DNA of 64,000 bases from the NCBI RefSeq assembly GCF_030758955.1, contig NZ_CP132360.1:2546316-2610315 (forward strand). Reading direction: 5' to 3'. The notes under the pieces are model-generated. The model did no database searches. It was not told where the DNA came from and saw only the letters and a program-made list of their open reading frames with translations. Both the position numbers and the translations under genes were made by a program. The first letter of the stretch is position 1. Every line of letters starts with the position of its first letter. Shown piece after piece: positions 1 to 64,000 of this stretch. The stretch comes from Agrococcus beijingensis (lineage in GTDB: Bacteria; Actinomycetota; Actinomycetes; Actinomycetales; Microbacteriaceae).

Positions 1-1197
1 TCAGCGCTCGGGCAGCAGCACCCACACGCTCGCGCCGCCAAGGGGCGAGTCGTCGATGCCGATGCGCCCGCCGTGCGCCTCGACGATCCGCCGACAGGTC
101 GACAGGCCGATGCCCAGCCCCTCGACGTCGCTCGCGCCCCGCTCGAGCAGCGCGAAGACGCGCTCTCGCTGCTCGAGCGGCACGCCGGGGCCGTCGTCGT
201 CGACGGTGATGCGCCAGCCGCCGCTGAGCAGCTGCGCCCGCACCTCGACGACCGGGGCCTCGCGGGTCGCGGCGCTGAACTTCACGGCGTTCGCCACCAG
301 GTTCTGCAGCAGCGCCCGCAGCTGCGTCGCGTCGCCATCGACCTGCGGCAGCTCGCCGACCGACACCGTGGCCGACGACGCGCGCAGCTGAGCATCGAGG
401 TCGTCGACGACGTCGCGGAGCACCGCGCCGAGATCGACCGGCTCGCGCCGCGCCTGCCCGCCGAGCCGAGCGAAGTCGAGCAGGTCGGCGACCATCGCGC
501 CCATGCGGGAGGCGGCCGACTCGGCGCGCTCGAGCGCTCGCGACGCCTGCGGCGCATCTGCCAGCTCAGGGCTGTCGGTCGCGAGCTCGAGGAAGCCCTG
601 CAGGGCCGCGAGGGGATTGCGCAGGTCGTGGCTGACCTGCGCGGCGAAGTGGGCGAGCTGGTCGTTCGAGCGGCCCAGCTCGCGGGTGATGCGTCGCAGC
701 TCGAGCACGTCGATCACCTGGTGGGCGAGCAGCCGCAGCGAGCGGCTCGCCTCCTCCGTCAGGTCGCCGACCGCCTCGTCGAAGACGCAGAGCGTGCCGA
801 TCGGCACCCCGTCGGGCGTGATGAGCGGGCTCGAGGCGTAGAAGCGCACGTCGGCGATCTCGCCGGTCACGAACGGGTTGTCGCGGAAGCGGTCGTCGGC
901 CCGGGCGTCCGGCACGACGACGTGGCCGGGCTCGCGGAAGACGACGGCGCACATGGAGTCCTCGCGCGAGCAGACGCTCGGCTCGAACCCGATGGCGGCG
1001 ATCTGGTGCTGATCGCGGTCGTCGATGATGTTGATCACCGCGGTCGAGACCCCGCAGATGACGGCGGCGAGCTGCACGAGCCCCTCGAGGTCGGGCTGCG
1101 GCGGCTGCCCGATGACGCGGTACTCGGCGATCGCCTCGCGCCTGGTCACGTCCTCCGCCTCGCGGCGCGTGATCTCCTCGACTGCGCTCACGCACAT
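1..1197 (-). CDS. GAF-domain sensor histidine kinase
   Basis: The 398-residue protein has an N-terminal GAF domain (about residues 25-160) and a C-terminal kinase core. The phosphoacceptor H-box SHDLRNPLAAL places the His at residue 190, the N-box NLVANAVKFS lies near 293 and the G1 box DDDGPGVP follows. No transmembrane segment is visible, so it is probably cytosolic and senses a small ligand or redox signal through GAF (inference). The ATG at 1197 starts MCVSAV and the TGA occupies the first three bases of the window, so the gene is complete. No response regulator lies beside it inside the window; a partner could lie beyond the left edge. Confidence 0.9.
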   Translation of the reverse strand: MCVSAVEEITRREAEDVTRREAIAEYRVIGQPPQPDLEGLVQLAAVICGVSTAVINIIDDRDQHQIAAIGFEPSVCSREDSMCAVVFREPGHVVVPDARADDRFRDNPFVTGEIADVRFYASSPLITPDGVPIGTLCVFDEAVGDLTEEASRSLRLLAHQVIDVLELRRITRELGRSNDQLAHFAAQVSHDLRNPLAALQGFLELATDSPELADAPQASRALERAESAASRMGAMVADLLDFARLGGQARREPVDLGAVLRDVVDDLDAQLRASSATVSVGELPQVDGDATQLRALLQNLVANAVKFSAATREAPVVEVRAQLLSGGWRITVDDDGPGVPLEQRERVFALLERGASDVEGLGIGLSTCRRIVEAHGGRIGIDDSPLGGASVWVLLPER

Positions 1198-1264
1198 CCC
1201 TCCGTCGCTCGTGCGGCCAGGCTATCCATGGTGAGAGCGCAGACGGCGGATGCGGTGGGTCGCG

Positions 1265-1804
1265 TCAGGCGCCGAGCCGGCGCGCGATGCGCAGGAGCAC
1301 CTCGACCTCGTCGCCCGCCCGCTGCGCCTCGAGGGCGCCGAGGGCGGAGCGCAGGTAGACGCCGTCGGAGAGCAGCACGATCGCGAGGGCGAGCTCCTCG
1401 TCGCCCAGGCGCTCGGTGAGCGCGGCGGCGTAGTCGTCGTCCTGCCGCTGGAGCGCGGCACGCGCGAGGGCGCCGCTGGGCGCCTGCGCGAGCCGCACCA
1501 CCGCCACGATCGCCCGGTCGAGCGGCGAGCCCGATGCGACCGAGGTGCGCAGGAAGGTCTCGACCATGTCGTCGGCCTCGCGCAGCGCCTGGATGTCGGC
1601 GGCCCCGAGCTCGTCGAGGCGCTCGATCAGCCCCGCCTCCAGCGCCGCCTTGGAGCCGAAGTGGTAGAGCAGTCCGCCCTTGGAGACGCCCGCGCGATCG
1701 GCGACGGCCTGCACCGTCGCGGCGCGCTCGCCGCCCTCGATGAGCAGGCTCTCGTAGGCGTCGAGCAGCTGTGCTCGAACGGTGCCGGAAGCGACGCGGG
1801 CCAT
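1265..1804 (-). CDS. TetR-family repressor, divergent from MFS efflux gene
   Basis: This 179-residue regulator has the TetR N-terminal helix-turn-helix (AVADRAGVSKGGLLYHFGSK, about residues 28-47) and an all-alpha ligand domain. It is transcribed away from the MFS gene at 1859 across a short gap holding a perfect inverted repeat, the usual layout for a repressor controlling itself and a drug exporter. The ATG at 1804 gives MARVAS; an in-frame ATG at 1816 is the alternative. The inducing ligand cannot be read from the sequence. Confidence 0.88.
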   Translation of the reverse strand: MARVASGTVRAQLLDAYESLLIEGGERAATVQAVADRAGVSKGGLLYHFGSKAALEAGLIERLDELGAADIQALREADDMVETFLRTSVASGSPLDRAIVAVVRLAQAPSGALARAALQRQDDDYAAALTERLGDEELALAIVLLSDGVYLRSALGALEAQRAGDEVEVLLRIARRLGA

Positions 1805-1830
1805 GGCTCCGAGCATAGCCTTTCCAGCAA

Positions 1831-1844
1831 ACCGTCCAGACGGT
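1831..1844. promoter_or_regulatory. Palindromic TetR operator
   Basis: ACCGTC-CA-GACGGT is a perfect 6+6 inverted repeat in the divergent gap between the TetR gene (ending its 5' side at 1804 or 1816) and the MFS start at 1859. Its position would block transcription in both directions, so it is the likely binding site of the adjacent TetR protein (inference from position and symmetry). Confidence 0.7.
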
Positions 1845-1858
1845 ACAGTTGCGTGGTC

Positions 1859-3403
1859 ATGGATGCGGAAGAGGAGCGGCAGATGCTGGAGCAGCGCGAG
1901 ACCGACGGCGCGATCGCGCCGCGCGCGGGTCGTCGGGAATGGGTGGCGCTCGCGGTGCTGATGCTGCCGGTGCTCGTCATCTCGATCGACAACACCGTGC
2001 TGGGCTTCGCGCTGCCGCAGATCGCGCTCGATCTCGAGCCCGACGCCGCGCAGCAGCTGTGGATCGTCGACGCCTACTCGCTGGTGCTCGCCGGCCTGCT
2101 CGTCGCGATGGGCGGCCTGGGCGACCGCTTCGGGCGCCGACGGATGCTGCTCATCGGCAGCGCCGGCTTCGCGGTCGTCTCGGTGCTGGCCGCCTTCGCG
2201 CCGACCGCCGCCGCGCTGATCGCCGCCCGTGCCGCGCTCGGCTTCTTCGGCGCGATGCTCATGCCCTCGACGCTGTCGCTGATCCGCTCGACCTTCCCGC
2301 ACCGCGGCGACCGGCGACTCGCGATCGCGGTCTGGGCGACCGCGTTCTCGGTCGGCAGCGCTGTCGGCCCGACCGTCGGCGGGGTGCTGCTCGAGCACTT
2401 CGCCTGGGGCTCGGTGTTCCTGCTGGCCGTGCCGCTCTTGGTGCCGCTGCTCGTGCTCGTGCCGCTGCTCGTGCGCGAGAGCCGCGACCCCCGTCCCGGG
2501 CGGTTCGACGCCCTCGGCATCCTGCTGTCGATCCTGGCGCTCGGCGCGCTCGCCGCCGGCATCAAGCACGTGGCGCTCGAGGGGCTCGACGTCGTGGCGC
2601 TCGGCCTCGCCGCCGTCGCCGTCGCGGCGGGCTGGGGCTTCGTGCGCAGGATGCGGGCGTCGGCCGCGCCGATGCTCGACGTCGACCTGCTGCGCATCCC
2701 CGCGTTCTCCGGGGCGATCGCCATCAACCTGCTCAGCGTGATGGCGCTGGTCGGCGCGATCTTCTTCCTCACCCAGCACCTGCAGCTGGTCGAGGGCATG
2801 TCGACCCTCGACGCGGCGCTGCTGCTCATCCCGGGCACGGTCGCGATGGTGGCCACCGGCCTCGGTGTGGTGCCGCTGGTGCGGCACATGCCGGCACACC
2901 GGGTCGTCGCCCTCGGCCTGGCCAGCTCGATGGCGGGATACCTCGTCGTGGCGCTCAGCGGCGATGCGCTGTCGCCGCTGCTCGTCGCGGTCGCCTACGG
3001 GCTGCTCGGCGCCGGTGTCGGCGCGGCCGAGACGCTCTCGAACGAGATCGTCGTCAACACCGCACCGCCCGAGCGGGCCGGTGCCGCGAGCGCGGTCAGC
3101 GAGACCGCCTACGAGCTGGGCGCCGTGCTCGGCACGGCGCTGCTGGGCGGCGTCGTCAGCGCCGTCTACCGCGGGTCGCTGGTGCTGCCGACGGGCATCG
3201 GTGCGACGGATGCCGTCGCGGCGCAGGAGACGCTCGCCGGCGCGCTCGACGTCGCGGAGCGCCTGCCGGCGGCGCTGGGCGACGCGCTAGCCGCCGCGGC
3301 GAAGGCCGCCTTCGACGCCGGAGCGCTCGCGACGGCCGTCACTGGCGCGGCGCTGATGGCCGTGTCGATCGTGATCGCGCTGCGGGCGCTGCGCCGGGCA
3401 TAG
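1859..3403 (+). CDS. MFS multidrug transporter, DHA2 (QacA/SmvA-like)
   Basis: The 514-residue membrane protein has about 14 predicted helices. It carries the MFS motif GDRFGRRR after helix 2 and SIDNTVLGFALP in helix 1, typical of drug:proton antiporters of the DHA2 group. The ATG at 1859 gives MDAEEERQ, 15 bases beyond the operator palindrome. Divergence from a TetR gene implies substrate-induced expression. A strong hairpin follows the stop immediately. Exact substrates are unknown; QacA/SmvA relatives export cationic biocides and dyes. Confidence 0.9.
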   Translation: MDAEEERQMLEQRETDGAIAPRAGRREWVALAVLMLPVLVISIDNTVLGFALPQIALDLEPDAAQQLWIVDAYSLVLAGLLVAMGGLGDRFGRRRMLLIGSAGFAVVSVLAAFAPTAAALIAARAALGFFGAMLMPSTLSLIRSTFPHRGDRRLAIAVWATAFSVGSAVGPTVGGVLLEHFAWGSVFLLAVPLLVPLLVLVPLLVRESRDPRPGRFDALGILLSILALGALAAGIKHVALEGLDVVALGLAAVAVAAGWGFVRRMRASAAPMLDVDLLRIPAFSGAIAINLLSVMALVGAIFFLTQHLQLVEGMSTLDAALLLIPGTVAMVATGLGVVPLVRHMPAHRVVALGLASSMAGYLVVALSGDALSPLLVAVAYGLLGAGVGAAETLSNEIVVNTAPPERAGAASAVSETAYELGAVLGTALLGGVVSAVYRGSLVLPTGIGATDAVAAQETLAGALDVAERLPAALGDALAAAAKAAFDAGALATAVTGAALMAVSIVIALRALRRA

Positions 3404-3438
3404 CGAAGCGGCAGGGGATCGATGCCCCTGCCGCTTCG
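3404..3438. terminator. Bidirectional hairpin terminator
   Basis: A perfect 14-bp stem (CGAAGCGGCAGGGG at 3404-3417 pairing with 3425-3438) encloses a 7-base loop, directly after the MFS stop and before the convergent gene ending at 3449. No long T run follows, as usual in very GC-rich actinobacteria. Confidence 0.8.
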
Positions 3439-3448
3439 GCCGATCGTG

Positions 3449-3718
3449 TCAGAGCAGGTCGTCGTTGCGCTCCGTGCGCTCGACGCGGGTGCCCGTGTCG
3501 GGATCGACGCGCGACCGCGAGACCGAGGTGCTGCGACCGGCTCGCGCCGCCATGATGATGCCGAAGAGGGTGACGAGCGCACCCGCCGCCAGCAGGATGT
3601 AGCCGATGAGGGTCCAGTTCGCGCCCTCCACCGCCCAGAGGGCGGGCACCGCCCACGCGACGATCGCGCCAACGGCCATGAGGAAGATGCCGAAGCCGAT
3701 GCTCAAGGTGCTCTCCAT
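3449..3718 (-). CDS. Small membrane protein, DUF6458-like
   Basis: An 89-residue protein with two hydrophobic helices (about residues 5-27 and 36-57) and a charged Arg/Asp-rich cytoplasmic tail. The pattern [19 protein letters not shown]...GYILLAAG matches the small actinobacterial DUF6458 family, whose function is unknown. The chosen ATG at 3718 (MESTLS) places helix 1 at the N-terminus; an upstream in-frame start would add a basic, non-conserved segment. It converges on the MFS terminator. Confidence 0.72.
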
Positions 3719-3877
3719 TCGTCGGGGCGCCCCGGGACCAGGCCGCCGCTGGGGGGAATGTACCCCGCGAACCTGCACGCATCGCGGGAATCCTCTGCGC
3801 GGCTAGGCTGGATCCACGGTCCGCGAGGTCGCGGGAGCCGGTCGACGCGCACCTTCGCGTGCGCCCAGGGAGGAACT

Positions 3878-4936
3878 GTGGAGCAGCTGCGCCTTGCCGT
3901 CATCGCAGGAGACGGCATCGGTCAGGAGGTCACCCTCGAGGCCCGCAAGGCCATGCGAGCGGCGCTCGACGGGGTCGAGCTGGTCGAGACCGAGTACCGG
4001 CTCGGCGCGGCGCACTACCTCGAGACCGGCGAGGTGCTCGACGAGGCCACCCTCGCGAGCCTCGCGCAGCACGACGCGATCCTGCTCGGCGCGGTCGGCG
4101 GCGACCCCGCCGACCCGCGCCTGGCCGGCGGCATCGTCGAGCGCGGACTGCTGCTGCGCCTGCGCTTCGCGTTCGACCACCACGTGAACCTGCGGCCCAC
4201 TCGGCTGCACCCCAAGGTCGAGAGCCCGCTGCGCGACCCCGGCGAGATCGACTTCGTGGTCGTGCGCGAGGGCACCGAGGGTCCCTACGTCGGCAACGGC
4301 GGCTCGATCCGCACCGGCACACCGCACGAGGTGGCGAACGAGACCAGCGTCAACACGGCCTTCGGCGTCGAGCGGGTGGTGCGCTTCGCCTTCGAGCTCG
4401 CCGAGCAGCGCAGCAGACGACTGACGCTCGTGCACAAGAAGAACGTGCTGGTGCACGCCGGCGGCCTGTGGCAGCGCATGGTCGACCAGGTCGGCGCTGA
4501 GCACCCCGATGTCGCCGTCGACTACCTGCACGTCGACGCCGCCATGATCTTCCTCGTCGACCGGCCCAGCCGCTTCGACGTGATCGTCACCGACAACCTG
4601 TTCGGCGACATCATCACCGACCTCGCGGGCGCCGTCGGCGGCGGCATCGGCCTGGCAGCCTCGGGCAACCTGAACCCGAGCGGCGAGTTCCCCAGCATGT
4701 TCGAGCCCGTCCACGGTTCGGCGCCCGACATCGCCGGCCGCGGCATCGCCGACCCCACCGCCGCGATCCTCTCTGCCGCGCTGCTCCTGGAGCACACCGG
4801 CCAGCCCGAGGCGGGCCAGCGCATCCGCACCGGCGTCGACGCCGACGTCGACGCGCGCGACGGCAGCGCCCGCACCACCAGCCAGGTCGGCGACGCCATC
4901 GCCGACCGCATCCGCACCGCGAAGGAGCAGGCATGA
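3878..4936 (+). CDS. leuB: 3-isopropylmalate dehydrogenase
   Basis: The 352-residue enzyme performs the NAD-dependent oxidative decarboxylation of 3-isopropylmalate in leucine synthesis. Visible signatures are the N-terminal GDGIGQEV, the metal-binding segment [14 protein letters not shown] and the NAD-loop [14 protein letters not shown]. The start is GTG at 3878 behind a GGGAGGAA ribosome site. It overlaps ilvE by ATGA at 4933-4936, so the two are translationally coupled branched-chain amino acid genes. Confidence 0.96.
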
Positions 4937-6021
4937 CGCTCGAGTTCACGCTGACGCGATCCGCGCAGCCCGTCGCCGGCGACACCCGCCAGGGCGTGCT
5001 CGCCGAGCCCGGCTTCGGCCGCCACTTCACCGACCACATGGTCTCGATCGACTGGACGGTCGACGGCGGCTGGCACGACGCCCGCGTCGAGCCGTACGGC
5101 CCGCTGCAGATGGACCCTGCGTCGGCCGTGCTGCACTACGGCCAGGAGATCTTCGAGGGCATGAAGGCCTACCGCCGCGCCAACGGCTCGGTCTGGACCT
5201 TCCGCCCCGAGGAGAACGCGAAGCGCATGCAGCGCTCGGCCGCCCGCCTGGCGCTGCCGCAGCTGCCGGTCGACGACTTCGTCGAGGCCGTGCGGCAGCT
5301 GGTCGAGGTCGACGAGGCCTGGGTGCCCGAGGGCGGCGAGAACTCGCTGTACCTGCGCCCCTTCATGATCGCGAACGAGGTCTTCCTCGGCGTGCGCGCT
5401 GCGCAGACCGTGCGCTTCATGGTGATCGCCAGCCCGGCCGGCCCCTACTTCGCGGGCGGCGTGAAGCCCGTCTCGATCTGGCTCTCGACCGAGTACAACC
5501 GGGCGGGCAAGGGTGGCACCGGCGCCGCGAAGTGCGGCGGCAACTACGCCGCGAGCCTGCTGCCCACGCAGCAGGCGGCTGAGAACGGCTGCGCGCAGGT
5601 GCTGTTCCTCGACGAGTCGGGCAGCGACCTCGAAGAGCTCGGCGGCATGAACGTCGTGCTCGTCAAGGCCGACGGCACGCTCGTCACCCCCGAGTCCGAG
5701 TCGATCCTCGACGGCGTCACGCGCAACTCCCTGCTCCAGTTGGCGGCGGATGCCGGCCACACGGTCGAGCGACGCCCGGTCACCCTGTCGGAGTGGCGCG
5801 ACGGCGTCGCCGACGGCTCGATCACCGAGGCCTTCGCCTGCGGCACCGCCGCCGTGCTGACCCCGATCGCCGCGCTGAAGAGCCCGGACGAGGTGATCGG
5901 CGATCCCGACGCGCCCGCCGGCCCGGTCGCGACCAGCCTGCGCAAGCAGCTGACCGACATCCAGTACGGCCGTGCCGACGACCGCCACGGCTGGATGCAC
6001 CGGCTGACGGGTGCCCGCTGA
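4933..6021 (+). CDS. ilvE: Branched-chain amino acid aminotransferase
   Basis: The 362-residue class IV PLP enzyme transfers the amino group between glutamate and the keto acids of Leu, Ile and Val. The PLP lysine lies in [15 protein letters not shown], and the fold-type IV glycine-rich segment [13 protein letters not shown] is present. It is coupled to leuB (ATGA overlap) and to the next gene (TGATG at 6019-6023). Length is normal for actinobacterial IlvE. Confidence 0.96.
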
Positions 6022-6794
6022 TGCGCGTCGCGCGCTTCGCCCACGGCGAGCGGATCGGCTACGGCGTCGTCGACGAGGACGCCCTGGTCGAGCTCGTCGG
6101 CGACCCGATCGTCGCTGGCTTCGACACCACCGGCACCCGCATCCCGCTCAGCGAGGTGCGCCTGCTGGCACCGGTCATCCCGCGCTCCAAGGTGGTCGCC
6201 GTCGGCCGCAACTACGCGAAGCACGCGGCCGAGCTGGGCAACGAGGTGCCGACCGAGCCGCTGGTGTTCCTGAAGCCCAACACCTCGGTCGTCGGCCCCG
6301 GCGACGCGATCGTGCTGCCGCCGGAGTCGCAGGACGTGCACTTCGAGGGCGAGATCGCGCTCGTGATCGGCCGGGTCGCTCGCCGGCTCACGAAGGCAAA
6401 CGCGCTCCACGCCGTCTTCGGCGTGACCGTCGCGAACGACGTCACCGCCCGCGACCTGCAGCAGCGCGAGCCGCAGTGGGCGCGCGCGAAGGGCTTCGAC
6501 ACCTTCTGCCCGCTCGGCCCGGCGATCGAGACCGAGCCCGACTACAGCGCGCTCCGGCTCATCACCCGCGTCGACGGCGAGGTGCGGCAGGACGGGGTCT
6601 CGAGCGACTGGATCTTCGACGCACCGACCGTGCTCGAGTGGATCACCGCATCCATGACCCTGCTGCCCGGCGACGTCGTGCTGATGGGCACGCCCGAGGG
6701 CGTGGGCCCGATCGTGGCCGGCCAGACCGTCGAGGTCGAGGTGCCGGGCGTCGGCACGCTGCGCAACCCGGTGATCGCGCAGACCGTCGTCTGA
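6021..6794 (+). CDS. Fumarylacetoacetate hydrolase family protein
   Basis: The 257-residue protein is the FAH catalytic fold. The metal ligands sit in HFEGEIALVIG (two Glu) and NDVTARDLQ (Asp), with the family GRNYAKHAAE loop and LMGTPEGVGP near the end. Relatives include acylpyruvate hydrolases, oxaloacetate decarboxylases and hydroxyheptadienedioate isomerases; the substrate cannot be assigned here. Its start overlaps the ilvE stop by one base, and the leuB-ilvE-FAH run is followed by gltX 1.9 kb on, an arrangement known in Microbacteriaceae. Confidence 0.9.
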   Translation: MRVARFAHGERIGYGVVDEDALVELVGDPIVAGFDTTGTRIPLSEVRLLAPVIPRSKVVAVGRNYAKHAAELGNEVPTEPLVFLKPNTSVVGPGDAIVLPPESQDVHFEGEIALVIGRVARRLTKANALHAVFGVTVANDVTARDLQQREPQWARAKGFDTFCPLGPAIETEPDYSALRLITRVDGEVRQDGVSSDWIFDAPTVLEWITASMTLLPGDVVLMGTPEGVGPIVAGQTVEVEVPGVGTLRNPVIAQTVV

Positions 6795-6878
6795 GATCGA
6801 CCTCCGCCCTCGGAGGTCGCGCCCCTAGGCTCTGCACCAGCGGCGGCGCCGGTCGCCGAGAGACTCGAGGAGGAGTCC

Positions 6879-7586
6879 ATGTCGGAGATCCAGCAGCTGC
6901 TGTCGCAGCTTCCCGTGCAGCAGATCGCCCAGCAGGCGGGGGTGGGGGAGGACGAGGCGCGGCAGGCGCTCGAGGCGATCGTGCCGACGCTCGTCGGCGG
7001 CATGCAGGCGAACGCGCACGACCCGGCAGGGGCGCAGTCGCTGATGGGAGCGCTCGGCGCGCACGCAGGGCACTTCGACGAGCGCGTCGCGGGCGACGTC
7101 GACACCGCCGACGGCGAGAAGATCGTGCACAACATCTTCGGCGACAACACCGACCAGATCGCTCGGGCCGCGGGTGGCGGCGGCGCGCTCGGCGACATCA
7201 TCAAGAAGATCCTGCCCATCGTCGCGCCCATGGTGATCGCCTGGATCGCCAATCGGCTCTTCAACCGGGGCGGCGGCCAGGCGGCCCCGACCGAGCAGGG
7301 GCAGGCGCCCACGCCCACGCAGGGCGGCGACTCGCCCTTCGGACAGGGCTCGGCAGGCGCAGAGCAGAAGATCCAGGTCCCGCAAGGGCAGTCGCCCACG
7401 CAGGGCCAGGGCCAGGCCCAGCAGCAGAGCGACGGCTTCGGCCTCGACGACCTGCTCGGCGGCATCCTCGGCGGCGGCTCGGGGCAGAGCGGCCAGGGCG
7501 GCGGCCAGAGCGGCGGCCAGGGCAGCGGCCCGCTCGGCCCGCTGGGCGACCTGCTCGGCGGCCTCCTCGGCGGCGGCCGCCGCTGA
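6879..7586 (+). CDS. DUF937 domain protein with Gly/Gln-rich tail
   Basis: The 235-residue protein has an N-terminal DUF937 region (about residues 1-130, VGEDEARQALEAIVPTLVGGM, GEKIVHNIFGDN), one hydrophobic segment KKILPIVAPMVIAWIANRLF, then a low-complexity Gln/Gly/Pro region and a C-terminal LGDLLGGLLGGG tail. An AGGAGG ribosome site precedes the ATG. DUF937 includes E. coli YidB; its role is unknown. It stands alone, between FAH and the PadR gene. Confidence 0.75.
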   Translation: MSEIQQLLSQLPVQQIAQQAGVGEDEARQALEAIVPTLVGGMQANAHDPAGAQSLMGALGAHAGHFDERVAGDVDTADGEKIVHNIFGDNTDQIARAAGGGGALGDIIKKILPIVAPMVIAWIANRLFNRGGGQAAPTEQGQAPTPTQGGDSPFGQGSAGAEQKIQVPQGQSPTQGQGQAQQQSDGFGLDDLLGGILGGGSGQSGQGGGQSGGQGSGPLGPLGDLLGGLLGGGRR

Positions 7587-7621
7587 CGCACGGGCGTCAG
7601 GGAGCCACGCCTTCCTGCAGT

Positions 7622-7641
7622 CTGTCTGCATATGCAGACAG
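7622..7641. promoter_or_regulatory. Perfect 20-bp palindrome, PadR operator
   Basis: CTGTCTGCATATGCAGACAG is a perfect palindrome with an AT-containing centre, 20 bases before the PadR ATG. A TAGAGT box follows at 7650-7655. PadR proteins bind such symmetric sites and repress their own promoters, so this is the likely autoregulatory operator (inference). Confidence 0.75.
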
Positions 7642-7649
7642 GCTCACGC

Positions 7650-7655
7650 TAGAGT
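7650..7655 (+). promoter_or_regulatory. -10 box of padR-like gene, leaderless
   Basis: TAGAGT ends 6 bases before the ATG at 7662, so transcription should start at or next to the start codon. There is no room for a ribosome binding site. Confidence 0.5.
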
Positions 7656-7661
7656 GTGCGC

Positions 7662-7988
7662 ATGGCTTCCCCTGACGCGCTCCGCGGCCACGTCGACGCG
7701 ATGCTGCTGTCGGTGCTCTCCGACGGTCCCGTGCACGGCTACGGTGCGATCGAGCGCATCCGCGCCCGCTCCGGTGGCGAGCTCGACTTCCCGAGCGGCA
7801 CCGTCTACCCGGCGCTCAAGCGCCTCGAGCGGCGCGGCCTGATCGAGGGGGAGTGGGAGGCCGCGGGGCGCTCGAAGCGCGTCTACCGGCTGACGCCGGC
7901 TGGCGAGCGCTCGCTCGCCGAGCAGCGCAGCGAATGGGCGCTCACGGCGTCGCTGATCACGCGCGTGCTCGGCGCGGCGCGAGCCTGA
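7662..7988 (+). CDS. PadR-family transcriptional regulator
   Basis: This 108-residue winged-helix protein shows the PadR hallmarks: LLSVLSDGPVHGYGAIERI for the first helices and FPSGTVYPALKRLERRGLI for the recognition helix and wing. It likely represses itself through the 20-bp palindrome at 7622. PadR genes are commonly paired with HAAS-domain membrane proteins; here the partner is convergent and overlaps the PadR 3' end by 32 bases. The signal is unknown. Confidence 0.9.
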   Translation: MASPDALRGHVDAMLLSVLSDGPVHGYGAIERIRARSGGELDFPSGTVYPALKRLERRGLIEGEWEAAGRSKRVYRLTPAGERSLAEQRSEWALTASLITRVLGAARA

Positions 7989-8661
7989 CGGCTCCCCACC
8001 GCACGAGCAGCATCGCCGCGGCCGCGGCCATCGCGCCGCCGACCAGCACGGTCAGGGTCACGAGCGCGATGAGCGTGGCCTGACCGTCAGCGGGCACGGC
8101 CACCATGCCGACCAGCGCGACGGCGCCGAGCACCAGTGCCGACGCGAACGCCAGCTGCAGCGCGGCGACGGCGACCAGCGCGGCCAGCGAGCCGGTGCGC
8201 CTGATCGCGAGCCAGCCCGCGACCGCGGCACCCGCACCGATCCATCCCGTGACGTCGAGCGCCCGCGAGACCGGCAGCATCCACGCCGCCGCGATCGGCA
8301 CGCTGAACCCCGGCACCGCAGCCAGCGTCGTCATGCCGACGAACCACGCCAGCAGCAGGCCCACGGCGGCGATCGCCGCGACCGGCGCGAACCTGCGGCC
8401 GCGCTCGGCGAGCAGCTCCACCGACAGCTCGGTCGCCACCTGACGCGCATCGCCGAACTCTGCGACGACGGCGGATGCGGCGGTCGCCTCGGGCGCGCCG
8501 GCCCCGACCCGCGCGGCGACGGCCTCGCGCAGGTCGCCCTCGATCTCGCGCAGCAGCTCGCTGCGCTCGCGGCGCGAGGCCACGACGCCGCGCTCGAGGC
8601 GGCCGAGCAGCTCGGCGAGCGGTTCGGCGGCGGGGCGTGCCCGGGGGCGGAGGGACGGCAT
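7957..8661 (-). CDS. HAAS-domain membrane protein
   Basis: The 234-residue protein begins with a charged helical region resembling the HAAS/permease-prefix domain ([36 protein letters not shown], residues about 10-85), followed by about five hydrophobic helices. Such proteins usually partner a PadR regulator, and the PadR gene here overlaps it tail to tail by 32 bases. The start is the ATG at 8661 (MPSLRP); ATG at 8697 would add a short non-conserved leader. Its upstream region is shared with divergent gltX. Confidence 0.72.
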
Positions 8662-8682
8662 CGTCGGCGATTCTCCCACGCC

Positions 8683-8688
8683 TAGACT
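8683..8688 (+). promoter_or_regulatory. -10 box of gltX
   Basis: TAGACT lies 10 bases before the gltX ATG at 8699, leaving at most a few bases of leader and no Shine-Dalgarno sequence. Confidence 0.5.
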
Positions 8689-8698
8689 GGGATCCATC

Positions 8699-10189
8699 AT
8701 GAGCGTCCCCTTCTCGACGGCGACGGGCAGCGATGTCGTCGTCCGCTTCTGCCCATCGCCCACCGGCACCCCGCACGTCGGCCTGATCCGCACCGCGCTG
8801 TTCAACTGGGCCTACGCGCGCCACCACGGCGGGAAGCTGGTCTTCCGCATCGAGGACACCGACGCGGCGCGCGACAGCCAGGAGTCGTACGAGCAGCTGC
8901 TCGACGCGATGCGCTGGCTCGGCATCGACTGGGACGAGGGCGTCGAGACCGGCGGCCCGCACGAGCCCTATCGGCAGTCGCAGCGCGGCGAGATCTACGC
9001 CGAGCTCGTCGAGCGCCTCAAGGCGGCGGGCCACCTCTACGAGTCGTTCGCGACCGCCGAGGAGATCGAGGCGCGCAACCTGGCGAACGGCCGCGACCCG
9101 CGGCAGGGCTACGACAACTTCGAGCGCGAGCTCACCGACGCCGAGCGGGCAGCACTGCGCGCCGAGGGCCGCCAGCCCAGCCTGCGGCTGCGCGTGCCCG
9201 ACGAGGACCTCTCGTTCGACGACCTGGTGCGCGGCGAGATCACCTTCCCCGCCGGCTCGTTCAGCGACTTCGTGGTCGTGCGCCCCAACGGCGCCCCGCT
9301 CTACACGTTCGTGAACCCCGTCGACGACGCCCTGATGGGCGTCACCCACGTGCTGCGCGGCGAGGACCTGCTGTCGTCGACGCCCCGCCAGATCGCGCTC
9401 TACCGCGCGCTCGCCGACATCGGCGTCGCCACCGCGATCCCGCGCTTCGGCCACATGCCCTACGTGATGGGCGACGGCAACAAGAAGCTCTCGAAGCGCG
9501 ACCCGCAGTCGAACCTGTTCCTGCTGCGCGAGGCCGGCTTCATCCCCGAGGGGCTGCTGAACTACCTGGCGCTGCTCGGCTGGTCGATCGCGCCCGACCG
9601 CGACGTCTTCAGCCGCGACGAGCTGATCGCGGCGTTCGACGTCGAGGACGTCAACCCGAACCCGTCGCGCTTCGACCCGAAGAAGGCCGAGTCGATCAAC
9701 GGCGACCACGTGCGCATGCTGGCGCCCGACGACTTCGCGAAGCGCCTCGAGCCGTACCTCGGGCAGGTCTTCGGCGGTGCGCCCAGCGACGCGGAGCGCG
9801 CCCTGCTGCAGCAGGCGGCGCCGCTCGTGCAGGAGCGCATGCAGCTCATCGGCCAGGCCGAGGACATGCTGGGCTTCCTCTTCCTCGACGCCGAAGACAT
9901 CCATCACGACCCCGACGCGGTCGCGAGCCTGGGCGACGACGCGCACGCGGTGCTCGAGGCCTCGCGCCGCGCGCTCGCCGAGCTCGAGACGTTCGATACC
10001 GCATCCATCGAGGCTGTGCTGCGGGAGGTGCTCATCGACGGGCTCGGCATCAAGCCGCGCTTCGCGTTCACGCCGCTGCGCGTGGCCGTCACCGGCCGCC
10101 GCGTCTCGCCGCCGCTGTTCGAGTCGATCGAGCTGCTCGGCCGCGAGTCGGCGCTCGCCCGCATCGACCGGCTGGCCGCGAGCGTCTGA
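8699..10189 (+). CDS. gltX: Glutamyl-tRNA synthetase
   Basis: The 496-residue class I synthetase charges tRNA-Glu. The HIGH-type motif appears as SPTGTPHVG (about residues 20-28) and the KMSKS-type loop as KKLSKRD. RIEDTD and the C-terminal anticodon-binding helical region are also present. Length is standard for bacterial GluRS. Its TGA overlaps the next ATG by one base (10187-10191), coupling a TrxR-like flavoprotein to it. Confidence 0.97.
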
Positions 10190-11106
10190 TGGCGACCGAC
10201 GTCGACGTCGTCGTGATCGGCGCGGGGCCGGCGGGGCTTGCGGCGGCGCTCAACCTCGCTCGGCAGCAGCGCACGGTGCGGCTGCTCGACTCCAACCGCC
10301 CGCGGCACGCGGCGACGCTGCAGTCGCACGGCTTCCTGACGCGCGACGGCATCTCGCCGCTCGAGCTGCGCACGCTCGGCCGCGAGGAGGTGCTGCGCTA
10401 CCCGACGGTCGAGCACGAGCGCACGATGGTGCGCCAGGTGGTCGCGGTCGAGGGCGGCTTCGCGGTGCAGGCCGAGCAGCCCGGCTCGCGCGCCGAGAGC
10501 GAGACGCGCGCCGCGGCGGTGCTGATCGCGACGGGCCTCAGCGAGACGCTGCCGCTGTCGCAGCACGTGCGGCCCTGGTACGGCACGAGCCTGCACTCCT
10601 GCATGGACTGCGACGGCTACGACAAGCGGGGCCAGGCGCTCGCCCTGATCGGCGAGACGCCCGACCTGGTCGACCGCGCGATGGTGATCCGCCGGCACAC
10701 GGCCGACCTCGCGGTGTTCACGAACGGGTCGGATGCGGTGGGCGAGGCCGGTGAGGCACGGCTCGTCGAGCACGGGGTCACCCTCGTGCGCACGCCGATC
10801 GCGGCCATCGAGGGCGATCGCGACGGCATGCAGGCGATCGTGCTCGAGGACGGCAGCCGCAGCGTGCGCACGGGCGGCTTCGTGCGGCCGTGGTGGCACC
10901 CGCAGCTCGAGTTCGCCGAGTCGCTGGGCCTCGAGACCGACGAGGAGGGCCTCGTCGTGGTCGACCGGGCGCAGCGCGCCTCTGCCGAGGGCGTCTACGC
11001 CGCCGGCGACATCACGCCCGGCTTCCGGCAGCTGGCGGTCGCCGCGGGCGCCGGCACGATCGCGGCTTCGGTCATCAACCGCGACCTCATCGCGCGCGGC
11101 CGCTGA
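10189..11106 (+). CDS. Thioredoxin-reductase-like FAD/NAD(P) oxidoreductase
   Basis: The 305-residue flavoprotein has the FAD dinucleotide fold VIGAGPAGLAAALNLARQ at the N-terminus, a redox-type pair CMDC (in HSCMDCDGY, near residue 143) at the position of the TrxR CATC centre, and the C-terminal FAD signature GVYAAGDITP. The typical NADPH-domain GxGxxG is degenerate (LIGETPDLVDRAM), so the electron donor and partner are uncertain. It is translationally coupled to gltX, and no thioredoxin lies beside it. Confidence 0.85.
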   Translation: MATDVDVVVIGAGPAGLAAALNLARQQRTVRLLDSNRPRHAATLQSHGFLTRDGISPLELRTLGREEVLRYPTVEHERTMVRQVVAVEGGFAVQAEQPGSRAESETRAAAVLIATGLSETLPLSQHVRPWYGTSLHSCMDCDGYDKRGQALALIGETPDLVDRAMVIRRHTADLAVFTNGSDAVGEAGEARLVEHGVTLVRTPIAAIEGDRDGMQAIVLEDGSRSVRTGGFVRPWWHPQLEFAESLGLETDEEGLVVVDRAQRASAEGVYAAGDITPGFRQLAVAAGAGTIAASVINRDLIARGR

Positions 11107-11231
11107 CCGAGCGCGCGGGCGCAGTCGGAGGGCGCAGGACGCACGGCCCGCAGCCCAGCCCGCGCCTATCCCGCCCGTCGCCCGGGGAGTAGCCTGATCT
11201 GCACGCGGGACGCCGCGGAGGAGGCACTGCG

Positions 11232-11984
11232 ATGACGCTCATCGACGAACGACCGGCTGAGTCTGGAGCGAGGCCGCTGTCGGCGCCGGAGCGCAAGGCG
11301 CGGCGCCGCAAGCTCTTCACCTGGCTGCTGCCGGCCATCGGGGTGGCGCTGATCGCGGGCCTGTTCGTGCTCACCCAGTCGCTGCTCGCTGGCGGCCTCG
11401 GCCAGGCGCGCGAGCCGCTGCCCGAGGAGGTGTCGGCGAACAACACGACGCAGTTCACCGAGGCAGGCACCTCGTACGCCGTGCAGTTCCAGGTCGTCAC
11501 CCTCAACCTCACCGACGTGCCGATGGCGGCCGACCAGCTGGGCATGCCCGCCAACGGCCAGTCGGTGATCGCGCCGGGCTACGGCTTCCTCGACACCACC
11601 TTCTACGTCGGCGAGGGCGGCGGCCTCAACGGCCAGGGCTACTTCACCGAGATGATGTCGTCGGTGACCGCGACCACCGAGAACGGCGTCGTGCAGCGCT
11701 TCGACATGGCGCGCTCGCCGGTCGGCTGGGCCGAGTTCCCGTCGGCCATGCGCGCGGTCGAGACGGGCGCGGTCGCCTTCGGCTGGGCGATCGATCCGGC
11801 CGACATCGACGCGTTCGCCAGCGAGACCGCCGAGGCCGTGCGCCAGGGGCAGCCGAGCAGCTGGGAGATCTCGGCCGCGAACGCCATGGGCGTGCCGGTG
11901 AGCGGCCTGGTGCAGTGCACGGGCGACGGCATGTGCACGCTCAGCTACTCGGTCGACGTGAGCGGGCAGGGCGCCGGGCGCTGA
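11232..11984 (+). CDS. Membrane-anchored extracellular protein, unknown function
   Basis: A 250-residue protein with a basic N-terminus (KARRRKLFT), a single transmembrane helix (about residues 34-57) and a large extracellular domain of beta-like, Thr/Ser/Val-rich sequence. Two Cys near the end (QCTGDGMC) could form a disulfide. A strong GGAGGAGG site precedes the ATG. No family is recognised. It is followed 5 bases later by the AraC gene, suggesting co-transcription. Confidence 0.65.
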   Translation: MTLIDERPAESGARPLSAPERKARRRKLFTWLLPAIGVALIAGLFVLTQSLLAGGLGQAREPLPEEVSANNTTQFTEAGTSYAVQFQVVTLNLTDVPMAADQLGMPANGQSVIAPGYGFLDTTFYVGEGGGLNGQGYFTEMMSSVTATTENGVVQRFDMARSPVGWAEFPSAMRAVETGAVAFGWAIDPADIDAFASETAEAVRQGQPSSWEISAANAMGVPVSGLVQCTGDGMCTLSYSVDVSGQGAGR

Positions 11985-11989
11985 CGCCG

Positions 11990-12865
11990 GTGCGCTACCT
12001 CGAACGAGCTGCCCCCGCGGCGCTCGCGGGCATCGCGACGCGGCTGTGGGTGCTCGAGGTCGACGCCGAGCGGCCGTTCGAGAAGATCCTGCCGATGCCC
12101 TTCGTGCACCTGATCGTCAACCTGTCGGCGCCCTACCGCATCCATGACGCCGATGGCGGAGCGACGGTGGTGGCGGATGCCTTCGTCTCCCGTCTGCAGT
12201 CCGGGTGCCTGGTGATCGAACCGCCCGACCGCATCCGCCATGTGGGGGTCGAGCTGACGCCCGTGGGGCTGAGCGCGCTCGCGCCGGCAGAGCGCGCGCC
12301 GACGGCCACTGACCCGCCGAAAGCCGGCGCAGCCGCGGTGCGCGATGCCCGGGAGCTGCTCTTCGGCGTCGACGCGCTGGTCGAGCAGTTGGAGTCGATC
12401 GCGGCCGGTGCCGCGCCCCTCGAGTCGGCGCTCGACGTGCTCGAGGCGTTCCTGCTCGCGTCGACGGTGCGTGCGCCCGACGCGCTCGTGGTGCGGGCGC
12501 TCGCGGCGATCGACGACGACCCCGCGACGCCGGTGGCGGCGCTCGCCGCGGCGCTCGGCGTCTCGCAGCGCACGCTGATCGCGCGCTTCCGCGCTGCCAC
12601 CGGCACCACCCCGAAGCAGCACCAGCAGGTGCTGCGGTTCCACCGCTTCATCGATGCGCTGCACGCCGCCCCGCAGGCGCGGCACGAGCCCGACTGGGCC
12701 GTGCTCGCGGTCGAGTCGGGCTTCTACGACCAGCCGCACGTCATCCGCGCCTTCCGGCGCTTCAGCGGCTGGACGCCGACCGGCTACCTGCGCATGGTCG
12801 CCGAGCACGGGCCGGATGCGGCGCACTTCGTGCCGCTCGACCGGCTGCCCTCGGCCGCGGCCTGA
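11990..12865 (+). CDS. AraC-family transcriptional regulator
   Basis: The 291-residue protein ends in an AraC DNA-binding domain with two helix-turn-helix units (VAALAAALGVSQRTLIARF and LAVESGFYDQPHVIRAF, then FSGWTPTGYLRM). The N-terminal 130 residues look like the sensor region of the AraC group that starts PxxLxxxI and contains PFVHLIVNLS (DUF6597-like). The start is a GTG at 11990, five bases after the preceding stop. Target and ligand are unknown. Confidence 0.85.
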   Translation: MRYLERAAPAALAGIATRLWVLEVDAERPFEKILPMPFVHLIVNLSAPYRIHDADGGATVVADAFVSRLQSGCLVIEPPDRIRHVGVELTPVGLSALAPAERAPTATDPPKAGAAAVRDARELLFGVDALVEQLESIAAGAAPLESALDVLEAFLLASTVRAPDALVVRALAAIDDDPATPVAALAAALGVSQRTLIARFRAATGTTPKQHQQVLRFHRFIDALHAAPQARHEPDWAVLAVESGFYDQPHVIRAFRRFSGWTPTGYLRMVAEHGPDAAHFVPLDRLPSAAA

Positions 12866-12887
12866 CCGCCTCCGCTGCGGGGCCTGC

Positions 12888-13436
12888 TCACGCGATCGCG
12901 TACGCCTCGCGCAGCCAGCCCCGCAGCTCGTCGTCGACGTCGTCGATCGAGCCGAGGTCGACCCGGTGCGTGCACATGCCGCCCGCGGCCTTCAACCGCT
13001 CGGTGGGCGTCGCGGCGCCGAGGTTGATGCCGAGCTGCACGCGCTTGCCGCTCGCCGCCTCGACCACCGCGAACTGCTTGCGGCGGCGCAGCGACACGCT
13101 GGTGCGCTTCGGCGCGATCTCGACGTCGTGGCCGTAGCCGCGCACCTCGGCCAGCAGCGCATCGAGGATGGGTCGCAGCGCCGCCTTCGCCCCTGCGTAC
13201 TGCGCGTCGACGAGGTCGTCGGCGCTCGAGTCGCCGGCGTGACGCGAGCGGTGCAGCAGCACGATCAGGTTGGCGAAGCCATGGCTGACGCCGTGCTCCG
13301 ACTTCAGCAGCGCCATCGCCTGTCCGTGCTTCTCGAGCCCTGCGGCGTCGAGCACGCCGAACCACTCGTCGAGGCTCCGGCCGGTCTTCGCCGGCACGTT
13401 GTCGATCATCGTCTGCGTCGCAGCATCCACGTCCAT
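12888..13436 (-). CDS. DUF4287 plus DUF5655 domain protein
   Basis: The 182-residue protein matches a two-part architecture: DUF4287 at residues about 5-65 (MIDNVPAKTGRSLDEWF, HGVSHGFANLIVLL) and DUF5655 at about 75-180 (RPILDALLAEV, IAPKRTSVSLRRRKQFA). Both are uncharacterised; the second resembles nucleic-acid or ligand-binding transport-related domains. It converges on the AraC gene and stands alone. Confidence 0.75.
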   Translation of the reverse strand: MDVDAATQTMIDNVPAKTGRSLDEWFGVLDAAGLEKHGQAMALLKSEHGVSHGFANLIVLLHRSRHAGDSSADDLVDAQYAGAKAALRPILDALLAEVRGYGHDVEIAPKRTSVSLRRRKQFAVVEAASGKRVQLGINLGAATPTERLKAAGGMCTHRVDLGSIDDVDDELRGWLREAYAIA

Positions 13437-13515
13437 GGGGCCGACGCTAGCGGCTCGTCGACCGCGGGGGATTGGACGAAGTTGACCCCGCCGCGGCGCC
13501 GTGCGCCGGGCGCGA

Positions 13516-13545
13516 TTGGCGCGAACGGCCGGAGTTCGGTATGCT
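13516..13545 (+). promoter_or_regulatory. Promoter of tRNA-Gln
   Basis: TTGGCG (13516-13521) and TATGCT (13540-13545) are separated by 18 bases and lie 36 bases before the mature tRNA. The same TATGCT hexamer precedes tRNA-His at 39066. Confidence 0.5.
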
Positions 13546-13581
13546 CGACTCTTGGTTCGCTTCGCCTCGGCGCGCGGCCAT

Positions 13582-13653
13582 TGGGGTATGGTGTAATTGG
13601 CAACACGGAGGTTTCTGGTACCTTTGTTCTTGGTTCGAGTCCAGGTACCCCAG
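13582..13653 (+). tRNA. tRNA-Gln (anticodon CTG)
   Basis: A complete cloverleaf can be drawn by eye. The acceptor stem is TGGGGTA/TACCCCA with discriminator G. The anticodon stem is GAGGT/ACCTT with loop TTCTGGT (anticodon CTG, reading CAG). The T arm is CTTGG-TTCGAGT-CCAGG. The opening TGGGGTA is typical of bacterial tRNA-Gln. CCA is not encoded. Confidence 0.93.
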
Positions 13654-13659
13654 CACTTC

Positions 13660-13684
13660 GAAGCCCCCGCGACGCGGGGGCTTC
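13660..13684. terminator. Hairpin terminator after tRNA-Gln
   Basis: GAAGCCCCCGCG pairs perfectly with CGCGGGGGCTTC across a one-base centre (effectively an 11-bp stem with a 3-base loop), six bases after the tRNA, followed by TTC. It lies between the tRNA and the convergent SnoaL-like gene. Confidence 0.8.
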
Positions 13685-13715
13685 TTCGCGTTCCGGGGTG
13701 GGCGCAGGCCGCGGA

Positions 13716-14057
13716 TCAGCTCCAGATGTACTCCTCCGAGATGGCGCCGTCCTGCCAGTGCGCGACGGTCACCATGCGGCCTCCGCCCTCGAACTCGCCG
13801 ACCACGCACGTCCACTCGCCGTCTCCGAAGCGAATCGGATGCGACGCGATCTGCGGCACCTCGCCGACGCTCTCGACGTAGGCCTTCATGGCGTCGATGT
13901 GCGCCAGCACGCCTTCGGTGCGGGGCTGACCCTTCCAGTCGACCACTACGTCGTCGGTGTGGTGGTCGGCGAAGACGCCTTGCCAGTCGGCCCTGTTCCA
14001 GCCCTCGAAGTCGAGCTTGTCCATGCCGTCGAGGTTCCGCTGCACGTCATCGGCCAC
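13716..14057 (-). CDS. SnoaL-like / NTF2-fold polyketide-cyclase family protein
   Basis: A 113-residue single-domain protein with the NTF2-like pattern of this group: N-terminal helices (DFEGWNRADWQGVFADHHTDDVVVDW), then GVLAHIDAMKAYVESV and a beta sheet ending DGAISEEYIWS. Members are small cone-shaped enzymes or ligand binders (ester cyclases, dehydratases); the substrate is unknown. Single gene, converging on tRNA-Gln. Confidence 0.8.
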   Translation of the reverse strand: MADDVQRNLDGMDKLDFEGWNRADWQGVFADHHTDDVVVDWKGQPRTEGVLAHIDAMKAYVESVGEVPQIASHPIRFGDGEWTCVVGEFEGGGRMVTVAHWQDGAISEEYIWS

Positions 14058-14140
14058 GATGGCCTCCTCTGCTCGGGCGCGCCCAGCCGACGAGCGGTCG
14101 CACGACGGCGGCGTCGCAGCTCGACCGTACGCTCGTCGGC

Positions 14141-15091
14141 TCAGCTCCGGAAGAGGTCGCCCGCGAGGTACTTGAGGCCGGTGGCCGTGGCCACGGTGAC
14201 GATCGTGCCGCCAGGCCCAAGTGCCATCGCGAGCTGCAGCGCCCCGGCGACGTTGAGGGCGCTCGACGTGCCCGCGAAGATGCCCTCCTGCTGGGCCAGC
14301 GGCAGGGCCAGCGCCCGCGCGTCGGCCTCGTCGATCGCGCGCGCGTCGTCGACCATGCCCGGCGTCAGCATGGGCGGCACGATGCCGGTCGCGACGCCCT
14401 CCACCCGGTGCGGGCCGGCGCGGCCCTCGGTGAGCATGGGGGAGGAGGCCGGCTCGAGCGCGACCACCCGCACGTGCTCCGGCTGCTGCCGCAGCGCCGA
14501 GGCGACGCCGACCAGCATGCCCGCGGTGCCGACGCCGGCGCAGAACGCGTCGATGCGCATCCCCGCGGCCGCGGTCTCGTCGAGCACCTCCCTGCCCATC
14601 GCCGCATACCCGACCAGGGCATCCGTGTTGTGGAACTGATCGACCCAGTGGGCGCCGTCGCGCTCGACGATCGCATCGACCGCCTGCCGCATCCGCACGA
14701 ACAGGTCGGGCGTGATGCGCCCGCCCCCGCTCGGCACGATCGTGAGGTCGGCGCCGAACGCGCGCATGGTGGCGAGCTTCTCGGGCGAGAAGGCGTCGGA
14801 GGAGACGATCGACAGCGGGTAGCCCTTCACGGCGCAGACGAAGGCGAGCGACGACCCGGTGCTGCCGCCCGAGAACTCCACGAGCCGCTGGCCGGGCCGC
14901 AGCTCGCCGCGCCGCTCGGCGCCCTCGACGACGGCGAGCGCCATGCGGTCCTTGTAGCTGCCGGTCGGGTTGCCGCCCTCGAGCTTCACGAGCACGGTCG
15001 CCGCGCCCTCGGGCACGAGCCGCCGCAGTCGCACGAGCGGCGTGCTGCCGATCGCCTCGAGCGCAGACTCGCGGATGCCGTCGGTCGCCAT
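14141..15091 (-). CDS. PLP-dependent cysteine synthase family protein
   Basis: The 316-residue enzyme belongs to fold-type II PLP proteins. The Schiff-base Lys is in GGNPTGSYKDRM, the substrate loop is SGGSTGSSL and the phosphate-binding glycine loop appears as GVGTAGML. It is close to cysteine synthase/cystathionine beta-synthase relatives, but the active-site loop reads SGGSTG rather than the canonical TSGNTG, so its substrate may differ. The ATG at 15091 gives MATDG; another start lies two codons upstream. It is monocistronic. Confidence 0.85.
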   Translation of the reverse strand: MATDGIRESALEAIGSTPLVRLRRLVPEGAATVLVKLEGGNPTGSYKDRMALAVVEGAERRGELRPGQRLVEFSGGSTGSSLAFVCAVKGYPLSIVSSDAFSPEKLATMRAFGADLTIVPSGGGRITPDLFVRMRQAVDAIVERDGAHWVDQFHNTDALVGYAAMGREVLDETAAAGMRIDAFCAGVGTAGMLVGVASALRQQPEHVRVVALEPASSPMLTEGRAGPHRVEGVATGIVPPMLTPGMVDDARAIDEADARALALPLAQQEGIFAGTSSALNVAGALQLAMALGPGGTIVTVATATGLKYLAGDLFRS

Positions 15092-15246
15092 GCGCACCTC
15101 GCCTTCGCGCGGAGCGCCGACGTCGCGCCGGCGAGCGGGCCGCGCAGCTCGGAATCTACTCCGGCACGCAGGCGCCGGGGAGGGGCGGATCCCGCGCAGC
15201 TCGTCGGCGATGTGCGATGATGCGGCGAACAGACGGAAGGCTGGTC

Positions 15247-15492
15247 ATGGGCGACTTCTTCTTCGGCCTCAGCACGGTGATGACGGTGCTGCCCCTCGTC
15301 GCCTTCCTGGTGTGGGCCGCGACCTGCGTCTGGGCGATCGGGAAGCTGCTGCGCATGGACGTGGCGCTCGTGAGCAAGCTGCTCTGGGCGCTGGCGATCC
15401 TCGCCTTCCCGCTCTTCGGCCTCGTCGCCTTCCTGCTGCTCGCCGACCGCACGACGCAGCTCGAGCGCGAGCTGGGCATCCGCCGCTACTGA
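15247..15492 (+). CDS. Small PLDc_N-type membrane protein
   Basis: An 81-residue protein with two transmembrane helices (about 10-31 and 40-63). The segment WALAILAFPLFGLVAFLLL matches the phospholipase-D N-terminal (PLDc_N) membrane domain, here present alone, with a short charged tail. Stand-alone PLDc_N proteins are common in actinobacteria and have no known activity. Confidence 0.75.
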   Translation: MGDFFFGLSTVMTVLPLVAFLVWAATCVWAIGKLLRMDVALVSKLLWALAILAFPLFGLVAFLLLADRTTQLERELGIRRY

Positions 15493-15513
15493 CCGGCTCA
15501 GCCACCGCGCGCC

Positions 15514-15519
15514 TAGACT
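15514..15519 (+). promoter_or_regulatory. -10 box of DUF1304 gene, leaderless
   Basis: TAGACT ends 7 bases before the ATG at 15527, so the mRNA should begin at or next to the start codon. Confidence 0.5.
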
Positions 15520-15526
15520 GCCGCGC

Positions 15527-15925
15527 ATGGACCTCGCCGTCATCGCCTGCATCGCCGCCGCGCTGGCCGCGGCCGTGCACGGCTACATCTTCGTGCTCGA
15601 GACGCTCCGCTGGGAGGAGCCGGGCACCCGGCGCGTGTTCGGCACGACCCCTGAGCAGGCGGCGCAGTCGCGGCAGCTCGCTGCCAACCAGGGCGTCTAC
15701 AACCTGCTGCTCGGGCTCGCGGCGCTCGCGGGCGTCGTCGCGATCGTCGCCAGCGCACGCGTGCCGGGCCTCGCGGTGCTGCTGACGGCGACGGGCATCA
15801 TGCTGGCCGCGGCGCTGTACCTCGTGGTCTCTGACCGCACGAAGGGCCGGGCGGCGCTCGTGCAGGGCTTCTTCCCGGCGATCGCCGTCATCACCGGGCT
15901 GATCGCGCTTGGCCAGGCGGGCTGA
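15527..15925 (+). CDS. DUF1304 family membrane protein
   Basis: The 132-residue protein has four hydrophobic helices. The family signature is the N-terminal HGYIFVLETLRWEEPGTRRVF, shown by HGYIFVLE and TRRVFG with NQGVYNLLL after it. DUF1304 proteins are of unknown function. The TGA overlaps the next ATG by one base, so the two small membrane proteins are coupled. Confidence 0.85.
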   Translation: MDLAVIACIAAALAAAVHGYIFVLETLRWEEPGTRRVFGTTPEQAAQSRQLAANQGVYNLLLGLAALAGVVAIVASARVPGLAVLLTATGIMLAAALYLVVSDRTKGRAALVQGFFPAIAVITGLIALGQAG

Positions 15926-16323
15926 TGGGCGCCCGGGGCGTCGCCCGCGTCGCGCTCGGCGGCGCGCTGATCTTCGCCGGCATCAGCCACCTCTCCTTCG
16001 CGCGCAAGGACTTCCGGGCGCAGGTGCCCGACACGGTCGTCGAGCTCTCGCCGCTCAGCGAGGACGCCGTCGTGCTCGGCTCCGGCGTCGTCGAGGTCGC
16101 GCTCGGCAGCGCGATCGCCTTCGCGCCGCGACCGCACCGCCCGCTGGTGGGCACGGTCGCCGCAGCGTTCTTCGCGGCGGTGTTCCCCGGCAACATCTCG
16201 CAGTGGCTGCACGGCCGCGACGCGTTCGGCCTCGACACCGACGAGCGCCGCTTCAACCGCCTGTTCTTCCAGCCCGTGCTGATCGCCTGGGCGCTCTTGT
16301 CGACGCGCGAGCCGCGCCGCTGA
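15925..16323 (+). CDS. DoxX-like membrane protein
   Basis: A 132-residue protein with about four hydrophobic segments. The beginning (ALGGALIFAGISHLSFARKDF) and the FPGNISQWLHGRD stretch resemble the DoxX-like small membrane family. It is coupled to the DUF1304 gene (TGATG). Function unknown; some DoxX relatives take part in redox stress or quinone-linked reactions. Confidence 0.7.
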   Translation: MGARGVARVALGGALIFAGISHLSFARKDFRAQVPDTVVELSPLSEDAVVLGSGVVEVALGSAIAFAPRPHRPLVGTVAAAFFAAVFPGNISQWLHGRDAFGLDTDERRFNRLFFQPVLIAWALLSTREPRR

Positions 16324-16346
16324 CGCTGCCCTGACGCCCCGTCGGC

Positions 16347-17621
16347 TCAGTCCTTGTCGCGACGCGGGAAGATGCCGAGGAACCGGCGCCGGCCCGGTCG
16401 GTCGCGCCCAGCGCTGCCGACCGGCTCGCGGGCGGATTCCCGGCCGCGCTCCTGCGCTTCGCGTCCCTCGGAGCCCTCGGACGCATCCGCACCACGACTG
16501 TCACCGGCGTCGTCGGGGTCATCGTCGTCGGCGTGCCGCTCGCGCAGCTCCCGGCCCTCGGACTCCAGCGTCGCGCGCTGCTTCGCCAGCTTCTCGACCT
16601 TCTTCGTGCCGCGCGGCGGCAGCTGGATCGCCGACTCTGCCTCGATGCCCGCCTGCAGCTGCCGGGCGCGCTCGACCTCCGCGTCGATCTCGGCGCCCAG
16701 CAGCAGCACGATGTTGAAGATCCAGAGCGCGAACAGCAGCGCCATCACCGCGCCGATGGCGCCGTAGGCGCTGTAGCCCGAGGAGAGCGCGAAGTAGATC
16801 GACAGCCCGGCCGCAGCGAGGGCGATGCCGATCACGGCGACGACCGACCCGATGCTGACCCAGGTGAACTTGGGCTGCTGCAGGTTGGGCGCCAGGTAGT
16901 AGAGCAGCGCGATCATCAGCACGACGAGCACGAGGATGACGGGCCACTTCACCCATGCCCAGATCGGCAGGAACGTCTGCGACATGAACGCCAGCAGATC
17001 GCCGAGGCCGAGCGGCTCGGCGATCGGGCCCAGCACGCCCAGCACGAGCGTCTCGTTGACCGCGAGCGACAGCAGCACCAGCACGATGCCGACGAGCAGC
17101 GCCACGGTGATGAGCAGCATCGTCGCGGTCTGCTTGATGAGGCCGCGCCCCTCCTCGATGCCGTAGACGATGTTCATGCAGCGCGAGAACGCCTTCACAT
17201 AGGCGGATGCGGCCCATACGGCCGTCGCGATGCCGATGATCAGCGCGATCACGCCGCCGGTCGCCGACGTCGTCAGCGTCTCGACCAGGTCGACGACGAG
17301 GGACTGCGCGTCGCCGGGCACGTACTGCTGCACGACGTCGTCGACGAGCGTCGTCACCGTGTCGGCGTTGCTGGCGAGCACCAGCGCGATGATCGAGAAG
17401 ACCGCGAGCAGCCCGGGCGCGAGCGAGAGCACGGTGTAGTACGTGAGCATCGCCGCGAGGTCGGTGCCGTGATCGGTGCTGAACTCCTTGAGCGCGCGCT
17501 TGACGGCGTACTTCCAGCTCGCCCCCTCGAGCTTGGGCGGATCGTCGGGCTTCTCGTCGTGATCGGGTGCCGGCGCATCCGCGGCGTCGAGGGTGGCATC
17601 GATGGGGTCTCTGCTCGACAC
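16347..17621 (-). CDS. YihY/BrkB family inner-membrane protein
   Basis: The 424-residue protein has an acidic N-terminal tail, six transmembrane helices (about residues 60-330) typical of the YihY/virulence factor BrkB family (AMLTYYTVLSLAPGLLAVFS, GIATAVWAASAYVKAFSRCM) and a long hydrophilic C-terminal tail rich in Arg, Glu and Asp. The start is chosen as GTG at 17621 because AGGAGA sits five bases before it; a further upstream ATG lacks such a site. The family is poorly characterised; it is not an RNase despite the old RNase BN label. Confidence 0.85.
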   Translation of the reverse strand: MSSRDPIDATLDAADAPAPDHDEKPDDPPKLEGASWKYAVKRALKEFSTDHGTDLAAMLTYYTVLSLAPGLLAVFSIIALVLASNADTVTTLVDDVVQQYVPGDAQSLVVDLVETLTTSATGGVIALIIGIATAVWAASAYVKAFSRCMNIVYGIEEGRGLIKQTATMLLITVALLVGIVLVLLSLAVNETLVLGVLGPIAEPLGLGDLLAFMSQTFLPIWAWVKWPVILVLVVLMIALLYYLAPNLQQPKFTWVSIGSVVAVIGIALAAAGLSIYFALSSGYSAYGAIGAVMALLFALWIFNIVLLLGAEIDAEVERARQLQAGIEAESAIQLPPRGTKKVEKLAKQRATLESEGRELRERHADDDDPDDAGDSRGADASEGSEGREAQERGRESAREPVGSAGRDRPGRRRFLGIFPRRDKD

Positions 17622-17702
17622 GGGGTCTCCTCTGCTCGCGCTCCGTCGTGGGGGTCGCACTGTACCCCAGTCGGCTCGATCTGTCCCCCGAAGAGGGGCG
17701 CC

Positions 17703-18242
17703 TCAGCCCCCGACGATGCGATCGACCAGGAGGCCGAAGGATGCGTCGAGGTCGGTGGGCAGGCCGAAGCCGCCGGCCGCCTCCAGCGTCGCGAAGCCGT
17801 GCGCGGCCGCGCGCAGGGCGCGCAGCGCGTGGACGGCGTCGTCGCCCCGGCGGTCGGCCACCGCGCGCTCGGCGAGCGCCATCACGCGGGCGCCCGCAGC
17901 CTCGAGCTCCGGGTGCCCGACGGGGCGCGCAGGGAGCGCGCGGTAGCGCGCCGGGTGCCGCACCGCGAACGACCGGTACGCGTGCAGGAACGCGCGTGCC
18001 GCATCCGCCCCCGAACGCTCGCCCACGGCGGCCTCGAGCGCATCGCCGAGATCGCGGTAGATGCGCGCGCCGACGAGGGCTTCGAGCTCGGCGAGCCCGG
18101 CGACGTGCTTGTAGAGCGACGGCGGCTTGACGTCGGCTCGGGCGGCGACGGCACCGAGCGACAGCGGAGCCCCGCCGGTCGCGTCGAGCTCGGCGAGCGC
18201 GAGGTCGACGAGCGCTGCGGGCGAGAGGCCTGCCCTAGGCAC
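17703..18242 (-). CDS. TetR-family regulator
   Basis: The 179-residue regulator has the TetR helix-turn-helix (LGAVAARADVKPPSLYKHVAG, residues about 28-48). Its C-terminal half is of the WHG type (HPARYRALPARP). The GTG start at 18242 overlaps the end of the alpha/beta hydrolase gene by 8 bases, so the two form an operon. The palindrome at 19076 upstream of the operon is its probable operator. Confidence 0.88.
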   Translation of the reverse strand: MPRAGLSPAALVDLALAELDATGGAPLSLGAVAARADVKPPSLYKHVAGLAELEALVGARIYRDLGDALEAAVGERSGADAARAFLHAYRSFAVRHPARYRALPARPVGHPELEAAGARVMALAERAVADRRGDDAVHALRALRAAAHGFATLEAAGGFGLPTDLDASFGLLVDRIVGG

Positions 18243-19068
18243 GGGGCGCCGCCACGCTCCAGCCGACGCGGCGCGCGAGCTCGAGCACGGCCTCGGCCGT
18301 CTCGGCGGGGCGCTCGCTGTGCGGGTAGTGACCGGCGCCCGCGATCATGCGCACCTCGCTCGCGCCGCCGACGGCATCGGCGTAGGCGCGCGCCTCGGCC
18401 GCGGGGTCGGCGAAGTCGGGATCGCGATCGCCCATCAGCACGAGCACCGGCGCCTGCTGCGCGGCGCGCGCGCCGACGGCGTCCTTGGTGGTGCCCGCGC
18501 CCATCGCGACCAGCGCGTCGGTGCCGCCCGGCCGCCGCAGCGACGCGACGATGCGGCGGCGGTGGGCCGCGAGGTCGGCGGGCGGGGCCTTGTGCAGCGA
18601 GCGGTAGAACAGCGACCAGAGCAGTGGCGTGCGGGTGACGAGCCGCGTGATCGCCGCCATCGCGCGCGACGGCTTCGGCGTCGTCGCCCAGGGCGCGATC
18701 GCGACGGCGCCGACGATCGCGGTCGGGGCGAGCTGGGTGGCGAGCAGGGCGCTGTCGGGCGTGAACGAGTGGCCGACCACGATCGCCGGCCCGCCGAGCC
18801 GCTCGACGAGCGCGACCGCAGCGCGGGCGATCTGCTCCTGCCCGACCGGCGCCGGGCTGATGCCCGAGTCGCCGTGCCCGGGCAGGTCGAGGGTCGCGAC
18901 CCGCAGCCCGGCTGCGGTCAGCAGGGGCACGACGTGGCGGTAGGCGCTGCGCAGATCGCCCATGCCGGGCAGGCAGACGACGAGCGGCCCGTGCGCGGGG
19001 CCGGCGAGCTCGTAGGCGAGCGCGACCCCGTCGAGGTCGAAGGTGGCGGATGCGTCGGTGGGGCTCAT
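18235..19068 (-). CDS. Alpha/beta hydrolase
   Basis: The 277-residue protein shows the fold in order: oxyanion region CLPGMGD, TLDLPGHGDSG, nucleophile elbow GHSFTPDS (Ser after GH), acid region LVLMGDRDPDF and catalytic His in GAGHYPHSERP. The residue after the nucleophile is Phe, not the usual Met/Gln, so esterase, lipase or epoxide-type activity cannot be chosen. It is the first gene of an operon with a TetR regulator. Confidence 0.88.
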   Translation of the reverse strand: MSPTDASATFDLDGVALAYELAGPAHGPLVVCLPGMGDLRSAYRHVVPLLTAAGLRVATLDLPGHGDSGISPAPVGQEQIARAAVALVERLGGPAIVVGHSFTPDSALLATQLAPTAIVGAVAIAPWATTPKPSRAMAAITRLVTRTPLLWSLFYRSLHKAPPADLAAHRRRIVASLRRPGGTDALVAMGAGTTKDAVGARAAQQAPVLVLMGDRDPDFADPAAEARAYADAVGGASEVRMIAGAGHYPHSERPAETAEAVLELARRVGWSVAAPRA

Positions 19069-19075
19069 GCAGTCA

Positions 19076-19092
19076 GGCTAATGGCATTAGCC
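19076..19092. promoter_or_regulatory. TetR operator upstream of hydrolase operon
   Basis: GGCTAATG-G-CATTAGCC is a perfect 8+8 palindrome with a one-base centre, 8 bases upstream of the hydrolase start codon. It overlaps the expected core promoter, where the co-transcribed TetR protein would repress (inference). Confidence 0.75.
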
Positions 19093-19247
19093 AACTCGCG
19101 CAAGGGATGCATGGCGGTGCGCAGGCGTCCGTGCCGGATCCACGGGCAGTGCCCGGCGGGCAGCCGCACGCGGCTACTCGCCGGGCGCGCGGCGACCCCT
19201 CGCCTGAGCGGGCCGGCGCCGATCGCCGTCGCAGGCTGGTGACGCGC

Positions 19248-19264
19248 CTAGGGCGTGTCTCCCA
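19248..19264. mobile_element. IS-end-like scar at cydC breakpoint
   Basis: CTAGGGCGTGTCTCCCA sits exactly where cydC homology ends. Sixteen of 17 bases recur at 46132-46148, where a multicopper oxidase gene is cut. In the minus direction both copies read Gly-Asp-(Thr/Met)-Pro-stop, as if a transposase ended inside its terminal repeat. No intact transposase remains. IS origin is inference. Confidence 0.45.
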
Positions 19265-20208
19265 TACGTGGGGTGATTGACGCGCGATTGCGGCGACCCG
19301 CTCGGCGGCCGCGCGCGACTCGCGCCAGGCGATCACGGCGGGCGGCACGGCGCCCCACACCTCGAACACCGCGAGGCCGATCAGGGCGACGAGCGCGGCG
19401 GTGCGGCCGTCGAGCGCGCCGCTCGCGACCTCGGGCGCCGCGATCAGCACGGCGACGAGCACGCTCCCGCCGGCGGCGAGCGCGATGAGCGCGCTGCCGG
19501 CGCCCGCGGCGAGCGCGTGCCGGCGCGCGCGCCGGGCGATCTCTGCGTCGAGCTGCTCGATCTCGGCGCGCCGCTGCCGCTCGGCGCCGTAGGCGCGCAG
19601 CAGGTCGAGCGCGCGCACGTGGTCGACGAGCGCGCTCTCGAGCTGCGAGCGCAGGGGTCCGAGGGATGCGTCGGCCCGGCCCGCGATGCGCGCCGTCAGG
19701 AGCGCAGACACGCCGCCCGCGAGCAGCACAGCCACCAGCAGGGCGAGGCCAGCCGCCGGCAGGAGCCAGGCCACGGTGGCGATCGCGAGGCCGACGGCGA
19801 TGCCGCTCGACGTCAGCGGGCCGAGCACCCGCAGCGGCCAGTCCTGCAGCCGGTCGACGTCGCCGACGAGCCGCGGCATCAGCTCGCTCGAGCGCCCCAC
19901 CCCGACGGGTGCGACGGGCCGCAGCCGCTCGAAGGCCGAGCGGCGGGCGTTGCCGAGCATGCGGAAGGCGGCGTCGTGCGAGACGAGCCGCTCGAGGTAG
20001 CGGCCGCTCGCGCGGCCGACGGCGAAGGCGCGCACTCCGACGATCGCCATCTGCAGGTGCAGGATGGGCGGCTGGAACCAGGCTGCGGCCAGCAGCCAGC
20101 CCGCGGTGGCCATGAGCGCGATCGACATCACCGACGTCAGCGCCGCCGCCGCGATCGCGCCGGTCAGCTGCCGCCGCTGCCCGAGCGACGCGAGCACCTC
20201 GCGGCCGG

Positions 20209-21873
20209 TCATGCGGGCACCTCCGCACCGACCCGCACGACGCGGTCTGCCGCGGCGATCACGGCGGGCCGGTGGCTGGCGACGAGCACGATCGCGCCGT
20301 CGTCGGCCGCGGCACGCAGGCCCGCGACCACCTGGCGCTCGGTGCCCTCGTCGAGAGCGCTGGTCGGCTCGTCGGCCAGCAGCACCGCAGCCCCCGTCGC
20401 GACCCGGTGCAGCGCGCGGGCGAGCACGACCCGCTGCGCCTGACCGCCGGAGAGGCCGAGCGAGCCGCCGGTCGCGGGCTCGATGCGGGCGTCGAGCTCC
20501 ACGGCCACGCCCGCGCGGGCGAGGGCCGACCGCAGCGCGTCGTCGTCGGCGTCGGCCGCGCCGAGCGCGAGGTTCTCGCGCACGGTGCCGGTGACCACCG
20601 CGTCCCACGACCCCTGCGGCGCCCAGGCCCAGGACGACGCATCCGGCACCCCACCGTCGAGCGTCACGCGGCCCCGCGCCGGGGCGAGGCCGAGCAGCCC
20701 GGCGATCAGGCTGGTCTTGCCGGCGCCGGAGGGTCCGGCGATCACCACCAGCTCGCCAGGGGTCGCCGTGAGCGACACGGGCGGCAGCCAGCGGTCGCCG
20801 CGGCGCACCTCGAGCGCGTCGACCACAAGGCCGTGCGCCTGGACGTCGCGCGCCGTGGCCGATCCCGCGTCGCCCGTGGGCCGCTCGTCGACCGCCGGCG
20901 CCTCGATCAGGTCGATCACGGCGCGCGACGCCTCGATGCCCTCGGTGGAGGCGTGATAGGCCGCACCGACCTGCCGGACCGGCAGGAACGCATCCGGCAC
21001 CAGGATCAGCACGCTGAACGCCAGGCCCAGTGCCATGTCGCCGTCGACGAGGCGGATGCCGACCGAGACCGCCACGACCGCGACCGAGAGCGCGCCGGCC
21101 AGCTCGAGCACCATCGACGAGACGAACGAGACGCGCAGCACCGACATCGTGCGCTCCCGGTGCTCGTCGCTCAGCGCGTCGACCCGCTTGGCCGCGCGGC
21201 GGTCGCGGCCGAACAGGCGCAGGGTCGCGAGCCCCTCGAGCGTGTCGAGCCACGAGCGGGCGAGCTTGCTGGTCGCGGCCCACTGGTCGCGCTGCACCTT
21301 CTCGGTGGCGAGGCCGATCAGCACCATGAAGATCGGGATGAGCGGCAGGCAGACGAGCACGGCGATGCCGCTGAAGGAGTCCTGCAGCCACAGCGCGACG
21401 ACGATGATCGGGGTCGCGACGAACGTGCGCACCAGCTGCGGCAGGAACTGGCCGAACCAGCCGTCGAGGGCGGTCAGGCCGCGGCCCAGCGCCGTCGCGG
21501 TGTCGGCGGCCCCAGTCGGGCTGCCGTGCTCGCCGATGCGGGCGAGCGCAGCCGTGCGCAGCTGCGACTGCACCCGGGCCGCCGCCACCGGCGCCATCGA
21601 TGCGGACGCCCAGCTCGCCCCGGCCCGCACCAGCACCGCGACCGCCGCGGCCGCGACGTCGGGCACGATCGCGGCGGGCGGCGCGCCCTGCACGAGCGCG
21701 CCGATGGCGTGCCCGGCGAACCACGCGAAGGCGATGATCGCCGCGGTCTGCACCAGCGCGACGAGGCCCTCGACCAGCAGGTGGCCGCGTGCCCCGGGAG
21801 CGTGCCGGAGCAGGCGCGGATCGAGCGGGCCGCGCCTGGCGCGGCCGCCCGGGAGCGGTGCGGCGTCGCTCAG
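20209..21873 (-). CDS. cydD: Thiol exporter ABC subunit CydD
   Basis: The 554-residue half-transporter has a six-helix membrane domain (residues about 25-320) and a complete ATPase domain: Walker A GPSGAGKTS, signature LSGGQAQR, Walker B VLLADEPTSALD, His-loop SHRP. With CydC it exports cysteine and glutathione-type thiols to the periplasm for cytochrome bd assembly. No ATG, GTG or TTG is available near the N-terminus; the best start is CTG at 21873, overlapping the cydB stop as CTGA. Its partner cydC is truncated. Confidence 0.9.
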   Translation of the reverse strand: MSDAAPLPGGRARRGPLDPRLLRHAPGARGHLLVEGLVALVQTAAIIAFAWFAGHAIGALVQGAPPAAIVPDVAAAAVAVLVRAGASWASASMAPVAAARVQSQLRTAALARIGEHGSPTGAADTATALGRGLTALDGWFGQFLPQLVRTFVATPIIVVALWLQDSFSGIAVLVCLPLIPIFMVLIGLATEKVQRDQWAATSKLARSWLDTLEGLATLRLFGRDRRAAKRVDALSDEHRERTMSVLRVSFVSSMVLELAGALSVAVVAVSVGIRLVDGDMALGLAFSVLILVPDAFLPVRQVGAAYHASTEGIEASRAVIDLIEAPAVDERPTGDAGSATARDVQAHGLVVDALEVRRGDRWLPPVSLTATPGELVVIAGPSGAGKTSLIAGLLGLAPARGRVTLDGGVPDASSWAWAPQGSWDAVVTGTVRENLALGAADADDDALRSALARAGVAVELDARIEPATGGSLGLSGGQAQRVVLARALHRVATGAAVLLADEPTSALDEGTERQVVAGLRAAADDGAIVLVASHRPAVIAAADRVVRVGAEVPA

Positions 21874-22904
21874 TGCGCTGCCGTCTCGAGGGCCTGCACG
21901 GTGACCCGCTTGCGGAACACCCAGTAGGTCCAGGCCTGGTAGGCGAGGATCATCGGCAGGCAGATGAGCGCCGCCCACGACATGACCTCGAGCGTGTACT
22001 GCGACGACGACGCGTTCGCGATCGTGAGCCCCACGAAGCCGTCGGTCGGGTTCGACGCCGGCATGACGAAGGGTCCGCCGACGCGCGTCGCGAGCGACAT
22101 GTAGAGCGTCAGCACGGCAAGGCCGACGGTCGCTGCCGTGAATCCGAACGCCCAGCCGTCGCGCTGCACGCGGTTCGCGATCCACGCGGCGACGCAGGTG
22201 ACCACGGCCAGCGCGGCGAGCACGATGACGAGGAGCGTCGGGTTCTGCAGCACCGTCCAGACCAGGAACACAACGGCCAGCACCGCGGCGCCGATCAGTG
22301 CCTTGTCTGCCAGACCGTGCGCGCGCTCCTTGAGCTCGCCGTCGGTCTTCAGCGAGAGGAACACGGCGCCGTGCGCCAGGCACAGCGCCACCAGCACGAT
22401 GCCGCCGAGCAGCGCGTAGGGGTTGATCAGGCTGAGCAGGCCGCCGGTCATCAGCGCGCCGCCCTGGTGGGGCTCCATCGGGAGGCCCTGCGCGAGGTTC
22501 GCGAACGCGACGCCCCAGACGAGGGCGGGCACGACCGAGCCGACGGTGATGCAGAGGTCCCAGCCGGCGCGCCACCGCGCGGAGTCGCGCTGATGACGGA
22601 ACTCGAACGAGACGGCGCGGGCGATGAGCGCCAGCAGCAGCACGAGCAGGGCCAGGAAGAAGCCGGAGAACATCGTCGCGTACCACTCGGGGAACGCCGC
22701 GAACATGCAGGCGCCGGCGACGATGAGCCAGGTCTCGTTGAGGTCCCAGACAGGACCGATGGCGTTGATGATGCGGCGGCGGTCGGTCTCGGAGCGGCCG
22801 AGCACCGGCAGCGCCATGCCGACGCCGAAGTCGAAGCCGTCGAGCACGAAGTAGACGACGAACATGGCGCCGATGATGAGGAACCAGACGAGCTGCAGAT
22901 CCAC
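21870..22904 (-). CDS. cydB: Cytochrome bd oxidase subunit II
   Basis: The 344-residue integral membrane protein begins MDLQLVWFLIIGAMFVVYFVLDGFDFGVGM in character, with VLDGFDFGVG as the family signature, and contains WDLNETWLIVAG and about eight or nine helices. It forms the quinol oxidase with CydA. It sits 9 bases after cydA and overlaps cydD, confirming an operon in the order cydA-B-D-C. Confidence 0.96.
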   Translation of the reverse strand: MDLQLVWFLIIGAMFVVYFVLDGFDFGVGMALPVLGRSETDRRRIINAIGPVWDLNETWLIVAGACMFAAFPEWYATMFSGFFLALLVLLLALIARAVSFEFRHQRDSARWRAGWDLCITVGSVVPALVWGVAFANLAQGLPMEPHQGGALMTGGLLSLINPYALLGGIVLVALCLAHGAVFLSLKTDGELKERAHGLADKALIGAAVLAVVFLVWTVLQNPTLLVIVLAALAVVTCVAAWIANRVQRDGWAFGFTAATVGLAVLTLYMSLATRVGGPFVMPASNPTDGFVGLTIANASSSQYTLEVMSWAALICLPMILAYQAWTYWVFRKRVTVQALETAAH

Positions 22905-22913
22905 GAGCGCCTC

Positions 22914-24338
22914 CTAGTAGACCGTGACGGGCTGGGACGGCTTGCCGGTGTCGTCGAGCTCGGGCGCCTCCACCGGGCCCTTCTGCGCCGCCTTCTGCAT
23001 GAGGCGGAACTCGATGACGCCGAGGATGCCGTAGATGAGGGTGAAGGCGATGAGCGAGATGAGCACCTCGACGCCGGTGACACCGGGGCTCACGCCGTCC
23101 TCGGTGCGCATCTGCGAGAAGACCAGCCACGGCTGTCGGCCCATCTCGGTGAAGATCCAGCCCACGGTCATGGCCAGCAGCGGCAGGGGCAGGCTCCAGA
23201 TCGCCACGTTCCACACCCACTTGGGCTGGGTGACGCGCCGCTTGCGCGTGACCCACAGGCCGACGGCGGCGATCGCGAAGGCGAGGAAGCCGAGGCCCAT
23301 CATCCAGCGGAACGACCAGTAGGTCACCCAGATGATCGGCTTGTAGTCGCCCTCGCCCCAGAGCGCGGTGTACTCGGCCTGCAGGTCGTTGATGCCCTCG
23401 ACGGTGCCCAACGGGTCGTGGGTCGACAGCAGTGCCAGCAGGTAGGGCACCCGCACCGAGAAGAGCTCGTGCTCGCCATCGGGCGTGCCGAGCGTGAAGA
23501 GCGAGAACGAGGCGTCGTAGCCGGATGCGGTGTTGTAGAGGCCCTCGGCCGCGGCCATCTTCATCGGCTGCGCGGCGACCATCGCGATCGAGACCATGTC
23601 GCCGGTGATGAAGGTGAGCATGCCGCCGCCGATGACGCTCCACAGGCCCACGCGCAGCGACTTGTACATCATGTCGATGTGCTGGCCGCGCTTCAGGTGC
23701 CAGGCCGAGACGCCCACCATGACGGCGCCCGCGACCATGACGGCGGCGAACATCGTGTGCGGGAACGACGCGAGCAGCACCGGGTTGGTGAGCACCGCGC
23801 CGATGTCGGTGAGCTCGGCGCGCTCGCGCGCCTCGTTCACGGCGAAGCCGACCGGGTTCTGCATGAACGCGTTCGCGGCGAGGATGAAGTACGCGCTCGC
23901 CATCGAGCCCAGCGCCACCATGTAGATCGTCAGCAGGTGCAGCTTGGGCGACAGGCGGTTCCAGCCGAAGATCCACAGGCCGATGAACGTGGCCTCGAAC
24001 GAGAAGGCGATGAGGCCCTCGAACGCCAGCGGGGCGCCGAACACGTCACCGACGAAGCGGGAGTAGTCCGACCAGTTCATCCCGAACTGGAACTCCTGCA
24101 CGATGCCGGTCGCGACGCCGATGGCGAAGTTGATGAGGAAGAGCCGACCGAAGAAGTGGGTCAGCTGGAGGTACTCGACCTTGGCGGTGCGCATCCACGC
24201 GGTCTGGAACCCGGCGGTCAGCCACACCATGCCGAGGGTGATCGGCACGAAGAGGAAGTGGTAGATCGTGGTGAGCCCGAACTGCCACTGCGAGAGCACC
24301 AGCGGGTCGAGCTCCTGCAGGAGCGGCATCACGGGCAT
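22914..24338 (-). CDS. cydA: Cytochrome bd oxidase subunit I
   Basis: The 474-residue haem-bearing subunit has the N-terminal haem-ligand region FGLTTIYHFLFVPITLG, FGRLFLINFAIGVATG, the Q-loop region around GEGDYKP and MGLGFLAFA, plus GRQPWLVFSQMRT. The Q-loop is short, as in actinobacterial and Bacillus-type enzymes. The start is the ATG at 24338 behind GAAAGGTGG; an upstream in-frame ATG at 24362 lacks a ribosome site. It oxidises quinol and reduces oxygen with high affinity. Confidence 0.95.
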   Translation of the reverse strand: MPVMPLLQELDPLVLSQWQFGLTTIYHFLFVPITLGMVWLTAGFQTAWMRTAKVEYLQLTHFFGRLFLINFAIGVATGIVQEFQFGMNWSDYSRFVGDVFGAPLAFEGLIAFSFEATFIGLWIFGWNRLSPKLHLLTIYMVALGSMASAYFILAANAFMQNPVGFAVNEARERAELTDIGAVLTNPVLLASFPHTMFAAVMVAGAVMVGVSAWHLKRGQHIDMMYKSLRVGLWSVIGGGMLTFITGDMVSIAMVAAQPMKMAAAEGLYNTASGYDASFSLFTLGTPDGEHELFSVRVPYLLALLSTHDPLGTVEGINDLQAEYTALWGEGDYKPIIWVTYWSFRWMMGLGFLAFAIAAVGLWVTRKRRVTQPKWVWNVAIWSLPLPLLAMTVGWIFTEMGRQPWLVFSQMRTEDGVSPGVTGVEVLISLIAFTLIYGILGVIEFRLMQKAAQKGPVEAPELDDTGKPSQPVTVY

Positions 24339-24428
24339 GCAACCACCTTTCGCGATACCCATTCAACGCTGAAGGGAGGCTGAACGCGAACGACACGCCG
24401 TCGATATCAGATACCTATGAGGACGCCC

Positions 24429-25085
24429 TCAAGGCTGCGGCGCTGATGCCTCCGGCAGCCCGGGGATGATGGCGCGCAGCCGCTGGTGGAGCAGCTCGGC
24501 GCCGAGCTCGAGATAGCGCGGATCGCCGTCGGCGTCGTGCAGGAAGGCATAGGTGACCAGCGCGTCGAGCACTCCGATCGCCACCTCGAGCTCGTTGCGC
24601 TGCGCGTCGTCGAACTCGATCCCCCAGCGCTCGTGCAGGTGCTCGGCGACGTCGCCGACGAACATCGGCACCACGGGGTCGCGGCTGACCGGCCCGAGGT
24701 CGAGCCCCTCGCCGGCGCGCAGGGAGCGGAACGACGGCACGTCGCGGAACGTGTCGACCATCGCGCCGAGCATCGCGTCGATGGTCGCGGCGACCGACGG
24801 CTGCTCGGCCATCAGCACGCGCTCGAGCGCCAGGCGGAGCCGCTCGAGGTTGCGCTCGGCCAGGGCCACCAGCACGGCAACGCGGTCGGGGAAGTAGCGG
24901 TAGACCGTGCCGATCGACGCGCCGGCGCGCTCCGCCACCAGCGCGGTCGTGAGGTGCTCGATGCCGTGCTCGACGACGACGGCGGCCGCAGCGTCGAGCA
25001 GCGCCTCGATGCGCAGCGCGGCACGCGCCTGCACCGGTTCGTGCCTCACGGTGACCGAAGGTGCGACGGTGCGTCGATCGTTCAT
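24429..25085 (-). CDS. TetR-family regulator
   Basis: The 218-residue protein has the TetR helix-turn-helix (TALVAERAGASIGTVYRYFPDR, about residues 47-68), preceded by an extended basic N-terminus. It is co-directional with the cyd operon, ending 91 bases before the cydA start, so it might regulate it, but no palindrome is obvious in the gap. The ATG at 25085 (MNDRRT) is chosen; an upstream ATG six codons earlier is possible. Confidence 0.85.
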   Translation of the reverse strand: MNDRRTVAPSVTVRHEPVQARAALRIEALLDAAAAVVVEHGIEHLTTALVAERAGASIGTVYRYFPDRVAVLVALAERNLERLRLALERVLMAEQPSVAATIDAMLGAMVDTFRDVPSFRSLRAGEGLDLGPVSRDPVVPMFVGDVAEHLHERWGIEFDDAQRNELEVAIGVLDALVTYAFLHDADGDPRYLELGAELLHQRLRAIIPGLPEASAPQP

Positions 25086-25133
25086 GTGCACATCATCGCG
25101 CATGGATGGGTCACAGGTGAGAGCATGTCGCCT

Positions 25134-25826
25134 ATGTGCGGACGCTACGTGATGGCCACTCCCGCGAGCGACCTGGTCGCGCTGTTCGAGATCGACGAGC
25201 AGGGCGACGGGCTCCCGGAGGCGAACTGGAACATCCCGCCGACCGAGACGGTGCCGATCGTCGTCGAGCCGCAGCCTCGCGACGACTCCCCGCCGATCCG
25301 CCGGCTCGAGGCGGCGCGCTGGGGGCTGGTGCCGGCGTGGGCCGACGACGTGTCGGTGGGCGTCCGCGCGTTCAACGCCCGCAGCGAGACGGCGGCCGAG
25401 AAGCCGATGTTCCGCGACGCGGTGCAGGGGCGTCGCGCGCTGGTGCCGGCCGATGGCTGGTACGAGTGGCAGAAGCACGGCGACGCGAAGACGGCCTTCT
25501 ACATCCACGACGACGCGCCGATCTCGTTCGCCGGCCTGTATGCCTGGTGGAAGCAGCCCGACGGCACCTGGCTGCTGTCGACGAGCATCCTCACGACCGC
25601 GTCGGCGGGCGAGCTCGCCGCGATCCACGAGCGCATGCCGCTCGTCGTCTCGCCCGAGATGCGGGATGCGTGGCTCGATCCGAGCGAGGACGGCGAAGCC
25701 GCGCTCGAGGCGGTCGTGGCGGAGGCGCCGCAGGTCATCGAGTCGCTGTCGATGCACGAGGTCGATCGCCGCGTCGGCAACGTGCGCGAGACCGGACCCG
25801 AGCTCATCGCACCCGTCTCCGCGTAG
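25134..25826 (+). CDS. SRAP/YedK family protein (abasic-site shield)
   Basis: The 230-residue protein begins MCGRYVM; the Cys at position 2, exposed after Met removal, forms the DNA-protein crosslink with abasic sites in single-stranded DNA. The other SRAP signatures are visible: NARSETAAEKPMFRDA, ALVPADGWYEW and HERMPLVV. It protects abasic sites during replication. It is divergent from the TetR gene with a short gap. Confidence 0.93.
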   Translation: MCGRYVMATPASDLVALFEIDEQGDGLPEANWNIPPTETVPIVVEPQPRDDSPPIRRLEAARWGLVPAWADDVSVGVRAFNARSETAAEKPMFRDAVQGRRALVPADGWYEWQKHGDAKTAFYIHDDAPISFAGLYAWWKQPDGTWLLSTSILTTASAGELAAIHERMPLVVSPEMRDAWLDPSEDGEAALEAVVAEAPQVIESLSMHEVDRRVGNVRETGPELIAPVSA

Positions 25827-25879
25827 GCCATCGGTCACCCAGTAGGGTCGTCTCGGGTTTCGCGGATCGGGGGTCGTGC

Positions 25880-26917
25880 ATGGAGGAGCTGGTGCCGCTC
25901 GCCCTGATCCCTGAGCCGATCAAGCACACCGCCGCACGCATCGAGGACTGGGTGCACGAGCAGCGGGAGGCCGGGGCGCTGCGCTCGGGCAGGCTGCCGG
26001 CCATCGTCTCGTATCCCGGCTACGGCGGCGACGGCTGGGTGCGCGTGCTCGCGCGCGTGCTGCTGGTCGAGCCCGGCGGCGAGCGCGGCGCGCAGTACGA
26101 GGACGTGCGCGGCTGGCGCTCGTTCACCTCGCTGACGCTCAACGACGTCGACGTCACGATCTCGGGCGCCGGCACGACGCACGTGGTCACGGCCGACCGC
26201 GGCGGCGTGGTCGACGCGATCGTGCGCATCCGCCTCGAGCCCGGCTGGCAGACGGTGACCGTCTCGGTCGCCGGCTCCGCGCCCGTCGAGGCGCCGGTGT
26301 TCGTCGTGCACCCGGACACCCGCTTCGGGATCGTCAGCGACATCGACGACACCGTGATGGTGACGTCGCTCCCCCGCCCGCTGCTGGCGGCCTGGAACGC
26401 CTTCGTGCTCGACGAGCACGGCCGTACCCCCGTGCCCGGCATGGCGGTGCTCTACGAGCGGCTGTCGCAGGCCAACCCGGGCAGCCCCTTCATCTACCTC
26501 TCGACCGGCGCCTGGAACGCGGCGCCGGCGATCACGCGCTTCCTCGCCCGCAACCTCTACCCCTCGGGCAGCCTGCTGCTGACCGACTGGGGGCCCACGC
26601 ACGACCGCTTCTTCCGCTCGGGCAAGGAGCACAAGCGCGCCGAGCTGCGTCGGCTCGCGCGCGAGTTCCCGCAGATGAAGTGGCTGCTGGTCGGCGACAA
26701 CGGCCAGCACGACGAGGAGCTCTACGGCGAGTTCGCGAACGCGCACCCGCAGAACGTGCGGGCGGTCGCGATCCGCGAGCTCTCCCCGCAGGAGGCGCTG
26801 CTCGCCGGTGGCCGCAAGCACGCCGACACCCGCTCGATGCACCCGTGGGTGTGGTCGCCGAACGGCGGCGGCATGGTCAAGGAGCTGCGCGCGATCCCCG
26901 ACCTCGACGTGCTGTGA
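25880..26917 (+). CDS. App1-like phosphatase-domain protein (DUF2183)
   Basis: The 345-residue protein has an N-terminal beta-rich region (about 1-140) and a C-terminal HAD-type catalytic domain with the DxDxT motif SDIDDTVM (near residue 155), STGAWNAAP, and LLVGDNGQHDEELY. This is the App1 (phosphatidate phosphatase) domain family, probably acting on phospholipids at the membrane (family knowledge). The GTG of the Nudix gene overlaps its stop (GTGA), suggesting coupling. Confidence 0.88.
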   Translation: MEELVPLALIPEPIKHTAARIEDWVHEQREAGALRSGRLPAIVSYPGYGGDGWVRVLARVLLVEPGGERGAQYEDVRGWRSFTSLTLNDVDVTISGAGTTHVVTADRGGVVDAIVRIRLEPGWQTVTVSVAGSAPVEAPVFVVHPDTRFGIVSDIDDTVMVTSLPRPLLAAWNAFVLDEHGRTPVPGMAVLYERLSQANPGSPFIYLSTGAWNAAPAITRFLARNLYPSGSLLLTDWGPTHDRFFRSGKEHKRAELRRLAREFPQMKWLLVGDNGQHDEELYGEFANAHPQNVRAVAIRELSPQEALLAGGRKHADTRSMHPWVWSPNGGGMVKELRAIPDLDVL

Positions 26918-27339
26918 CCGCCGAGCCGGCCGAGCGCATCCGCCCCATCGCCATCGCGGTCGTGCGCGACGCGGCGGGCGCCCTGCTCGTGACGAGCGCC
27001 GTGGATCCGTCGACCGGCCGCACGCTCGCGCGCCCGCCAGGCGGCGGCATCGAGCCGGGCGAGCTGGCCGCCGACACGGTCGTGCGCGAGCTGCTCGAGG
27101 AGCTCGGGCTCGAGGTCACCGGGCCCCGGCTGCTCGGCGTGCTCGAGAACGTCTTCCCGTTCGCCGGCCGCACCCTGCACGAGCACGTCTTCGTCTTCGC
27201 CGTCGAGGCGGGGGCGGATGCGTCGCTCCCGTCGACCACGGACGCCGGGCACCCGGTGTGGTGGCTCCCCGAAGCCCGCTTCGACGACCCCGAGCTCGAC
27301 CTCGTGCCCGCAGGTCTGCGGGAGCTGCTGGACCGGTAG
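26914..27339 (+). CDS. Nudix hydrolase
   Basis: The 141-residue protein carries a Nudix box around residues 40-62 (GGGIEPGELAADTVVRELLE, then ELG), containing the REXXEE-type metal-binding Glu residues. It hydrolyses a nucleoside diphosphate linked to some group X; the substrate is unknown. The start is GTG at 26914, overlapping the upstream TGA. Confidence 0.9.
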   Translation: MTAEPAERIRPIAIAVVRDAAGALLVTSAVDPSTGRTLARPPGGGIEPGELAADTVVRELLEELGLEVTGPRLLGVLENVFPFAGRTLHEHVFVFAVEAGADASLPSTTDAGHPVWWLPEARFDDPELDLVPAGLRELLDR

Positions 27340-27372
27340 CGCCGCGCGCTCGACTTGCTGTGCGTCGCAAGG

Positions 27373-27378
27373 TATCGT
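27373..27378 (+). promoter_or_regulatory. -10 box of second PadR gene, leaderless
   Basis: TATCGT ends 7 bases before the ATG at 27386. An imperfect repeat CTTGC (27354-27358) / GCAAG (27367-27371) lies just upstream and may be an operator. Confidence 0.4.
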
Positions 27379-27385
27379 GCGGTGC

Positions 27386-27724
27386 ATGACAGCACCGTCG
27401 GCGGCTCCCCAGCTGCGCCGCGGCGTGCTCGGGCCACTCGTGCTGGCGCTGCTCGAGCGGCGTGAGCGCTACGGGCTCGAGATCGTGCGCGAGCTGTCGG
27501 CGCTCGACCTCGTGGCCAGCGAGGGCACCGTCTACCCGCTGCTGACCCGGCTGCAGGAATCCGGCGCGATCGCCAGCGAGTGGGTCGTCTCCGACCTCGA
27601 TCGCCCTCGCCGCTACTACCGGCTGACCGCCGCGGGCCGCGACGAGCTCGCCGCCTTCCGCGGGGACTGGCCGGTGTTCGCGCGCGCCGTCGAGACGATC
27701 CTCGCCCCGCCGAACGAAGGATGA
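27386..27724 (+). CDS. PadR-family transcriptional regulator (second copy)
   Basis: The 112-residue winged-helix protein has LGPLVLALLERRERYGLEIVREL and the recognition segment ASEGTVYPLLTRLQESGAI followed by PRRYYRLTAAGRDEL, the PadR pattern. It is followed after four bases by a HAAS membrane protein, the usual co-directional partner, so the pair forms a small regulatory operon analogous to the pair at 7.7-8.7 kb. Confidence 0.9.
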   Translation: MTAPSAAPQLRRGVLGPLVLALLERRERYGLEIVRELSALDLVASEGTVYPLLTRLQESGAIASEWVVSDLDRPRRYYRLTAAGRDELAAFRGDWPVFARAVETILAPPNEG

Positions 27725-27728
27725 CGCC

Positions 27729-28211
27729 ATGACCGACGCGACGCTGCCCCTCGAGGCCGAGCTGTACCTGCGCGATCTCGAGCGCGAGGCGGCGGTGCTG
27801 CCGCCGCTCGAGCGCGAGCGGCTGCAGGCGCAGATCCGCGAGCACCTCGCGGACGCCCTCGACGAGGAGGCCGATGTCGCCTCGGTGCTGCGGCGGCTCG
27901 GCAGCGCACGCGAGCTCGTCGGCGCCGCCGCCCCCGCGGCAGCGCCGCCCACCGTCGGCGACGCTGCGCAGCTGGTGCCCGACGCGCGCGCCGTCGGGTC
28001 GTCGGCGGCCTCGGCGCACGCGCCGCTGCTGATCGCCGGCCTCGTCTGCACGCTGCTCGGCTGCCTCGCGCTCCTGTGGGGCGGGCTGATGCTCGCGCTG
28101 ACCGGCAACCCCCGGTCGATGCTCTTCCCGGCCGCGGCGGTCGTGCTGCTGGCGCCGGGCATCGCGATGCTGCTGCACGTGCGCCGATCGAGGCGCCGCG
28201 ATCGACGCTAG
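27729..28211 (+). CDS. HAAS-domain membrane protein (second copy)
   Basis: The 160-residue protein begins with a helical HAAS-like domain (EAELYLRDLEREAAVLPP, RERLQAQIREHLADALDEE, residues about 8-65), then an Ala/Pro linker and two transmembrane helices (about 98-120 and 129-150), ending in a basic RRSRRRDRR tail. It is co-transcribed with PadR and overlaps the convergent gene at 28208 by four bases. Confidence 0.75.
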   Translation: MTDATLPLEAELYLRDLEREAAVLPPLERERLQAQIREHLADALDEEADVASVLRRLGSARELVGAAAPAAAPPTVGDAAQLVPDARAVGSSAASAHAPLLIAGLVCTLLGCLALLWGGLMLALTGNPRSMLFPAAAVVLLAPGIAMLLHVRRSRRRDRR

Positions 28212-28822
28212 CGGGCGAGCACCTCGCCGGCACGGCCCGAGGCGCGCACCCACCCGCCCGACTCGGTGACCCGCACGGGCGCGTCGCCCAGGAACCGCAT
28301 GGCGACGAGCGCCGCCGCCTGGCCCGCGGTCAAGCCGCTCGGGTCGACGACCCGCGCCCACACCGCGCGCTCGGCGCGCCGCCGCACCGCCTCGCCGGGT
28401 GAGACCGGCAGCGCCGCCTCGACGTCGGAGGCCGCCTGCGTCGCCAGCTCGCGCACCACCGCGGGCTCGACGTCGCCCGCGAGCGCCCAGCCCGACCGCG
28501 GCGGCGAGACCGCGGCCCACGCGGGGCGACCCACGGCATCCGGGATCTCGATGTCGGCCCCCTGCTGCAGCGCGTCGCGCAGCGCGGCCAGCGCGACCAC
28601 GCCGTCGAAGCGGGCGGGCGCGCGCATGCGGGATGCGCGAGCGACGAGGATCGTCGGCCCGGTGTCGAGCAGACCCGCGGATGCGGTGAGGGGCGTCGTG
28701 AGGAGCGCCACGTCGCCGTCGGCCACCAGTCGCACCGTGCCGTCGCCGAAGACGGCGGCCCGGTCGAGCAGCAGGACGAGGTCGGCGCGCGAGCGGTCGT
28801 CGAGGGCGAGGATGGCGTGCAT
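28208..28822 (-). CDS. Hypothetical protein, 204 aa
   Basis: A soluble, Ala/Arg/Val-rich protein without a signal peptide, membrane helix or recognised motif. It is divergent from tesB; a TAGTCT box on its own strand (28837-28832) ends 9 bases before its ATG, matching the leaderless pattern of the genome. The protein keeps good codon bias and no stop over 204 codons, supporting a real gene. No function is proposed. Confidence 0.6.
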   Translation of the reverse strand: MHAILALDDRSRADLVLLLDRAAVFGDGTVRLVADGDVALLTTPLTASAGLLDTGPTILVARASRMRAPARFDGVVALAALRDALQQGADIEIPDAVGRPAWAAVSPPRSGWALAGDVEPAVVRELATQAASDVEAALPVSPGEAVRRRAERAVWARVVDPSGLTAGQAAALVAMRFLGDAPVRVTESGGWVRASGRAGEVLAR

Positions 28823-28894
28823 GCGCTCTCTAGACTAGGCCGAGCCCGAGGGGCGCCCAGAGCGCTCGCCTCGGCACCGGCTGAGAGGAACCGC

Positions 28895-29779
28895 ATGACC
28901 GACCGCATCCGCATGCTGCTCGACACCCTCGACCTCACCGACACGGGCGCCCGCACCAGCGAGGACATCTACACCGGCAACAGCCACCCCATGCCGTTCG
29001 GGCGGGTCTTCGGCGGGCAGGTGATGGCGCAGGCCGTGGTCGCGGGCCAGCGCACCGTCGCGGCCGACCGCAGCGTGCACTCGGTGCACGGCTACTTCGT
29101 GCGGCCCGGCGACGACCAGCTGCCGATCACCTTCTCGGTGGAGCGGATCCACGACGGGCGCTCGTTCTCGACGCGACGGGTGCAGGCCTACCAGAACGGT
29201 GTGCCGATCATGTCGATGATCTCGTCGTTCCAGGACCTCGACGACGGACCCAGCTCGCAGCATCCGATGCCGCAGGGGCTGCCGCGACCGGAGGAGCTGT
29301 CGAGCTCGGAGGACCTGCTGGCGCCCTACGCCGGCCACCCGCAGGCGCGCGCCGTCATCGCGCGCCCGTTCGACATCCGTCACGTCGAGGGGCCGGTCTA
29401 CCTGCCCGATCCCCAGCGGGCGCGGCACGGCAAGCAGCACGTCTGGATCAAGGCGAAGGATCGGCTGCCCGACGACGATGCGCTGCACCGCGCGGCACTC
29501 GCCTACCTCTCGGACTACGCGATCCTCGAGCCGATCGTGCGCATGCACGGCGCCGCCTGGACGACGCCGGGCCTCAAGGCGGCGAGCCTCGACCACGCCG
29601 TGTGGTGGCACCGCCCGGCGCGCGTCGACGAGTGGCTGCTGCTCGAGCTCGAGACCAGCTCGTCGGGCGGCGGCCGTGGTCTCAGCCACGGGCACGTCTA
29701 CACCGCCGACGGCACGCACGTCGCGACCGTCGCCCAGGAGGGCATGGTGCGGGTGCCGGCCGACGGCGGCGAAGCCTGA
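28895..29779 (+). CDS. tesB: Acyl-CoA thioesterase II
   Basis: The 294-residue double-hotdog enzyme hydrolyses acyl-CoA. Family marks are GRVFGGQVMAQAV near the N-terminus, VHSVHGYFVRPGD, FSTRRVQAYQNG in the first hotdog and SLDHAVWWHRP with YTADGTHVATVAQEGMVR in the second. An AGAGGAA site precedes the ATG. The stop overlaps the GNAT start (TGATG), coupling the two. Confidence 0.93.
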   Translation: MTDRIRMLLDTLDLTDTGARTSEDIYTGNSHPMPFGRVFGGQVMAQAVVAGQRTVAADRSVHSVHGYFVRPGDDQLPITFSVERIHDGRSFSTRRVQAYQNGVPIMSMISSFQDLDDGPSSQHPMPQGLPRPEELSSSEDLLAPYAGHPQARAVIARPFDIRHVEGPVYLPDPQRARHGKQHVWIKAKDRLPDDDALHRAALAYLSDYAILEPIVRMHGAAWTTPGLKAASLDHAVWWHRPARVDEWLLLELETSSSGGGRGLSHGHVYTADGTHVATVAQEGMVRVPADGGEA

Positions 29780-30354
29780 TGCCCGTGCAGCCGATCGCAC
29801 CCGCCGAGGCGATGCGCACCATGCGGGCAGCGCTGCCGCTGCGCACCGAGCGCCTGGTGCTGCGGCTGCTGCGGCCCGACGACCTCGAGGCCGTGCGCGC
29901 CTACCGCAACGCCCCCGGTCAGCGGCGCTGGACCTACAACGCCGACCAGACCGAGGCCGAGCTGATGGCGTGGACCGCCGGCGGCGCCCCGGTGTTCCTG
30001 CGCGACGGCGACGCCGTGCAGCTGGGCATCGAGCTCGACGGCGCGCTCGTCGGCGACCTGATGGTGCGCATCACCAGCCTGGGCAGCCGCCAGGCGGAGC
30101 TGGGCTGGACCGTCTCGCAGGCGGTGCAGGGCAAGGGCGTCGCGACCGAGGCGGCGCGGGCTGCCCTGGAGCTGGCCTTCGCGCTCGGCGCCCACCGCGT
30201 GATGGCGCACCTCGACGAGGAGAACGTGGGCTCGCGCAAGGTCGCCGAGCGCATCGGCATGGCGGTCGAGGGCCGGCACGTCGACGACGAGCTCAACCCC
30301 GCGACCGGCGAGTACGGCACCTCGCTGATCCTGGCGGTGCGGCGGCCCGCATAG
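29779..30354 (+). CDS. GNAT N-acetyltransferase, RimJ/RimL type
   Basis: The 191-residue protein is a GNAT fold: LRTERLVLRLLRPDDLEAV at the N-terminus, the acetyl-CoA pyrophosphate loop in VQGKGVATEAARA, and ENVGSRKVAERIGM. This spacing is typical of the RimJ/RimL subgroup, which acetylates protein N-termini or small molecules; the substrate is unknown. It is coupled to tesB and followed by a hairpin. Confidence 0.88.
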   Translation: MPVQPIAPAEAMRTMRAALPLRTERLVLRLLRPDDLEAVRAYRNAPGQRRWTYNADQTEAELMAWTAGGAPVFLRDGDAVQLGIELDGALVGDLMVRITSLGSRQAELGWTVSQAVQGKGVATEAARAALELAFALGAHRVMAHLDEENVGSRKVAERIGMAVEGRHVDDELNPATGEYGTSLILAVRRPA

Positions 30355-30359
30355 CGAAA

Positions 30360-30388
30360 CGGCGCCCCTCCCCGGAGGAGGAGGGCCG
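30360..30388. terminator. Hairpin terminator after tesB-GNAT
   Basis: CGGCGCCCCTCC (30360-30371) pairs with GGAGGAGGGCCG (30377-30388) at 10 of 12 positions around a 5-base loop, between the GNAT stop and the convergent mmsA stop. Confidence 0.6.
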
Positions 30389-30398
30389 TCGCACTCGG

Positions 30399-31928
30399 TC
30401 AGTCGTGCTGCGGGAAGCCCAGGTTCAGGCCGCCGTGGCTCGGGTCGAGCCAGCGGCTCGTGATGACCTTCTCGCGCGTGTAGAACTCGAACGCGTGCTT
30501 GCCGTAGGCCTTGCCCTGACCGAAGATCGAGCGCTTCCAGCCGCCGAACGAGTGGTAGCCGACCGGCACGGGGATCGGCACGTTGATGCCGACCATGCCC
30601 ACCTGCACCTCGTTCTGGAAGCGCCGCGCAGCGCCGCCGTCGTTCGTGAAGATGGCCGTGCCGTTGCCGTACGGGTTGCTGTTGATGAGCTCGAGGCCCT
30701 CCTCGTACGAGGCGACGCGCACGACCGACAGCACCGGTCCGAAGATCTCCTCCTTGTACGCGGCGGAGTCGGTGGGCACGTTGTCGATGAGCGTCGGCTT
30801 CAGCCAGAACCCGTTCGGGTCGCCGTCGACCTCGGGATCGCGCCCGTCGACCACCACGTCGGCGCCGTCGTCGCTCGCGGTCTGGATGTAGCCGGCGACC
30901 TTGTCGCGGTGGGCGCCGGTGATGAGCGGGCCCATGTCGTTGTCGCGCGTGCCGTCGCCGGTGCGGATCGCCGCCATCTTCTCCTTGATCTTGGCGGTCA
31001 GCTCGTCGGCGATCGAGTCGACGGCGACGACGACCGAGATCGCCATGCAGCGCTCCCCCGCCGAGCCGAAGCCCGCGTTCACTGCCGCGTCGGCTGTGAC
31101 GTCGAGGTCGGCGTCGGGCAGCACCAGCATGTGGTTCTTGGCGCCGCCGAGGGCCTGCACGCGCTTGCCGTGCTTGGAGCCGGTCTCGTAGACGTACTCG
31201 GCGATCGGCGTCGAGCCGACGAACGAGATGGCCTGCACGTCCGGGTGGGTCAGCAGCGTGTCGACCGCCTCCTTGTCGCCGTGCACGACGGTGAGCACGC
31301 CGTCAGGCAGACCGGCCTCCTGGAAGAGCTCGGCGATGAACACCGCCGCCGACGGGTCCTTCTCGCTCGGCTTGATGACGACCGCGTTGCCGGCGGCGAG
31401 CGCGACGGGCGCGAACCACAGCGGGATCATCGCCGGGAAGTTGAACGGGCTGATGATGCCGACCACGCCGAGCGGCTGGCGCAGCGAGTAGACGTCGACG
31501 CCGGTCGAGGCGTTCTCGGAGTACTCGCCCTTGGTGAGCAGCGGGAACGCGGTGGCGAGCTCGGCGACCTCGATGCCGCGGGCGATCTCGCCCAGCGCGT
31601 CGGAGTGCACCTTGCCGTGCTCGCGCGTGACGATGGCGGCCAGCTCGTCCTTGCGCTGCACGATCAGCTCGCGGAAGCGGAACATGATCGACTGGCGCTT
31701 CGCGATCGACAGGTCGCGCCATGCCGGGAAGGCGGCCTTCGCGGTCGCGATGGCCTCGTTGACCTCGTCGGCGCTCGCGAGGCCGACCTCGGAGACGACG
31801 CGGCCCAGGGCCGGGTTGTAGACGGGCGCGGTGCGGCCGTGGCCCTCACGGCGCTGGCCGGCGACCCAGTGCGGGATGCGGGTCGGTGCTTCGGTCTGCT
31901 CGGTGGTCTCGACGACGGTGTCGGTCAT
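30399..31928 (-). CDS. mmsA: CoA-acylating methylmalonate-semialdehyde dehydrogenase
   Basis: The 509-residue aldehyde dehydrogenase has the NAD-binding segment SPFNFPAMIPLWFAPVALA, GSTPIAEYVY and the catalytic Cys in SAGERCMAIS, the MmsA arrangement. It converts methylmalonate or malonate semialdehyde to propionyl- or acetyl-CoA in valine, thymine or inositol breakdown. None of these pathway partners lies beside it, so the physiological substrate is open. Confidence 0.93.
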   Translation of the reverse strand: MTDTVVETTEQTEAPTRIPHWVAGQRREGHGRTAPVYNPALGRVVSEVGLASADEVNEAIATAKAAFPAWRDLSIAKRQSIMFRFRELIVQRKDELAAIVTREHGKVHSDALGEIARGIEVAELATAFPLLTKGEYSENASTGVDVYSLRQPLGVVGIISPFNFPAMIPLWFAPVALAAGNAVVIKPSEKDPSAAVFIAELFQEAGLPDGVLTVVHGDKEAVDTLLTHPDVQAISFVGSTPIAEYVYETGSKHGKRVQALGGAKNHMLVLPDADLDVTADAAVNAGFGSAGERCMAISVVVAVDSIADELTAKIKEKMAAIRTGDGTRDNDMGPLITGAHRDKVAGYIQTASDDGADVVVDGRDPEVDGDPNGFWLKPTLIDNVPTDSAAYKEEIFGPVLSVVRVASYEEGLELINSNPYGNGTAIFTNDGGAARRFQNEVQVGMVGINVPIPVPVGYHSFGGWKRSIFGQGKAYGKHAFEFYTREKVITSRWLDPSHGGLNLGFPQHD

Positions 31929-32039
31929 GGTGGAGCTCCTCAGGGGCTGTGCGACGGTGCCCGCCCAGTCTACCGACCCTGTTGTCAGATGTCGCTACCG
32001 CGCGTCGCCGCACCCTTCGTGCTCGCGCCGGTGCAGCGC

Positions 32040-32494
32040 TCAGCTGCGGCGGAACGCGATCGGCGCCTCGAGGTACGGCTCCCAGGCCGCGCGCTCCGCG
32101 TCGGTGAGCCGACGCGGTCGGCCCGTCGACGCATCCAGCATCACCACGGTCGTCGATGCCCGCGCGTACACCTCGGTGCGGTCGGGCGAGAGCACCTCGT
32201 AGCAGACGACCATGCTGGCGCCGCCCATCTGACCGATCCAGGTGTCGACCACGATCGGCTCCCGGTGGTGCGGGATCTGGCCGAGGTACTCGGCCTCCTG
32301 CCGGGCGATCACCGTGATGCTCGTGGCGCCGGCCCCGGCTTCGAGGATGGCGGTGGAGGGCGAGCCCTCGGGCCCGCCCGCCCAGAACGCCGAGATGCGG
32401 GCCTCCTCGAGCAGCGTCAGCAACGAGGCGTTGTTGACGTGCCCGTAGGCGTCGAGATCCGACCAGCGGACCCGGACCGGCACCGCGAGGCGCA

Positions 32495-32495
<1 letters not shown>
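32040..32495 (-). CDS. 4-hydroxybenzoyl-CoA-thioesterase-like hotdog protein
   Basis: The 151-residue single hotdog has the signature VRWSDLDAYGHVNNASLLTLLEEAR, in which the Asp of SDLDAYGHVNN is the usual catalytic residue. It is expected to hydrolyse an acyl-CoA. Its start overlaps the ettA stop (TGATG), so it is translated behind ettA. Confidence 0.9.
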
Positions 32496-34177
<1,682 letters not shown>

Positions 34178-34181
34178 GCCC

Positions 34182-34637
34182 TCAGTCTAGGGCGATCACG
34201 TCGCCGACCAGACATCGCCCCCCGCCGAGCGCGGCGACGCGCAGCGCGAGCGGCTCGCCGTCGCCCACCTGGCCGATGAGGCAGCTCTCCCCCAGCAGCA
34301 CCGCGATCTCGACGAACGTCACGGGCTGGTCGAGCGAATCGCGCTCGTGGGTGCGCTCGATCGCCGAGCGCTCGAAGCCCGCGGCCTCGACCGCGGCGAC
34401 CAGCGCATCGGGCTGCGCGGGCGACTGCCCCTCGAGCGCGGCGCGGAACGCGTCGAGCTGCGGGTCGGTGGCGGCATCGGTGGCGGGCGCCGTGACCCCG
34501 GGGTCGGTCGGGACCGACCCCGGGGCTGCACTGCCGGACGTCGCCTCGGTCGAGGGCGTGGTGGGCTGCGGCTCGGCGGGCGTGCAGCCCGCGAGCGCGA
34601 GCGCTGCCACGAGCGCGACTGCGGCAAGCTGGCGCAC
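34182..34637 (-). CDS. Lipoprotein, DUF6993-like
   Basis: The 151-residue protein has a lipoprotein signal peptide with the lipobox LALAGC (Cys near residue 18), a Thr/Pro/Ser-rich linker and a compact C-terminal domain with a Cys pair (SCLIGQ...GRCLVGD) likely to form a disulfide. This C-terminal pattern resembles the actinobacterial DUF6993 family. The start is GTG at 34637, preceded by AAGGAGGGCGC. Function unknown. Confidence 0.75.
   Translation of the reverse strand: MRQLAAVALVAALALAGCTPAEPQPTTPSTEATSGSAAPGSVPTDPGVTAPATDAATDPQLDAFRAALEGQSPAQPDALVAAVEAAGFERSAIERTHERDSLDQPVTFVEIAVLLGESCLIGQVGDGEPLALRVAALGGGRCLVGDVIALD
34184..34189 (-). promoter_or_regulatory. -10 box of ettA, leaderless
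   Basis: TAGACT on the minus strand ends 6 bases before the ettA ATG, implying a leaderless transcript. Confidence 0.5.
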
Positions 34638-34699
34638 GCGCCCTCCTTCGGTGCCGGATGAGTCGCTCCAGCCTATGGCTGGCGCGGCGTCGTCCAGGC

Positions 34700-35176
34700 T
34701 CAGAAGACGGGCTCGTCGTCGGGCCGCGGCGCGCCCCAGTCGGACTGCCCGGCGAGCTGCAGCTCACGCTGCGGCTCGCCGCTGGGCAGCGCGTGCTCCG
34801 CCTCGCCGGCATGCTCGAGGGCCGGGTCGACCGCGCGACGCTCCCGACGCGACGGCCCGACGCGCAGCGAGTGGCCGATGTGCTCGGCACGGATCCGCAC
34901 GCTCGTGCCGCGCTTGTCGCCCGACTCCCACTGGTCGACCTTCAGCTTGCCCAGCACCATGACGACATCGCCCTTGCGGAGCGACTCGACGACGTTCGGC
35001 GCGATCTTGCCCCACGCCTCGATGGAGTACCAGTTGGTGTGGCCGTTGACCCACTGGTCGCCCTCCTTGCGGCGGGCGGTGCAGCCGAGCCGGAACTCGG
35101 CCACCTGGTCTCCGTTGACGGACTTCAGCGCCGGGTCGCCTCCGAGGGACCCGACGACGGTGATTGCATCGTTCAT
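34700..35176 (-). CDS. ssb: Single-stranded DNA-binding protein
   Basis: The 158-residue protein has an N-terminal OB-fold (ITVVGSLGGDPALKSV, WYSIEAWGKIAPNV, GDVVMVLGKLKVDQW) and an acidic C-terminus ending DDEPVF. The usual tail for partner binding is DDDIPF; here it is shortened and changed. The genome probably also has a canonical ssb next to rpsF, so this could be a second, specialised SSB (inference). The ATG at 35176 is used. Confidence 0.85.
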   Translation of the reverse strand: MNDAITVVGSLGGDPALKSVNGDQVAEFRLGCTARRKEGDQWVNGHTNWYSIEAWGKIAPNVVESLRKGDVVMVLGKLKVDQWESGDKRGTSVRIRAEHIGHSLRVGPSRRERRAVDPALEHAGEAEHALPSGEPQRELQLAGQSDWGAPRPDDEPVF

Positions 35177-35258
35177 GGGGCCGAGCATGCGTCGCCGCGC
35201 GCCCGCCGTGTGCGGGCAGGCGGCCGGCCTGTGGAGAACCCGCTGCGCGGGCGGGCGC

Positions 35259-35783
35259 TCAGACGCGCAGGTAGTCGGCGAAGCCAGCCCGGATCTTGTT
35301 GACCTTCGGCGCTGCCACGGCGAGGCAGTAGCCCTGCGTGGGGTTCTTCGCGAAGAAGTCCTGGTGGTACTCCTCGGCGTCGTAGAAGGCGCCCAGCGGC
35401 TCGAGCGTCGTCACGATCTCGCCCGGCCACCATTCGCCCGCGCGCTCGATCGCGGCCTCGAACAGCTCGCGCTCCGCCTCGTCGCGGTAGAACATCGCCG
35501 AGCGGTACTGCGTGCCGACGTCGTTGCCCTGGCGGTTCAGCTGGCGCGGGTCGTGCATCGTGAAGAACATGTCGAGCACGACCTGCGTCGGCAGGCGCGC
35601 CTCGTCGTAGACGACCTTCACGGCCTCGGCGTGCCCGGTGCGGCCGGTGCACACGGCCTCGTAGCTGGGGTGGGCCGGCTCACCGCCGGTGTAGCCGGAG
35701 ACGACGTCGTCGACGCCGTCGACGACGCGGTACGCGGCGTCCAGGCACCAGAAGCAACCACCGGCGAGCACGATCTCCTGCAT
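35259..35783 (-). CDS. msrA: Peptide methionine-S-sulfoxide reductase
   Basis: The 174-residue enzyme has the catalytic motif GGCFWC (nucleophile Cys10) near the N-terminus, GYTGG, and GTQYRSAMFY. It repairs Met-S-sulfoxide in proteins. A TAGGCT -10 box on the minus strand (35795-35790) lies 6 bases before the ATG, the leaderless pattern. Confidence 0.95.
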   Translation of the reverse strand: MQEIVLAGGCFWCLDAAYRVVDGVDDVVSGYTGGEPAHPSYEAVCTGRTGHAEAVKVVYDEARLPTQVVLDMFFTMHDPRQLNRQGNDVGTQYRSAMFYRDEAERELFEAAIERAGEWWPGEIVTTLEPLGAFYDAEEYHQDFFAKNPTQGYCLAVAAPKVNKIRAGFADYLRV

Positions 35784-35852
35784 GCTCCGAGCCTAGCCCT
35801 CCCGCCTGTGTGGGCGGCCTGACGTAGCGTCTGCGGCATCGAGAGGAGCGTC

Positions 35853-36104
35853 ATGGCCATCATGTCGACTGCACAGCGTCGCACCGCCCCGCAGGCGGCG
35901 CACGTCGCCACCCGGCGCGTGCGCGACGACCTCTGGCGCGTGGTCAGCGCATCCGGTCTCGCCCTCGGCTACATCGCGAGGGTCGACGGCCCCGCCGGTT
36001 CGCGCTTCGAGGCGCGCAGGCTGCTGCCGGGCGGCACCGCGATGCTGCCGATCGGCTCGGGCTGGGCGCTCGACGACGCCCTCGCATGCTTCACCGGGCC
36101 GTGA
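35853..36104 (+). CDS. Hypothetical protein, 83 aa
   Basis: A small basic protein (ATRRVRDDLWRVVSASGLALGYI...RFEARRLLPGG) with no membrane segment. GAGAGGAG lies four bases before the ATG, supporting the start; a second ATG three codons later is possible. The pattern W-R-V-V-x-x-x-G-x-x-x-G-Y-I suggests a small beta domain. No function is known to me. Confidence 0.65.
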   Translation: MAIMSTAQRRTAPQAAHVATRRVRDDLWRVVSASGLALGYIARVDGPAGSRFEARRLLPGGTAMLPIGSGWALDDALACFTGP

Positions 36105-36161
36105 CCGGCCGCCGGCGCAGGCAGCGGAGCGCCGGTGCAGCGGGCCTGCCGTCGAGGCGAG

Positions 36162-36836
36162 TCACTCGCCGTGGAGCAGGTGCTTGCCCTCCCGGTGGTT
36201 CTGACGCATCCGCAGCGCCACGAGGATCACGATCGCCAGCACGACGCCGCCGATCACGACCCACTGCAGCCAGTCCATGTACGGCTCGATCGCGTGGTAG
36301 TTCCGGCCCAGCGTCACGCCGATCATGATGAAGATCGTGTTCCAGATGGCCGAGCCGACGAGCGTCAGGCCCAGGAACAGCAGCACCGGCATGCGCTCGA
36401 TGCCTGCCGGGATCGAGATGAGGCTGCGGAAGATCGGCAGGAACCTTCCGAACAGCACCGTCTTCCACCCGTGCTTCGCGAACCAGGCGGTCGTCTTGTC
36501 GATGTCGCTGGCGCGCACCAGCGGCATCTTCCGCGCGATCGCGGCCAGCCGCTCGTGACCGAGCCAGCGCCCGAGCAGGTAGAGCACGAGGGCACCGACG
36601 ACCGAGCCGAGCGTCGTCCAGATGATCGCCTCGGCGATCGTGAACCCGCCCTGCGCAGCGGTGAAGCCGGCGAGCGGCAGGATCACCTCGCTGGGGATCG
36701 GGGGGAAGAGGTTCTCGGCCGCGATCGCGAGGGCGGCGCCGGGAGCGCCGATCGCCTCCATCAGGCCGACGGCCCAGCCGGCGACGCCGGTGAGGTCGCC
36801 GGAGTCGGCGGCGGTCTGAGTGAGAGAAGCGAGCAC
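36162..36836 (-). CDS. DedA-family membrane protein
   Basis: The 224-residue protein has the DedA signatures AENLFPPIPSEVILPLAGF, LGRWLGHERL and FGRFLPIFRSLISIPAGIERM, with about five helices. DedA proteins act as lipid scramblases or transporters (undecaprenyl phosphate or phospholipid recycling). The start is a GTG at 36836. It is monocistronic. Confidence 0.92.
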   Translation of the reverse strand: MLASLTQTAADSGDLTGVAGWAVGLMEAIGAPGAALAIAAENLFPPIPSEVILPLAGFTAAQGGFTIAEAIIWTTLGSVVGALVLYLLGRWLGHERLAAIARKMPLVRASDIDKTTAWFAKHGWKTVLFGRFLPIFRSLISIPAGIERMPVLLFLGLTLVGSAIWNTIFIMIGVTLGRNYHAIEPYMDWLQWVVIGGVVLAIVILVALRMRQNHREGKHLLHGE

Positions 36837-36845
36837 CCAGACAGC

Positions 36846-37295
36846 CTACGGTCGTCGCCCTGACAGGCTCGGCAAGTAGGCCTCATGCCACGACACCCCT
36901 CGGCGCTCGATCGTCACGATCGCATGGCAATTCCGACAGCGCACTTCGCATTTCGCCATCTCCGCCTGGATCATGGCCAACGAACGCCCTCTTCGCACCA
37001 TGCTTCCGACGCTGGCGACCTTCACGCCGCGCACATGGTCGAACTCCAGCACTCGGATGTCCTTGCAGCCACAGTCCACACAGCCGTTGGAGAACTGGAT
37101 CATGATCGCGTCGAGCGCCTGCTTGCGCCGAGCTTTCCTGATACGCCGTACGTTCGCCTTGTGCCGAACCGCGTTGTCCCGGTAGTGAGCCTTCTGGCAC
37201 GCACGACAGTACGAATGCCGGCCGTCCTTGTTGCGCGGGCCTCGGTTGAACTCGCCGACAGGCTTCTCGGTCTGGCACCGCGAGCAGCGTTTCAT
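36846..37295 (-). CDS. HNH-type zinc-finger endonuclease-like protein
   Basis: The 149-residue protein starts MKRCSRCQTEKPVGEF and has four CxxC-type pairs (CSRC, CRAC, CVDC, CRNC) with a basic middle (RRIRKARRKQA). The HNH core reads VLEFDHVRG...CEVRCRNCHAIVT, as in phage and mobile-element HNH proteins. Codon use is less GC-biased than the neighbours, and it sits beside tRNA-Arg, both hinting at transfer. A homing or restriction role is possible but not shown. Confidence 0.75.
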   Translation of the reverse strand: MKRCSRCQTEKPVGEFNRGPRNKDGRHSYCRACQKAHYRDNAVRHKANVRRIRKARRKQALDAIMIQFSNGCVDCGCKDIRVLEFDHVRGVKVASVGSMVRRGRSLAMIQAEMAKCEVRCRNCHAIVTIERRGVSWHEAYLPSLSGRRP

Positions 37296-37336
37296 GGGCG
37301 AAGGCTAGAGTGCAGCACTGACAGATCGTGCGGACG

Positions 37337-37409
37337 CGCCCCCGGCGGGAGTCGAACCCGCGACAAAAGGATTAGAAGGCCTCTGCTCTATCCGCTGAGC
37401 TACGGGGGC
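37337..37409 (-). tRNA. tRNA-Arg (anticodon TCT)
   Basis: On the minus strand the acceptor stem GCCCCCG pairs with CGGGGGC. The D arm contains GCTCAGCGGATAGAGC, the anticodon loop is TTCTAAT (anticodon TCT, reading AGA) and the T arm has GCGGGTTCGACTCCCGC. CCA is not encoded. Confidence 0.94.
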
Positions 37410-37725
37410 CCACCCAATCTACCGGCTGGCGCTCGCGCAGCTCGGCGTCGGGCGATCGCTCAGCCTGCTTGCGTCGGGGCTCGGCGATCGGCGCTCGGTC
37501 GCGTTCGCGAAGTACCACGACGTTGGCTACGCACCCGGGCCCGACTCGTGGGCGGACGCAGCGGGCGGGGGCTGCTGCGCGTCATCACGCCGGGGACGGC
37601 GATGGCCTGGTCGGCGTTCCCGCACGACGTCGCGCTTCCGCTGGTGATCAGGCGCCCGCAGCTCGGTCACGGAGCCGGTGATCGCCTTGACGAGCCCGGA
37701 CCGACCGCCGTGGCAGGCTGGTGCC
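37410..37725. other. Intergenic stretch between tRNA-Arg and HAD gene
   Basis: These 316 bases hold no convincing complete gene. One plus-strand frame reads coding-like sequence for about 50 codons (LALAQLGVGRSLSLLASGLG, then SVAFAKYHDVGYAPGPDSW) without a start or recognised family, so it may be a gene remnant. No repeat or tRNA-derived attachment sequence was seen. Confidence 0.4.
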
Positions 37726-38367
37726 ATGACCGCCGCACTCCTGTTCGACATGGACGGCACGCTCATCGACTCGGAGCCCGTGTGGCACGAGCAGATGCGC
37801 GCCTTCGCGAAGATCCACCGCATCGAGTGGACCACCGAGGACGCCCACTGGACGACGGGGCGCCCCATGATCGAATGGGCAGACCGGATGCGTGACCGCG
37901 GCGTCGCGCTCGACCGCGCGTCGATCATCGACACCGTGGCCTCCGCTGTCGCGGACGCGGTGCGCGACGACGTGCCGTGGCTGCCCGGCAGCCTCGCGCT
38001 GCTGCAGCGCGTGGCCGACGCCGGCGTCCCCGCGGCGCTCGTCACGAACGCGACCGCCGGCAACGCGCAGGCGCTGCTCGAGGCCGCGCCGGAGGGCGCC
38101 CTCCGCTTCGCCGTCTCGGCCGACGACGTGGAGCGCTCGAAGCCCGACCGCGAGCCCTACGCGCTCGCGATACGACGTCTCGGTGCCGACGCATCCGCCT
38201 GCATCGCCTTCGAGGATTCGCGCAGCGGCGCGCAGTCGGTCGTCGCCGCGGGTGCCCGGCTCTGGTTCCTGACGACGCAGCTGCCGTCGTCGCCGGTGCC
38301 CGCCGAGCGCACGATCGGCACGCTCGCCGACATCGACCACGACGAGCTGCTCTCGCTGCTCGCGTGA
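37726..38367 (+). CDS. HAD-family phosphatase, beta-phosphoglucomutase-like
   Basis: The 213-residue hydrolase has motif I DMDGTLIDSEP at residues 8-18, a helical cap, motif II VTNATAGN, the Lys-containing ERSKPDREPY and motif III AFEDSRSGAQS. It transfers or hydrolyses phosphate from small sugar phosphates. Substrate is unknown. An ATG 16 codons earlier exists, but MTAALLFDMDG fits the family start. Confidence 0.9.
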   Translation: MTAALLFDMDGTLIDSEPVWHEQMRAFAKIHRIEWTTEDAHWTTGRPMIEWADRMRDRGVALDRASIIDTVASAVADAVRDDVPWLPGSLALLQRVADAGVPAALVTNATAGNAQALLEAAPEGALRFAVSADDVERSKPDREPYALAIRRLGADASACIAFEDSRSGAQSVVAAGARLWFLTTQLPSSPVPAERTIGTLADIDHDELLSLLA

Positions 38368-38385
38368 CCTGCGGTGCCGCGCGCA

Positions 38386-38391
38386 TAGACT
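38386..38391 (+). promoter_or_regulatory. -10 box of orn, leaderless
   Basis: TAGACT ends 6 bases before the GTG start of orn at 38398. Confidence 0.5.
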
Positions 38392-38397
38392 CAGCGC

Positions 38398-39021
38398 GTG
38401 GCTGCGAGTGATCGAATCGTCTGGATCGACTGCGAGATGACGGGACTCGACCCCGCGGTCGACGAGCTCGTCGAGGTGGCGGTCGTCGTCACCGACTTCG
38501 AGCTCGAGGTGCTCGACCCCGGTCTGCAGGTGGTGATCAAGCCCTCCGATGCGGCGCTCGAGCAGATGAACGACTTCGTGCGGCAGATGCACGCGACGAG
38601 CGGGCTCGACCTCGAGCTGCCCCACGGCAAGAGCCTCGCCGAGGCCGAGCTCGAGGTGCTCGCCTATGTGCAGCGCTTCGTGCCGCTGGAGCGCTCCGCG
38701 CCGCTCGGCGGCAACACGATCGGCACCGACCGCATGTTCCTGCAGCGCTACATGCCCACGCTCGACGGCTTCCTGCACTACCGCTCGATCGACGTGTCGA
38801 GCATCAAGGAGCTCTCGCGCCGCTGGTTCCCGCGCGTCTACTTCCAGTCGCCCGAGAAGGCCGGGGGGCACCGGGCGCTCGCCGACATCCTCGAGTCGAT
38901 CCGCGAGCTGCGCTACTACCGCCGTGCGGCGTTCACGGACGCGCCCGGTCGCCCGACCGACGAGCTGCAGTCGATCGCGGCGGACGTGGTCGACGGCTTC
39001 CGGGATCATCTGCCCGCCTGA
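38398..39021 (+). CDS. orn: Oligoribonuclease
   Basis: The 207-residue DEDDh exonuclease degrades 2-5-mer RNAs and pGpG. The first acidic pair is in WIDCEMTGLDP; GNTIGTDRMFL and HRALADI supply the remaining Asp and His positions. It starts with GTG, directly behind a -10 box. It is the last conserved chromosomal gene before tRNA-His and the accessory island. Confidence 0.95.
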   Translation: MAASDRIVWIDCEMTGLDPAVDELVEVAVVVTDFELEVLDPGLQVVIKPSDAALEQMNDFVRQMHATSGLDLELPHGKSLAEAELEVLAYVQRFVPLERSAPLGGNTIGTDRMFLQRYMPTLDGFLHYRSIDVSSIKELSRRWFPRVYFQSPEKAGGHRALADILESIRELRYYRRAAFTDAPGRPTDELQSIAADVVDGFRDHLPA

Positions 39022-39065
39022 CACGCGGAAGAGCGCCCGATGCGGCATTGCGTCGCGAGATGTCG

Positions 39066-39071
39066 TATGCT
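39066..39071 (+). promoter_or_regulatory. -10 box of tRNA-His
   Basis: TATGCT lies 24 bases before the tRNA and is identical to the hexamer upstream of tRNA-Gln. A good -35 is not obvious. Confidence 0.35.
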
Positions 39072-39095
39072 GTCCTGGTTGCGCTTCGCGCACAT

Positions 39096-39169
39096 GGTGG
39101 GTATAGCTCAGCTGGTAGAGCGCCGCCTTGTGGTGGCGGATGTCGCGGGTTCAAGTCCCGTTACTCACC
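39096..39169 (+). tRNA. tRNA-His (anticodon GTG)
   Basis: The cloverleaf has acceptor GTGGGTA/TACTCAC (one G-T pair), anticodon stem CCGCC/GGCGG around loop TTGTGGT (anticodon GTG) and T arm GCGGGTTCAAGTCCCGT. G at 39096 serves as the extra G-1 opposite discriminator C at 39169, the tRNA-His identity element. CCA is not fully encoded. Confidence 0.95.
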
Positions 39170-39180
39170 CACAGACGGGT

Positions 39181-39231
39181 CAGGTGTGAACTTTCGACCA
39201 AGGGACCACCCTTGGAGGAAGTTCGCACCTG
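39181..39231. terminator. Nested hairpin after tRNA-His
   Basis: An outer 13-bp stem (39181-39193 with 39219-39231, one G-T pair) encloses an inner perfect 7-bp stem CCAAGGG/CCCTTGG (39198-39204 / 39209-39215). A pyrimidine-rich GCCCTATTTCTTT follows, consistent with termination of tRNA-His. The size and nested form are unusual and could also be a recombination or MITE-like structure at the island edge. Confidence 0.55.
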
Positions 39232-39331
39232 GCCCTATTTCTTTGCCTCGGCGGCCCACCAGGGAAAAGCATGGCGAGGGCCACACTTGCTCGGCGTGCT
39301 TACCGAGGCACGGAGACGCCCGCCGGAATCT

Positions 39332-39616
39332 CTAAGCGAGCGAGAGGAAGAGCTTCTCCAGCTCGTCGATGCGCTCGCCGTCGCCCGGCTCCTCGGCTAG
39401 GCACTCCTTCAGGGCACCGGCGACCACCAGGAAGCCAGCCCGGTCGACGGCCTTCGACACTGCGGAGAGCTGCTGCACGACGTCGCGGCAGTGGGCCTCG
39501 TCCTCGACCGCAGCGATGACGGCTGCCAGCTGGCCGTGCGCGCGCCGCAGCCGATTCACGATCTTGCGCTTCGCCTCCGGGTCGTGCGCCGCGACGATGT
39601 CTGGGCTGATGCTCAT
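39332..39616 (-). CDS. CstR-like persulfide-sensing repressor (CsoR/RcnR family)
   Basis: The 94-residue all-helical protein is of the DUF156 family (KRKIVNRLRRAHGQLAAVI). It keeps two Cys (Cys43 and Cys72), but the residue four before Cys72, where copper-sensing CsoR has His, is Ala. Two Cys without the His is the pattern of CstR, which senses persulfides by cross-linking the Cys pair. The divergent persulfide-dioxygenase operon supports this. A strong AGGAGGAAT site precedes the ATG. Two operators lie between it and 39715. Confidence 0.85.
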   Translation of the reverse strand: MSISPDIVAAHDPEAKRKIVNRLRRAHGQLAAVIAAVEDEAHCRDVVQQLSAVSKAVDRAGFLVVAGALKECLAEEPGDGERIDELEKLFLSLA

Positions 39617-39631
39617 CGGATTCCTCCTGGG

Positions 39632-39662
39632 TTGACATCCACCATACTCCCCAGGGTATAGT
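39632..39662 (+). promoter_or_regulatory. Promoter of sulfur-detoxification operon
   Basis: TTGACA (39632-39637) and TATAGT (39657-39662) are 19 bases apart, and the first operator fills the spacer and overlaps the -10. Repressor binding would block RNA polymerase. Confidence 0.6.
39644..39659. promoter_or_regulatory. CstR-type operator 1
   Basis: ATACTCCCCAGGGTAT is a GC-centred inverted repeat of the ATACCCC-GGGGTAT kind bound by CsoR/CstR repressors. It overlaps the -10 box of the plus-strand operon. Confidence 0.7.
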
Positions 39663-39666
39663 TTGG

Positions 39667-39682
39667 ATACCCCCCGGGGTAT
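39667..39682. promoter_or_regulatory. CstR-type operator 2
   Basis: ATACCCC-CC-GGGGTAT is a perfect 7+7 repeat, 23 bases after operator 1 start to start (about two helical turns), so two repressor tetramers could bind the same face. Confidence 0.75.
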
Positions 39683-39714
39683 TCAACCTTCATCGACACC
39701 GCCAGGAGGGCGAG

Positions 39715-39900
39715 ATGTGCAGAGCCGCGAAGTGCAACATCTGCGGGAAGACGACCTGGGCTGGCTGCGGCCAGCACGTGAACGACGTGCGCCGCACGGT
39801 CCCGGCATCCGACTGGTGCCCCGGCCGGCACACGCAGCGCGACATCGATGAGGCGAAGGCCTCGCGACCCGGCTTCCTCGCGCGCCTGTTCGGCCGCTGA
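39715..39900 (+). CDS. Small Cys-rich protein A (CxxC...WAGCGQHV)
   Basis: A 61-residue protein, MCRAAKCNICGKTTWAGCGQ at its start, with five Cys and two His in 40 residues: CxxC, then GCGQHV, then WCPGRH, and a helical basic tail. It resembles a zinc-ribbon or metal/persulfide-binding knuckle. GGAGGGCGAG precedes the ATG. It is the first gene of the operon and a paralogue of the next one (shared CxxCGKxxWAGCGQHV). Function is unknown. Confidence 0.8.
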   Translation: MCRAAKCNICGKTTWAGCGQHVNDVRRTVPASDWCPGRHTQRDIDEAKASRPGFLARLFGR

Positions 39901-39923
39901 TCCACTGACGAGAGGACATCACC

Positions 39924-40037
39924 ATGTGCGCACGCATCACCTGCGACCGCTGCGGCAAGCCGAGCTGGGCTGGATGCGGCCAGCACGTCGAGGAGGCCCT
40001 CGGGGGCGTCCCGGCGGCCGACCGCTGCCACTGCTGA
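39924..40037 (+). CDS. Small Cys-rich protein B, 37 aa
   Basis: A 37-codon gene, MCARITCDRCGKPSWAGCGQ at its start, followed by HVEEALGGVPAADRCHC. It carries six Cys and two His, and shares CxxCGKxxWAGCGQHV with the preceding protein, so the two are tandem duplicates; this one lacks the C-terminal tail. GAGAGGAC precedes the ATG, and it lies 23 bases after gene A and 38 before the next. It is easily missed because of its size. Confidence 0.8.
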   Translation: MCARITCDRCGKPSWAGCGQHVEEALGGVPAADRCHC

Positions 40038-40075
40038 CGACTACAACGACGACGACGACGAACAAGGAGAGCATC

Positions 40076-41488
40076 ATGCTGCTGGAGCGCATCTACGACG
40101 AGGACCTCGCACAGGCGAGTTACGTCATCGGTTGCCAGGCGACCGGCGAGGCGATCGTGATCGACCCCCGCCGCGACGTCGACGAGTACATGCGACTGGC
40201 CGACAAGCACGGCCTGCGCATCGCGCACGTCACCGAGACCCATATCCACGCCGACTACCTCTCAGGCACCCGCGAGTTCGCGGCGCGCACCGGTGCCCGC
40301 ATGCACGTCTCCGACGAGGGCGGACCCGACTGGACCTACGGCACCGGCTTCGACGACGCCGACCGGATGCACGACGGCGACGAGATCGTCGTCGGCAACG
40401 TGACGCTGCGAGCGGTGCACACCCCCGGCCACACGCCCGAACACCTGTCGTTCCTCGTGACCGACGGCGCGCAGGCCCAGGAGCCGGGCTTCATGCTCAC
40501 CGGCGACTTCGTGTTCGTCGGCGACGTCGGCCGACCGGACCTGCTCGACGAGGCGGCCGGCGGCGTCGACACCCGCTTCGAGGGCGCTCACCAACTCTTC
40601 GCGAGCCTGCGCGACCGCTTCCTGACACTGCCCGACTACGTCCAGGTGCTGCCAGCGCACGGTGCCGGCAGCGCGTGCGGCAAGTCGCTCGGCGCGATCG
40701 CGGCGACGACCGTCGGCTACGAGCGCGCCTTCTCGTGGTGGGCTCCCTACCTCGCCGCCGACGACGAGCAAGGCTTCGTCGACGAGCTACTCTCCGGCCA
40801 GCCCGACGCCCACGCGTACTTCGCCCGAATGAAGTCCCAGAACCGCACCGGCCCCGCGGTGCTCCACCCCCGCGCACCGCTCCCCGAGCGGTCCACTGCG
40901 GAGGTGCAGCACCTCCTGGAGCGCGACCTCGCGATCCTGGTGGACACTCGGGACCGCCGGCAGGTGCACGACGGCACCGTGGTCGGTTCCCTCAACATCC
41001 CGGGCGCAGCGAAGGCCGCGACCTACGGGGCGTGGGTCTACGATCCGGAGGCGGAGCACCGGCCGCTCGTTCTCCTCGCGGACGACCGCGAGGAGGCGGA
41101 GCGGATGCGCGACCACCTCGTGCGGGTCGGCATCGACGCCGTCGACGGTTTCATCCGCTCCCTCGACGGGCTCGAGCTGGTGCAGCCCCGACTGCTGCAG
41201 CCGGAGGAGCTCGACGGCCTCGCCGACGTGAACCTGGTCGACGTGCGCGGCAGCTCCGAGCACGCCGACGGGCACATCCCCGGCTCCGCGCACCTCAGCG
41301 GCGGCCGCGCGCTGTGGCACCTCGACGAGTTGCCCGCGGACGGCACCGTCGTGACGTACTGCCAGAGCGGCGTGCGCAACAGCGTCGTCGCCAGCGCACT
41401 GCGCCGGGCCGGCGTCGACGTCGTCGAGCTCGACGGCTCCTACCTCGGGTGGCTCCAGACAACCGGGCGCGAGCCGGCGACCAGCTGA
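40076..41488 (+). CDS. Persulfide dioxygenase-rhodanese fusion (CstB-like)
   Basis: The 470-residue protein has an N-terminal metallo-beta-lactamase domain with iron ligands in ETHIHADYLSG (His56, His58, Asp60), TPGHTPEH (His119), LTGDFVFVGD and LPAHGAGSACG. Two rhodanese domains follow. The first (about 290-365) lacks the catalytic Cys (VLLADDREE); the second (about 375-465) has it in YCQSGVRNS (Cys429). This is the CstB layout: oxidation of persulfide to sulfite and transfer to thiosulfate. GGAGAGC precedes the ATG. Confidence 0.92.
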   Translation: MLLERIYDEDLAQASYVIGCQATGEAIVIDPRRDVDEYMRLADKHGLRIAHVTETHIHADYLSGTREFAARTGARMHVSDEGGPDWTYGTGFDDADRMHDGDEIVVGNVTLRAVHTPGHTPEHLSFLVTDGAQAQEPGFMLTGDFVFVGDVGRPDLLDEAAGGVDTRFEGAHQLFASLRDRFLTLPDYVQVLPAHGAGSACGKSLGAIAATTVGYERAFSWWAPYLAADDEQGFVDELLSGQPDAHAYFARMKSQNRTGPAVLHPRAPLPERSTAEVQHLLERDLAILVDTRDRRQVHDGTVVGSLNIPGAAKAATYGAWVYDPEAEHRPLVLLADDREEAERMRDHLVRVGIDAVDGFIRSLDGLELVQPRLLQPEELDGLADVNLVDVRGSSEHADGHIPGSAHLSGGRALWHLDELPADGTVVTYCQSGVRNSVVASALRRAGVDVVELDGSYLGWLQTTGREPATS

Positions 41489-41510
41489 CCGCCGAGGATC
41501 GAGGCGCCCG

Positions 41511-42284
41511 ATGACGCCGACCGCCACCATCGCCGTTCTTGCGCTCGCCCTGCTGGTCGGCATCAGCCTCGGCCTGCTGGGCGGCGGCGGCTCGATCCTC
41601 GCCGTGCCCATCCTGACCGCCGTCGGCGGCGTGGAGCCGCGAGCCGCCATCGCGTCGTCACTGCTCATCGTCGGCACGACGAGCGCCCTCGGACTGCTGC
41701 AGCACGCTCGCGCGGGCCGCGTGCGCTGGCGTGTCGGGGTAGTCTTCGGAGCGGCCGGTGTCGTCGGCGCGCTCGTCGGCGGGCTGCTCGGCCGCACGCT
41801 GCCCCCAGGCGTGCTCATGGTGCTGCTCGCCGGCACGATGATCGCCGCCGCGGTGGCGATGCTTCGCCGGCGCCCGCGTCACGACCGGGCGGAGCCCGCT
41901 CGGCCGCGCATCGCCCTCGTCCTCGTGCTCGGAACGGTTGTCGGCTCACTCGCCGGGCTGGTCGGCGCGGGGGGCGGCTTCCTCATCGTCCCCGCGCTGA
42001 TCCTGCTCGCCGGCCTGCCCGCGTCGGCCGCGATCGGCACATCCTTGCTCGTCATCGCGATGCAATCGCTCGCCGGGCTCGCGGCCCAACCAGCACTCCC
42101 CGACATCCCCTGGGCGCTGGTGCTGCCGTTCACCGCAATCGCCGTGGCGGGCTCCTTCCTCGGCTCGGCGCTCACCGGCCGCATCCCCGAACGGGCACTG
42201 CGCACCGGATTCGCGGTGCTCGTGCTCAGCGTGGCCGTCGCGCTGCTCGTGCAGCAGCTCGCGCTCCACCTCCCGCTCACCTGA
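41511..42284 (+). CDS. TauE/SafE-family sulfite/organosulfonate exporter
   Basis: The 257-residue membrane protein has about eight helices in two similar halves, with the repeated family motif GLLGGGGSILAVPIL in the first half and GLVGAGGGFLIVPALI in the second. TauE/SafE proteins move sulfite, sulfonates or sulfoacetate. In this operon it probably exports sulfite or thiosulfate made by the persulfide dioxygenase (inference from context). Confidence 0.92.
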   Translation: MTPTATIAVLALALLVGISLGLLGGGGSILAVPILTAVGGVEPRAAIASSLLIVGTTSALGLLQHARAGRVRWRVGVVFGAAGVVGALVGGLLGRTLPPGVLMVLLAGTMIAAAVAMLRRRPRHDRAEPARPRIALVLVLGTVVGSLAGLVGAGGGFLIVPALILLAGLPASAAIGTSLLVIAMQSLAGLAAQPALPDIPWALVLPFTAIAVAGSFLGSALTGRIPERALRTGFAVLVLSVAVALLVQQLALHLPLT

Positions 42285-42309
42285 ACGACACCGCTCACCG
42301 GAGAACACC

Positions 42310-42675
42310 ATGACCAGAACCCAGCTCGCCGGCCTCGCCGGCCTCGCGCTCGCCGCCGTCACGACAGGCTGCGCATCGACGCCCCCTGGCAGCGTCGCAG
42401 CTCCAGCGGACGCCGTCGTCATCGACGTGCGCACCGCGCCCGAGTTGGCATCCGGTCACCTCGACGGCGCGGTCCTCCTCGACGTGTCGAACGGCGACCT
42501 CGCCGCGGCACTGCCCTCGCTCGACCCTGATGCGCCCTACTTCGTCCACTGCAGGTCCGGCAGCCGGTCAGCACAGGCGGTCGCGCTCATGCGCGAGGCC
42601 GGCTTCGCGGACGTCACCGACCTCGGCGCGCTCAAGAGCGCGTCAGCGGCGACCGGCCTCGCAATCGGGCGCTGA
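42310..42675 (+). CDS. Rhodanese-domain lipoprotein
   Basis: The 121-residue protein has a signal peptide with lipobox AAVTTGC (Cys21) and one rhodanese domain. VIDVRTAPELASGHLDGA is the first signature, and the active-site loop HCRSGSRSA contains the catalytic Cys. It should be anchored outside the membrane and handle sulfane sulfur there, complementing the cytosolic fusion enzyme. It sits between the exporter and thioredoxin. Confidence 0.9.
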   Translation: MTRTQLAGLAGLALAAVTTGCASTPPGSVAAPADAVVIDVRTAPELASGHLDGAVLLDVSNGDLAAALPSLDPDAPYFVHCRSGSRSAQAVALMREAGFADVTDLGALKSASAATGLAIGR

Positions 42676-42720
42676 CGCCGGCCCATCCGACCATCACCGA
42701 TCCAGGGAGCAACCCCGAAC

Positions 42721-43098
42721 ATGACCACGCGTGACATCACCATCGAAACGATCGACTCGACCATCGCCGGCGACGGCATGGTGCTCCTCGACTTCTGGGC
42801 GGCATGGTGCGGCCCCTGCCGCAGCTTCGCGCCCGTCTTCGACCGAGCTGCCGCGTCGAACACCGACATCGTGTTCGGTAAGGTCGACACCGAGGACCAG
42901 CAGCAGCTGGCCGCGGCGTTCCGCATCACGTCCATCCCGACGCTCATGGCCTTCCGCGACGGGATCCTCGTCTTCTCGCAGCCCGGCGCGCTGGGCCAGG
43001 CCCAGCTCGACAGCCTCATCGCCGGCGTCCGCGCGCTCGACATGGACGACGTGCGCCGCCAGGTCGCCGAGCAGCGCGCAGCCGCCGAGGCGCCGTGA
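42721..43098 (+). CDS. Thioredoxin
   Basis: The 125-residue protein has the active site WCGPC (Cys30, Cys33), DFWAAWCGPC strand-helix start and the cis-Pro segment ITSIPTLMAF, plus a short helical C-terminal extension. In this operon it likely reduces persulfides or regenerates the sulfurtransferases and the CstR-type sensor. Its stop overlaps the next GTG (GTGA at 43095-43098). Confidence 0.93.
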   Translation: MTTRDITIETIDSTIAGDGMVLLDFWAAWCGPCRSFAPVFDRAAASNTDIVFGKVDTEDQQQLAAAFRITSIPTLMAFRDGILVFSQPGALGQAQLDSLIAGVRALDMDDVRRQVAEQRAAAEAP

Positions 43099-43376
43099 CT
43101 TCCCGCCGCCGCGCCCCGGTCTGCGCTCCGGGAAGCATCGAACGCGTCGTGCAGGCCGCTGTCGGCGCGCTGACCGGCGCGTTCGCGCTCAGCAACCTGC
43201 ACGACGCGCCGCTCGCCATCGCCGCCACGCTCGGCGCTGCGCTCCTCCTCACCGGCGCAGTCCGCGGCTGGTGCCCGGCATCGCTGCTCGCGCGAGTCAG
43301 TGCCACCGCCGCAGAGCACAACACGCTTGGCATCCCCGAAGCCCGCCAGCCGCTCGACCAGCGAGGCCCCCGCTAG
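43095..43376 (+). CDS. DUF2892-like small membrane protein
   Basis: The 93-residue protein has an amphipathic start and two short hydrophobic helices (about 21-38 and 41-57), then GWCPASLLARV. The pattern ...RxVQAAVGALTG...GxxLLLTGAVRGWCPA resembles the DUF2892 family, often fused to rhodanese (YgaP) or encoded beside sulfur-transfer genes. The conserved Cys in GWCP may take part in sulfur transfer. It is the last gene of the operon. Confidence 0.8.
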   Translation: MTSRRRAPVCAPGSIERVVQAAVGALTGAFALSNLHDAPLAIAATLGAALLLTGAVRGWCPASLLARVSATAAEHNTLGIPEARQPLDQRGPR

Positions 43377-43418
43377 AGCGCAGGCTTCAGCCGCCCCCTC
43401 GTGCTGCCTCGCCGATTG

Positions 43419-43567
43419 CTAGTCGTCGAGGACGTGTCGTGGGCCGTCGGTTCCGATGACGAGGGCTCCGGCGCAGTGCGCCGAGACGCACTCGCGCCAA
43501 CGCCGCGGCGAGCTCGCGTGCAGATCGGCCCGCCAGCGCGGCCGAGCAGGATCAGTTCATCGGCCAC
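43419..43567 (-). pseudogene. Possible universal-stress-protein C-terminal remnant
   Basis: On the minus strand one frame gives VADELILLGRAGG and, after a frameshift, another gives ECVSAHCAGALVIGTDGPRH ending at a stop at 43419. Together they resemble the end of a UspA domain (VVxGxxG then LGSVSxxCxxHA). The fragment is short and the identification tentative. Confidence 0.35.
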
Positions 43568-43784
43568 GATCCGATGCCGTCACCGCATCCGCTCCGGCTG
43601 GCGGTGCGGATGCTGCGCGGTGTCCGCGGCGCGCCAGCGCGATCGTCCAGGCGACGTCGGCGAGGAGCAGTAGCCCGCCGGCGTCATTCCACGCGACGTC
43701 ATACGGCAGCAGCTCCCCCGCCTCGGCTCGCGCGGCGCGCGGCATGCAATGGGGGACGGCATCGACATGCGCCCAGGGTTGCAC
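43557..43784 (-). pseudogene. DUF2243 membrane protein remnant (C-terminal piece)
   Basis: Minus-strand sequence PHCMPRAARAEAGELLPYDV continuing AWNDAGGLLLLADVAWTIAL matches the C-terminal part of DUF2243, where D..VxHxxLxLHxIR...LLPYDLAWN precedes the last helix. The N-terminal two thirds are absent. DUF2243 genes often neighbour ctaG, whose remnant lies just upstream on the same strand. Confidence 0.55.
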
Positions 43785-44024
43785 GGGTACGGATCCTGGC
43801 TATCGGCGGACGCTCAGATCCCCGTGGCGCCCGAGGCTTTCTGCGCTCGTCCGGACGTCCTTAACACTCCCGGCTCCGACACCACGTCCAAGACGCTCCA
43901 CCGCGAATCGGAGAGCGATGGCGCGGCATGCGCCGGTACGACGCGGTCTCTTTGAAGCGACTCGATCGCCGGTCCGGGCCGCGGCGTCCTGCCGCTCCGG
44001 TGACGGCTCCCTCCGCCGGGGAGC

Positions 44025-44448
44025 TCAGCGCACTTGGCTTACCGCCACGCCGCCGGGCCGCCGGCGGGACGCATGACGTCCGGCTTCTCGGTACCAGCGC
44101 GCGCAGAAGAGCGCCACGATCGCGGCCTCGATCAGCTGCCCGCGTAGTACGTGAGCTGCGCGCCGGCTGCACGTCACCGACGGCATACAGGTCGGGAGGA
44201 GTGGCGAAGAGCGTCTTGGCGAGGATGCTGTGCGACGCCATCGTGGCGAGGGGTGCGACTGCGGTGATGAGGTGAGGCGCTCGATGCGGTGTCGAGTCGA
44301 GGCCGATGGCCGCGGTCGTCAGGAGGTAGCCCGCGAGGAGCAGGTGGGCGTGGACCGCCACGTGCACCAGCGAACCGGACTGCATCCAGCCGACCAGGGG
44401 TGTCGAATAGATCTGCCACAGTCCGCCGGCATTGAGACACGCTGCGGT
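44025..44448 (-). pseudogene. ctaG: CtaG (cytochrome c oxidase assembly) remnant, frameshifted
   Basis: Reading the minus strand from 44448, ACLNAGGLWQIYSTPLVGWM, then LVHVAVHAHLLLAGYLLTTA, is the C-terminal half of caa3-type CtaG. After LFATPPDLY the frame is lost. QLTYYAG appears in a second frame and GQLIEAAIVALFCARWYREA in a third, ending at 44025. So at least two frameshifts are present, and the first four or so helices are missing. It is a non-functional relic. Confidence 0.75.
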
Positions 44449-44521
44449 GACGGCTCGCGTGTCGCCTCTCGCCTGGATGGACAGACGCGGGTCGGCGGGC
44501 GCCGCCCTCGCTCATCCACTC

Positions 44522-44550
44522 TTGTTCTCGAATACTCCTGGGGGTATAGT
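44522..44550 (+). promoter_or_regulatory. Promoter of DUF302-SHOCT-multicopper oxidase unit
   Basis: TTGTTC (44522-44527) and TATAGT (44545-44550) are 17 bases apart. The -10 and its position relative to the operator are the same as in the promoter at 39632. Confidence 0.6.
44532..44547. promoter_or_regulatory. CstR-type operator 3
   Basis: ATACTCCTGGGGGTAT matches operator 1 at 14 of 16 positions and overlaps the -10 TATAGT in the same way. It should place the downstream genes under the same repressor. Confidence 0.65.
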
Positions 44551-44634
44551 TGGATGCATCAGCGGGGACCGCGGATCGTGCCGGCACAAGCCTTCGGCCG
44601 ACTCCCGCCCGCCCCGAGTCGCTTGGAGCAAGCC

Positions 44635-45036
44635 ATGAGCTACGGCATGACCACGACAGTCGCCCTCCCCTTCGACGAAGCGGTCGCCGCGATCCGCGCG
44701 GCGCTCGCCACGCAGGGATTCGGCGTGCTGACCGAGATCGACATGGCAGCGACGCTCAAGGCGAAGCTCGACGTCGACATGCCCCCGCAGGTGATCCTGG
44801 GCGCGTGCAATCCTCCCCTTGCGCTCCGCGCGCTCCAGGCGGAGGAGTCCATCGGACTGCTGCTCCCCTGCAACGTCACGGTGCGCGACGCCGGCGACGG
44901 CACGTCGGTCGTCGAGGCGCTCGACCCGAAGGTCATGGTCGGCGTCACCGGGAACGACGCGCTGCGAGCGGTCGCACACGAAGCGGCGGACCGCCTGGGC
45001 GCGGCGCTTGCCGAAGTCGGCAGCGGCAACGAGTGA
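44635..45036 (+). CDS. DUF302 family protein
   Basis: The 133-residue protein is a DUF302 domain: SYGMTTTVALPFDEAVAAIR, GFGVLTEIDMAATLKAKL, ILGACNPPLALRAL and GLLLPCNVTV are its conserved segments. It forms a swapped dimer in solved relatives; function is unknown, though it is frequent next to metal- and sulfur-stress genes. TGGAGC precedes the ATG. An in-frame ATG 27 codons upstream would extend into the 5' leader and is not preferred. Confidence 0.88.
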   Translation: MSYGMTTTVALPFDEAVAAIRAALATQGFGVLTEIDMAATLKAKLDVDMPPQVILGACNPPLALRALQAEESIGLLLPCNVTVRDAGDGTSVVEALDPKVMVGVTGNDALRAVAHEAADRLGAALAEVGSGNE

Positions 45037-45085
45037 CGGCGCGACCCGGACTGCGCCTCAAGCACGAGAACTGGGAGGTCGAAGC

Positions 45086-45358
45086 ATGTTGATGGGCAAC
45101 TGGAGCGGCATGGGCAACTGGAGCGGCATGGGCCCGGGACTGGGGTGGGTGTTCCTGCTCTTGATGATCGCGGGCATCGCGGCGCTCGTCGTCCTGACGG
45201 TGCGGCTCGCGACCGGCGGTCTGAACCGCGGAGGCGACCGGCCAGCGGACGCGCGGGGCGGATCGGCGCGCGCCATTCTCGACGAGCGCTACGCGCGTGG
45301 CGAGATCGACCACGCTGAGTACGACGAGCGAGTCGCACGCCTGCGCGACGCTCCTTGA
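45086..45358 (+). CDS. SHOCT-domain small membrane protein
   Basis: The 90-residue protein begins with a Met/Gly/Trp repeat (GNWSGMGNWSGMG), has one transmembrane helix (about 21-43) and ends in a SHOCT domain (ARAILDERYARGEIDHAEYD). SHOCT domains occur at protein ends and may mediate oligomerisation. A GGGAGG site precedes the start. Its stop overlaps the next ATG (TGATG). Confidence 0.85.
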   Translation: MLMGNWSGMGNWSGMGPGLGWVFLLLMIAGIAALVVLTVRLATGGLNRGGDRPADARGGSARAILDERYARGEIDHAEYDERVARLRDAP

Positions 45359-46152
45359 TGGAGCCGATCACACGCCGCCAGGCTCTGGTGCTGGGCGCCT
45401 GCGGCGCCGCGGGCGTGGTAGTCGGTGGGCTCGGGCTCGGCGGCACGGGTCTGCCCTGGATCTCGCCCGACACGACGCCCTCCGGGCCGCTGGCCGAGCC
45501 GAGCTCGCTGCGAAGCCGCGGGGGCGTGCTCCGCACCGAGCTGGTCGCCGCGGAGCATGAGAACGAGATAGCCGGCCGGCGGGCGCGTGTGCTCGGCTAT
45601 AACGGCAGCGTCCCGGCCTCGACGTGGCGCGTGCGACCGGGCGACCGCATCGAGGTCCGCCTCGAGAACCGCCTGCGCGAGCCGACCAATCTCCATACGC
45701 ATGGGCTCCACGTCTCCCCGACTGGCAACGGAGACAATCCCCTCATCAGCCTCGCACCCGGCGAGGTGTTCGACTACCGCTTCGACATCCCGCGCGACCA
45801 CCCCAGCGGCGTGTTCTGGTATCACCCCCACCACCACGGCAACGTCGCCGATCAGATCTTCGGCGGCCTCTTCGGTGCCATCGTGGTCGAGGACGACGCG
45901 CTCGCGGTCGCCCGCGAGCGGGTGCTCGTGATCTCGGACATCTCGTTCGCCGGCGGAGCCGTCGCTGCCGCTTCGGAGGCAGATCGCATGATGGGCCGGG
46001 AGGGCGACTTCCTGATGGTCAACGGCCAACTGCTGCCCGAGATCGTCGCGCGGCCGCGGGAGCGGGAGCGCTGGCGGATCGTCAATGCCTGCACGGCGCG
46101 CTACCTCCGACTCGCGCTGCCTGGCCAGCGGCTAGGGCATGTCTCCCAATAG
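45358..46152 (+). pseudogene. Multicopper oxidase truncated after domain 1
   Basis: The 264-residue frame starts with a twin-arginine signal (ITRRQALVLGACGAAG) and contains a complete first cupredoxin domain with copper ligands HTHGLH and WYHPHHHG, then part of the second domain up to RYLRLALPGQRLG. Family members run to about 480-500 residues with a C-terminal HCHxxxH type-1/type-3 site; all of that is missing. The break lies in the IS-end-like motif at 46132, which supplies the stop shortly after. It cannot be an active oxidase. Confidence 0.85.
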
Positions 46153-46200
46153 TGCGGCCCAGGTGAGGCAGGCCGCGAATGGCTCATCGCGGCTTGACAG
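46132..46200 (-). mobile_element. IS remnant at multicopper oxidase breakpoint
   Basis: CTAGGGCATGTCTCCCA at 46132-46148 repeats the scar in cydC (16 of 17 bases). Read on the minus strand, the adjoining frame SSRDEPFAACLTWAALLGDM runs to a stop inside the motif, resembling the C-terminus of an IS5-like transposase (R-D-x-x-x-A-x-L-T-x-A-A-L). No more of the element remains. Assignment is tentative. Confidence 0.4.
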
Positions 46201-46539
46201 CAATAGGAGCATCGCGCGCTGGAGCTGAAAGCGACGACCCTTTCGGGTCGTCGCCGCGACGCCAGCGCCGAGGCCCGTCCCGGGCCTCGGTTCCACGGTG
46301 GATCTGCAAACGAGGCCCGCAGTTGCCGTGCCGCAAAGACTCGGCGAACTTTCGCGCCCCGCTGACCGGCAAGGGCATGACCGCCTCCATAGCGTCAGTA
46401 CCAGCACGGCACCACCGTCTCTTCCTGCATCCGTCCGCGATCCCTGGACGGCGGGACACCGCATCCGCCGATCGCGACGACGCGACTCGCGCTGGCCCCT
46501 CCCCCCAGAACTGCAGCCCCGCTGAAACCAGGAGTCGTC
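46201..46539. other. Non-coding stretch with repeat unit, upstream of TPP enzyme
   Basis: No gene is visible in these 340 bases. At 46213-46288 there is a copy of a repeat with two hairpins (GACGACCCtttcGGGTCGTC and GAGGCCCGtcCCGGGCCTC) that recurs at 49618-49690. An AGGAG site at 46529 serves the next gene. Promoter elements for it are not obvious. Confidence 0.5.
46213..46288. repeat. Two-hairpin intergenic repeat, copy 1
   Basis: The unit GCGCGCTGGAGCT...GCGACGCCAGCGCCGAGGCC contains two adjacent palindromes, the first with a TTTC loop. A copy with compensatory changes in the first stem (GGAGGCCCtttcGGGCCTCC) lies at 49618-49690, showing that the stem rather than the sequence is preserved. 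Confidence 0.6.
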
Positions 46540-48231
46540 TTGACCGACCTCATCGCCGCGCCCGCACCGGCCGCCGCCCCCGCTCCCGTCCCCGCTCCCA
46601 CCACCGAGACCGCGGGGCACGCGATCGTGCGCGTGCTCGAGGAGCACGGCATCGACCGCGCCTTCGTCGTGCCGGGCGAGAGCTACCTCGAGGTGCTCGA
46701 CGGCCTGCACGACTCGTCGATCGAGACGGTGGTCTGCCGTCACGCGGGCGGCGCCGCCTACATGGCCGAGGCCGAGGGCAAGATCGGCCCGCTGCCGGGC
46801 GTCGCGATGGTCACGCGCGGGCCGGGCGCCGCGAACGCGCTCGTCGGTGTGCACACGGCGTGGCAGGACTCGACGCCGATGGTGCTGTTCATCGGGCTCA
46901 TCCCGCTGGCGCACCGGCACAAGGAGGCGTTCCAGGAGTTCGACGTCGATGGCTGGTTCGGCGCCGGGGCGAAGAGCGTGGTGATCCTCGACGTCGCCGA
47001 GCGCGCCCAGGAGGTCGTCGCCGACGCGCTGTTCCTCGCCCGCGCGGGCCGCCCGGGACCGGTGGTCATCGGCCTGCCGGAGGACGTCATCCGGGAGTCG
47101 ATCGAGCGTCACCCGCAGCCGCAGCTGCCGGTCGCCGACGGCGGCATGACGGGCCACGACCTCGACGCGCTGCGGGATGCGCTCGCCGGTGCCGAGAAGC
47201 CGCTCTTCGTCACCGGCGGCAGCGACTGGGACGCCGAGGCGTCGCAGCGCCTCACCCGCTGGCTCGAGCGCCACCAGCTGCCGGCCGTCGCCGAGTGGCG
47301 CACCGAGGGCATCGTGCCCTTCGACTCGCCTTCGTACGCGGGGCCGATCGGCTACGGCCGCCCGAAGCCCACGCTCGACGTGCTCGAGGAGTGCGACCTG
47401 CTGGTGTTTGTCGGCACGCTGCCCGGCGACGTGATCACCAACGGCTTCCTGGTGCGGCAGGGCTGGGAGCGGCGCAACTTCCTCGTCTCGATCGACCCGA
47501 CGCTGCGCGGCCGCTCCGGTGCCGTCAGCCATCACATCCTCGCCCGGCCGAGCGCGTTCGCGCGCGACCTCGAGCAGATCGAGCTCGCCGCCGACCCTGC
47601 GCGCGGCGAGTGGACCCGCCGGCTTCGCGAGCAGCAGACCGCGTTCAGCGCGCTCCCCGACCGCGCGCCGCGCGAGGGCCGCGCCTCGATGGCCACCGTC
47701 ATGGCGCACCTCGTGCCCGAGCTCGACCGCGACGCGCTCGTCACCTTCGGCGCCGGCGAGCACACGAACTGGGCGCACCGCTACTTCCCCACCCGCGTCT
47801 ACCCCTCGATGGTCAGCTGCGGCAACGGCTCGATGGGCTACTCGATCCCGTCGGCCGTCGCCGCCTCGCTGCACTTCCCCGAGCGACAGGTGGTCTCGGT
47901 GGCCGGCGACGGCGAGTTCCTCATGAACGGCCAGGAGCTCGCGACCGCGAAGCAGCTCGGCGCGACGCCGCTCGTGGTGCTGGTCGACAACCAGGAGTAC
48001 GGCACGATCCGCACGCACCAGGAGCGTCGGCACCCCGACCGCATCTCGGGCACGCAGCTCGAGAATCCCGACTTCGCCATGCTCGCCCGCGCGTACGGCG
48101 GGCACGGCATCACGGTCGAGCGCGACGCCGACGTGCCCGCCGCGGTCGAGGAGGCGCTGCGCCTGTGGCGCGAGGGCGACCGGTTCGTGCTGCTGCACGT
48201 GATCACCGAGCAGCGCGCGCAGGCGTACTGA
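46540..48231 (+). CDS. TPP-dependent enzyme of the acetolactate synthase family
   Basis: The 563-residue protein has an Ala/Pro-rich leader, then the three-domain ALS fold: Pyr domain (about 25-190), central domain and PP domain with the TPP motif GDGEFLMNGQELATAKQLGA followed by VDNQEYG. The residue that normally activates the cofactor (Glu in HEGGAA) is Ala69 in CRHAGGAAYMAE, so chemistry may differ or be lost. The start is TTG at 46540 behind AGGAG. It is followed by the uracil permease, suggesting a pairing, but the substrate is unknown. Confidence 0.82.
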   Translation: MTDLIAAPAPAAAPAPVPAPTTETAGHAIVRVLEEHGIDRAFVVPGESYLEVLDGLHDSSIETVVCRHAGGAAYMAEAEGKIGPLPGVAMVTRGPGAANALVGVHTAWQDSTPMVLFIGLIPLAHRHKEAFQEFDVDGWFGAGAKSVVILDVAERAQEVVADALFLARAGRPGPVVIGLPEDVIRESIERHPQPQLPVADGGMTGHDLDALRDALAGAEKPLFVTGGSDWDAEASQRLTRWLERHQLPAVAEWRTEGIVPFDSPSYAGPIGYGRPKPTLDVLEECDLLVFVGTLPGDVITNGFLVRQGWERRNFLVSIDPTLRGRSGAVSHHILARPSAFARDLEQIELAADPARGEWTRRLREQQTAFSALPDRAPREGRASMATVMAHLVPELDRDALVTFGAGEHTNWAHRYFPTRVYPSMVSCGNGSMGYSIPSAVAASLHFPERQVVSVAGDGEFLMNGQELATAKQLGATPLVVLVDNQEYGTIRTHQERRHPDRISGTQLENPDFAMLARAYGGHGITVERDADVPAAVEEALRLWREGDRFVLLHVITEQRAQAY

Positions 48232-48267
48232 ATCGATCCCCGAGCGCCACTACGATCCGAAGGAGCG

Positions 48268-49617
48268 GTGACCGCCGCGCCTCGATCGACCCCGAGAGTG
48301 AAGCACCGCATGTTCTCCTGGCGCCACCGCGACGCGACGCACCTCACCGCATCCGACATCGTGCTCCCCGAGGAGCGCCTCGGCTGGGGCCGCACCATCG
48401 GGCTCGGCATGCAGCACGTGGTGGCGATGTTCGGCGCCACGTTCCTGGTGCCGATCATCACCGGCTTCCCGCCGTCGACGACGCTGCTCTTCTCGGGAGT
48501 CGGCACGATCCTGTTCCTGCTGATCACGAAGAACCGGCTGCCCAGCTACCTCGGCTCGTCGTTCGCGTTCCTCGCGCCGATCGGCGCGGCGACCGAGATC
48601 GGCGGCCCCGGCTTCGCGCTCTCGGGGATCATCCTGGTCGGCCTGCTGCTGGCGATCATCGGCGTGATCGTGCACTTCTCGGGCACCCGCTGGATCGCCG
48701 CCGTCATGCCGCCCGTCGTCTCGGGCACGATCGTGGCCCTCATCGGCTTCAACCTGGCGCCGGCCGCGCGCGACAACTTCGTCGCCGACCCGCTGCTGGC
48801 GGCGATCACGCTGCTCGCGGTGATCCTGACCTCGGTGCTGTTCCGCGGCCTCGTGGGGCGGCTCGCCATCCTCGTCGGCGTCGTCGTGGGCTACGTCGTG
48901 GCTGCGCTCATGGGCAAGGTCGACTGGAGCGCTGTCGAGGCCGCACCCTGGTTCGGGCTGCCCGAATTCACCTCGCCCACCTTCGACCCGGCGCTGCTGC
49001 CGGCGATCCTCATGTTCGTGCCCGTCGTGCTGCCGCTCATCGCCGAGAACCTCGGCCACGTGAAGGGCGTCGGCCAGCTCATCAACCGCGACCTCGACCC
49101 GCTCGCGGGCCGGGCGCTCTTCGCCGACGGCATCGCGACGACGCTGTCGGGCGTCTTCGGCGGCTCGCCCACCACCACATACGGCGAGAACATCGGCGTG
49201 ATGAGCGCGACCCGCGTCTTCTCGACCGCCGCCTACTGGGTGGCGGCGATCACGGCGATCCTGCTCGGCCTCTCGCCGAAGGTCGGCGCGATCATCTTCG
49301 CGACCCCCGCCGGCGTGCTGGGCGGCGTCACCACCGCGCTCTACGGCCTGATCGGCATCATCGGCGTGCGCATCTGGGTCGAGAACCACGTCGACTTCTC
49401 GAAGCCGCGCAACCAGTTCGCCGCCGGCGTCGGCCTGATCGTCGCCATCGCCGACTTCACGCTCTCGGCCGGCCAGATCTCGTTCGGCGGCATCGTGCTC
49501 GGCACCGTCGCGACGCTCGTGATCTACCACCTGATGGATGCGCTGGAGAAGCTGCGCGGGCCGGGCGCCGAGGCGCGTCCTGACCACGCTCCGCCGGCCA
49601 CCACGCCCGCCGAATAG
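48268..49617 (+). CDS. uraA: Uracil permease-like NCS2 transporter
   Basis: The 449-residue membrane protein has 14 helices expected of the nucleobase-cation symporter-2 family. Signatures are LGMQHVVAMFGATFLVPIIT, LPSYLGSSFAFLAPI and the NCS2 motif GGSPTTTYGENIGVMSATRV, closest to uracil permeases. The start is uncertain: GTG 48268, GTG 48298 and ATG 48310 are all in frame. A TACGAT -10 at 48250 favours the first. Confidence 0.88.
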   Translation: MTAAPRSTPRVKHRMFSWRHRDATHLTASDIVLPEERLGWGRTIGLGMQHVVAMFGATFLVPIITGFPPSTTLLFSGVGTILFLLITKNRLPSYLGSSFAFLAPIGAATEIGGPGFALSGIILVGLLLAIIGVIVHFSGTRWIAAVMPPVVSGTIVALIGFNLAPAARDNFVADPLLAAITLLAVILTSVLFRGLVGRLAILVGVVVGYVVAALMGKVDWSAVEAAPWFGLPEFTSPTFDPALLPAILMFVPVVLPLIAENLGHVKGVGQLINRDLDPLAGRALFADGIATTLSGVFGGSPTTTYGENIGVMSATRVFSTAAYWVAAITAILLGLSPKVGAIIFATPAGVLGGVTTALYGLIGIIGVRIWVENHVDFSKPRNQFAAGVGLIVAIADFTLSAGQISFGGIVLGTVATLVIYHLMDALEKLRGPGAEARPDHAPPATTPAE

Positions 49618-49762
49618 CGCGCTTGAGCTAGGAGCGGAGGCCCTTTCGGGCCTCCGCCGCGAAGCCAGCGCCGAGGCCCGTCCCGGGCCGAGGGCCGCCG
49701 GCCACCACGCCCGCCGAGTAGCGCGCTGGAGCCATGAGCGGAGGCCCGTTCGGGCTTCCGCC
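49593..49762 (+). repeat. Tandem duplication of the permease 3' end
   Basis: Bases 49593-49658 (the last eight codons of the permease plus the first hairpin of the intergenic repeat) recur at 49697-49762 with about six differences; the period is 104. The second copy therefore carries a non-coding replica of the gene end. Between them is the second hairpin (CGAGGCCCGtcCCGGGCCG). A GC-rich stem of this kind probably terminates transcription from both sides. Confidence 0.7.
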
Positions 49763-49823
49763 TGCGCCTCTCACGCCGAGAGGTGCCAGCCCGGGACGCG
49801 GGCGGCGCCGGCGACCAGCCGAG

Positions 49824-51433
49824 CTACCGGGCCGCGCCGGCCAGCTCGGGCTCCGGCTCGGGCGCGCTGGCCAGCAACGGCATCGACGTGGTGTCGATGA
49901 GCGGGTTGTCGTCCTGTCCCGCGACCAGCTCGACCGCCTCGGCGCGCGTCTCGACCGTCGGCACCGAGCCGATCAGCGGCGCCTTCGCGGTCTCGCGCAT
50001 GAACAGCACCGCGAGACCGCCGATGATGCCGAAGAACATGATGTAGAACGCCGGCATGTAGGTGTTGCCGGTGAGGTCGATGAGCGCCTGGCTGAACAGC
50101 GGCGTGGTGCCGCCGAACAGCGAGACCGACAGGTTGTAGGCGATCGCCATCGCGCCGAAGCGCGACGCCGTCGGGAACAGGGCGGGCAGGGTCGCCGCCG
50201 AGCAGCCGATCCAGAGCGCCACGGGCACGGCCATCATCGACAGCGCGATCATCACGGCCCACAGCTCGCCCAGCTGCATGAGCGCGAACGCCGGCAGCAC
50301 GAGCACCACCACCGAGGCGGCGGCCATCAGGTAGACGGGCTTGCGGCCGATGCGGTCGGAGAGCCTGCCCACGAGCGGCAGGCATGCCGACATCACGAGC
50401 AGCACCGGCACGGTCGCGATCGCGGCCCACAGGCTCGACAGGCCGACCGTCGTCTCGAGGTAGGCGGGCATGTAGCTGGTGAGCGCGTAGCCCGCGGTGT
50501 TCGTCGCGGCCACGACGGCCATCGCGATGAGGATCGTGCGCCAGTGGTGCTTGATGATGCCGAGCACGCCGTGGCGAGCCAGCGGGTCGTCCTTGTCGGC
50601 GACCGCGTCGTGCTGGTCGGCGCCCGCCGCGGCGGCCTCCTGCGAGGCCTCGAACGCGGGCGTCTCGGGGATCCGCAGGCGGAACCAGATCGCCACGGCG
50701 CCGAGCGGGATCGCGATCAGGAACGGGATGCGCCAGCCGTACGCGACCATCGCATCCGGGCCCGACACGGCCTCGACGATGCCCGTGGTGAGGGCGACGG
50801 TCGAGGCACCGGCGGCGAAGCCGACGTACGAGCCGACGTCGAGCCACGACGACCAGAAGCCGCGCGTGCGGTCGGGGCTGAACTCCGACACGTAGGTGGT
50901 GGCGCCGGCGTACTCGCCGCCGGTCGAGAAGCCCTGCACCATCTTCAGCAGGTAGAGCGGGATGATCGCCCAGGCCCCGATCTGCGCAGCCGTCGGCAGC
51001 AGGCCGATGAGCGCGGTTGCGAGCGCCATCATCGCCATCGTGAAGAACAGCACCTTCTGGCGGCCGATCCGGTCGCCCAGCGGGCCGAGCACCAGCCCGC
51101 CGAGCGGGCGCACCAGGAACGAGATCGCGAAGCCGAGCAGCACCACGAGCAGGCCGAGGCTCTCTCCATGCCCGCGGTGAAGACGGCCGTCATCGTCACG
51201 GCCAGGTAGCCGTAGATGCCGAAGTCGAACCACTCCATGAAGTTGCCGACCACGGTGCCCGTGATCGCCGTGCGCACCTTGCGCTGCTTCACCACCAGCA
51301 CGTCGCTGACCTCGAGCCTGCGCATCTCGCCGGTGTCGGGGGTGACGCCGGGTGTCGAGGGGGCGGATGCGTCGGCTGCCGACGGGCGGTCGGCGGGCGT
51401 GGGCGCTGGGGGCTGCAGTTGGTGCGAAGGCAT
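49824..51433 (-). pseudogene. MHS-family MFS transporter with a -1 frameshift
   Basis: The N-terminal part (MPSHQLQPPAPTPADRP to VVGNFMEWFDFGIYGYLAVT) is in one frame; the rest (ESLGLLVVLLGFAISFLVRP onward) is in another. The break is at 51164-51165, where one base is missing from the expected Met-Asp-Glu-Ser codons. Repaired, the protein would be about 535 residues, a metabolite:proton symporter like ProP/KgtP with GDRIGRQ and GRLSDRIGRKP motifs. Either a recent inactivation or a sequencing error. Confidence 0.85.
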
Positions 51434-51548
51434 CGTGGGTTTCGTCTCTTCTCTTCTGTTTCGATTCGTGGCGCGACGAAGCGGGTCGGCGCGCGGTCGG
51501 CAACGGTACCGAAGCGCTCGCAGAGGCATTCGGAGGTTCGGTTGCTAT

Positions 51549-51592
51549 CGCGTGCACGTGCCCGCGTGCGCACGCACGCGCACGCGCACGCG
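51549..51592. repeat. Alternating purine-pyrimidine (CG/CA) tract
   Basis: The stretch from 51563 to 51592 alternates pyrimidine and purine without a break (CGCGTGCGCACGCACGCG and on), preceded by a second short run at 51549-51561. Such d(CG/CA) repeats readily form left-handed DNA under negative supercoiling. Confidence 0.7.
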
Positions 51593-51675
51593 GGTGATGA
51601 GGCACGGATCGTGACGCGCGCGCCAACTGCCGGGCGAGTCCCGGGGCGCGGGACGCGCCCCGGCGTTGGGGTCGC

Positions 51676-51701
51676 GAGGGATGCCAGAAATGGCATCCCT
51701 C
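51676..51701 (+). promoter_or_regulatory. Perfect hairpin with GAAA loop upstream of poxB
   Basis: GAGGGATGCCA and TGGCATCCCTC form an 11-bp perfect stem around GAAA, a stable GNRA-type tetraloop in RNA. It ends 59 bases before the poxB start and could be an operator, a leader-RNA element or a terminator from upstream transcription. Confidence 0.55.
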
Positions 51702-51760
51702 CCCAGCTCCACCGCGCATCCGCCCTGTCCGTGACCGCGTCGGCGTGCCAGGGTGGCGGC

Positions 51761-53482
51761 ATGGGGTCGGTCGCGGAGAACATCGTCCAGACGCTCGTCA
51801 GCAACGGCGTCCGGCGCGTCTACGGGCTGCCCGGCGACTCGCTCAACGCGTTCACCGAGGCGATCCGCACCGAGGACGCCCTCGAGTGGGTGCACGTGCG
51901 CCACGAGGAGACCGCCGCCTTCGCGGCCGGGGCGGAGGCCGAGATGACCGGCGAGCTCGCGGTGTGCGCGGGCAGCTGCGGCCCTGGCAACCTGCACCTC
52001 ATCAACGGGCTCTTCGACGCCAACCGCAGCAGGGTGCCGGTGCTGGCGATCGCCGCGCACATCCCGACGGTCGAGATCGGCACGAACTACTTCCAGGAGA
52101 CGCACCCGCAGGAGCTCTTCCGCGAGTGCTCCGTCTACGTCGAGTACGTCGCCTCGCCCGAGCAGATGCCCAGGCTGCTCGAGATCGCGATGCGCGCCGC
52201 GCTCGAGCAGCGCGGCGTGGCGGTGCTGGTGATCCCCGGCGACGTCGCCTCCGCCCCGATCGCCGACGACCGGCGCACCGTGATCCGGCGCGCGCAGTCG
52301 GCGACGGTGCCGGTCGCCGAGCAGCTGCGCGAGGCCGCTGACGCGCTGAACGGCGCGAAGCGGGTGACGATCCTGGGCGGCGCGGGCACCGCGGGCGCGC
52401 ACGCCGAGGTGCTGGCGGCGGCCGAGCGGCTGGGCGCCCCGATCGTGCACGCGATGCGCGGCAAGGAGCACCTCGAGCACGACAACCCCTACGACGTCGG
52501 CATGACGGGCCTGCTCGGCTTCGCCAGCGGCTACCGGGCGATGTTCGATGCGGATGCGGTGCTGGTGCTGGGCACCGACTTCCCGTATCCGCAGTTCTAC
52601 CCGGACAACGCGACGATCGTGCAGGTCGACATCCGCGGATCGCAGCTGGGGCGCAGGCACCCCATCGATGTCGGGCTCGTCGGCGGCGTGCGCGAGACGC
52701 TGGAGGCGCTGCTGCCCCTGCTCGAGCAGAAGCGCGGCAAGCACCTGCAGGACGCCCAGAAGCACTACGCCAAGACGCGCGAGAAGCTCGATGACCTCGC
52801 GACCCCTGCCGGCAGGGGCAGGGCCGTGCACCCCCAGTACCTGGCGCGGCGCATCAGCGAGCTGGCCGCGGACGACGCCGTCTTCATCCCGGACGTCGGC
52901 TCTCCGGTGGTCTACGCATCCCGCTATCTCACGATGAACGGCAGGCGTCGCCTGCTGGGATCGTTCAGCCACGGGTCGATGGCCAACGCGGTGCCGCAGG
53001 CGATCGGCGTGCTCGGCCAGGATCGCGCGCGGCAGACGATCACGCTCTCGGGCGACGGCGGCCTGACCATGCTGTTGGGCGATCTGCTGACGCTCACGCA
53101 GAACCAGCTGCCCGCCAAGGTCGTGGTGTTCAACAACTCGTCGCTCAACTTCGTCGACCTCGAGATGAAGGCGGCCGGCCTGATGCCGTTCGCCACCGAG
53201 CTGGAGAACCCCGACTTCGCGGCCGTGGCCGAGGCGATGGGCATCAAGGGCATCCGCGTCGAGGACTCCGACGGCGTCGACGCCGCCCTCACCGAGGCGT
53301 TCGCGCACGACGGGCCGGCGTTGGTCGACGTCGTCTGCGACTCGCTGGAGCTGACGATCCCGCCGACGATCGCGTTCGAGCAGGCGAAGGGCTTCGCGCT
53401 CTACGCGATCCGCACCGTGCTGTCGGGGCGCGGCGACGAGCTGCTCGACCTGGCTCGCACCAACTGGCGCCAGCTGTTCTGA
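51761..53482 (+). CDS. poxB: Pyruvate:quinone oxidoreductase (PoxB/Pqo)
   Basis: The 573-residue TPP/FAD enzyme has the catalytic Glu in HVRHEETAAFAAG, the PP motif GDGGLTMLLGDLLTLTQNQL followed by VVFNNSSLNFV, and the C-terminal membrane-binding segment EQAKGFALYAIRTVLSGRGD, closely matching E. coli PoxB. It decarboxylates pyruvate to acetate and CO2, passing electrons to quinone. ATG at 51761 gives MGSVAENIV; no clear ribosome site is present. Confidence 0.94.
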   Translation: MGSVAENIVQTLVSNGVRRVYGLPGDSLNAFTEAIRTEDALEWVHVRHEETAAFAAGAEAEMTGELAVCAGSCGPGNLHLINGLFDANRSRVPVLAIAAHIPTVEIGTNYFQETHPQELFRECSVYVEYVASPEQMPRLLEIAMRAALEQRGVAVLVIPGDVASAPIADDRRTVIRRAQSATVPVAEQLREAADALNGAKRVTILGGAGTAGAHAEVLAAAERLGAPIVHAMRGKEHLEHDNPYDVGMTGLLGFASGYRAMFDADAVLVLGTDFPYPQFYPDNATIVQVDIRGSQLGRRHPIDVGLVGGVRETLEALLPLLEQKRGKHLQDAQKHYAKTREKLDDLATPAGRGRAVHPQYLARRISELAADDAVFIPDVGSPVVYASRYLTMNGRRRLLGSFSHGSMANAVPQAIGVLGQDRARQTITLSGDGGLTMLLGDLLTLTQNQLPAKVVVFNNSSLNFVDLEMKAAGLMPFATELENPDFAAVAEAMGIKGIRVEDSDGVDAALTEAFAHDGPALVDVVCDSLELTIPPTIAFEQAKGFALYAIRTVLSGRGDELLDLARTNWRQLF

Positions 53483-53486
53483 CGCC

Positions 53487-54782
53487 GTGAACCCAGCGAT
53501 GCGCGCCCTGCCCAGCCCCCGCCGCGTGCAGGGCACCTACTACGTGCTGGTGCTCGGCAACACGCTCGCGGCGTCGTTCATCTGGGGCATCAACACGCTC
53601 TTCCTGCTCGATGCGGGGCTGACGAACTTCGAGGCGTTCGCCGCCAACGCGTTCTACACGGTGGGCGTGCTCGTCTTCGAGATCCCGACGGGGGTCGTCG
53701 CCGACACGCTCGGGCGCCGCGCCTCGTACCTGCTCGGCAGCCTGACGCTCGCCGTCACCACCACCCTCTACTGGCTGATGTGGCTGTGGGAAGCGCCGTT
53801 CTGGGGCTGGGCGCTGGTGTCGGTGCTGCTCGGGCTCGGCTTCACGTTCTTCACGGGAGCCGTGGATGCGTGGCTCGTCGACGCGCTCAAGGCCAGCGGG
53901 TACACCGGCAGCCTCGAGACCGTGTTCGGCCGCTCGATGATCGTCAGCGGCGGCGCCATGCTGGTCGGCTCGGTGCTCGGCGGCGTGATCGCGCAGCTGA
54001 CCGACCTGGGCGTGCCGTTCCTGATCCGGGCGGGCGTGCTGGTCGCGATGGTGGTCGTCGCGGGGCTGCTGATGCGCGACGTCGGCTTCACGCCGGATCG
54101 CTCGCAGGGCCCGATCGCCGCGACCCGCACGGTGCTGCGCTCGTCGATCACGCACGGGCTGGGCAATCCGCCGGTGCGGTGGCTGATGCTCGCGAGCCCC
54201 TTCACCGCGGGTGTCGGCTTCTACGCGTTCTACGCGCTGCAGCCCTACCTGCTCGAGCTCTGGGGCGACCCCGAGGCGTACTCGATCGCGGGGCTCGCGG
54301 CCGCGGTGCTCTCGGGCTCGGCGATGCTGGGCGGGCTGCTGGCGCCACGGGTGCGGCGGCTGTTCCGCAAGCGCACGTCGACGATCCTGCTCGCCACCGT
54401 CGCGGGCGTGGTGGTGCTGATCGGGCTGGGGCTGCAGCCCAGCTTCTGGGTGGCGATCGTGCTGGTCGCCGTCTGGGGCGTGATGTCGTCGATCGACGAC
54501 CCCGTCCACCGCGCCTATCTCAACGACATGATCCCCTCGAAGCAGCGCGCGACGGTGCTGTCGTTCGACTCGCTGCTGGGATCGGGCGGCAGCGTCATCG
54601 CGCAGCCGATCCTCGGCCGCTCGGCCGACCTGGGCGGCTACGGCTTCTCGCTGCTGCTGAGCGGCGCCATCTCGGCGGCCGCGATCCCCTTCGTGCTGCT
54701 CAGCCGCGCCCAGCGCCACCCCGCCGACGCGGCATCCGCCACCGACGAGGGGCTCGCGGGCGACCCGACGACCAGCGTCTGA
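53487..54782 (+). CDS. MFS transporter
   Basis: The 431-residue protein has 12 predicted helices, the motif-A-like ADTLGRRASYLLG after helix 2 and FTFFTGAVDAWLVDALKASG in the fourth-fifth helix region, seen in a group of MFS proteins related to tetracycline/macrolide-type exporters. It starts four bases after poxB (GTG 53487, or ATG 53499), suggesting co-transcription. Substrate unknown. Confidence 0.85.
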   Translation: MNPAMRALPSPRRVQGTYYVLVLGNTLAASFIWGINTLFLLDAGLTNFEAFAANAFYTVGVLVFEIPTGVVADTLGRRASYLLGSLTLAVTTTLYWLMWLWEAPFWGWALVSVLLGLGFTFFTGAVDAWLVDALKASGYTGSLETVFGRSMIVSGGAMLVGSVLGGVIAQLTDLGVPFLIRAGVLVAMVVVAGLLMRDVGFTPDRSQGPIAATRTVLRSSITHGLGNPPVRWLMLASPFTAGVGFYAFYALQPYLLELWGDPEAYSIAGLAAAVLSGSAMLGGLLAPRVRRLFRKRTSTILLATVAGVVVLIGLGLQPSFWVAIVLVAVWGVMSSIDDPVHRAYLNDMIPSKQRATVLSFDSLLGSGGSVIAQPILGRSADLGGYGFSLLLSGAISAAAIPFVLLSRAQRHPADAASATDEGLAGDPTTSV

Positions 54783-54785
54783 CGG

Positions 54786-54854
54786 GATCTCAACGTGTCA
54801 GGTGCGCCTATGCCGCACTCCCTGCGTCATGCACGCACCTGGCACGTTGAGATC
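54786..54854. terminator. 21-bp inverted repeat after MFS gene
   Basis: Bases 54786-54806 pair with 54834-54854 at 20 of 21 positions around a 27-base loop. It begins three bases after the MFS stop, so it may terminate the poxB operon, though the long loop and absence of a T run are atypical. Confidence 0.55.
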
Positions 54855-54935
54855 GCTGGCGGCTCGCTGTGCCACCATGCTTGCGAACCCACCGAGGCGG
54901 GAATACCTCGCGGGAACTGCCCGTTGCATCTATCG

Positions 54936-54947
54936 TTCAAGTTTGAA
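54936..54947. promoter_or_regulatory. MarR-type operator upstream of LLM operon
   Basis: TTCAA-GT-TTGAA is a perfect 5+5 palindrome in an otherwise GC-rich region, 28 bases before the monooxygenase ATG. TATCGT at 54931-54936 could be the -10 it overlaps. The MarR protein encoded at the end of the operon is the likely binder (inference). Confidence 0.6.
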
Positions 54948-54975
54948 AGACTTGCCCGTGACGGAAGGACACCCC

Positions 54976-56166
54976 ATGAGCAGCATGCAGTTCGGCATCT
55001 TCTCGGTGAGCGACATCACCCAGGACCCCACGACCGGCCGCACCCCCAGCGAGCACGAGCGCATCAAGGGCTGGGTCGCGATGGCGAAGAAGGCCGAGGA
55101 GGTCGGCCTCGACGTCTTCGCCGCCGGCGAGCACCACAATCCGCCGTTCTTCTCCTCCTCGCCCACGACCGCGCTCGGCTACATCGCCGCGCAGACCGAG
55201 CGGCTCATCCTCTCGACCGCGACGACGCTCATCACGACGAACGACCCGGTGAAGATCGCCGAGGACTTCGCGATGCTGCAGCACCTCAGCGACGGCCGCG
55301 TCGATCTGACGCTCGGCCGCGGCAACACCGGCCCCGTCTACCCGTGGTTCGGCAAGGACATCCGCGACGGCATCGAGCTCGCGATCGAGAACTACGCGCT
55401 GCTGCGCAAGCTGTGGAGCGAGCCGGTCGTCAACTGGCAGGGCAAGCACCGCACGCCGCTCACCGGCTACACCTCGACGCCCGCGCCGCTCGACGGCGTC
55501 GCGCCCTTCGTCTGGCACGGCTCGATCCGCTCGCCGCAGATCGCCGAGCAGGCCGCGTACTACGGCGACGGCTTCTTCCACAACAACATCTTCTGGAACA
55601 AGGAGCACACGGAGCGCATGGTGCAGCTCTACCGCGCGCGCTTCGCCCACTACGGCCACGGCGCCCCCGAGGAGGCGATCGTCGGCCTCGGCGGCCAGAT
55701 CTTCATGAAGCCGACCGAGCGCGAGGCGAAGGAGCGCTTCCGCCCCTTCTTCGACGTGGCTCCCGTCTACGGCCACGGCCCGACGCTCGAGGAGTTCACC
55801 GAGATGACGCCGCTCACCGTCGGCACGCCCGAGCAGGTCATCGAGCGCACGCTCTCGTTCCGCGACTACGCCGGCGACTACCAGCGCCAGCTGTTCCTCG
55901 TCGACCACGCCGGACTGCCGCTCGAGGAGGTGCTCGAGCAGATCGAGATCCTCGGCACCGAGGTGGTGCCGGTGCTGCGCCGCGAGTTCGACTCGGTGCG
56001 GCAGGCCGGGGTTCCGGATGCGCCCACGCACGCCGCGCGCGTCGCCAAGGCCGTCGAGGCGGGCACGCAGCTCGGCGAGCAGGGCAACGCCTGGAAGCAG
56101 CAGGGCGCGCGCGACGACCTCGACACCGGAGCCGCGATCGCGCAGCAGGCGGGCGAGCGAGCATGA
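54976..56166 (+). CDS. LLM-class flavin-dependent monooxygenase, CE1758-like
   Basis: The 396-residue luciferase-like protein has the FMN/substrate region FAAGEHHNPPFFSSSPTTAL, the GRVDLTLGRGNTGPVYPWFG segment and DGFFHNNIFWN. Sequence character and the following FMN reductase fit the CE1758/CE1759 two-gene system. It would oxidise an unknown substrate using reduced FMN from its partner. ATGA overlap with the next gene. Confidence 0.9.
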   Translation: MSSMQFGIFSVSDITQDPTTGRTPSEHERIKGWVAMAKKAEEVGLDVFAAGEHHNPPFFSSSPTTALGYIAAQTERLILSTATTLITTNDPVKIAEDFAMLQHLSDGRVDLTLGRGNTGPVYPWFGKDIRDGIELAIENYALLRKLWSEPVVNWQGKHRTPLTGYTSTPAPLDGVAPFVWHGSIRSPQIAEQAAYYGDGFFHNNIFWNKEHTERMVQLYRARFAHYGHGAPEEAIVGLGGQIFMKPTEREAKERFRPFFDVAPVYGHGPTLEEFTEMTPLTVGTPEQVIERTLSFRDYAGDYQRQLFLVDHAGLPLEEVLEQIEILGTEVVPVLRREFDSVRQAGVPDAPTHAARVAKAVEAGTQLGEQGNAWKQQGARDDLDTGAAIAQQAGERA

Positions 56167-56780
56167 CCAAGCCGCGCATCGCCGTCGTCTCGGCCGGGCT
56201 GGGCGAGCCGTCGAGCACCAGGCTGCTCGCCGATCGCCTGCGCGACGCGACGCTCCGCGCGCTCGCCGGGCACGGCCAGCACGCGGAGGCCGTCGACATC
56301 GTGCTGCGGCCGCTGGCCGGCGACATCGCCTCGCACATGCTCACGCACAACCCCTCGGAGGCGCTCGACGCGGCCATCAAGGAGGTCATCGACGCCGAGG
56401 CGATCATCGCCGTGACGCCGACCTTCAACATGTCGTACTCGGGCCTGTTCAAGTCGTTCTTCGACGTGATCGAGGAGGGGCAGCTGTCGTCGATCCCGAC
56501 CGCGCTCGGCGCGACCGGCGGCTCGGCACGCCACTCGATGGTGATGGACACCGCCATGCGGCCGATGTTCACCTACCTCAAGGCGCAGGTCGTGCCCACC
56601 GCGATCTTCGCCGCCAGCGAGGACTGGGGCACCGCATCGGGGCTCGACCGCCGCATCGAGCGCGAGGGCAAGGAGCTCGCCGACCTGATGGTCGCGATGC
56701 CCCGCCGCCGCGAGGCCGACCCCTTCGACACGTCGGGCGACGCCTTCCTCTCCTTCGAGCAGATGCTGGGGCACGCGTGA
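56163..56780 (+). CDS. LLM-partnered FMN reductase, CE1759-like
   Basis: The 205-residue flavodoxin-like protein begins IAVVSAGLGEPSSTRLLADR (phosphate-binding loop), with TPTFNMSYSGLFKSFFDVIE and ALGATGGSARHS in the FMN site. It supplies reduced FMN to the monooxygenase encoded just upstream (ATGA overlap). It overlaps the MarR gene by GTGA. Confidence 0.92.
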   Translation: MTKPRIAVVSAGLGEPSSTRLLADRLRDATLRALAGHGQHAEAVDIVLRPLAGDIASHMLTHNPSEALDAAIKEVIDAEAIIAVTPTFNMSYSGLFKSFFDVIEEGQLSSIPTALGATGGSARHSMVMDTAMRPMFTYLKAQVVPTAIFAASEDWGTASGLDRRIEREGKELADLMVAMPRRREADPFDTSGDAFLSFEQMLGHA

Positions 56781-57253
56781 GTGCCGATGACCTCGCCCCG
56801 CGCGCCTGGCGGGCGTACTTCGAGGGATCCCGGATGCTCGAGAACGAGCTCGAGCGACGCTTGAAAGCGTCGTGCGACCTCGACCTCGGCGACTTCAACG
56901 TGCTGCTGCTGCTGTCGGAGGCACCCGGCACGCGGATGCGCATGGGCGACGTCGCGCGCAAGCTCGCGTTCGCGCCCGGCCGCCTCACGTACCGCGTCAG
57001 CGCGCTCGAGGGGCAGGGCCTCGTCGTGCGGGAGCCGAGCGCGACCGACCGGCGCGGGACGGATGCGGTGCTCACCGACGCAGGCCGCACGCGGCTGCGC
57101 AAGACCCGGCCCGTGCACGCCCGCCACGTCGAGGAGCTCTTCCTGAGCGGGCTCGACGTCGAGGCGCTGGAGGTGCTCGACCGCGTGTTCGCGCCGCTGC
57201 GGTCGCGCCTGCTCGCCCGCCGCGCGGACGACGCGACCGAACCGCTGGCGTAG
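56777..57253 (+). CDS. MarR-family regulator
   Basis: The 158-residue winged-helix protein has FNVLLLLSEAPGTRMRMGDV, KLAFAPGRLTYRVSALEGQG and the wing VREPSATDRRGTDAVLTDAG. It starts with GTG overlapping the FMN reductase stop and therefore belongs to the LLM operon, which it probably autoregulates through the TTCAA-TTGAA site at 54936. Confidence 0.92.
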   Translation: MSADDLAPRAWRAYFEGSRMLENELERRLKASCDLDLGDFNVLLLLSEAPGTRMRMGDVARKLAFAPGRLTYRVSALEGQGLVVREPSATDRRGTDAVLTDAGRTRLRKTRPVHARHVEELFLSGLDVEALEVLDRVFAPLRSRLLARRADDATEPLA

Positions 57254-57322
57254 CCCGCCGCATCCGCCCCCCTTAGCGTCGAGACCTGTGGAGACGTCTT
57301 CGCGAGTCTCAGCAGACGCTGG

Positions 57323-57328
57323 GACGAT
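57323..57328 (+). promoter_or_regulatory. -10 box of phosphotransferase 1, leaderless
   Basis: GACGAT ends 6 bases before the GTG at 57335; no ribosome site fits between them. Confidence 0.4.
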
Positions 57329-57334
57329 GGAGCG

Positions 57335-58450
57335 GTGCTGGAGCAGCGGTTGCTGGAGAAGGCGATCGGGGAACCCGGTCGCCTGATCGCGGTCGAGCCC
57401 TTCGGCCACGGCAGCATCGCCCGCTTCACGATCGATGCCGGCGAGCGCGCCGGCGACTGGTTCGTCGACACCTCGCGCCAGCCCGTCGCCGAGGAGACCG
57501 GCTTCGTGATCCGCTCGCACGAGGGGACCGTCGCGCGCATCTGGCAGCACCCGCTCGATCCGCGGCTGCCGGCGCTGCGCACCGCCGTCGATCCCGAGCG
57601 GCTCGCGCGCATCGCGGGCGCGGCCGGCAGCGAGGGCGAGATCGAGGCGCGCGTGCTCGCCTACCGGCCGGGCCGCCGCGCGGTCGTGCGCCTGACGCAG
57701 CACGGCGTGCACCTGTTCGTGAAGGTCGTGCGGCCCGGCGAGGCCGAGGAGCTGGTGGCGATCCACGAGGCGTGCCGCGCGGCCGGCGTGCCCGCGCCCG
57801 AGGTGGCGCACTGGTCGCCGAGCGGCGTGGTGGTGGTGCGCGACGCGGTCGGCACGCCCGGCCCCGTCGTCGCGGCGCGGATGCCCGCCGCCGAGCTGCT
57901 CGACGCGGTCGACGCGCTGCGCGAGGCGCTGCTGGGCGTGCGCACCCGCCGCATCGCCCGCGCCTCGGTGGGCGTGCGGCTCGACTGGCACGTCGAGCGC
58001 CTCGCCGCCGGCCTGCCCGAGCGGGCCGCAGACGTGCGCGCCCTGCTGCCGGGCCTGCTCGCCAACGTGCGCAGGGTCGGGCCGCCGCAGGTGATCCACG
58101 GCGACCTGCACATCGGCCAGATCTTCTGCACCGACGGGGCCGTCTCCTCGGTCATCGACGTCGACACGACCGGGCTCGGCGATCCCAGCGACGACTGCGC
58201 GGCGTTCGTGGGCCACGCGATCGCGAGCGCGGTGCGCAACGAGGTCGCCGGGCGCAGCGCCGATGCCGCGGTGCTGCAGGGCATCGCCGGTGCCGCCGCC
58301 GAGCGCTGGCTCGTCGACGCGCACACCACGGCGCTCACGACGCTGCACCTGCTGGGCCATGCGATCCGCATCGTCGACCGCAATCCGGCCGCGGCGCACC
58401 TGCTGCTCGACCGCGCCCTCGTGACCGGAGGCATCCGCCCCGCTTCCTGA
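57335..58450 (+). CDS. Maltokinase-like phosphotransferase, paralogue 1
   Basis: The 371-residue protein has a distinct N-terminal domain (about 1-95, with WFVDTSRQPVAEETGFVI and ARIWQHPLDPRLPALR) followed by an aminoglycoside-phosphotransferase-type kinase fold. Catalytic loop HGDLHIGQIF and metal loop VIDVDTTGLGDPSDD are present; the loop has Gln where most APH enzymes have Asn, as in maltokinases. Substrate unknown. It is a clear paralogue of the gene at 60869, and the two flank a two-component system. Confidence 0.85.
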   Translation: MLEQRLLEKAIGEPGRLIAVEPFGHGSIARFTIDAGERAGDWFVDTSRQPVAEETGFVIRSHEGTVARIWQHPLDPRLPALRTAVDPERLARIAGAAGSEGEIEARVLAYRPGRRAVVRLTQHGVHLFVKVVRPGEAEELVAIHEACRAAGVPAPEVAHWSPSGVVVVRDAVGTPGPVVAARMPAAELLDAVDALREALLGVRTRRIARASVGVRLDWHVERLAAGLPERAADVRALLPGLLANVRRVGPPQVIHGDLHIGQIFCTDGAVSSVIDVDTTGLGDPSDDCAAFVGHAIASAVRNEVAGRSADAAVLQGIAGAAAERWLVDAHTTALTTLHLLGHAIRIVDRNPAAAHLLLDRALVTGGIRPAS

Positions 58451-58477
58451 CGGGGCGCCCGAGGCCGACGCTCCGCG

Positions 58478-59140
58478 TCAGACCAGCCGGTAGCCCATGC
58501 CGCGCACGGTCTCGATGCGGTCGGCGCCCAGCTTGTTGCGCAGGTAGCGGATGTAGACGTCGACGACGTTCGAGCCCGGATCGAAGTCGTAGCCCCACAC
58601 GCGTGAGAGCAGCTGCTCGCGCGAGAGCACCTGCCCCGCGTGGCGCACGAGCTCCTCGGCCAGCGCGAACTCGCGGCCCGACAGGTCGACGCCGCGGCCG
58701 TCGACCGTCGCGCGGCGCGTGCGGATGTCGAGCGCGAGCCCCTGATGCGCCAGCTCTGCAGCCGGGGCGCCGGCGGCGGCCGAGGAGCTCATGCGCAGCC
58801 GCACGCGCGCGAGCAGCTCGTCGAAGCGGAACGGCTTCGCCATGTAGTCGTCGGCGCCGCCCTCGAGGCCGGCCACCGTATCCGCGCCGCCGGCGCGCGC
58901 CGTGAGGATGATGACCGGCATCGTCGAGCCCGAGCCGCGCAGCTGCGAGAGCACCTCGAAGCCGTCCATGCCCGGCAGGCCGATGTCGAGCACCAGCAGG
59001 TCGAACTCGTCGGTGAGCGCGAGGTCGAGCGCCTCCGGCCCGGTCGGCGCGACGCGGGTGGTGAAGCCGGCCGCGGTCAGGCCCTTCTCGACGAACGCGG
59101 CGATGCGCGCCTCGTCCTCTGCGATCAGGATCGATGCCAT
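58478..59140 (-). CDS. OmpR-family response regulator
   Basis: The 220-residue regulator has a receiver domain with acidic pocket AEDE and phospho-acceptor Asp52 (LVLDIGLPGMDG), conserved Lys in MAKPFRFDEL, and a C-terminal winged helix (VDLSGREFALAEELVRHAGQ, RVWGYDFDPGSNVVDVYIRY). It overlaps the downstream kinase start by 16 bases and is its cognate partner. Confidence 0.95.
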   Translation of the reverse strand: MASILIAEDEARIAAFVEKGLTAAGFTTRVAPTGPEALDLALTDEFDLLVLDIGLPGMDGFEVLSQLRGSGSTMPVIILTARAGGADTVAGLEGGADDYMAKPFRFDELLARVRLRMSSSAAAGAPAAELAHQGLALDIRTRRATVDGRGVDLSGREFALAEELVRHAGQVLSREQLLSRVWGYDFDPGSNVVDVYIRYLRNKLGADRIETVRGMGYRLV

Positions 59141-60768
59141 GGCTGCTCCTCGGGGCGGTCGGGGGCGCGGGCGCCTCGGGCGGTGCCGTCCTGGCTCGCC
59201 TCCGCAGCGACCGGACGAGCGTCGGTGCGCGGATGCGTCGCCGCACCCGGGCGGGGCGGCTCCGGCACGCTCGGGGCGGGCACCGACGCCGCGGCGGCGG
59301 CGGGCTGCGCCTGGGCCGTTCGCGGCGCGTCGCTCGCGGCGCCGGCGGCGGCGAGCGCCGTCGGCAGCACGATCGCGAACTCGGAGCCGCCGTCGGCGTC
59401 GACGACCCGCGTCGACCCGTCGTGCCCCTCGGCGATGATCTGCACGATCGCGAGGCCGAGGCCCGAGCCGTCGTCGCCCCGCCCCTCGGCGACGCCGCGC
59501 TTGAACCGCTCGAAGATGACCGCCTTCAGCTCGTCGGGCACGCCGGGGCCGCGATCGCGCACGAACAGCTCGAGCGCCTCGTCGCGCACGCGCCCGCCGA
59601 TGGTGATCGGGCCCTCGGCGTGGCGCACCGCGTTGGCGACGAACTGCAGCATCGCCTGCGTGACGCGGTCGGGGTCGAGCCGCGCGCGCACCGCGACGGC
59701 CTCGACCCGGCTGTCGATGACGGCTCCGTCGATCGCCTTCGCCTTGTGGGCGATGGCGTCGAGCAGCGCCGCCACATCCGTCACGCGAAGGTCGAAGGCC
59801 CCCGGATCGCGCAGGCGCGCGGCAGCGCGCAGGTCGTCGACGAGCCTCGCCATGCGGTCGAGCTCGTCGATCGCGAGGTCGCGGGTCGCGACGACGTCGG
59901 CGGCGTCGTGCTCGTCGACCAGCTCGAGGTGGCCGCGCACGATCGTCAGCGGCGTCTTCAGCTCGTGGCCGACGTCGCGCAGCAGCTCGCGCTGGCTGGC
60001 GAGCGCGCCGCCGAGCCGGTCGAGCATGCCGTTGACGGTGATCGCGAGCTGCGAGACGTCGTCGCGGCCGGAGCCCACCGGGATGCGCTCGGCGAGGCTC
60101 GCTGCCGAGGAGCGCTCGGCGACCTCGCGGATGCGGCGGATCGGGCGCAGCAGCCGGTCGGAGACGAGCAGGCCGATGAGGAAGGCGAGCGCCGTGGCGC
60201 CGAACGCGGTGAGCGTGAAGATGCGCGCGGCGACGTCGAGCTCTGCGAGCTGGGCGCCGACGTCGTAGCCGGTGGTGAACACCGCCGGCGGCGGCAGGCT
60301 CGGGTCGCTCTCGCCGACCGTCACGGGGGCGGCGATGTAGCGGATGCTCTGGCCCTCGTGCACGTAGGTGCCGATCACGACCTCGTGGCCGGCGGTCTCC
60401 TCGACCACGCGGTCGACGAAGCCGGGCAGCTCGTCGAGCGCCACGCTGGGCGTCGCGAACGGCTCCCAGCGTGCCCGCCCGTCGAGGATGCCGAGGGTGC
60501 CGGTGTTGTCATCGGGCGCGAGCCGCTGCACGATCGCGGCGAGCGCCTGCTCGGCGGATGTCCACCGCTGCTGCCCGACCACGAAGCCGGCCGATTCGAG
60601 CGCCGCGTCGAGGTTCGACTCGATCTGCTCGATCACCCGCGTGCGCTCCCACAGGTAGGCGACGCCGCCGGCGGAGAAGACCGTCAGCAGCGACAGCAGG
60701 GTGAGGATGCCGACGATCCGCGAGCGCACGGTCCACGCGCGCAGGCGGGGGCGCTCGAGCTCGGGCAT
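59125..60768 (-). CDS. Membrane sensor histidine kinase
   Basis: The 547-residue kinase has TM1 (about 17-40), an extracellular sensor (about 45-180), TM2 (about 183-203), HAMP, the H-box DVGHELKTPLTIVRGH (His about 268), N-box MLQFVANAVRHAEG and DRGPGVPDE. A low-complexity Ala/Pro-rich C-terminal tail of about 80 residues follows the ATPase domain and is unusual. The ATG at 60768 is used; a TTG four codons upstream is possible. It pairs with the regulator at 58478. Confidence 0.94.
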   Translation of the reverse strand: MPELERPRLRAWTVRSRIVGILTLLSLLTVFSAGGVAYLWERTRVIEQIESNLDAALESAGFVVGQQRWTSAEQALAAIVQRLAPDDNTGTLGILDGRARWEPFATPSVALDELPGFVDRVVEETAGHEVVIGTYVHEGQSIRYIAAPVTVGESDPSLPPPAVFTTGYDVGAQLAELDVAARIFTLTAFGATALAFLIGLLVSDRLLRPIRRIREVAERSSAASLAERIPVGSGRDDVSQLAITVNGMLDRLGGALASQRELLRDVGHELKTPLTIVRGHLELVDEHDAADVVATRDLAIDELDRMARLVDDLRAAARLRDPGAFDLRVTDVAALLDAIAHKAKAIDGAVIDSRVEAVAVRARLDPDRVTQAMLQFVANAVRHAEGPITIGGRVRDEALELFVRDRGPGVPDELKAVIFERFKRGVAEGRGDDGSGLGLAIVQIIAEGHDGSTRVVDADGGSEFAIVLPTALAAAGAASDAPRTAQAQPAAAAASVPAPSVPEPPRPGAATHPRTDARPVAAEASQDGTARGARAPDRPEEQPWHRS

Positions 60769-60868
60769 GGCCCCATTCAACCCTGCCGAGGGCGCGCGGC
60801 CGGTGAACGGATCGTGAGAGGGCTCTCACGGGCGAGCGCACGAGCCCCGCATCTGCTGAGATGGTCGC

Positions 60869-62101
60869 GTGCAGCACTCGGTCGACCGCCCCGCGCCCAG
60901 CAGCCCGGAGGAGCAGATGCTGCGCGATGCCCTCGGCGAAGATCTCGACGGCGAGCTGCGGGTGCTGAGCCGCGAGCCGTACGGCTCGGGGGCGCTGACG
61001 GGCTTCGAGGAGGCCGGCGAGCAGAGCCGCTACTGGTACGTCGACACCTCGGGCAAGCGCGTCGATGCCGAGACCGGCTTCGTGCTCGGCGACCCCGAGC
61101 GCCCCGAGGCCCGCATCTGGCTCCACCCCGCCGATCCGCGGCTGCCGGCGCTGGCGCCGGCCTCGTTCCCGGAGGCCGCGGCGACGCTCATGGGGCGCCT
61201 GGGCGTCTCCATCGACCGCCGCCCCGAGCTGCTCGTCTACCGACCGGGCAAGCGCGCGATGTTCCGGATGCGTGCAGGCGACCGGGAGACGTACCTCAAG
61301 ATCGTGCGCCCCACCGCCTCGGCCTCCATCGTGCAGCTGCAGGAGCGCCTGCGCGAGGGCGGCGTGCCCGTGCCGCACATCACCGGGTGGTCGGAGCTCG
61401 GGATCGTGCTCACCGAGACCGCCGACGGCGTCGCGCTGCCGGCGCGGCTGGCGGAGATCGAGCCCGCGCGCCTGCTCGACTCCATCGACGCCCTGCGCAC
61501 CGCCATCGCCGCCGTCGACCTCGGGCGCGAGGCGCGGGCGTCGCTGGCGACCCGCCACGACTGGTACCTCGAGCGCACGACCGTCGCGCTCGAGCGGCAC
61601 GCGCAGCGGGGCGTCGACGTGGCGGCCCTGGCCGAGCCGCTCCTCGCGCTGACGGCGATGATCACGGGACCGGACGCATCCGCCCTCGTCGTCGAGCCGG
61701 AGCAGCTGCGCACCATCCACGGCGATCTGCACGTGGGGCAGCTGTTCGTCAGCCCCGACGACCCGAGCCGCGTCTCGGGGGTCATCGACATCGACACGGC
61801 GGGGTTGGGCGACCCGGTCGACGACGAGGCGGCGCTGCTCGGGCACCTGGTCGCGTCGATCGGGCTGACGACCGATGCCGCGCGGGCCGTCGGCTTCCGG
61901 CGGCTGCTGGACGCCGCGGCCGATCGCTGGTTGGCGAGCCACCGACCCGAGCGGGCGCGCGTCGTGCACCGCACCGCCGTGCACGTGCTCGCGCACGCGC
62001 TCGCCCCGATCGAGCGGGGCGACCTCGCCGCGGCCGAGACGCAGCTGCGCGTCGGGCTGGCGGTGCTCCGGCCCGACGAAGATGAGAGGGCTCTCATCTA
62101 G
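60869..62101 (+). CDS. Maltokinase-like phosphotransferase, paralogue 2
   Basis: The 410-residue protein shares with the gene at 57335 the N-terminal module (YWYVDTSGKRVDAETGFVL, ARIWLHPADPRLPALA) and the kinase loops HGDLHVGQLF and VIDIDTAGLGDPVDDEAAL. It starts with GTG, divergent from the histidine kinase. The conserved pairing with a two-component system and a following secreted protein suggests one functional locus, but the substrate is unknown. Confidence 0.85.
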   Translation: MQHSVDRPAPSSPEEQMLRDALGEDLDGELRVLSREPYGSGALTGFEEAGEQSRYWYVDTSGKRVDAETGFVLGDPERPEARIWLHPADPRLPALAPASFPEAAATLMGRLGVSIDRRPELLVYRPGKRAMFRMRAGDRETYLKIVRPTASASIVQLQERLREGGVPVPHITGWSELGIVLTETADGVALPARLAEIEPARLLDSIDALRTAIAAVDLGREARASLATRHDWYLERTTVALERHAQRGVDVAALAEPLLALTAMITGPDASALVVEPEQLRTIHGDLHVGQLFVSPDDPSRVSGVIDIDTAGLGDPVDDEAALLGHLVASIGLTTDAARAVGFRRLLDAAADRWLASHRPERARVVHRTAVHVLAHALAPIERGDLAAAETQLRVGLAVLRPDEDERALI

Positions 62102-62141
62102 GGCTCCTGCGCCGCTCACCGTCGAGCACGAGACTGGAGCC

Positions 62142-62513
62142 ATGAAGCGCAACCAATGGATCCTCGTCGGCACGGCCGGTGTGCTGAGCGTCGGCGCGCT
62201 CGGCATCGGCGCCATGAGCGTCGCGAACGCGCTCGACGTGCGCGACGTCGCCGGCGCTCCGGTCGCCGGCGTGCAGCTGCAGGGAGCGCAGGGCGCCCAG
62301 CTCGACGCCGAGCTGCTCGGCGCGAAGGCCGCGGTGGCCGACGCCATCGTCGCGCCCTCCCCCACCACCGTGGCCGCCTCCGCCTCGATGCCGCCGGCCG
62401 AGCCCGCGCAGGTGCAGCCGGCTCCGCAGCCGCTGTCCGCGCCGTCCCCCGTCGCCCCCGATCACTCCGGCGTCTCGGCGGCCTCCGTCGACACCGCACA
62501 CTCGAACGACTGA
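62142..62513 (+). CDS. Secreted or anchored Ala/Pro-rich small protein
   Basis: The 123-residue protein has a signal peptide or N-terminal anchor (KRNQWILVGTAGVLSVGALG, then IGAMSVANAL), a short domain with VAGVQLQGAQGAQLDAELLG, and a Pro/Ala/Ser-rich C-terminal half. A GGAGC site precedes the ATG. It lies 40 bases after phosphotransferase 2 and before a strong terminator. Sensor kinases often control such exported proteins (inference). No family recognised. Confidence 0.7.
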   Translation: MKRNQWILVGTAGVLSVGALGIGAMSVANALDVRDVAGAPVAGVQLQGAQGAQLDAELLGAKAAVADAIVAPSPTTVAASASMPPAEPAQVQPAPQPLSAPSPVAPDHSGVSAASVDTAHSND

Positions 62514-62538
62514 TCGGGCGCGGCCGACGGACCAGGCT

Positions 62539-62577
62539 CGACAGCGCCGGCTCCTGCACGGGAGGCCGGCGCTGTCG
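62539..62577. terminator. Strong hairpin terminator
   Basis: CGACAGCGCCGGC at 62539-62551 pairs perfectly with 62565-62577, and the stem extends further with one bulge. It follows the secreted-protein gene by 25 bases. Confidence 0.85.
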
Positions 62578-62630
62578 TATGCACGACCCGTCCGCGAGCG
62601 CCGTGGTGGACGGCCTTCGGGGTCGTGAGG

Positions 62631-62636
62631 TAGGCT
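62631..62636 (+). promoter_or_regulatory. -10 box of MarR gene, leaderless
   Basis: TAGGCT ends 6 bases before the ATG at 62643. Confidence 0.5.
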
Positions 62637-62642
62637 AACGAC

Positions 62643-63062
62643 ATGCCCTCCCTCGTGCTCGCCGACTCCCTCCGCGTCGCGATGGTGCGCGTCGGCCGCC
62701 GCATGCGGCGCGAGCGCGGCGACGAGTCGCTGTCGCTGCACCACCTGTCCGCGCTCGGCGCGATCCAGATGGTCGAGGAGCCCACGCTCGCCCGCATCGC
62801 TGCCGCCGAGTGCGTGAAGCCGCCGAGCATGGTGAAGACACTGCAGCACCTCGAGTCGCTCGGCTACGTCGAGCGCCGCGACCACCCGAGCGACGGCCGC
62901 ATGGTGCTCTTCTCCATCAGCGACTCGGGCGAGCAGATGCTCAGCGAGACGCGCGAGCGCCGCAACCGCGCCCTCGCCGAGCTGATCGACGCGCTCACCG
63001 CCGAGGAGCGCGACACGCTCGAGCGCGCCATCCCCATCCTCGAGAGGCTCTCCGAACGATGA
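62643..63062 (+). CDS. MarR-family regulator
   Basis: The 139-residue winged-helix protein has LARIAAAECVKPPSMVKTLQ as recognition region and the wing VERRDHPSDGRMVLFSISDS. It is coupled by ATGA to an MFS exporter, the usual arrangement for a regulator of drug efflux. Confidence 0.92.
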   Translation: MPSLVLADSLRVAMVRVGRRMRRERGDESLSLHHLSALGAIQMVEEPTLARIAAAECVKPPSMVKTLQHLESLGYVERRDHPSDGRMVLFSISDSGEQMLSETRERRNRALAELIDALTAEERDTLERAIPILERLSER

Positions 63063-64000
63063 TGTTCCGGAGCCTGCGCCTGTTCAACTACCGCACCTGG
63101 TTCACCGGAGCCCTGATCTCCAACGTCGGTGCGTGGATGCAGTCGACGGCCCTGTCGTGGACGGTGCTGACGGTGCTCACCGCCAACGACGCCACGGCCG
63201 TGGGCCTCAACATGGCGCTGCAGTTCGGCCCGCAGCTGCTGCTCGTGCCCGTCTCCGGGCTCATCGCCGACAAGTACGACCGGCGCAAGATCCTGCTGGT
63301 GACGCAGTCGGCGATGGGCGTGCTCGCCCTCATCCTGGGCGTGGTCGTCACTGCCGGGGTGGTCGAGCTGTGGCACGTGCAGCTCTTCGCCCTCGCGTTC
63401 GGCATCGTGCAGGCCTTCGACATGCCGGCGCGCCAGGCCTTCGTCTCGGAGCTCGTCGGTCAAGACGACATCGCCAACGCGGTCGCGCTGAACTCCGCGT
63501 CGTTCCACGGCGCCCGCCTCGTCGGCCCCGCCGTCGCCGGCGTGCTGATCGCGCTCGTCGACCCGGGGCCCGTCTTCCTCATCAACGCGGTGACGTTCAT
63601 CGCGATGATCGTGGCGCTGCTGCGCATCCGCGGCTCCGAGCTGCAGCCGAGCCCGCGCCGGGCGAAGGGGTTCGGCGACATCGTGCAGGGGTTCCGCTAC
63701 GTGCGCAAGCGCGGCGACCTGATGATCATCTTCGTGATGGCGTTCATCCTCGGTACCTTCGGACTGAACTTCCCCATCTACATCTCCACCATGACGAGCG
63801 TCGAGTACCGCGCGCAGGCCGACACCTTCGGCATCCTCTCGAGCGCGATGGCGATCGGCTCGGTGACGGGCGCGCTGCTCGCGGCCCGCTCGACGCGGCC
63901 GCGCTTCACCTTCATCATCGGCGGCCTCGGCCTGTTCGTGCTCGGCTGCACGTTCGCGGCGGTCTCGCCGCACATCATCGTGTTCGGCGTCGCGCTGGTG
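63059..64000 (+). CDS. MFS exporter, EntS/MFS_3 type (cut by window edge)
   Basis: The first 314 residues are present and the gene runs off the right edge. FRSLRLFNYRTWFTGALISN, SGLIADKYDRRKILLV and AFDMPARQAFVSELVG are hallmarks of the MFS_3 group (enterobactin exporter and macrolide-efflux relatives). Two adjacent ATG codons (63059, 63062) can serve; the first overlaps the MarR stop as ATGA. Likely MarR-controlled efflux. Confidence 0.9.
   Translation, partial: MMFRSLRLFNYRTWFTGALISNVGAWMQSTALSWTVLTVLTANDATAVGLNMALQFGPQLLLVPVSGLIADKYDRRKILLVTQSAMGVLALILGVVVTAGVVELWHVQLFALAFGIVQAFDMPARQAFVSELVGQDDIANAVALNSASFHGARLVGPAVAGVLIALVDPGPVFLINAVTFIAMIVALLRIRGSELQPSPRRAKGFGDIVQGFRYVRKRGDLMIIFVMAFILGTFGLNFPIYISTMTSVEYRAQADTFGILSSAMAIGSVTGALLAARSTRPRFTFIIGGLGLFVLGCTFAAVSPHIIVFGVALV

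What the first reader, a model, noticed from the sequence alone, without database searches (positions are those of the whole stretch)
39715..40037. Tandem tiny Cys-rich proteins heading a persulfide operon
Two proteins of 61 and 37 residues share CxxCGKxxWAGCGQHV and open the operon before the persulfide dioxygenase. Five or six Cys plus two His in under 40 residues suggests a metal knuckle or a persulfide carrier/scavenger. The second is short enough to be missed by most annotation. I know no described function for this pair.
Basis: partly seen in the sequence, partly recalled or inferred. Interest (0 to 1): 0.7.

Follow-up and report, generated by a model that had tools for sequence, protein, structure and literature searches.

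The report
Paired zinc-cysteine miniproteins in sulfur-stress operon
Two tiny proteins at the head of a bacterial operon that clears toxic reactive sulfur belong to a widespread, apparently undescribed family with a nearly fixed set of seven cysteine/histidine residues, linked to the persulfide-sensing switch and also found on viral DNA, which makes an untested role in handling reactive sulfur directly testable.

Summary
ORFs 39715-39900 (61 aa, A) and 39924-40037 (37 aa, B) share a CxxCGK..WAGCGQHV core and open a persulfide operon: divergent CstR-like repressor, PDO-rhodanese, TauE, rhodanese, thioredoxin, YgaP-like protein. Coding signals are good. Neither matches Pfam, NCBIfam, PHROGs or the PDB.

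They found a family: 167 of 394 sampled class genomes have it. C2, C7, C10, C18, H21 and C35 hold in 131 of 133 distinct proteins; all 131 add a Cys or His just after C35. AlphaFold gives a confident beta-beta-alpha core that I read as treble-clef-like; no PDB fold matches.

Of 120 loci, 83 have persulfide-type genes within 5 kb (3 of 40 control regions) and 37 have the published ScCsoR operator upstream (4 of 2,240 control windows). In this genome that operator occurs at three places: two before A, one before a DUF302 gene. 26 of 120 loci have neither. Copies also sit on viral contigs.

Best reading: CstR-regulated zinc-cysteine miniproteins that buffer or relay sulfane sulfur. Regulon link strong, zinc likely, sulfur chemistry inferred.

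The parts
39332..39616 (-). Divergent CsoR-family repressor of CstR type (94 aa; C43 and C72 kept, His of copper CsoR replaced by Ala)
   Evidence: Pfam PF02583 E=1.1e-22; PDB alignments to 7mq3 and to M. tuberculosis CsoR 2hh7 show both Cys aligned and Ala where CsoR has His (which residue is the copper ligand is recalled)
39644..39659 (+). Operator 1, ATACTCCCCAGGGTAT (1 mismatch to ATACCn6GGTAT)
   Evidence: published ScCsoR site in PMC7533328 (passages)
39667..39682 (+). Operator 2, ATACCCCCCGGGGTAT (exact match)
39715..39900 (+). Miniprotein A, 61 aa, with C-terminal GFLARLFGR tail
39924..40037 (+). Miniprotein B, 37 aa, core only, ends in CHC
40076..41488 (+). Persulfide dioxygenase-rhodanese fusion (type III PDO-like)
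   Evidence: PF00753 + 2 rhodanese stretches; nearly whole-length match to 3tp9 and 3r2u
41511..42284 (+). TauE/SafE sulfite exporter
   Evidence: PF01925 E=4e-49
42310..42675 (+). Rhodanese with a lipoprotein-like N-terminus
   Evidence: PF00581 E=1.7e-12; lipobox-like TGC read by eye
42721..43098 (+). Thioredoxin
   Evidence: PF00085 E=1.4e-21
43095..43376 (+). YgaP-like transmembrane protein
   Evidence: PF11127 E=3.9e-9
44532..44547 (+). Operator 3, ATACTCCTGGGGGTAT, the only further ATACYn6GGTAT place in the genome
44635..45036 (+). DUF302 protein downstream of operator 3, possible regulon member (start codon chosen by eye)
   Evidence: PF03625 E=1.9e-23

Best explanation
The two ORFs are two members of one family of zinc-cysteine miniproteins that belong to the CstR-type persulfide-response regulon of Actinomycetota. 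Shown by sequence: both ORFs are conserved and under purifying selection; they sit behind two operator sites and a divergent CstR-like repressor; the family recurs with persulfide-type genes and operators. Inferred from sequence and model: Met1 is removed so that C2 is N-terminal; C7-x2-C10 and C18-x2-H21 hold a zinc in a treble-clef-like beta-beta-alpha core; C2, C35 and C37/H38/H39 form a second thiolate-rich site, perhaps with the N-terminal amine. Inferred function: when persulfides rise, the repressor lets go, the proteins are made, and their labile thiolates take up sulfane sulfur and pass it to rhodanese, thioredoxin, the CoA-disulfide-reductase-like enzyme or PDO, that is, they work as a buffer and relay. 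The A form, with its FLARLF tail, may dock to a membrane or a partner; the B form is the bare core.
For: Neighbours: 83 of 120 class-sample loci have CsoR, PDO, CoADR, TauE, rhodanese, Trx or YgaP-like genes within 5 kb, 3 of 40 control regions do (Fisher p=2e-12); 63 of 120 within 300 bp; CsoR-like repressor alone 57 of 120 against 0 of 40 (p=1e-9); 72 of 120 have CsoR, CoADR or TauE. Clustering of neighbours without preset queries found a CsoR-family repressor in 66 loci, PDO 32, TauE 31, CoADR-rhodanese 26 at a median 40 nt. Operator ATACCn6GGTAT with at most 1 mismatch lies in the 250 bp before 37 of 120 genes, against 54 of 5,138 windows of the same loci and 4 of 2,240 control windows; 11 of the 37 loci without such neighbours keep it. 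In the whole 2.89 Mb genome ATACYn6GGTAT occurs at 3 places, all in this region; reversed-pattern control 0. Nearby repressors are CstR-like: no His at the copper position in the 104 of 127 CsoR-like ORFs that my pattern could read. Ligands: six in 131 of 133 distinct proteins, and Cys or His after C35 in all 131; the last ligand is C37 in 46, G-H38 in 61, G-x-H39 in 11 of 120, as metal ligands swap. Models: pLDDT 84.6 and 91.0, strands 3-6 and 13-16, then a helix.
Against: No metal, persulfidation, expression or phenotype data. The PDB has no related fold, so treble clef is my reading of the order of elements; I had no coordinates to measure Cys distances. 26 of 120 loci have neither neighbour nor operator, 12 of them in small-genome family f33, so a wider role is possible. 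Seven of the 83 rest on rhodanese or PDO-type hits alone; at least three of these, 3 kb away on the other strand in f33 genomes, look like the tRNA hydroxylase TrhO (by eye, one seen). Cys/His swapping at the last ligand speaks for metal binding more than for a thiol carrier. The S. coelicolor circuit is described with four genes and no such protein (PMC7533328, passages). No fusion to a sulfur enzyme was seen among 21 ORFs with long in-frame extensions.
Confidence: 0.45

Rival explanations
1. A purely structural zinc-finger adaptor or regulator: it binds a protein (PDO, CoADR-rhodanese, the repressor, or RNA polymerase) or nucleic acid and does no sulfur chemistry itself; persulfide may switch it off by ejecting zinc.
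For: Last ligand interchanges Cys and His; compact predicted beta-beta-alpha core; no fusions seen; copies on viral contigs, where small zinc proteins are often adaptors (general knowledge).
Against: Few non-ligand positions are near-invariant (K12, T14, W15, G17, G19), and neighbours vary, so no single partner is pointed to.
Confidence: 0.3
2. A metallothionein-like zinc or copper buffer that protects against metal released or mis-bound under persulfide stress.
For: Cys-rich, very small, metal-like ligand pattern; a multicopper oxidase gene lies downstream in the window.
Against: The repressors that could be read beside it are of CstR type, not copper CsoR; ligand spacing is nearly fixed and a folded core is predicted, unlike flexible metallothioneins (recalled); the commonest neighbours are sulfur genes.
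Confidence: 0.12
3. Cysteine-responsive leader ORFs: translation of the Cys codons controls the operon, as for polycysteine short ORFs in mycobacteria (Canestrari et al. 2020; recalled, and seen here only as cited in passages of PMC9094748).
For: First ORFs of an operon, Cys-rich, short.
Against: Whole-protein conservation including His, Trp and Gly, dN/dS below 1, SD-like motifs, occurrence in mid-operon, at operon ends and away from sulfur genes, no run of adjacent Cys codons, no terminator-like site in 39600-40120.
Confidence: 0.03
4. Chance ORFs that are not translated.
For: The 37-aa form often has no listed feature in plasmid records (incomplete tables).
Against: More than a thousand homologue clusters, purifying selection and SD-like motifs.
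Confidence: 0.01

Closest known systems
ScCsoR-ScPDO sulfane sulfur circuit of Streptomyces coelicolor (PMC7533328; passages seen)
   Same: CsoR-like two-Cys repressor, type III PDO, TauE, rhodanese, ATACCn6GGTAT operators, two of them before the PDO gene
   Different: The circuit as described has four genes and no miniprotein; here two miniproteins come first, and Trx and a YgaP-like protein follow, with a DUF302 gene behind its own operator
CstR regulon of Staphylococcus aureus and pneumococcal CstR (recalled; PDB 7mq1-7mq3 matched by sequence)
   Same: CsoR family with two Cys and no copper His; PDO-rhodanese (3r2u chain matches over nearly the whole length) and TauE
   Different: To my knowledge no miniprotein of this family there; Bacillota genomes were not searched
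Treble-clef zinc fingers (general class, recalled)
   Same: Predicted knuckle C-x2-C-G, beta hairpin, then two ligands at the start of a helix
Polycysteine leader ORFs of mycobacteria (cited in PMC9094748)
   Same: Short Cys-rich ORF at the head of an operon
   Different: Those are held to act through Cys codons; this is a conserved, probably folded protein found in many positions
Yasminevirus protein A0A5K0U7B3 (BFVD)
   Same: Foldseek probability 1.00, 40% identity over 53 columns to the 61-mer model
   Different: 114 aa, giant virus, uncharacterised; E-value 5.2e-3, rmsd 7.3, sequence not seen

Membership tests
CstR/ScCsoR-type persulfide regulon | Operator ATACCn6GGTAT in the promoter | tested here: met
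   Exact site 39667 and 1-mismatch site 39644; ATACYn6GGTAT at 3 places in the genome; 37 of 120 homologous loci
CstR/ScCsoR-type persulfide regulon | Repressor with two Cys and no copper-binding His | tested here: met
   Window repressor C43/C72, Ala at the His position; 0 His among the 104 read of 127 CsoR-like ORFs in homologous loci (the two locus sets share some species)
CstR/ScCsoR-type persulfide regulon | Induction by sulfane sulfur | not testable with these tools
   Needs expression data
Type III persulfide dioxygenase (downstream gene) | MBL-fold PDO domain fused to rhodanese | tested here: met
   PF00753 and PF00581, 3tp9 and 3r2u over nearly the whole length; activity not testable
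Treble-clef zinc finger | Knuckle-hairpin-helix with four ligands | tested here: inconclusive
   Order of elements and ligand places fit; no PDB fold match; no coordinates seen
Treble-clef zinc finger | Bound zinc | not testable with these tools
   None
Metallothionein | Flexible Cys-rich chain without a fixed fold | tested here: inconclusive
   Confident folded models speak against it, but they are predictions
Metallothionein | Metal-responsive control | not testable with these tools
   Readable repressors are CstR-like, not copper CsoR; metal response itself unknown
Cysteine-responsive attenuator ORF | Run of Cys codons in a leader whose only role is its translation | tested here: not met
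   Spaced Cys, whole-protein purifying selection, many positions in operons
Any Pfam, NCBIfam or PHROGs family | Score above curated or E-value limit | tested here: not met
   61-mer: no Pfam or NCBIfam hit (E up to 1), no PHROGs hit; 37-mer: best Pfam 13.2 bits against a cut-off of 27, no NCBIfam, no PHROGs

The most novel reading that the evidence does not exclude
A new class of two-metal, N-terminal-cysteine miniproteins, about 37-61 residues with seven near-invariant Cys/His ligands, is a general persulfide-handling or persulfide-sensing factor of Actinomycetota: it is under CstR control, travels on mobile islands, and has been taken up by several phage groups and perhaps a giant virus to manage sulfur stress in infected cells.
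Probability: 0.3. Interest if true: 0.82.

Novelty: new variant of a known kind. Interest (0 to 1): 0.62.

Why it matters
Persulfide homeostasis in bacteria is described, as far as I know, in terms of enzymes, transporters and sensors. A conserved miniprotein under the same switch, in 167 of 394 sampled genomes of its class and nameless or 'hypothetical' in the hits listed, suggests a missing component, for example a sulfane-sulfur buffer or relay, or a zinc-based second sensor. It is small enough to synthesise, so zinc content, persulfidation and sulfur transfer can be measured directly. Its presence on viral contigs raises the question whether phages manage sulfur stress in their hosts.

Tried and rejected
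Searches that gave nothing: Pfam and NCBIfam for both ORFs (only sub-cutoff Pfam hits for the 37-mer), PHROGs (61-mer, 37-mer, one viral copy), PDB by sequence with the 61-mer (best E 0.65), the 37-mer (none) and the family profile (one hit at E 0.1, a cerato-platanin-like protein, judged chance), PDB by fold. A third protein search with the L249 viral protein found no candidate. A viral scan with the 37-mer profile A3 gave no relative. Literature, open-access library only: seven motif strings, 0 papers and 1 paper, a malaria paper of which I saw the listing only and which I take for a chance match; topic searches (20 of 65, 4 of 4, 15 of 42, 8 of 10, 10 of 74, 7 of 7 papers listed) showed no such protein in titles or abstract starts. 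Subscription papers are not held, so 'undescribed' is limited to that.

Considered and rejected: fusion partners as a clue (21 ORFs with 60 or more in-frame upstream residues; the only match to the query set is a 39-residue MMPL piece before a degraded copy in L164); promoter and terminator consensus scan (none); Rfam element in the operon (only the tRNA); a repeat of the tRNA-His end in the window (none). The hydrophobic moment of the tail is only slightly above shuffles (0.517 against a mean of 0.441, maximum 0.509), so membrane docking stays a guess.

Limits of the sample: the 120 loci come from 115 of the 167 positive genomes plus 5 second copies; the others were not printed, or were among about 15 printed ones that I skipped as lying near contig ends or on short contigs (not applied strictly), and the window's own genome was left out. 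The 80 named loci are the best matches only and so biased to close relatives; some species occur in both sets. The 40 control regions are arbitrary places in 40 of the genomes. In the neighbour search PDO hits of any length counted, so some are rhodanese domains only, in controls too. The clusters also included the miniprotein itself and shadow ORFs of the other frames, which I passed over. Of the 14 stretches of the wider viral pattern, L299 and L303 hold no family ORF and L301 only a chance frame.

Full report
OBSERVATION. They share CxxCGKxxWAGCGQHV and are 51% identical over the shared part. Upstream and divergent lies a CsoR-family repressor; downstream follow TauE, a rhodanese with a lipoprotein-like start, thioredoxin and a YgaP-like membrane protein. 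The window is part of a 2.89 Mb single-contig genome. In one search the closest named homologue of A is from Agrococcus baldri (90%); an identical copy is in Microbacterium sp. oral taxon 186, by transfer (below).

REAL GENES. 352 homologues of A at E<=1e-3 and 1,076 for a B profile exist; in the 120 listed of each, names are absent, 'hypothetical' or 'uncharacterized'. Among the window and four relatives, dN/dS is 0.15-0.51 in 10 of 10 pairs for A and 0.06-0.30 in 9 of 10 for B (the tenth has dS 0); 103 of 132 testable family ORFs have an SD-like motif, against 317 of 2,640 random stretches. Neither Pfam, NCBIfam, PHROGs nor the PDB by sequence gives a relative; seven motif strings in 5.39 million open-access papers gave one listing, taken for chance.

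FAMILY ANATOMY. In a sample of the class, 167 of 394 genomes, own included, have the family; with the B profile 37 of 296 genomes of the phylum, 26 of these 37 outside the class. I fetched 120 loci from 115 of the class genomes. They hold 133 family ORFs, 13 loci having two; with the window's two they make 133 distinct proteins. C2-x4-C7-x2-C10-x7-C18-x2-H21-x13-C35 is present in 131 of 133; the exceptions are a degraded copy and one with C10 changed. All 131 have a Cys within 2 or a His within 5 residues after C35 (81 His only, 47 Cys only, 3 both). For the best copy of each locus the last ligand reads C37 in 46, G-H38 in 61, G-x-H39 in 11, one other, one unread. Such Cys/His exchange is typical of metal ligands (general knowledge). 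Met1 and Cys2 are each kept in 99%; methionine aminopeptidase would be expected to leave an N-terminal Cys (general knowledge). A tail like FFARLF is present in 65 of 99 members above 48 aa; the window's short B form ends at C37.

GENE CONTEXT. In the 80 best named loci (biased to close relatives) PDO is in 47 by my count of the printed rows, a CsoR-like ORF in 58, and two or more family members in 24. In the class sample, clustering of neighbours without preset queries put a CsoR-family repressor first (66 loci), then PDO 32, TauE 31, DUF302 27, CoA-disulfide-reductase-like with rhodanese 26 (median distance 40 nt), MMPL 23, rhodanese 21, Trx 17, leaving aside the miniprotein itself and shadow ORFs (identities and by similarity). 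By direct search 83 of 120 loci have at least one of CsoR, PDO, CoADR, TauE, rhodanese, Trx, YgaP within 5 kb and 63 within 300 bp; 3 of 40 control regions in the same genomes do (p=2e-12). CsoR-like repressors alone: 57 of 120 against 0 of 40 (p=1e-9). 72 of 120 have CsoR, CoADR or TauE; 7 of the 83 rest on rhodanese or PDO-type hits only, some of which look unrelated to persulfide, such as a TrhO-like gene in f33 genomes. No His at the copper position was found in the 104 readable of 127 CsoR-like ORFs.

OPERATOR. Lu et al. (PMC7533328, passages) report that ScCsoR binds ATACCn6GGTAT, lets go with sulfane sulfur, and represses PDO, TauE and rhodanese genes. The window has an exact site at 39667 and a 1-mismatch site at 39644 in front of A. 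Upstream of 37 of 120 family genes there is a site with at most one mismatch, mostly 30-90 nt before the ATG, against 54 of 5,138 windows in the same loci and 4 of 2,240 in control regions. Eleven of the 37 loci without such neighbours still carry the operator, so some lone copies look like regulon members too. In the whole genome ATACYn6GGTAT occurs at three places: the two here and 44532, before a DUF302 gene.

AGAINST. 26 of 120 loci have neither neighbour nor operator. Twelve of them are in family f33 (genomes of 1.2-2.2 Mb; by size perhaps Nanopelagicales, my inference); three others have a DUF302 gene 31-34 nt upstream. In three f33 loci the gene follows, 9 nt behind, a membrane protein that is PF03601 in the one tested, a family often annotated as sulfate exporter (recalled). 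So the function may be wider than this operon. The S. coelicolor circuit is described without such a protein.

VIRUSES. Relatives are on IMG/VR contigs: L242, L243, L244, L245, L249 and a partial L254, and L300, L302, L304 (a 278 kb contig), L305, L306. Neighbours match phage families: endonuclease V and 2OG oxygenase in L243, the latter in L245, HNH in L249; GroEL and HNH in L304, thioredoxin in L306. For L242 and L244 the proteins tried gave no named match, so their phage nature rests on IMG/VR. L241 (67% identical to A, at a contig end) is perhaps host flank, and L307 from the phage collection (GC 0.70, unverified record) may be bacterial DNA. The 9 aligned copies from viral collections keep M1, C2, C7, C10, G17, C18, G19, H21, C35. 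A Yasminevirus protein matches the A model with Foldseek probability 1.00, 40% identity, E=5.2e-3; its sequence was not seen.

MOBILITY. From just after tRNA-His (39097-39170) to about 43377 the window is 99-100% identical to Microbacterium sp. oral taxon 186 (L004), apart from an insertion in L004, while the upstream exonuclease gene is about 62-83% identical by 100-base bins: a recent transfer of the whole cassette to the same tRNA site.

VERDICT. The finding is real and better than stated: a widespread, apparently undescribed family in the CstR-type regulon. I put regulon membership at about 0.9, zinc binding at about 0.75, and buffering or relay of sulfane sulfur at about 0.45. Kind: new variant of a known kind, a new component of a known type of operon.

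Noticed in passing
window 39171-43377; L004 from about 5457 to 11143: The sulfur cassette is 99-100% identical between this genome and Microbacterium sp. oral taxon 186, starting right after tRNA-His in both, while the upstream gene is about 62-83% identical: a recent horizontal transfer to a tRNA site.
   Followed up: partly
L004 8264-9738: The other copy has a 1,475-base insertion inside tauE with a 424-aa ORF that looks like an IS110-type transposase (read by eye).
   Followed up: no
window 44532-45036: Third and last operator site in the genome lies before a DUF302 gene; DUF302 also recurs beside the family (24 of 120 loci, 0 of 40 controls), so DUF302 may be a persulfide-response protein.
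   Followed up: partly
L117, L118, L121, L142 and others: An MMPL-family transporter lies within 5 kb of the miniprotein gene in 22 of 120 loci, within 300 bp in 12, and in 2 of 40 controls; role unknown.
   Followed up: no
L161 6900-10748: A lone miniprotein with an upstream operator precedes succinate dehydrogenase/fumarate reductase genes, hinting that persulfide control may reach respiration.
   Followed up: no
L242, L243, L244, L245, L249, L254, L300, L302, L304, L305, L306: Miniproteins of this family on viral contigs of several kinds, including a 278 kb contig that encodes GroEL and an IF-1-like protein.
   Followed up: partly
BFVD A0A5K0U7B3: A Yasminevirus (giant virus) protein of 114 aa resembles the 61-mer model at 40% identity with Foldseek probability 1.00, E 5.2e-3; suggests relatives beyond bacteria.
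   Followed up: no
L061, L062, L064, L065, L067, L075: The same 58-aa form (five identical, one with two changes) occurs in several genera and on a plasmid, beside CsoR and YgaP-like genes: a second mobile version.
   Followed up: no
L200, L211, L212: In small-genome Actinomycetota the gene follows a membrane protein (PF03601 in L200) at 9 nt, without operator.
   Followed up: partly
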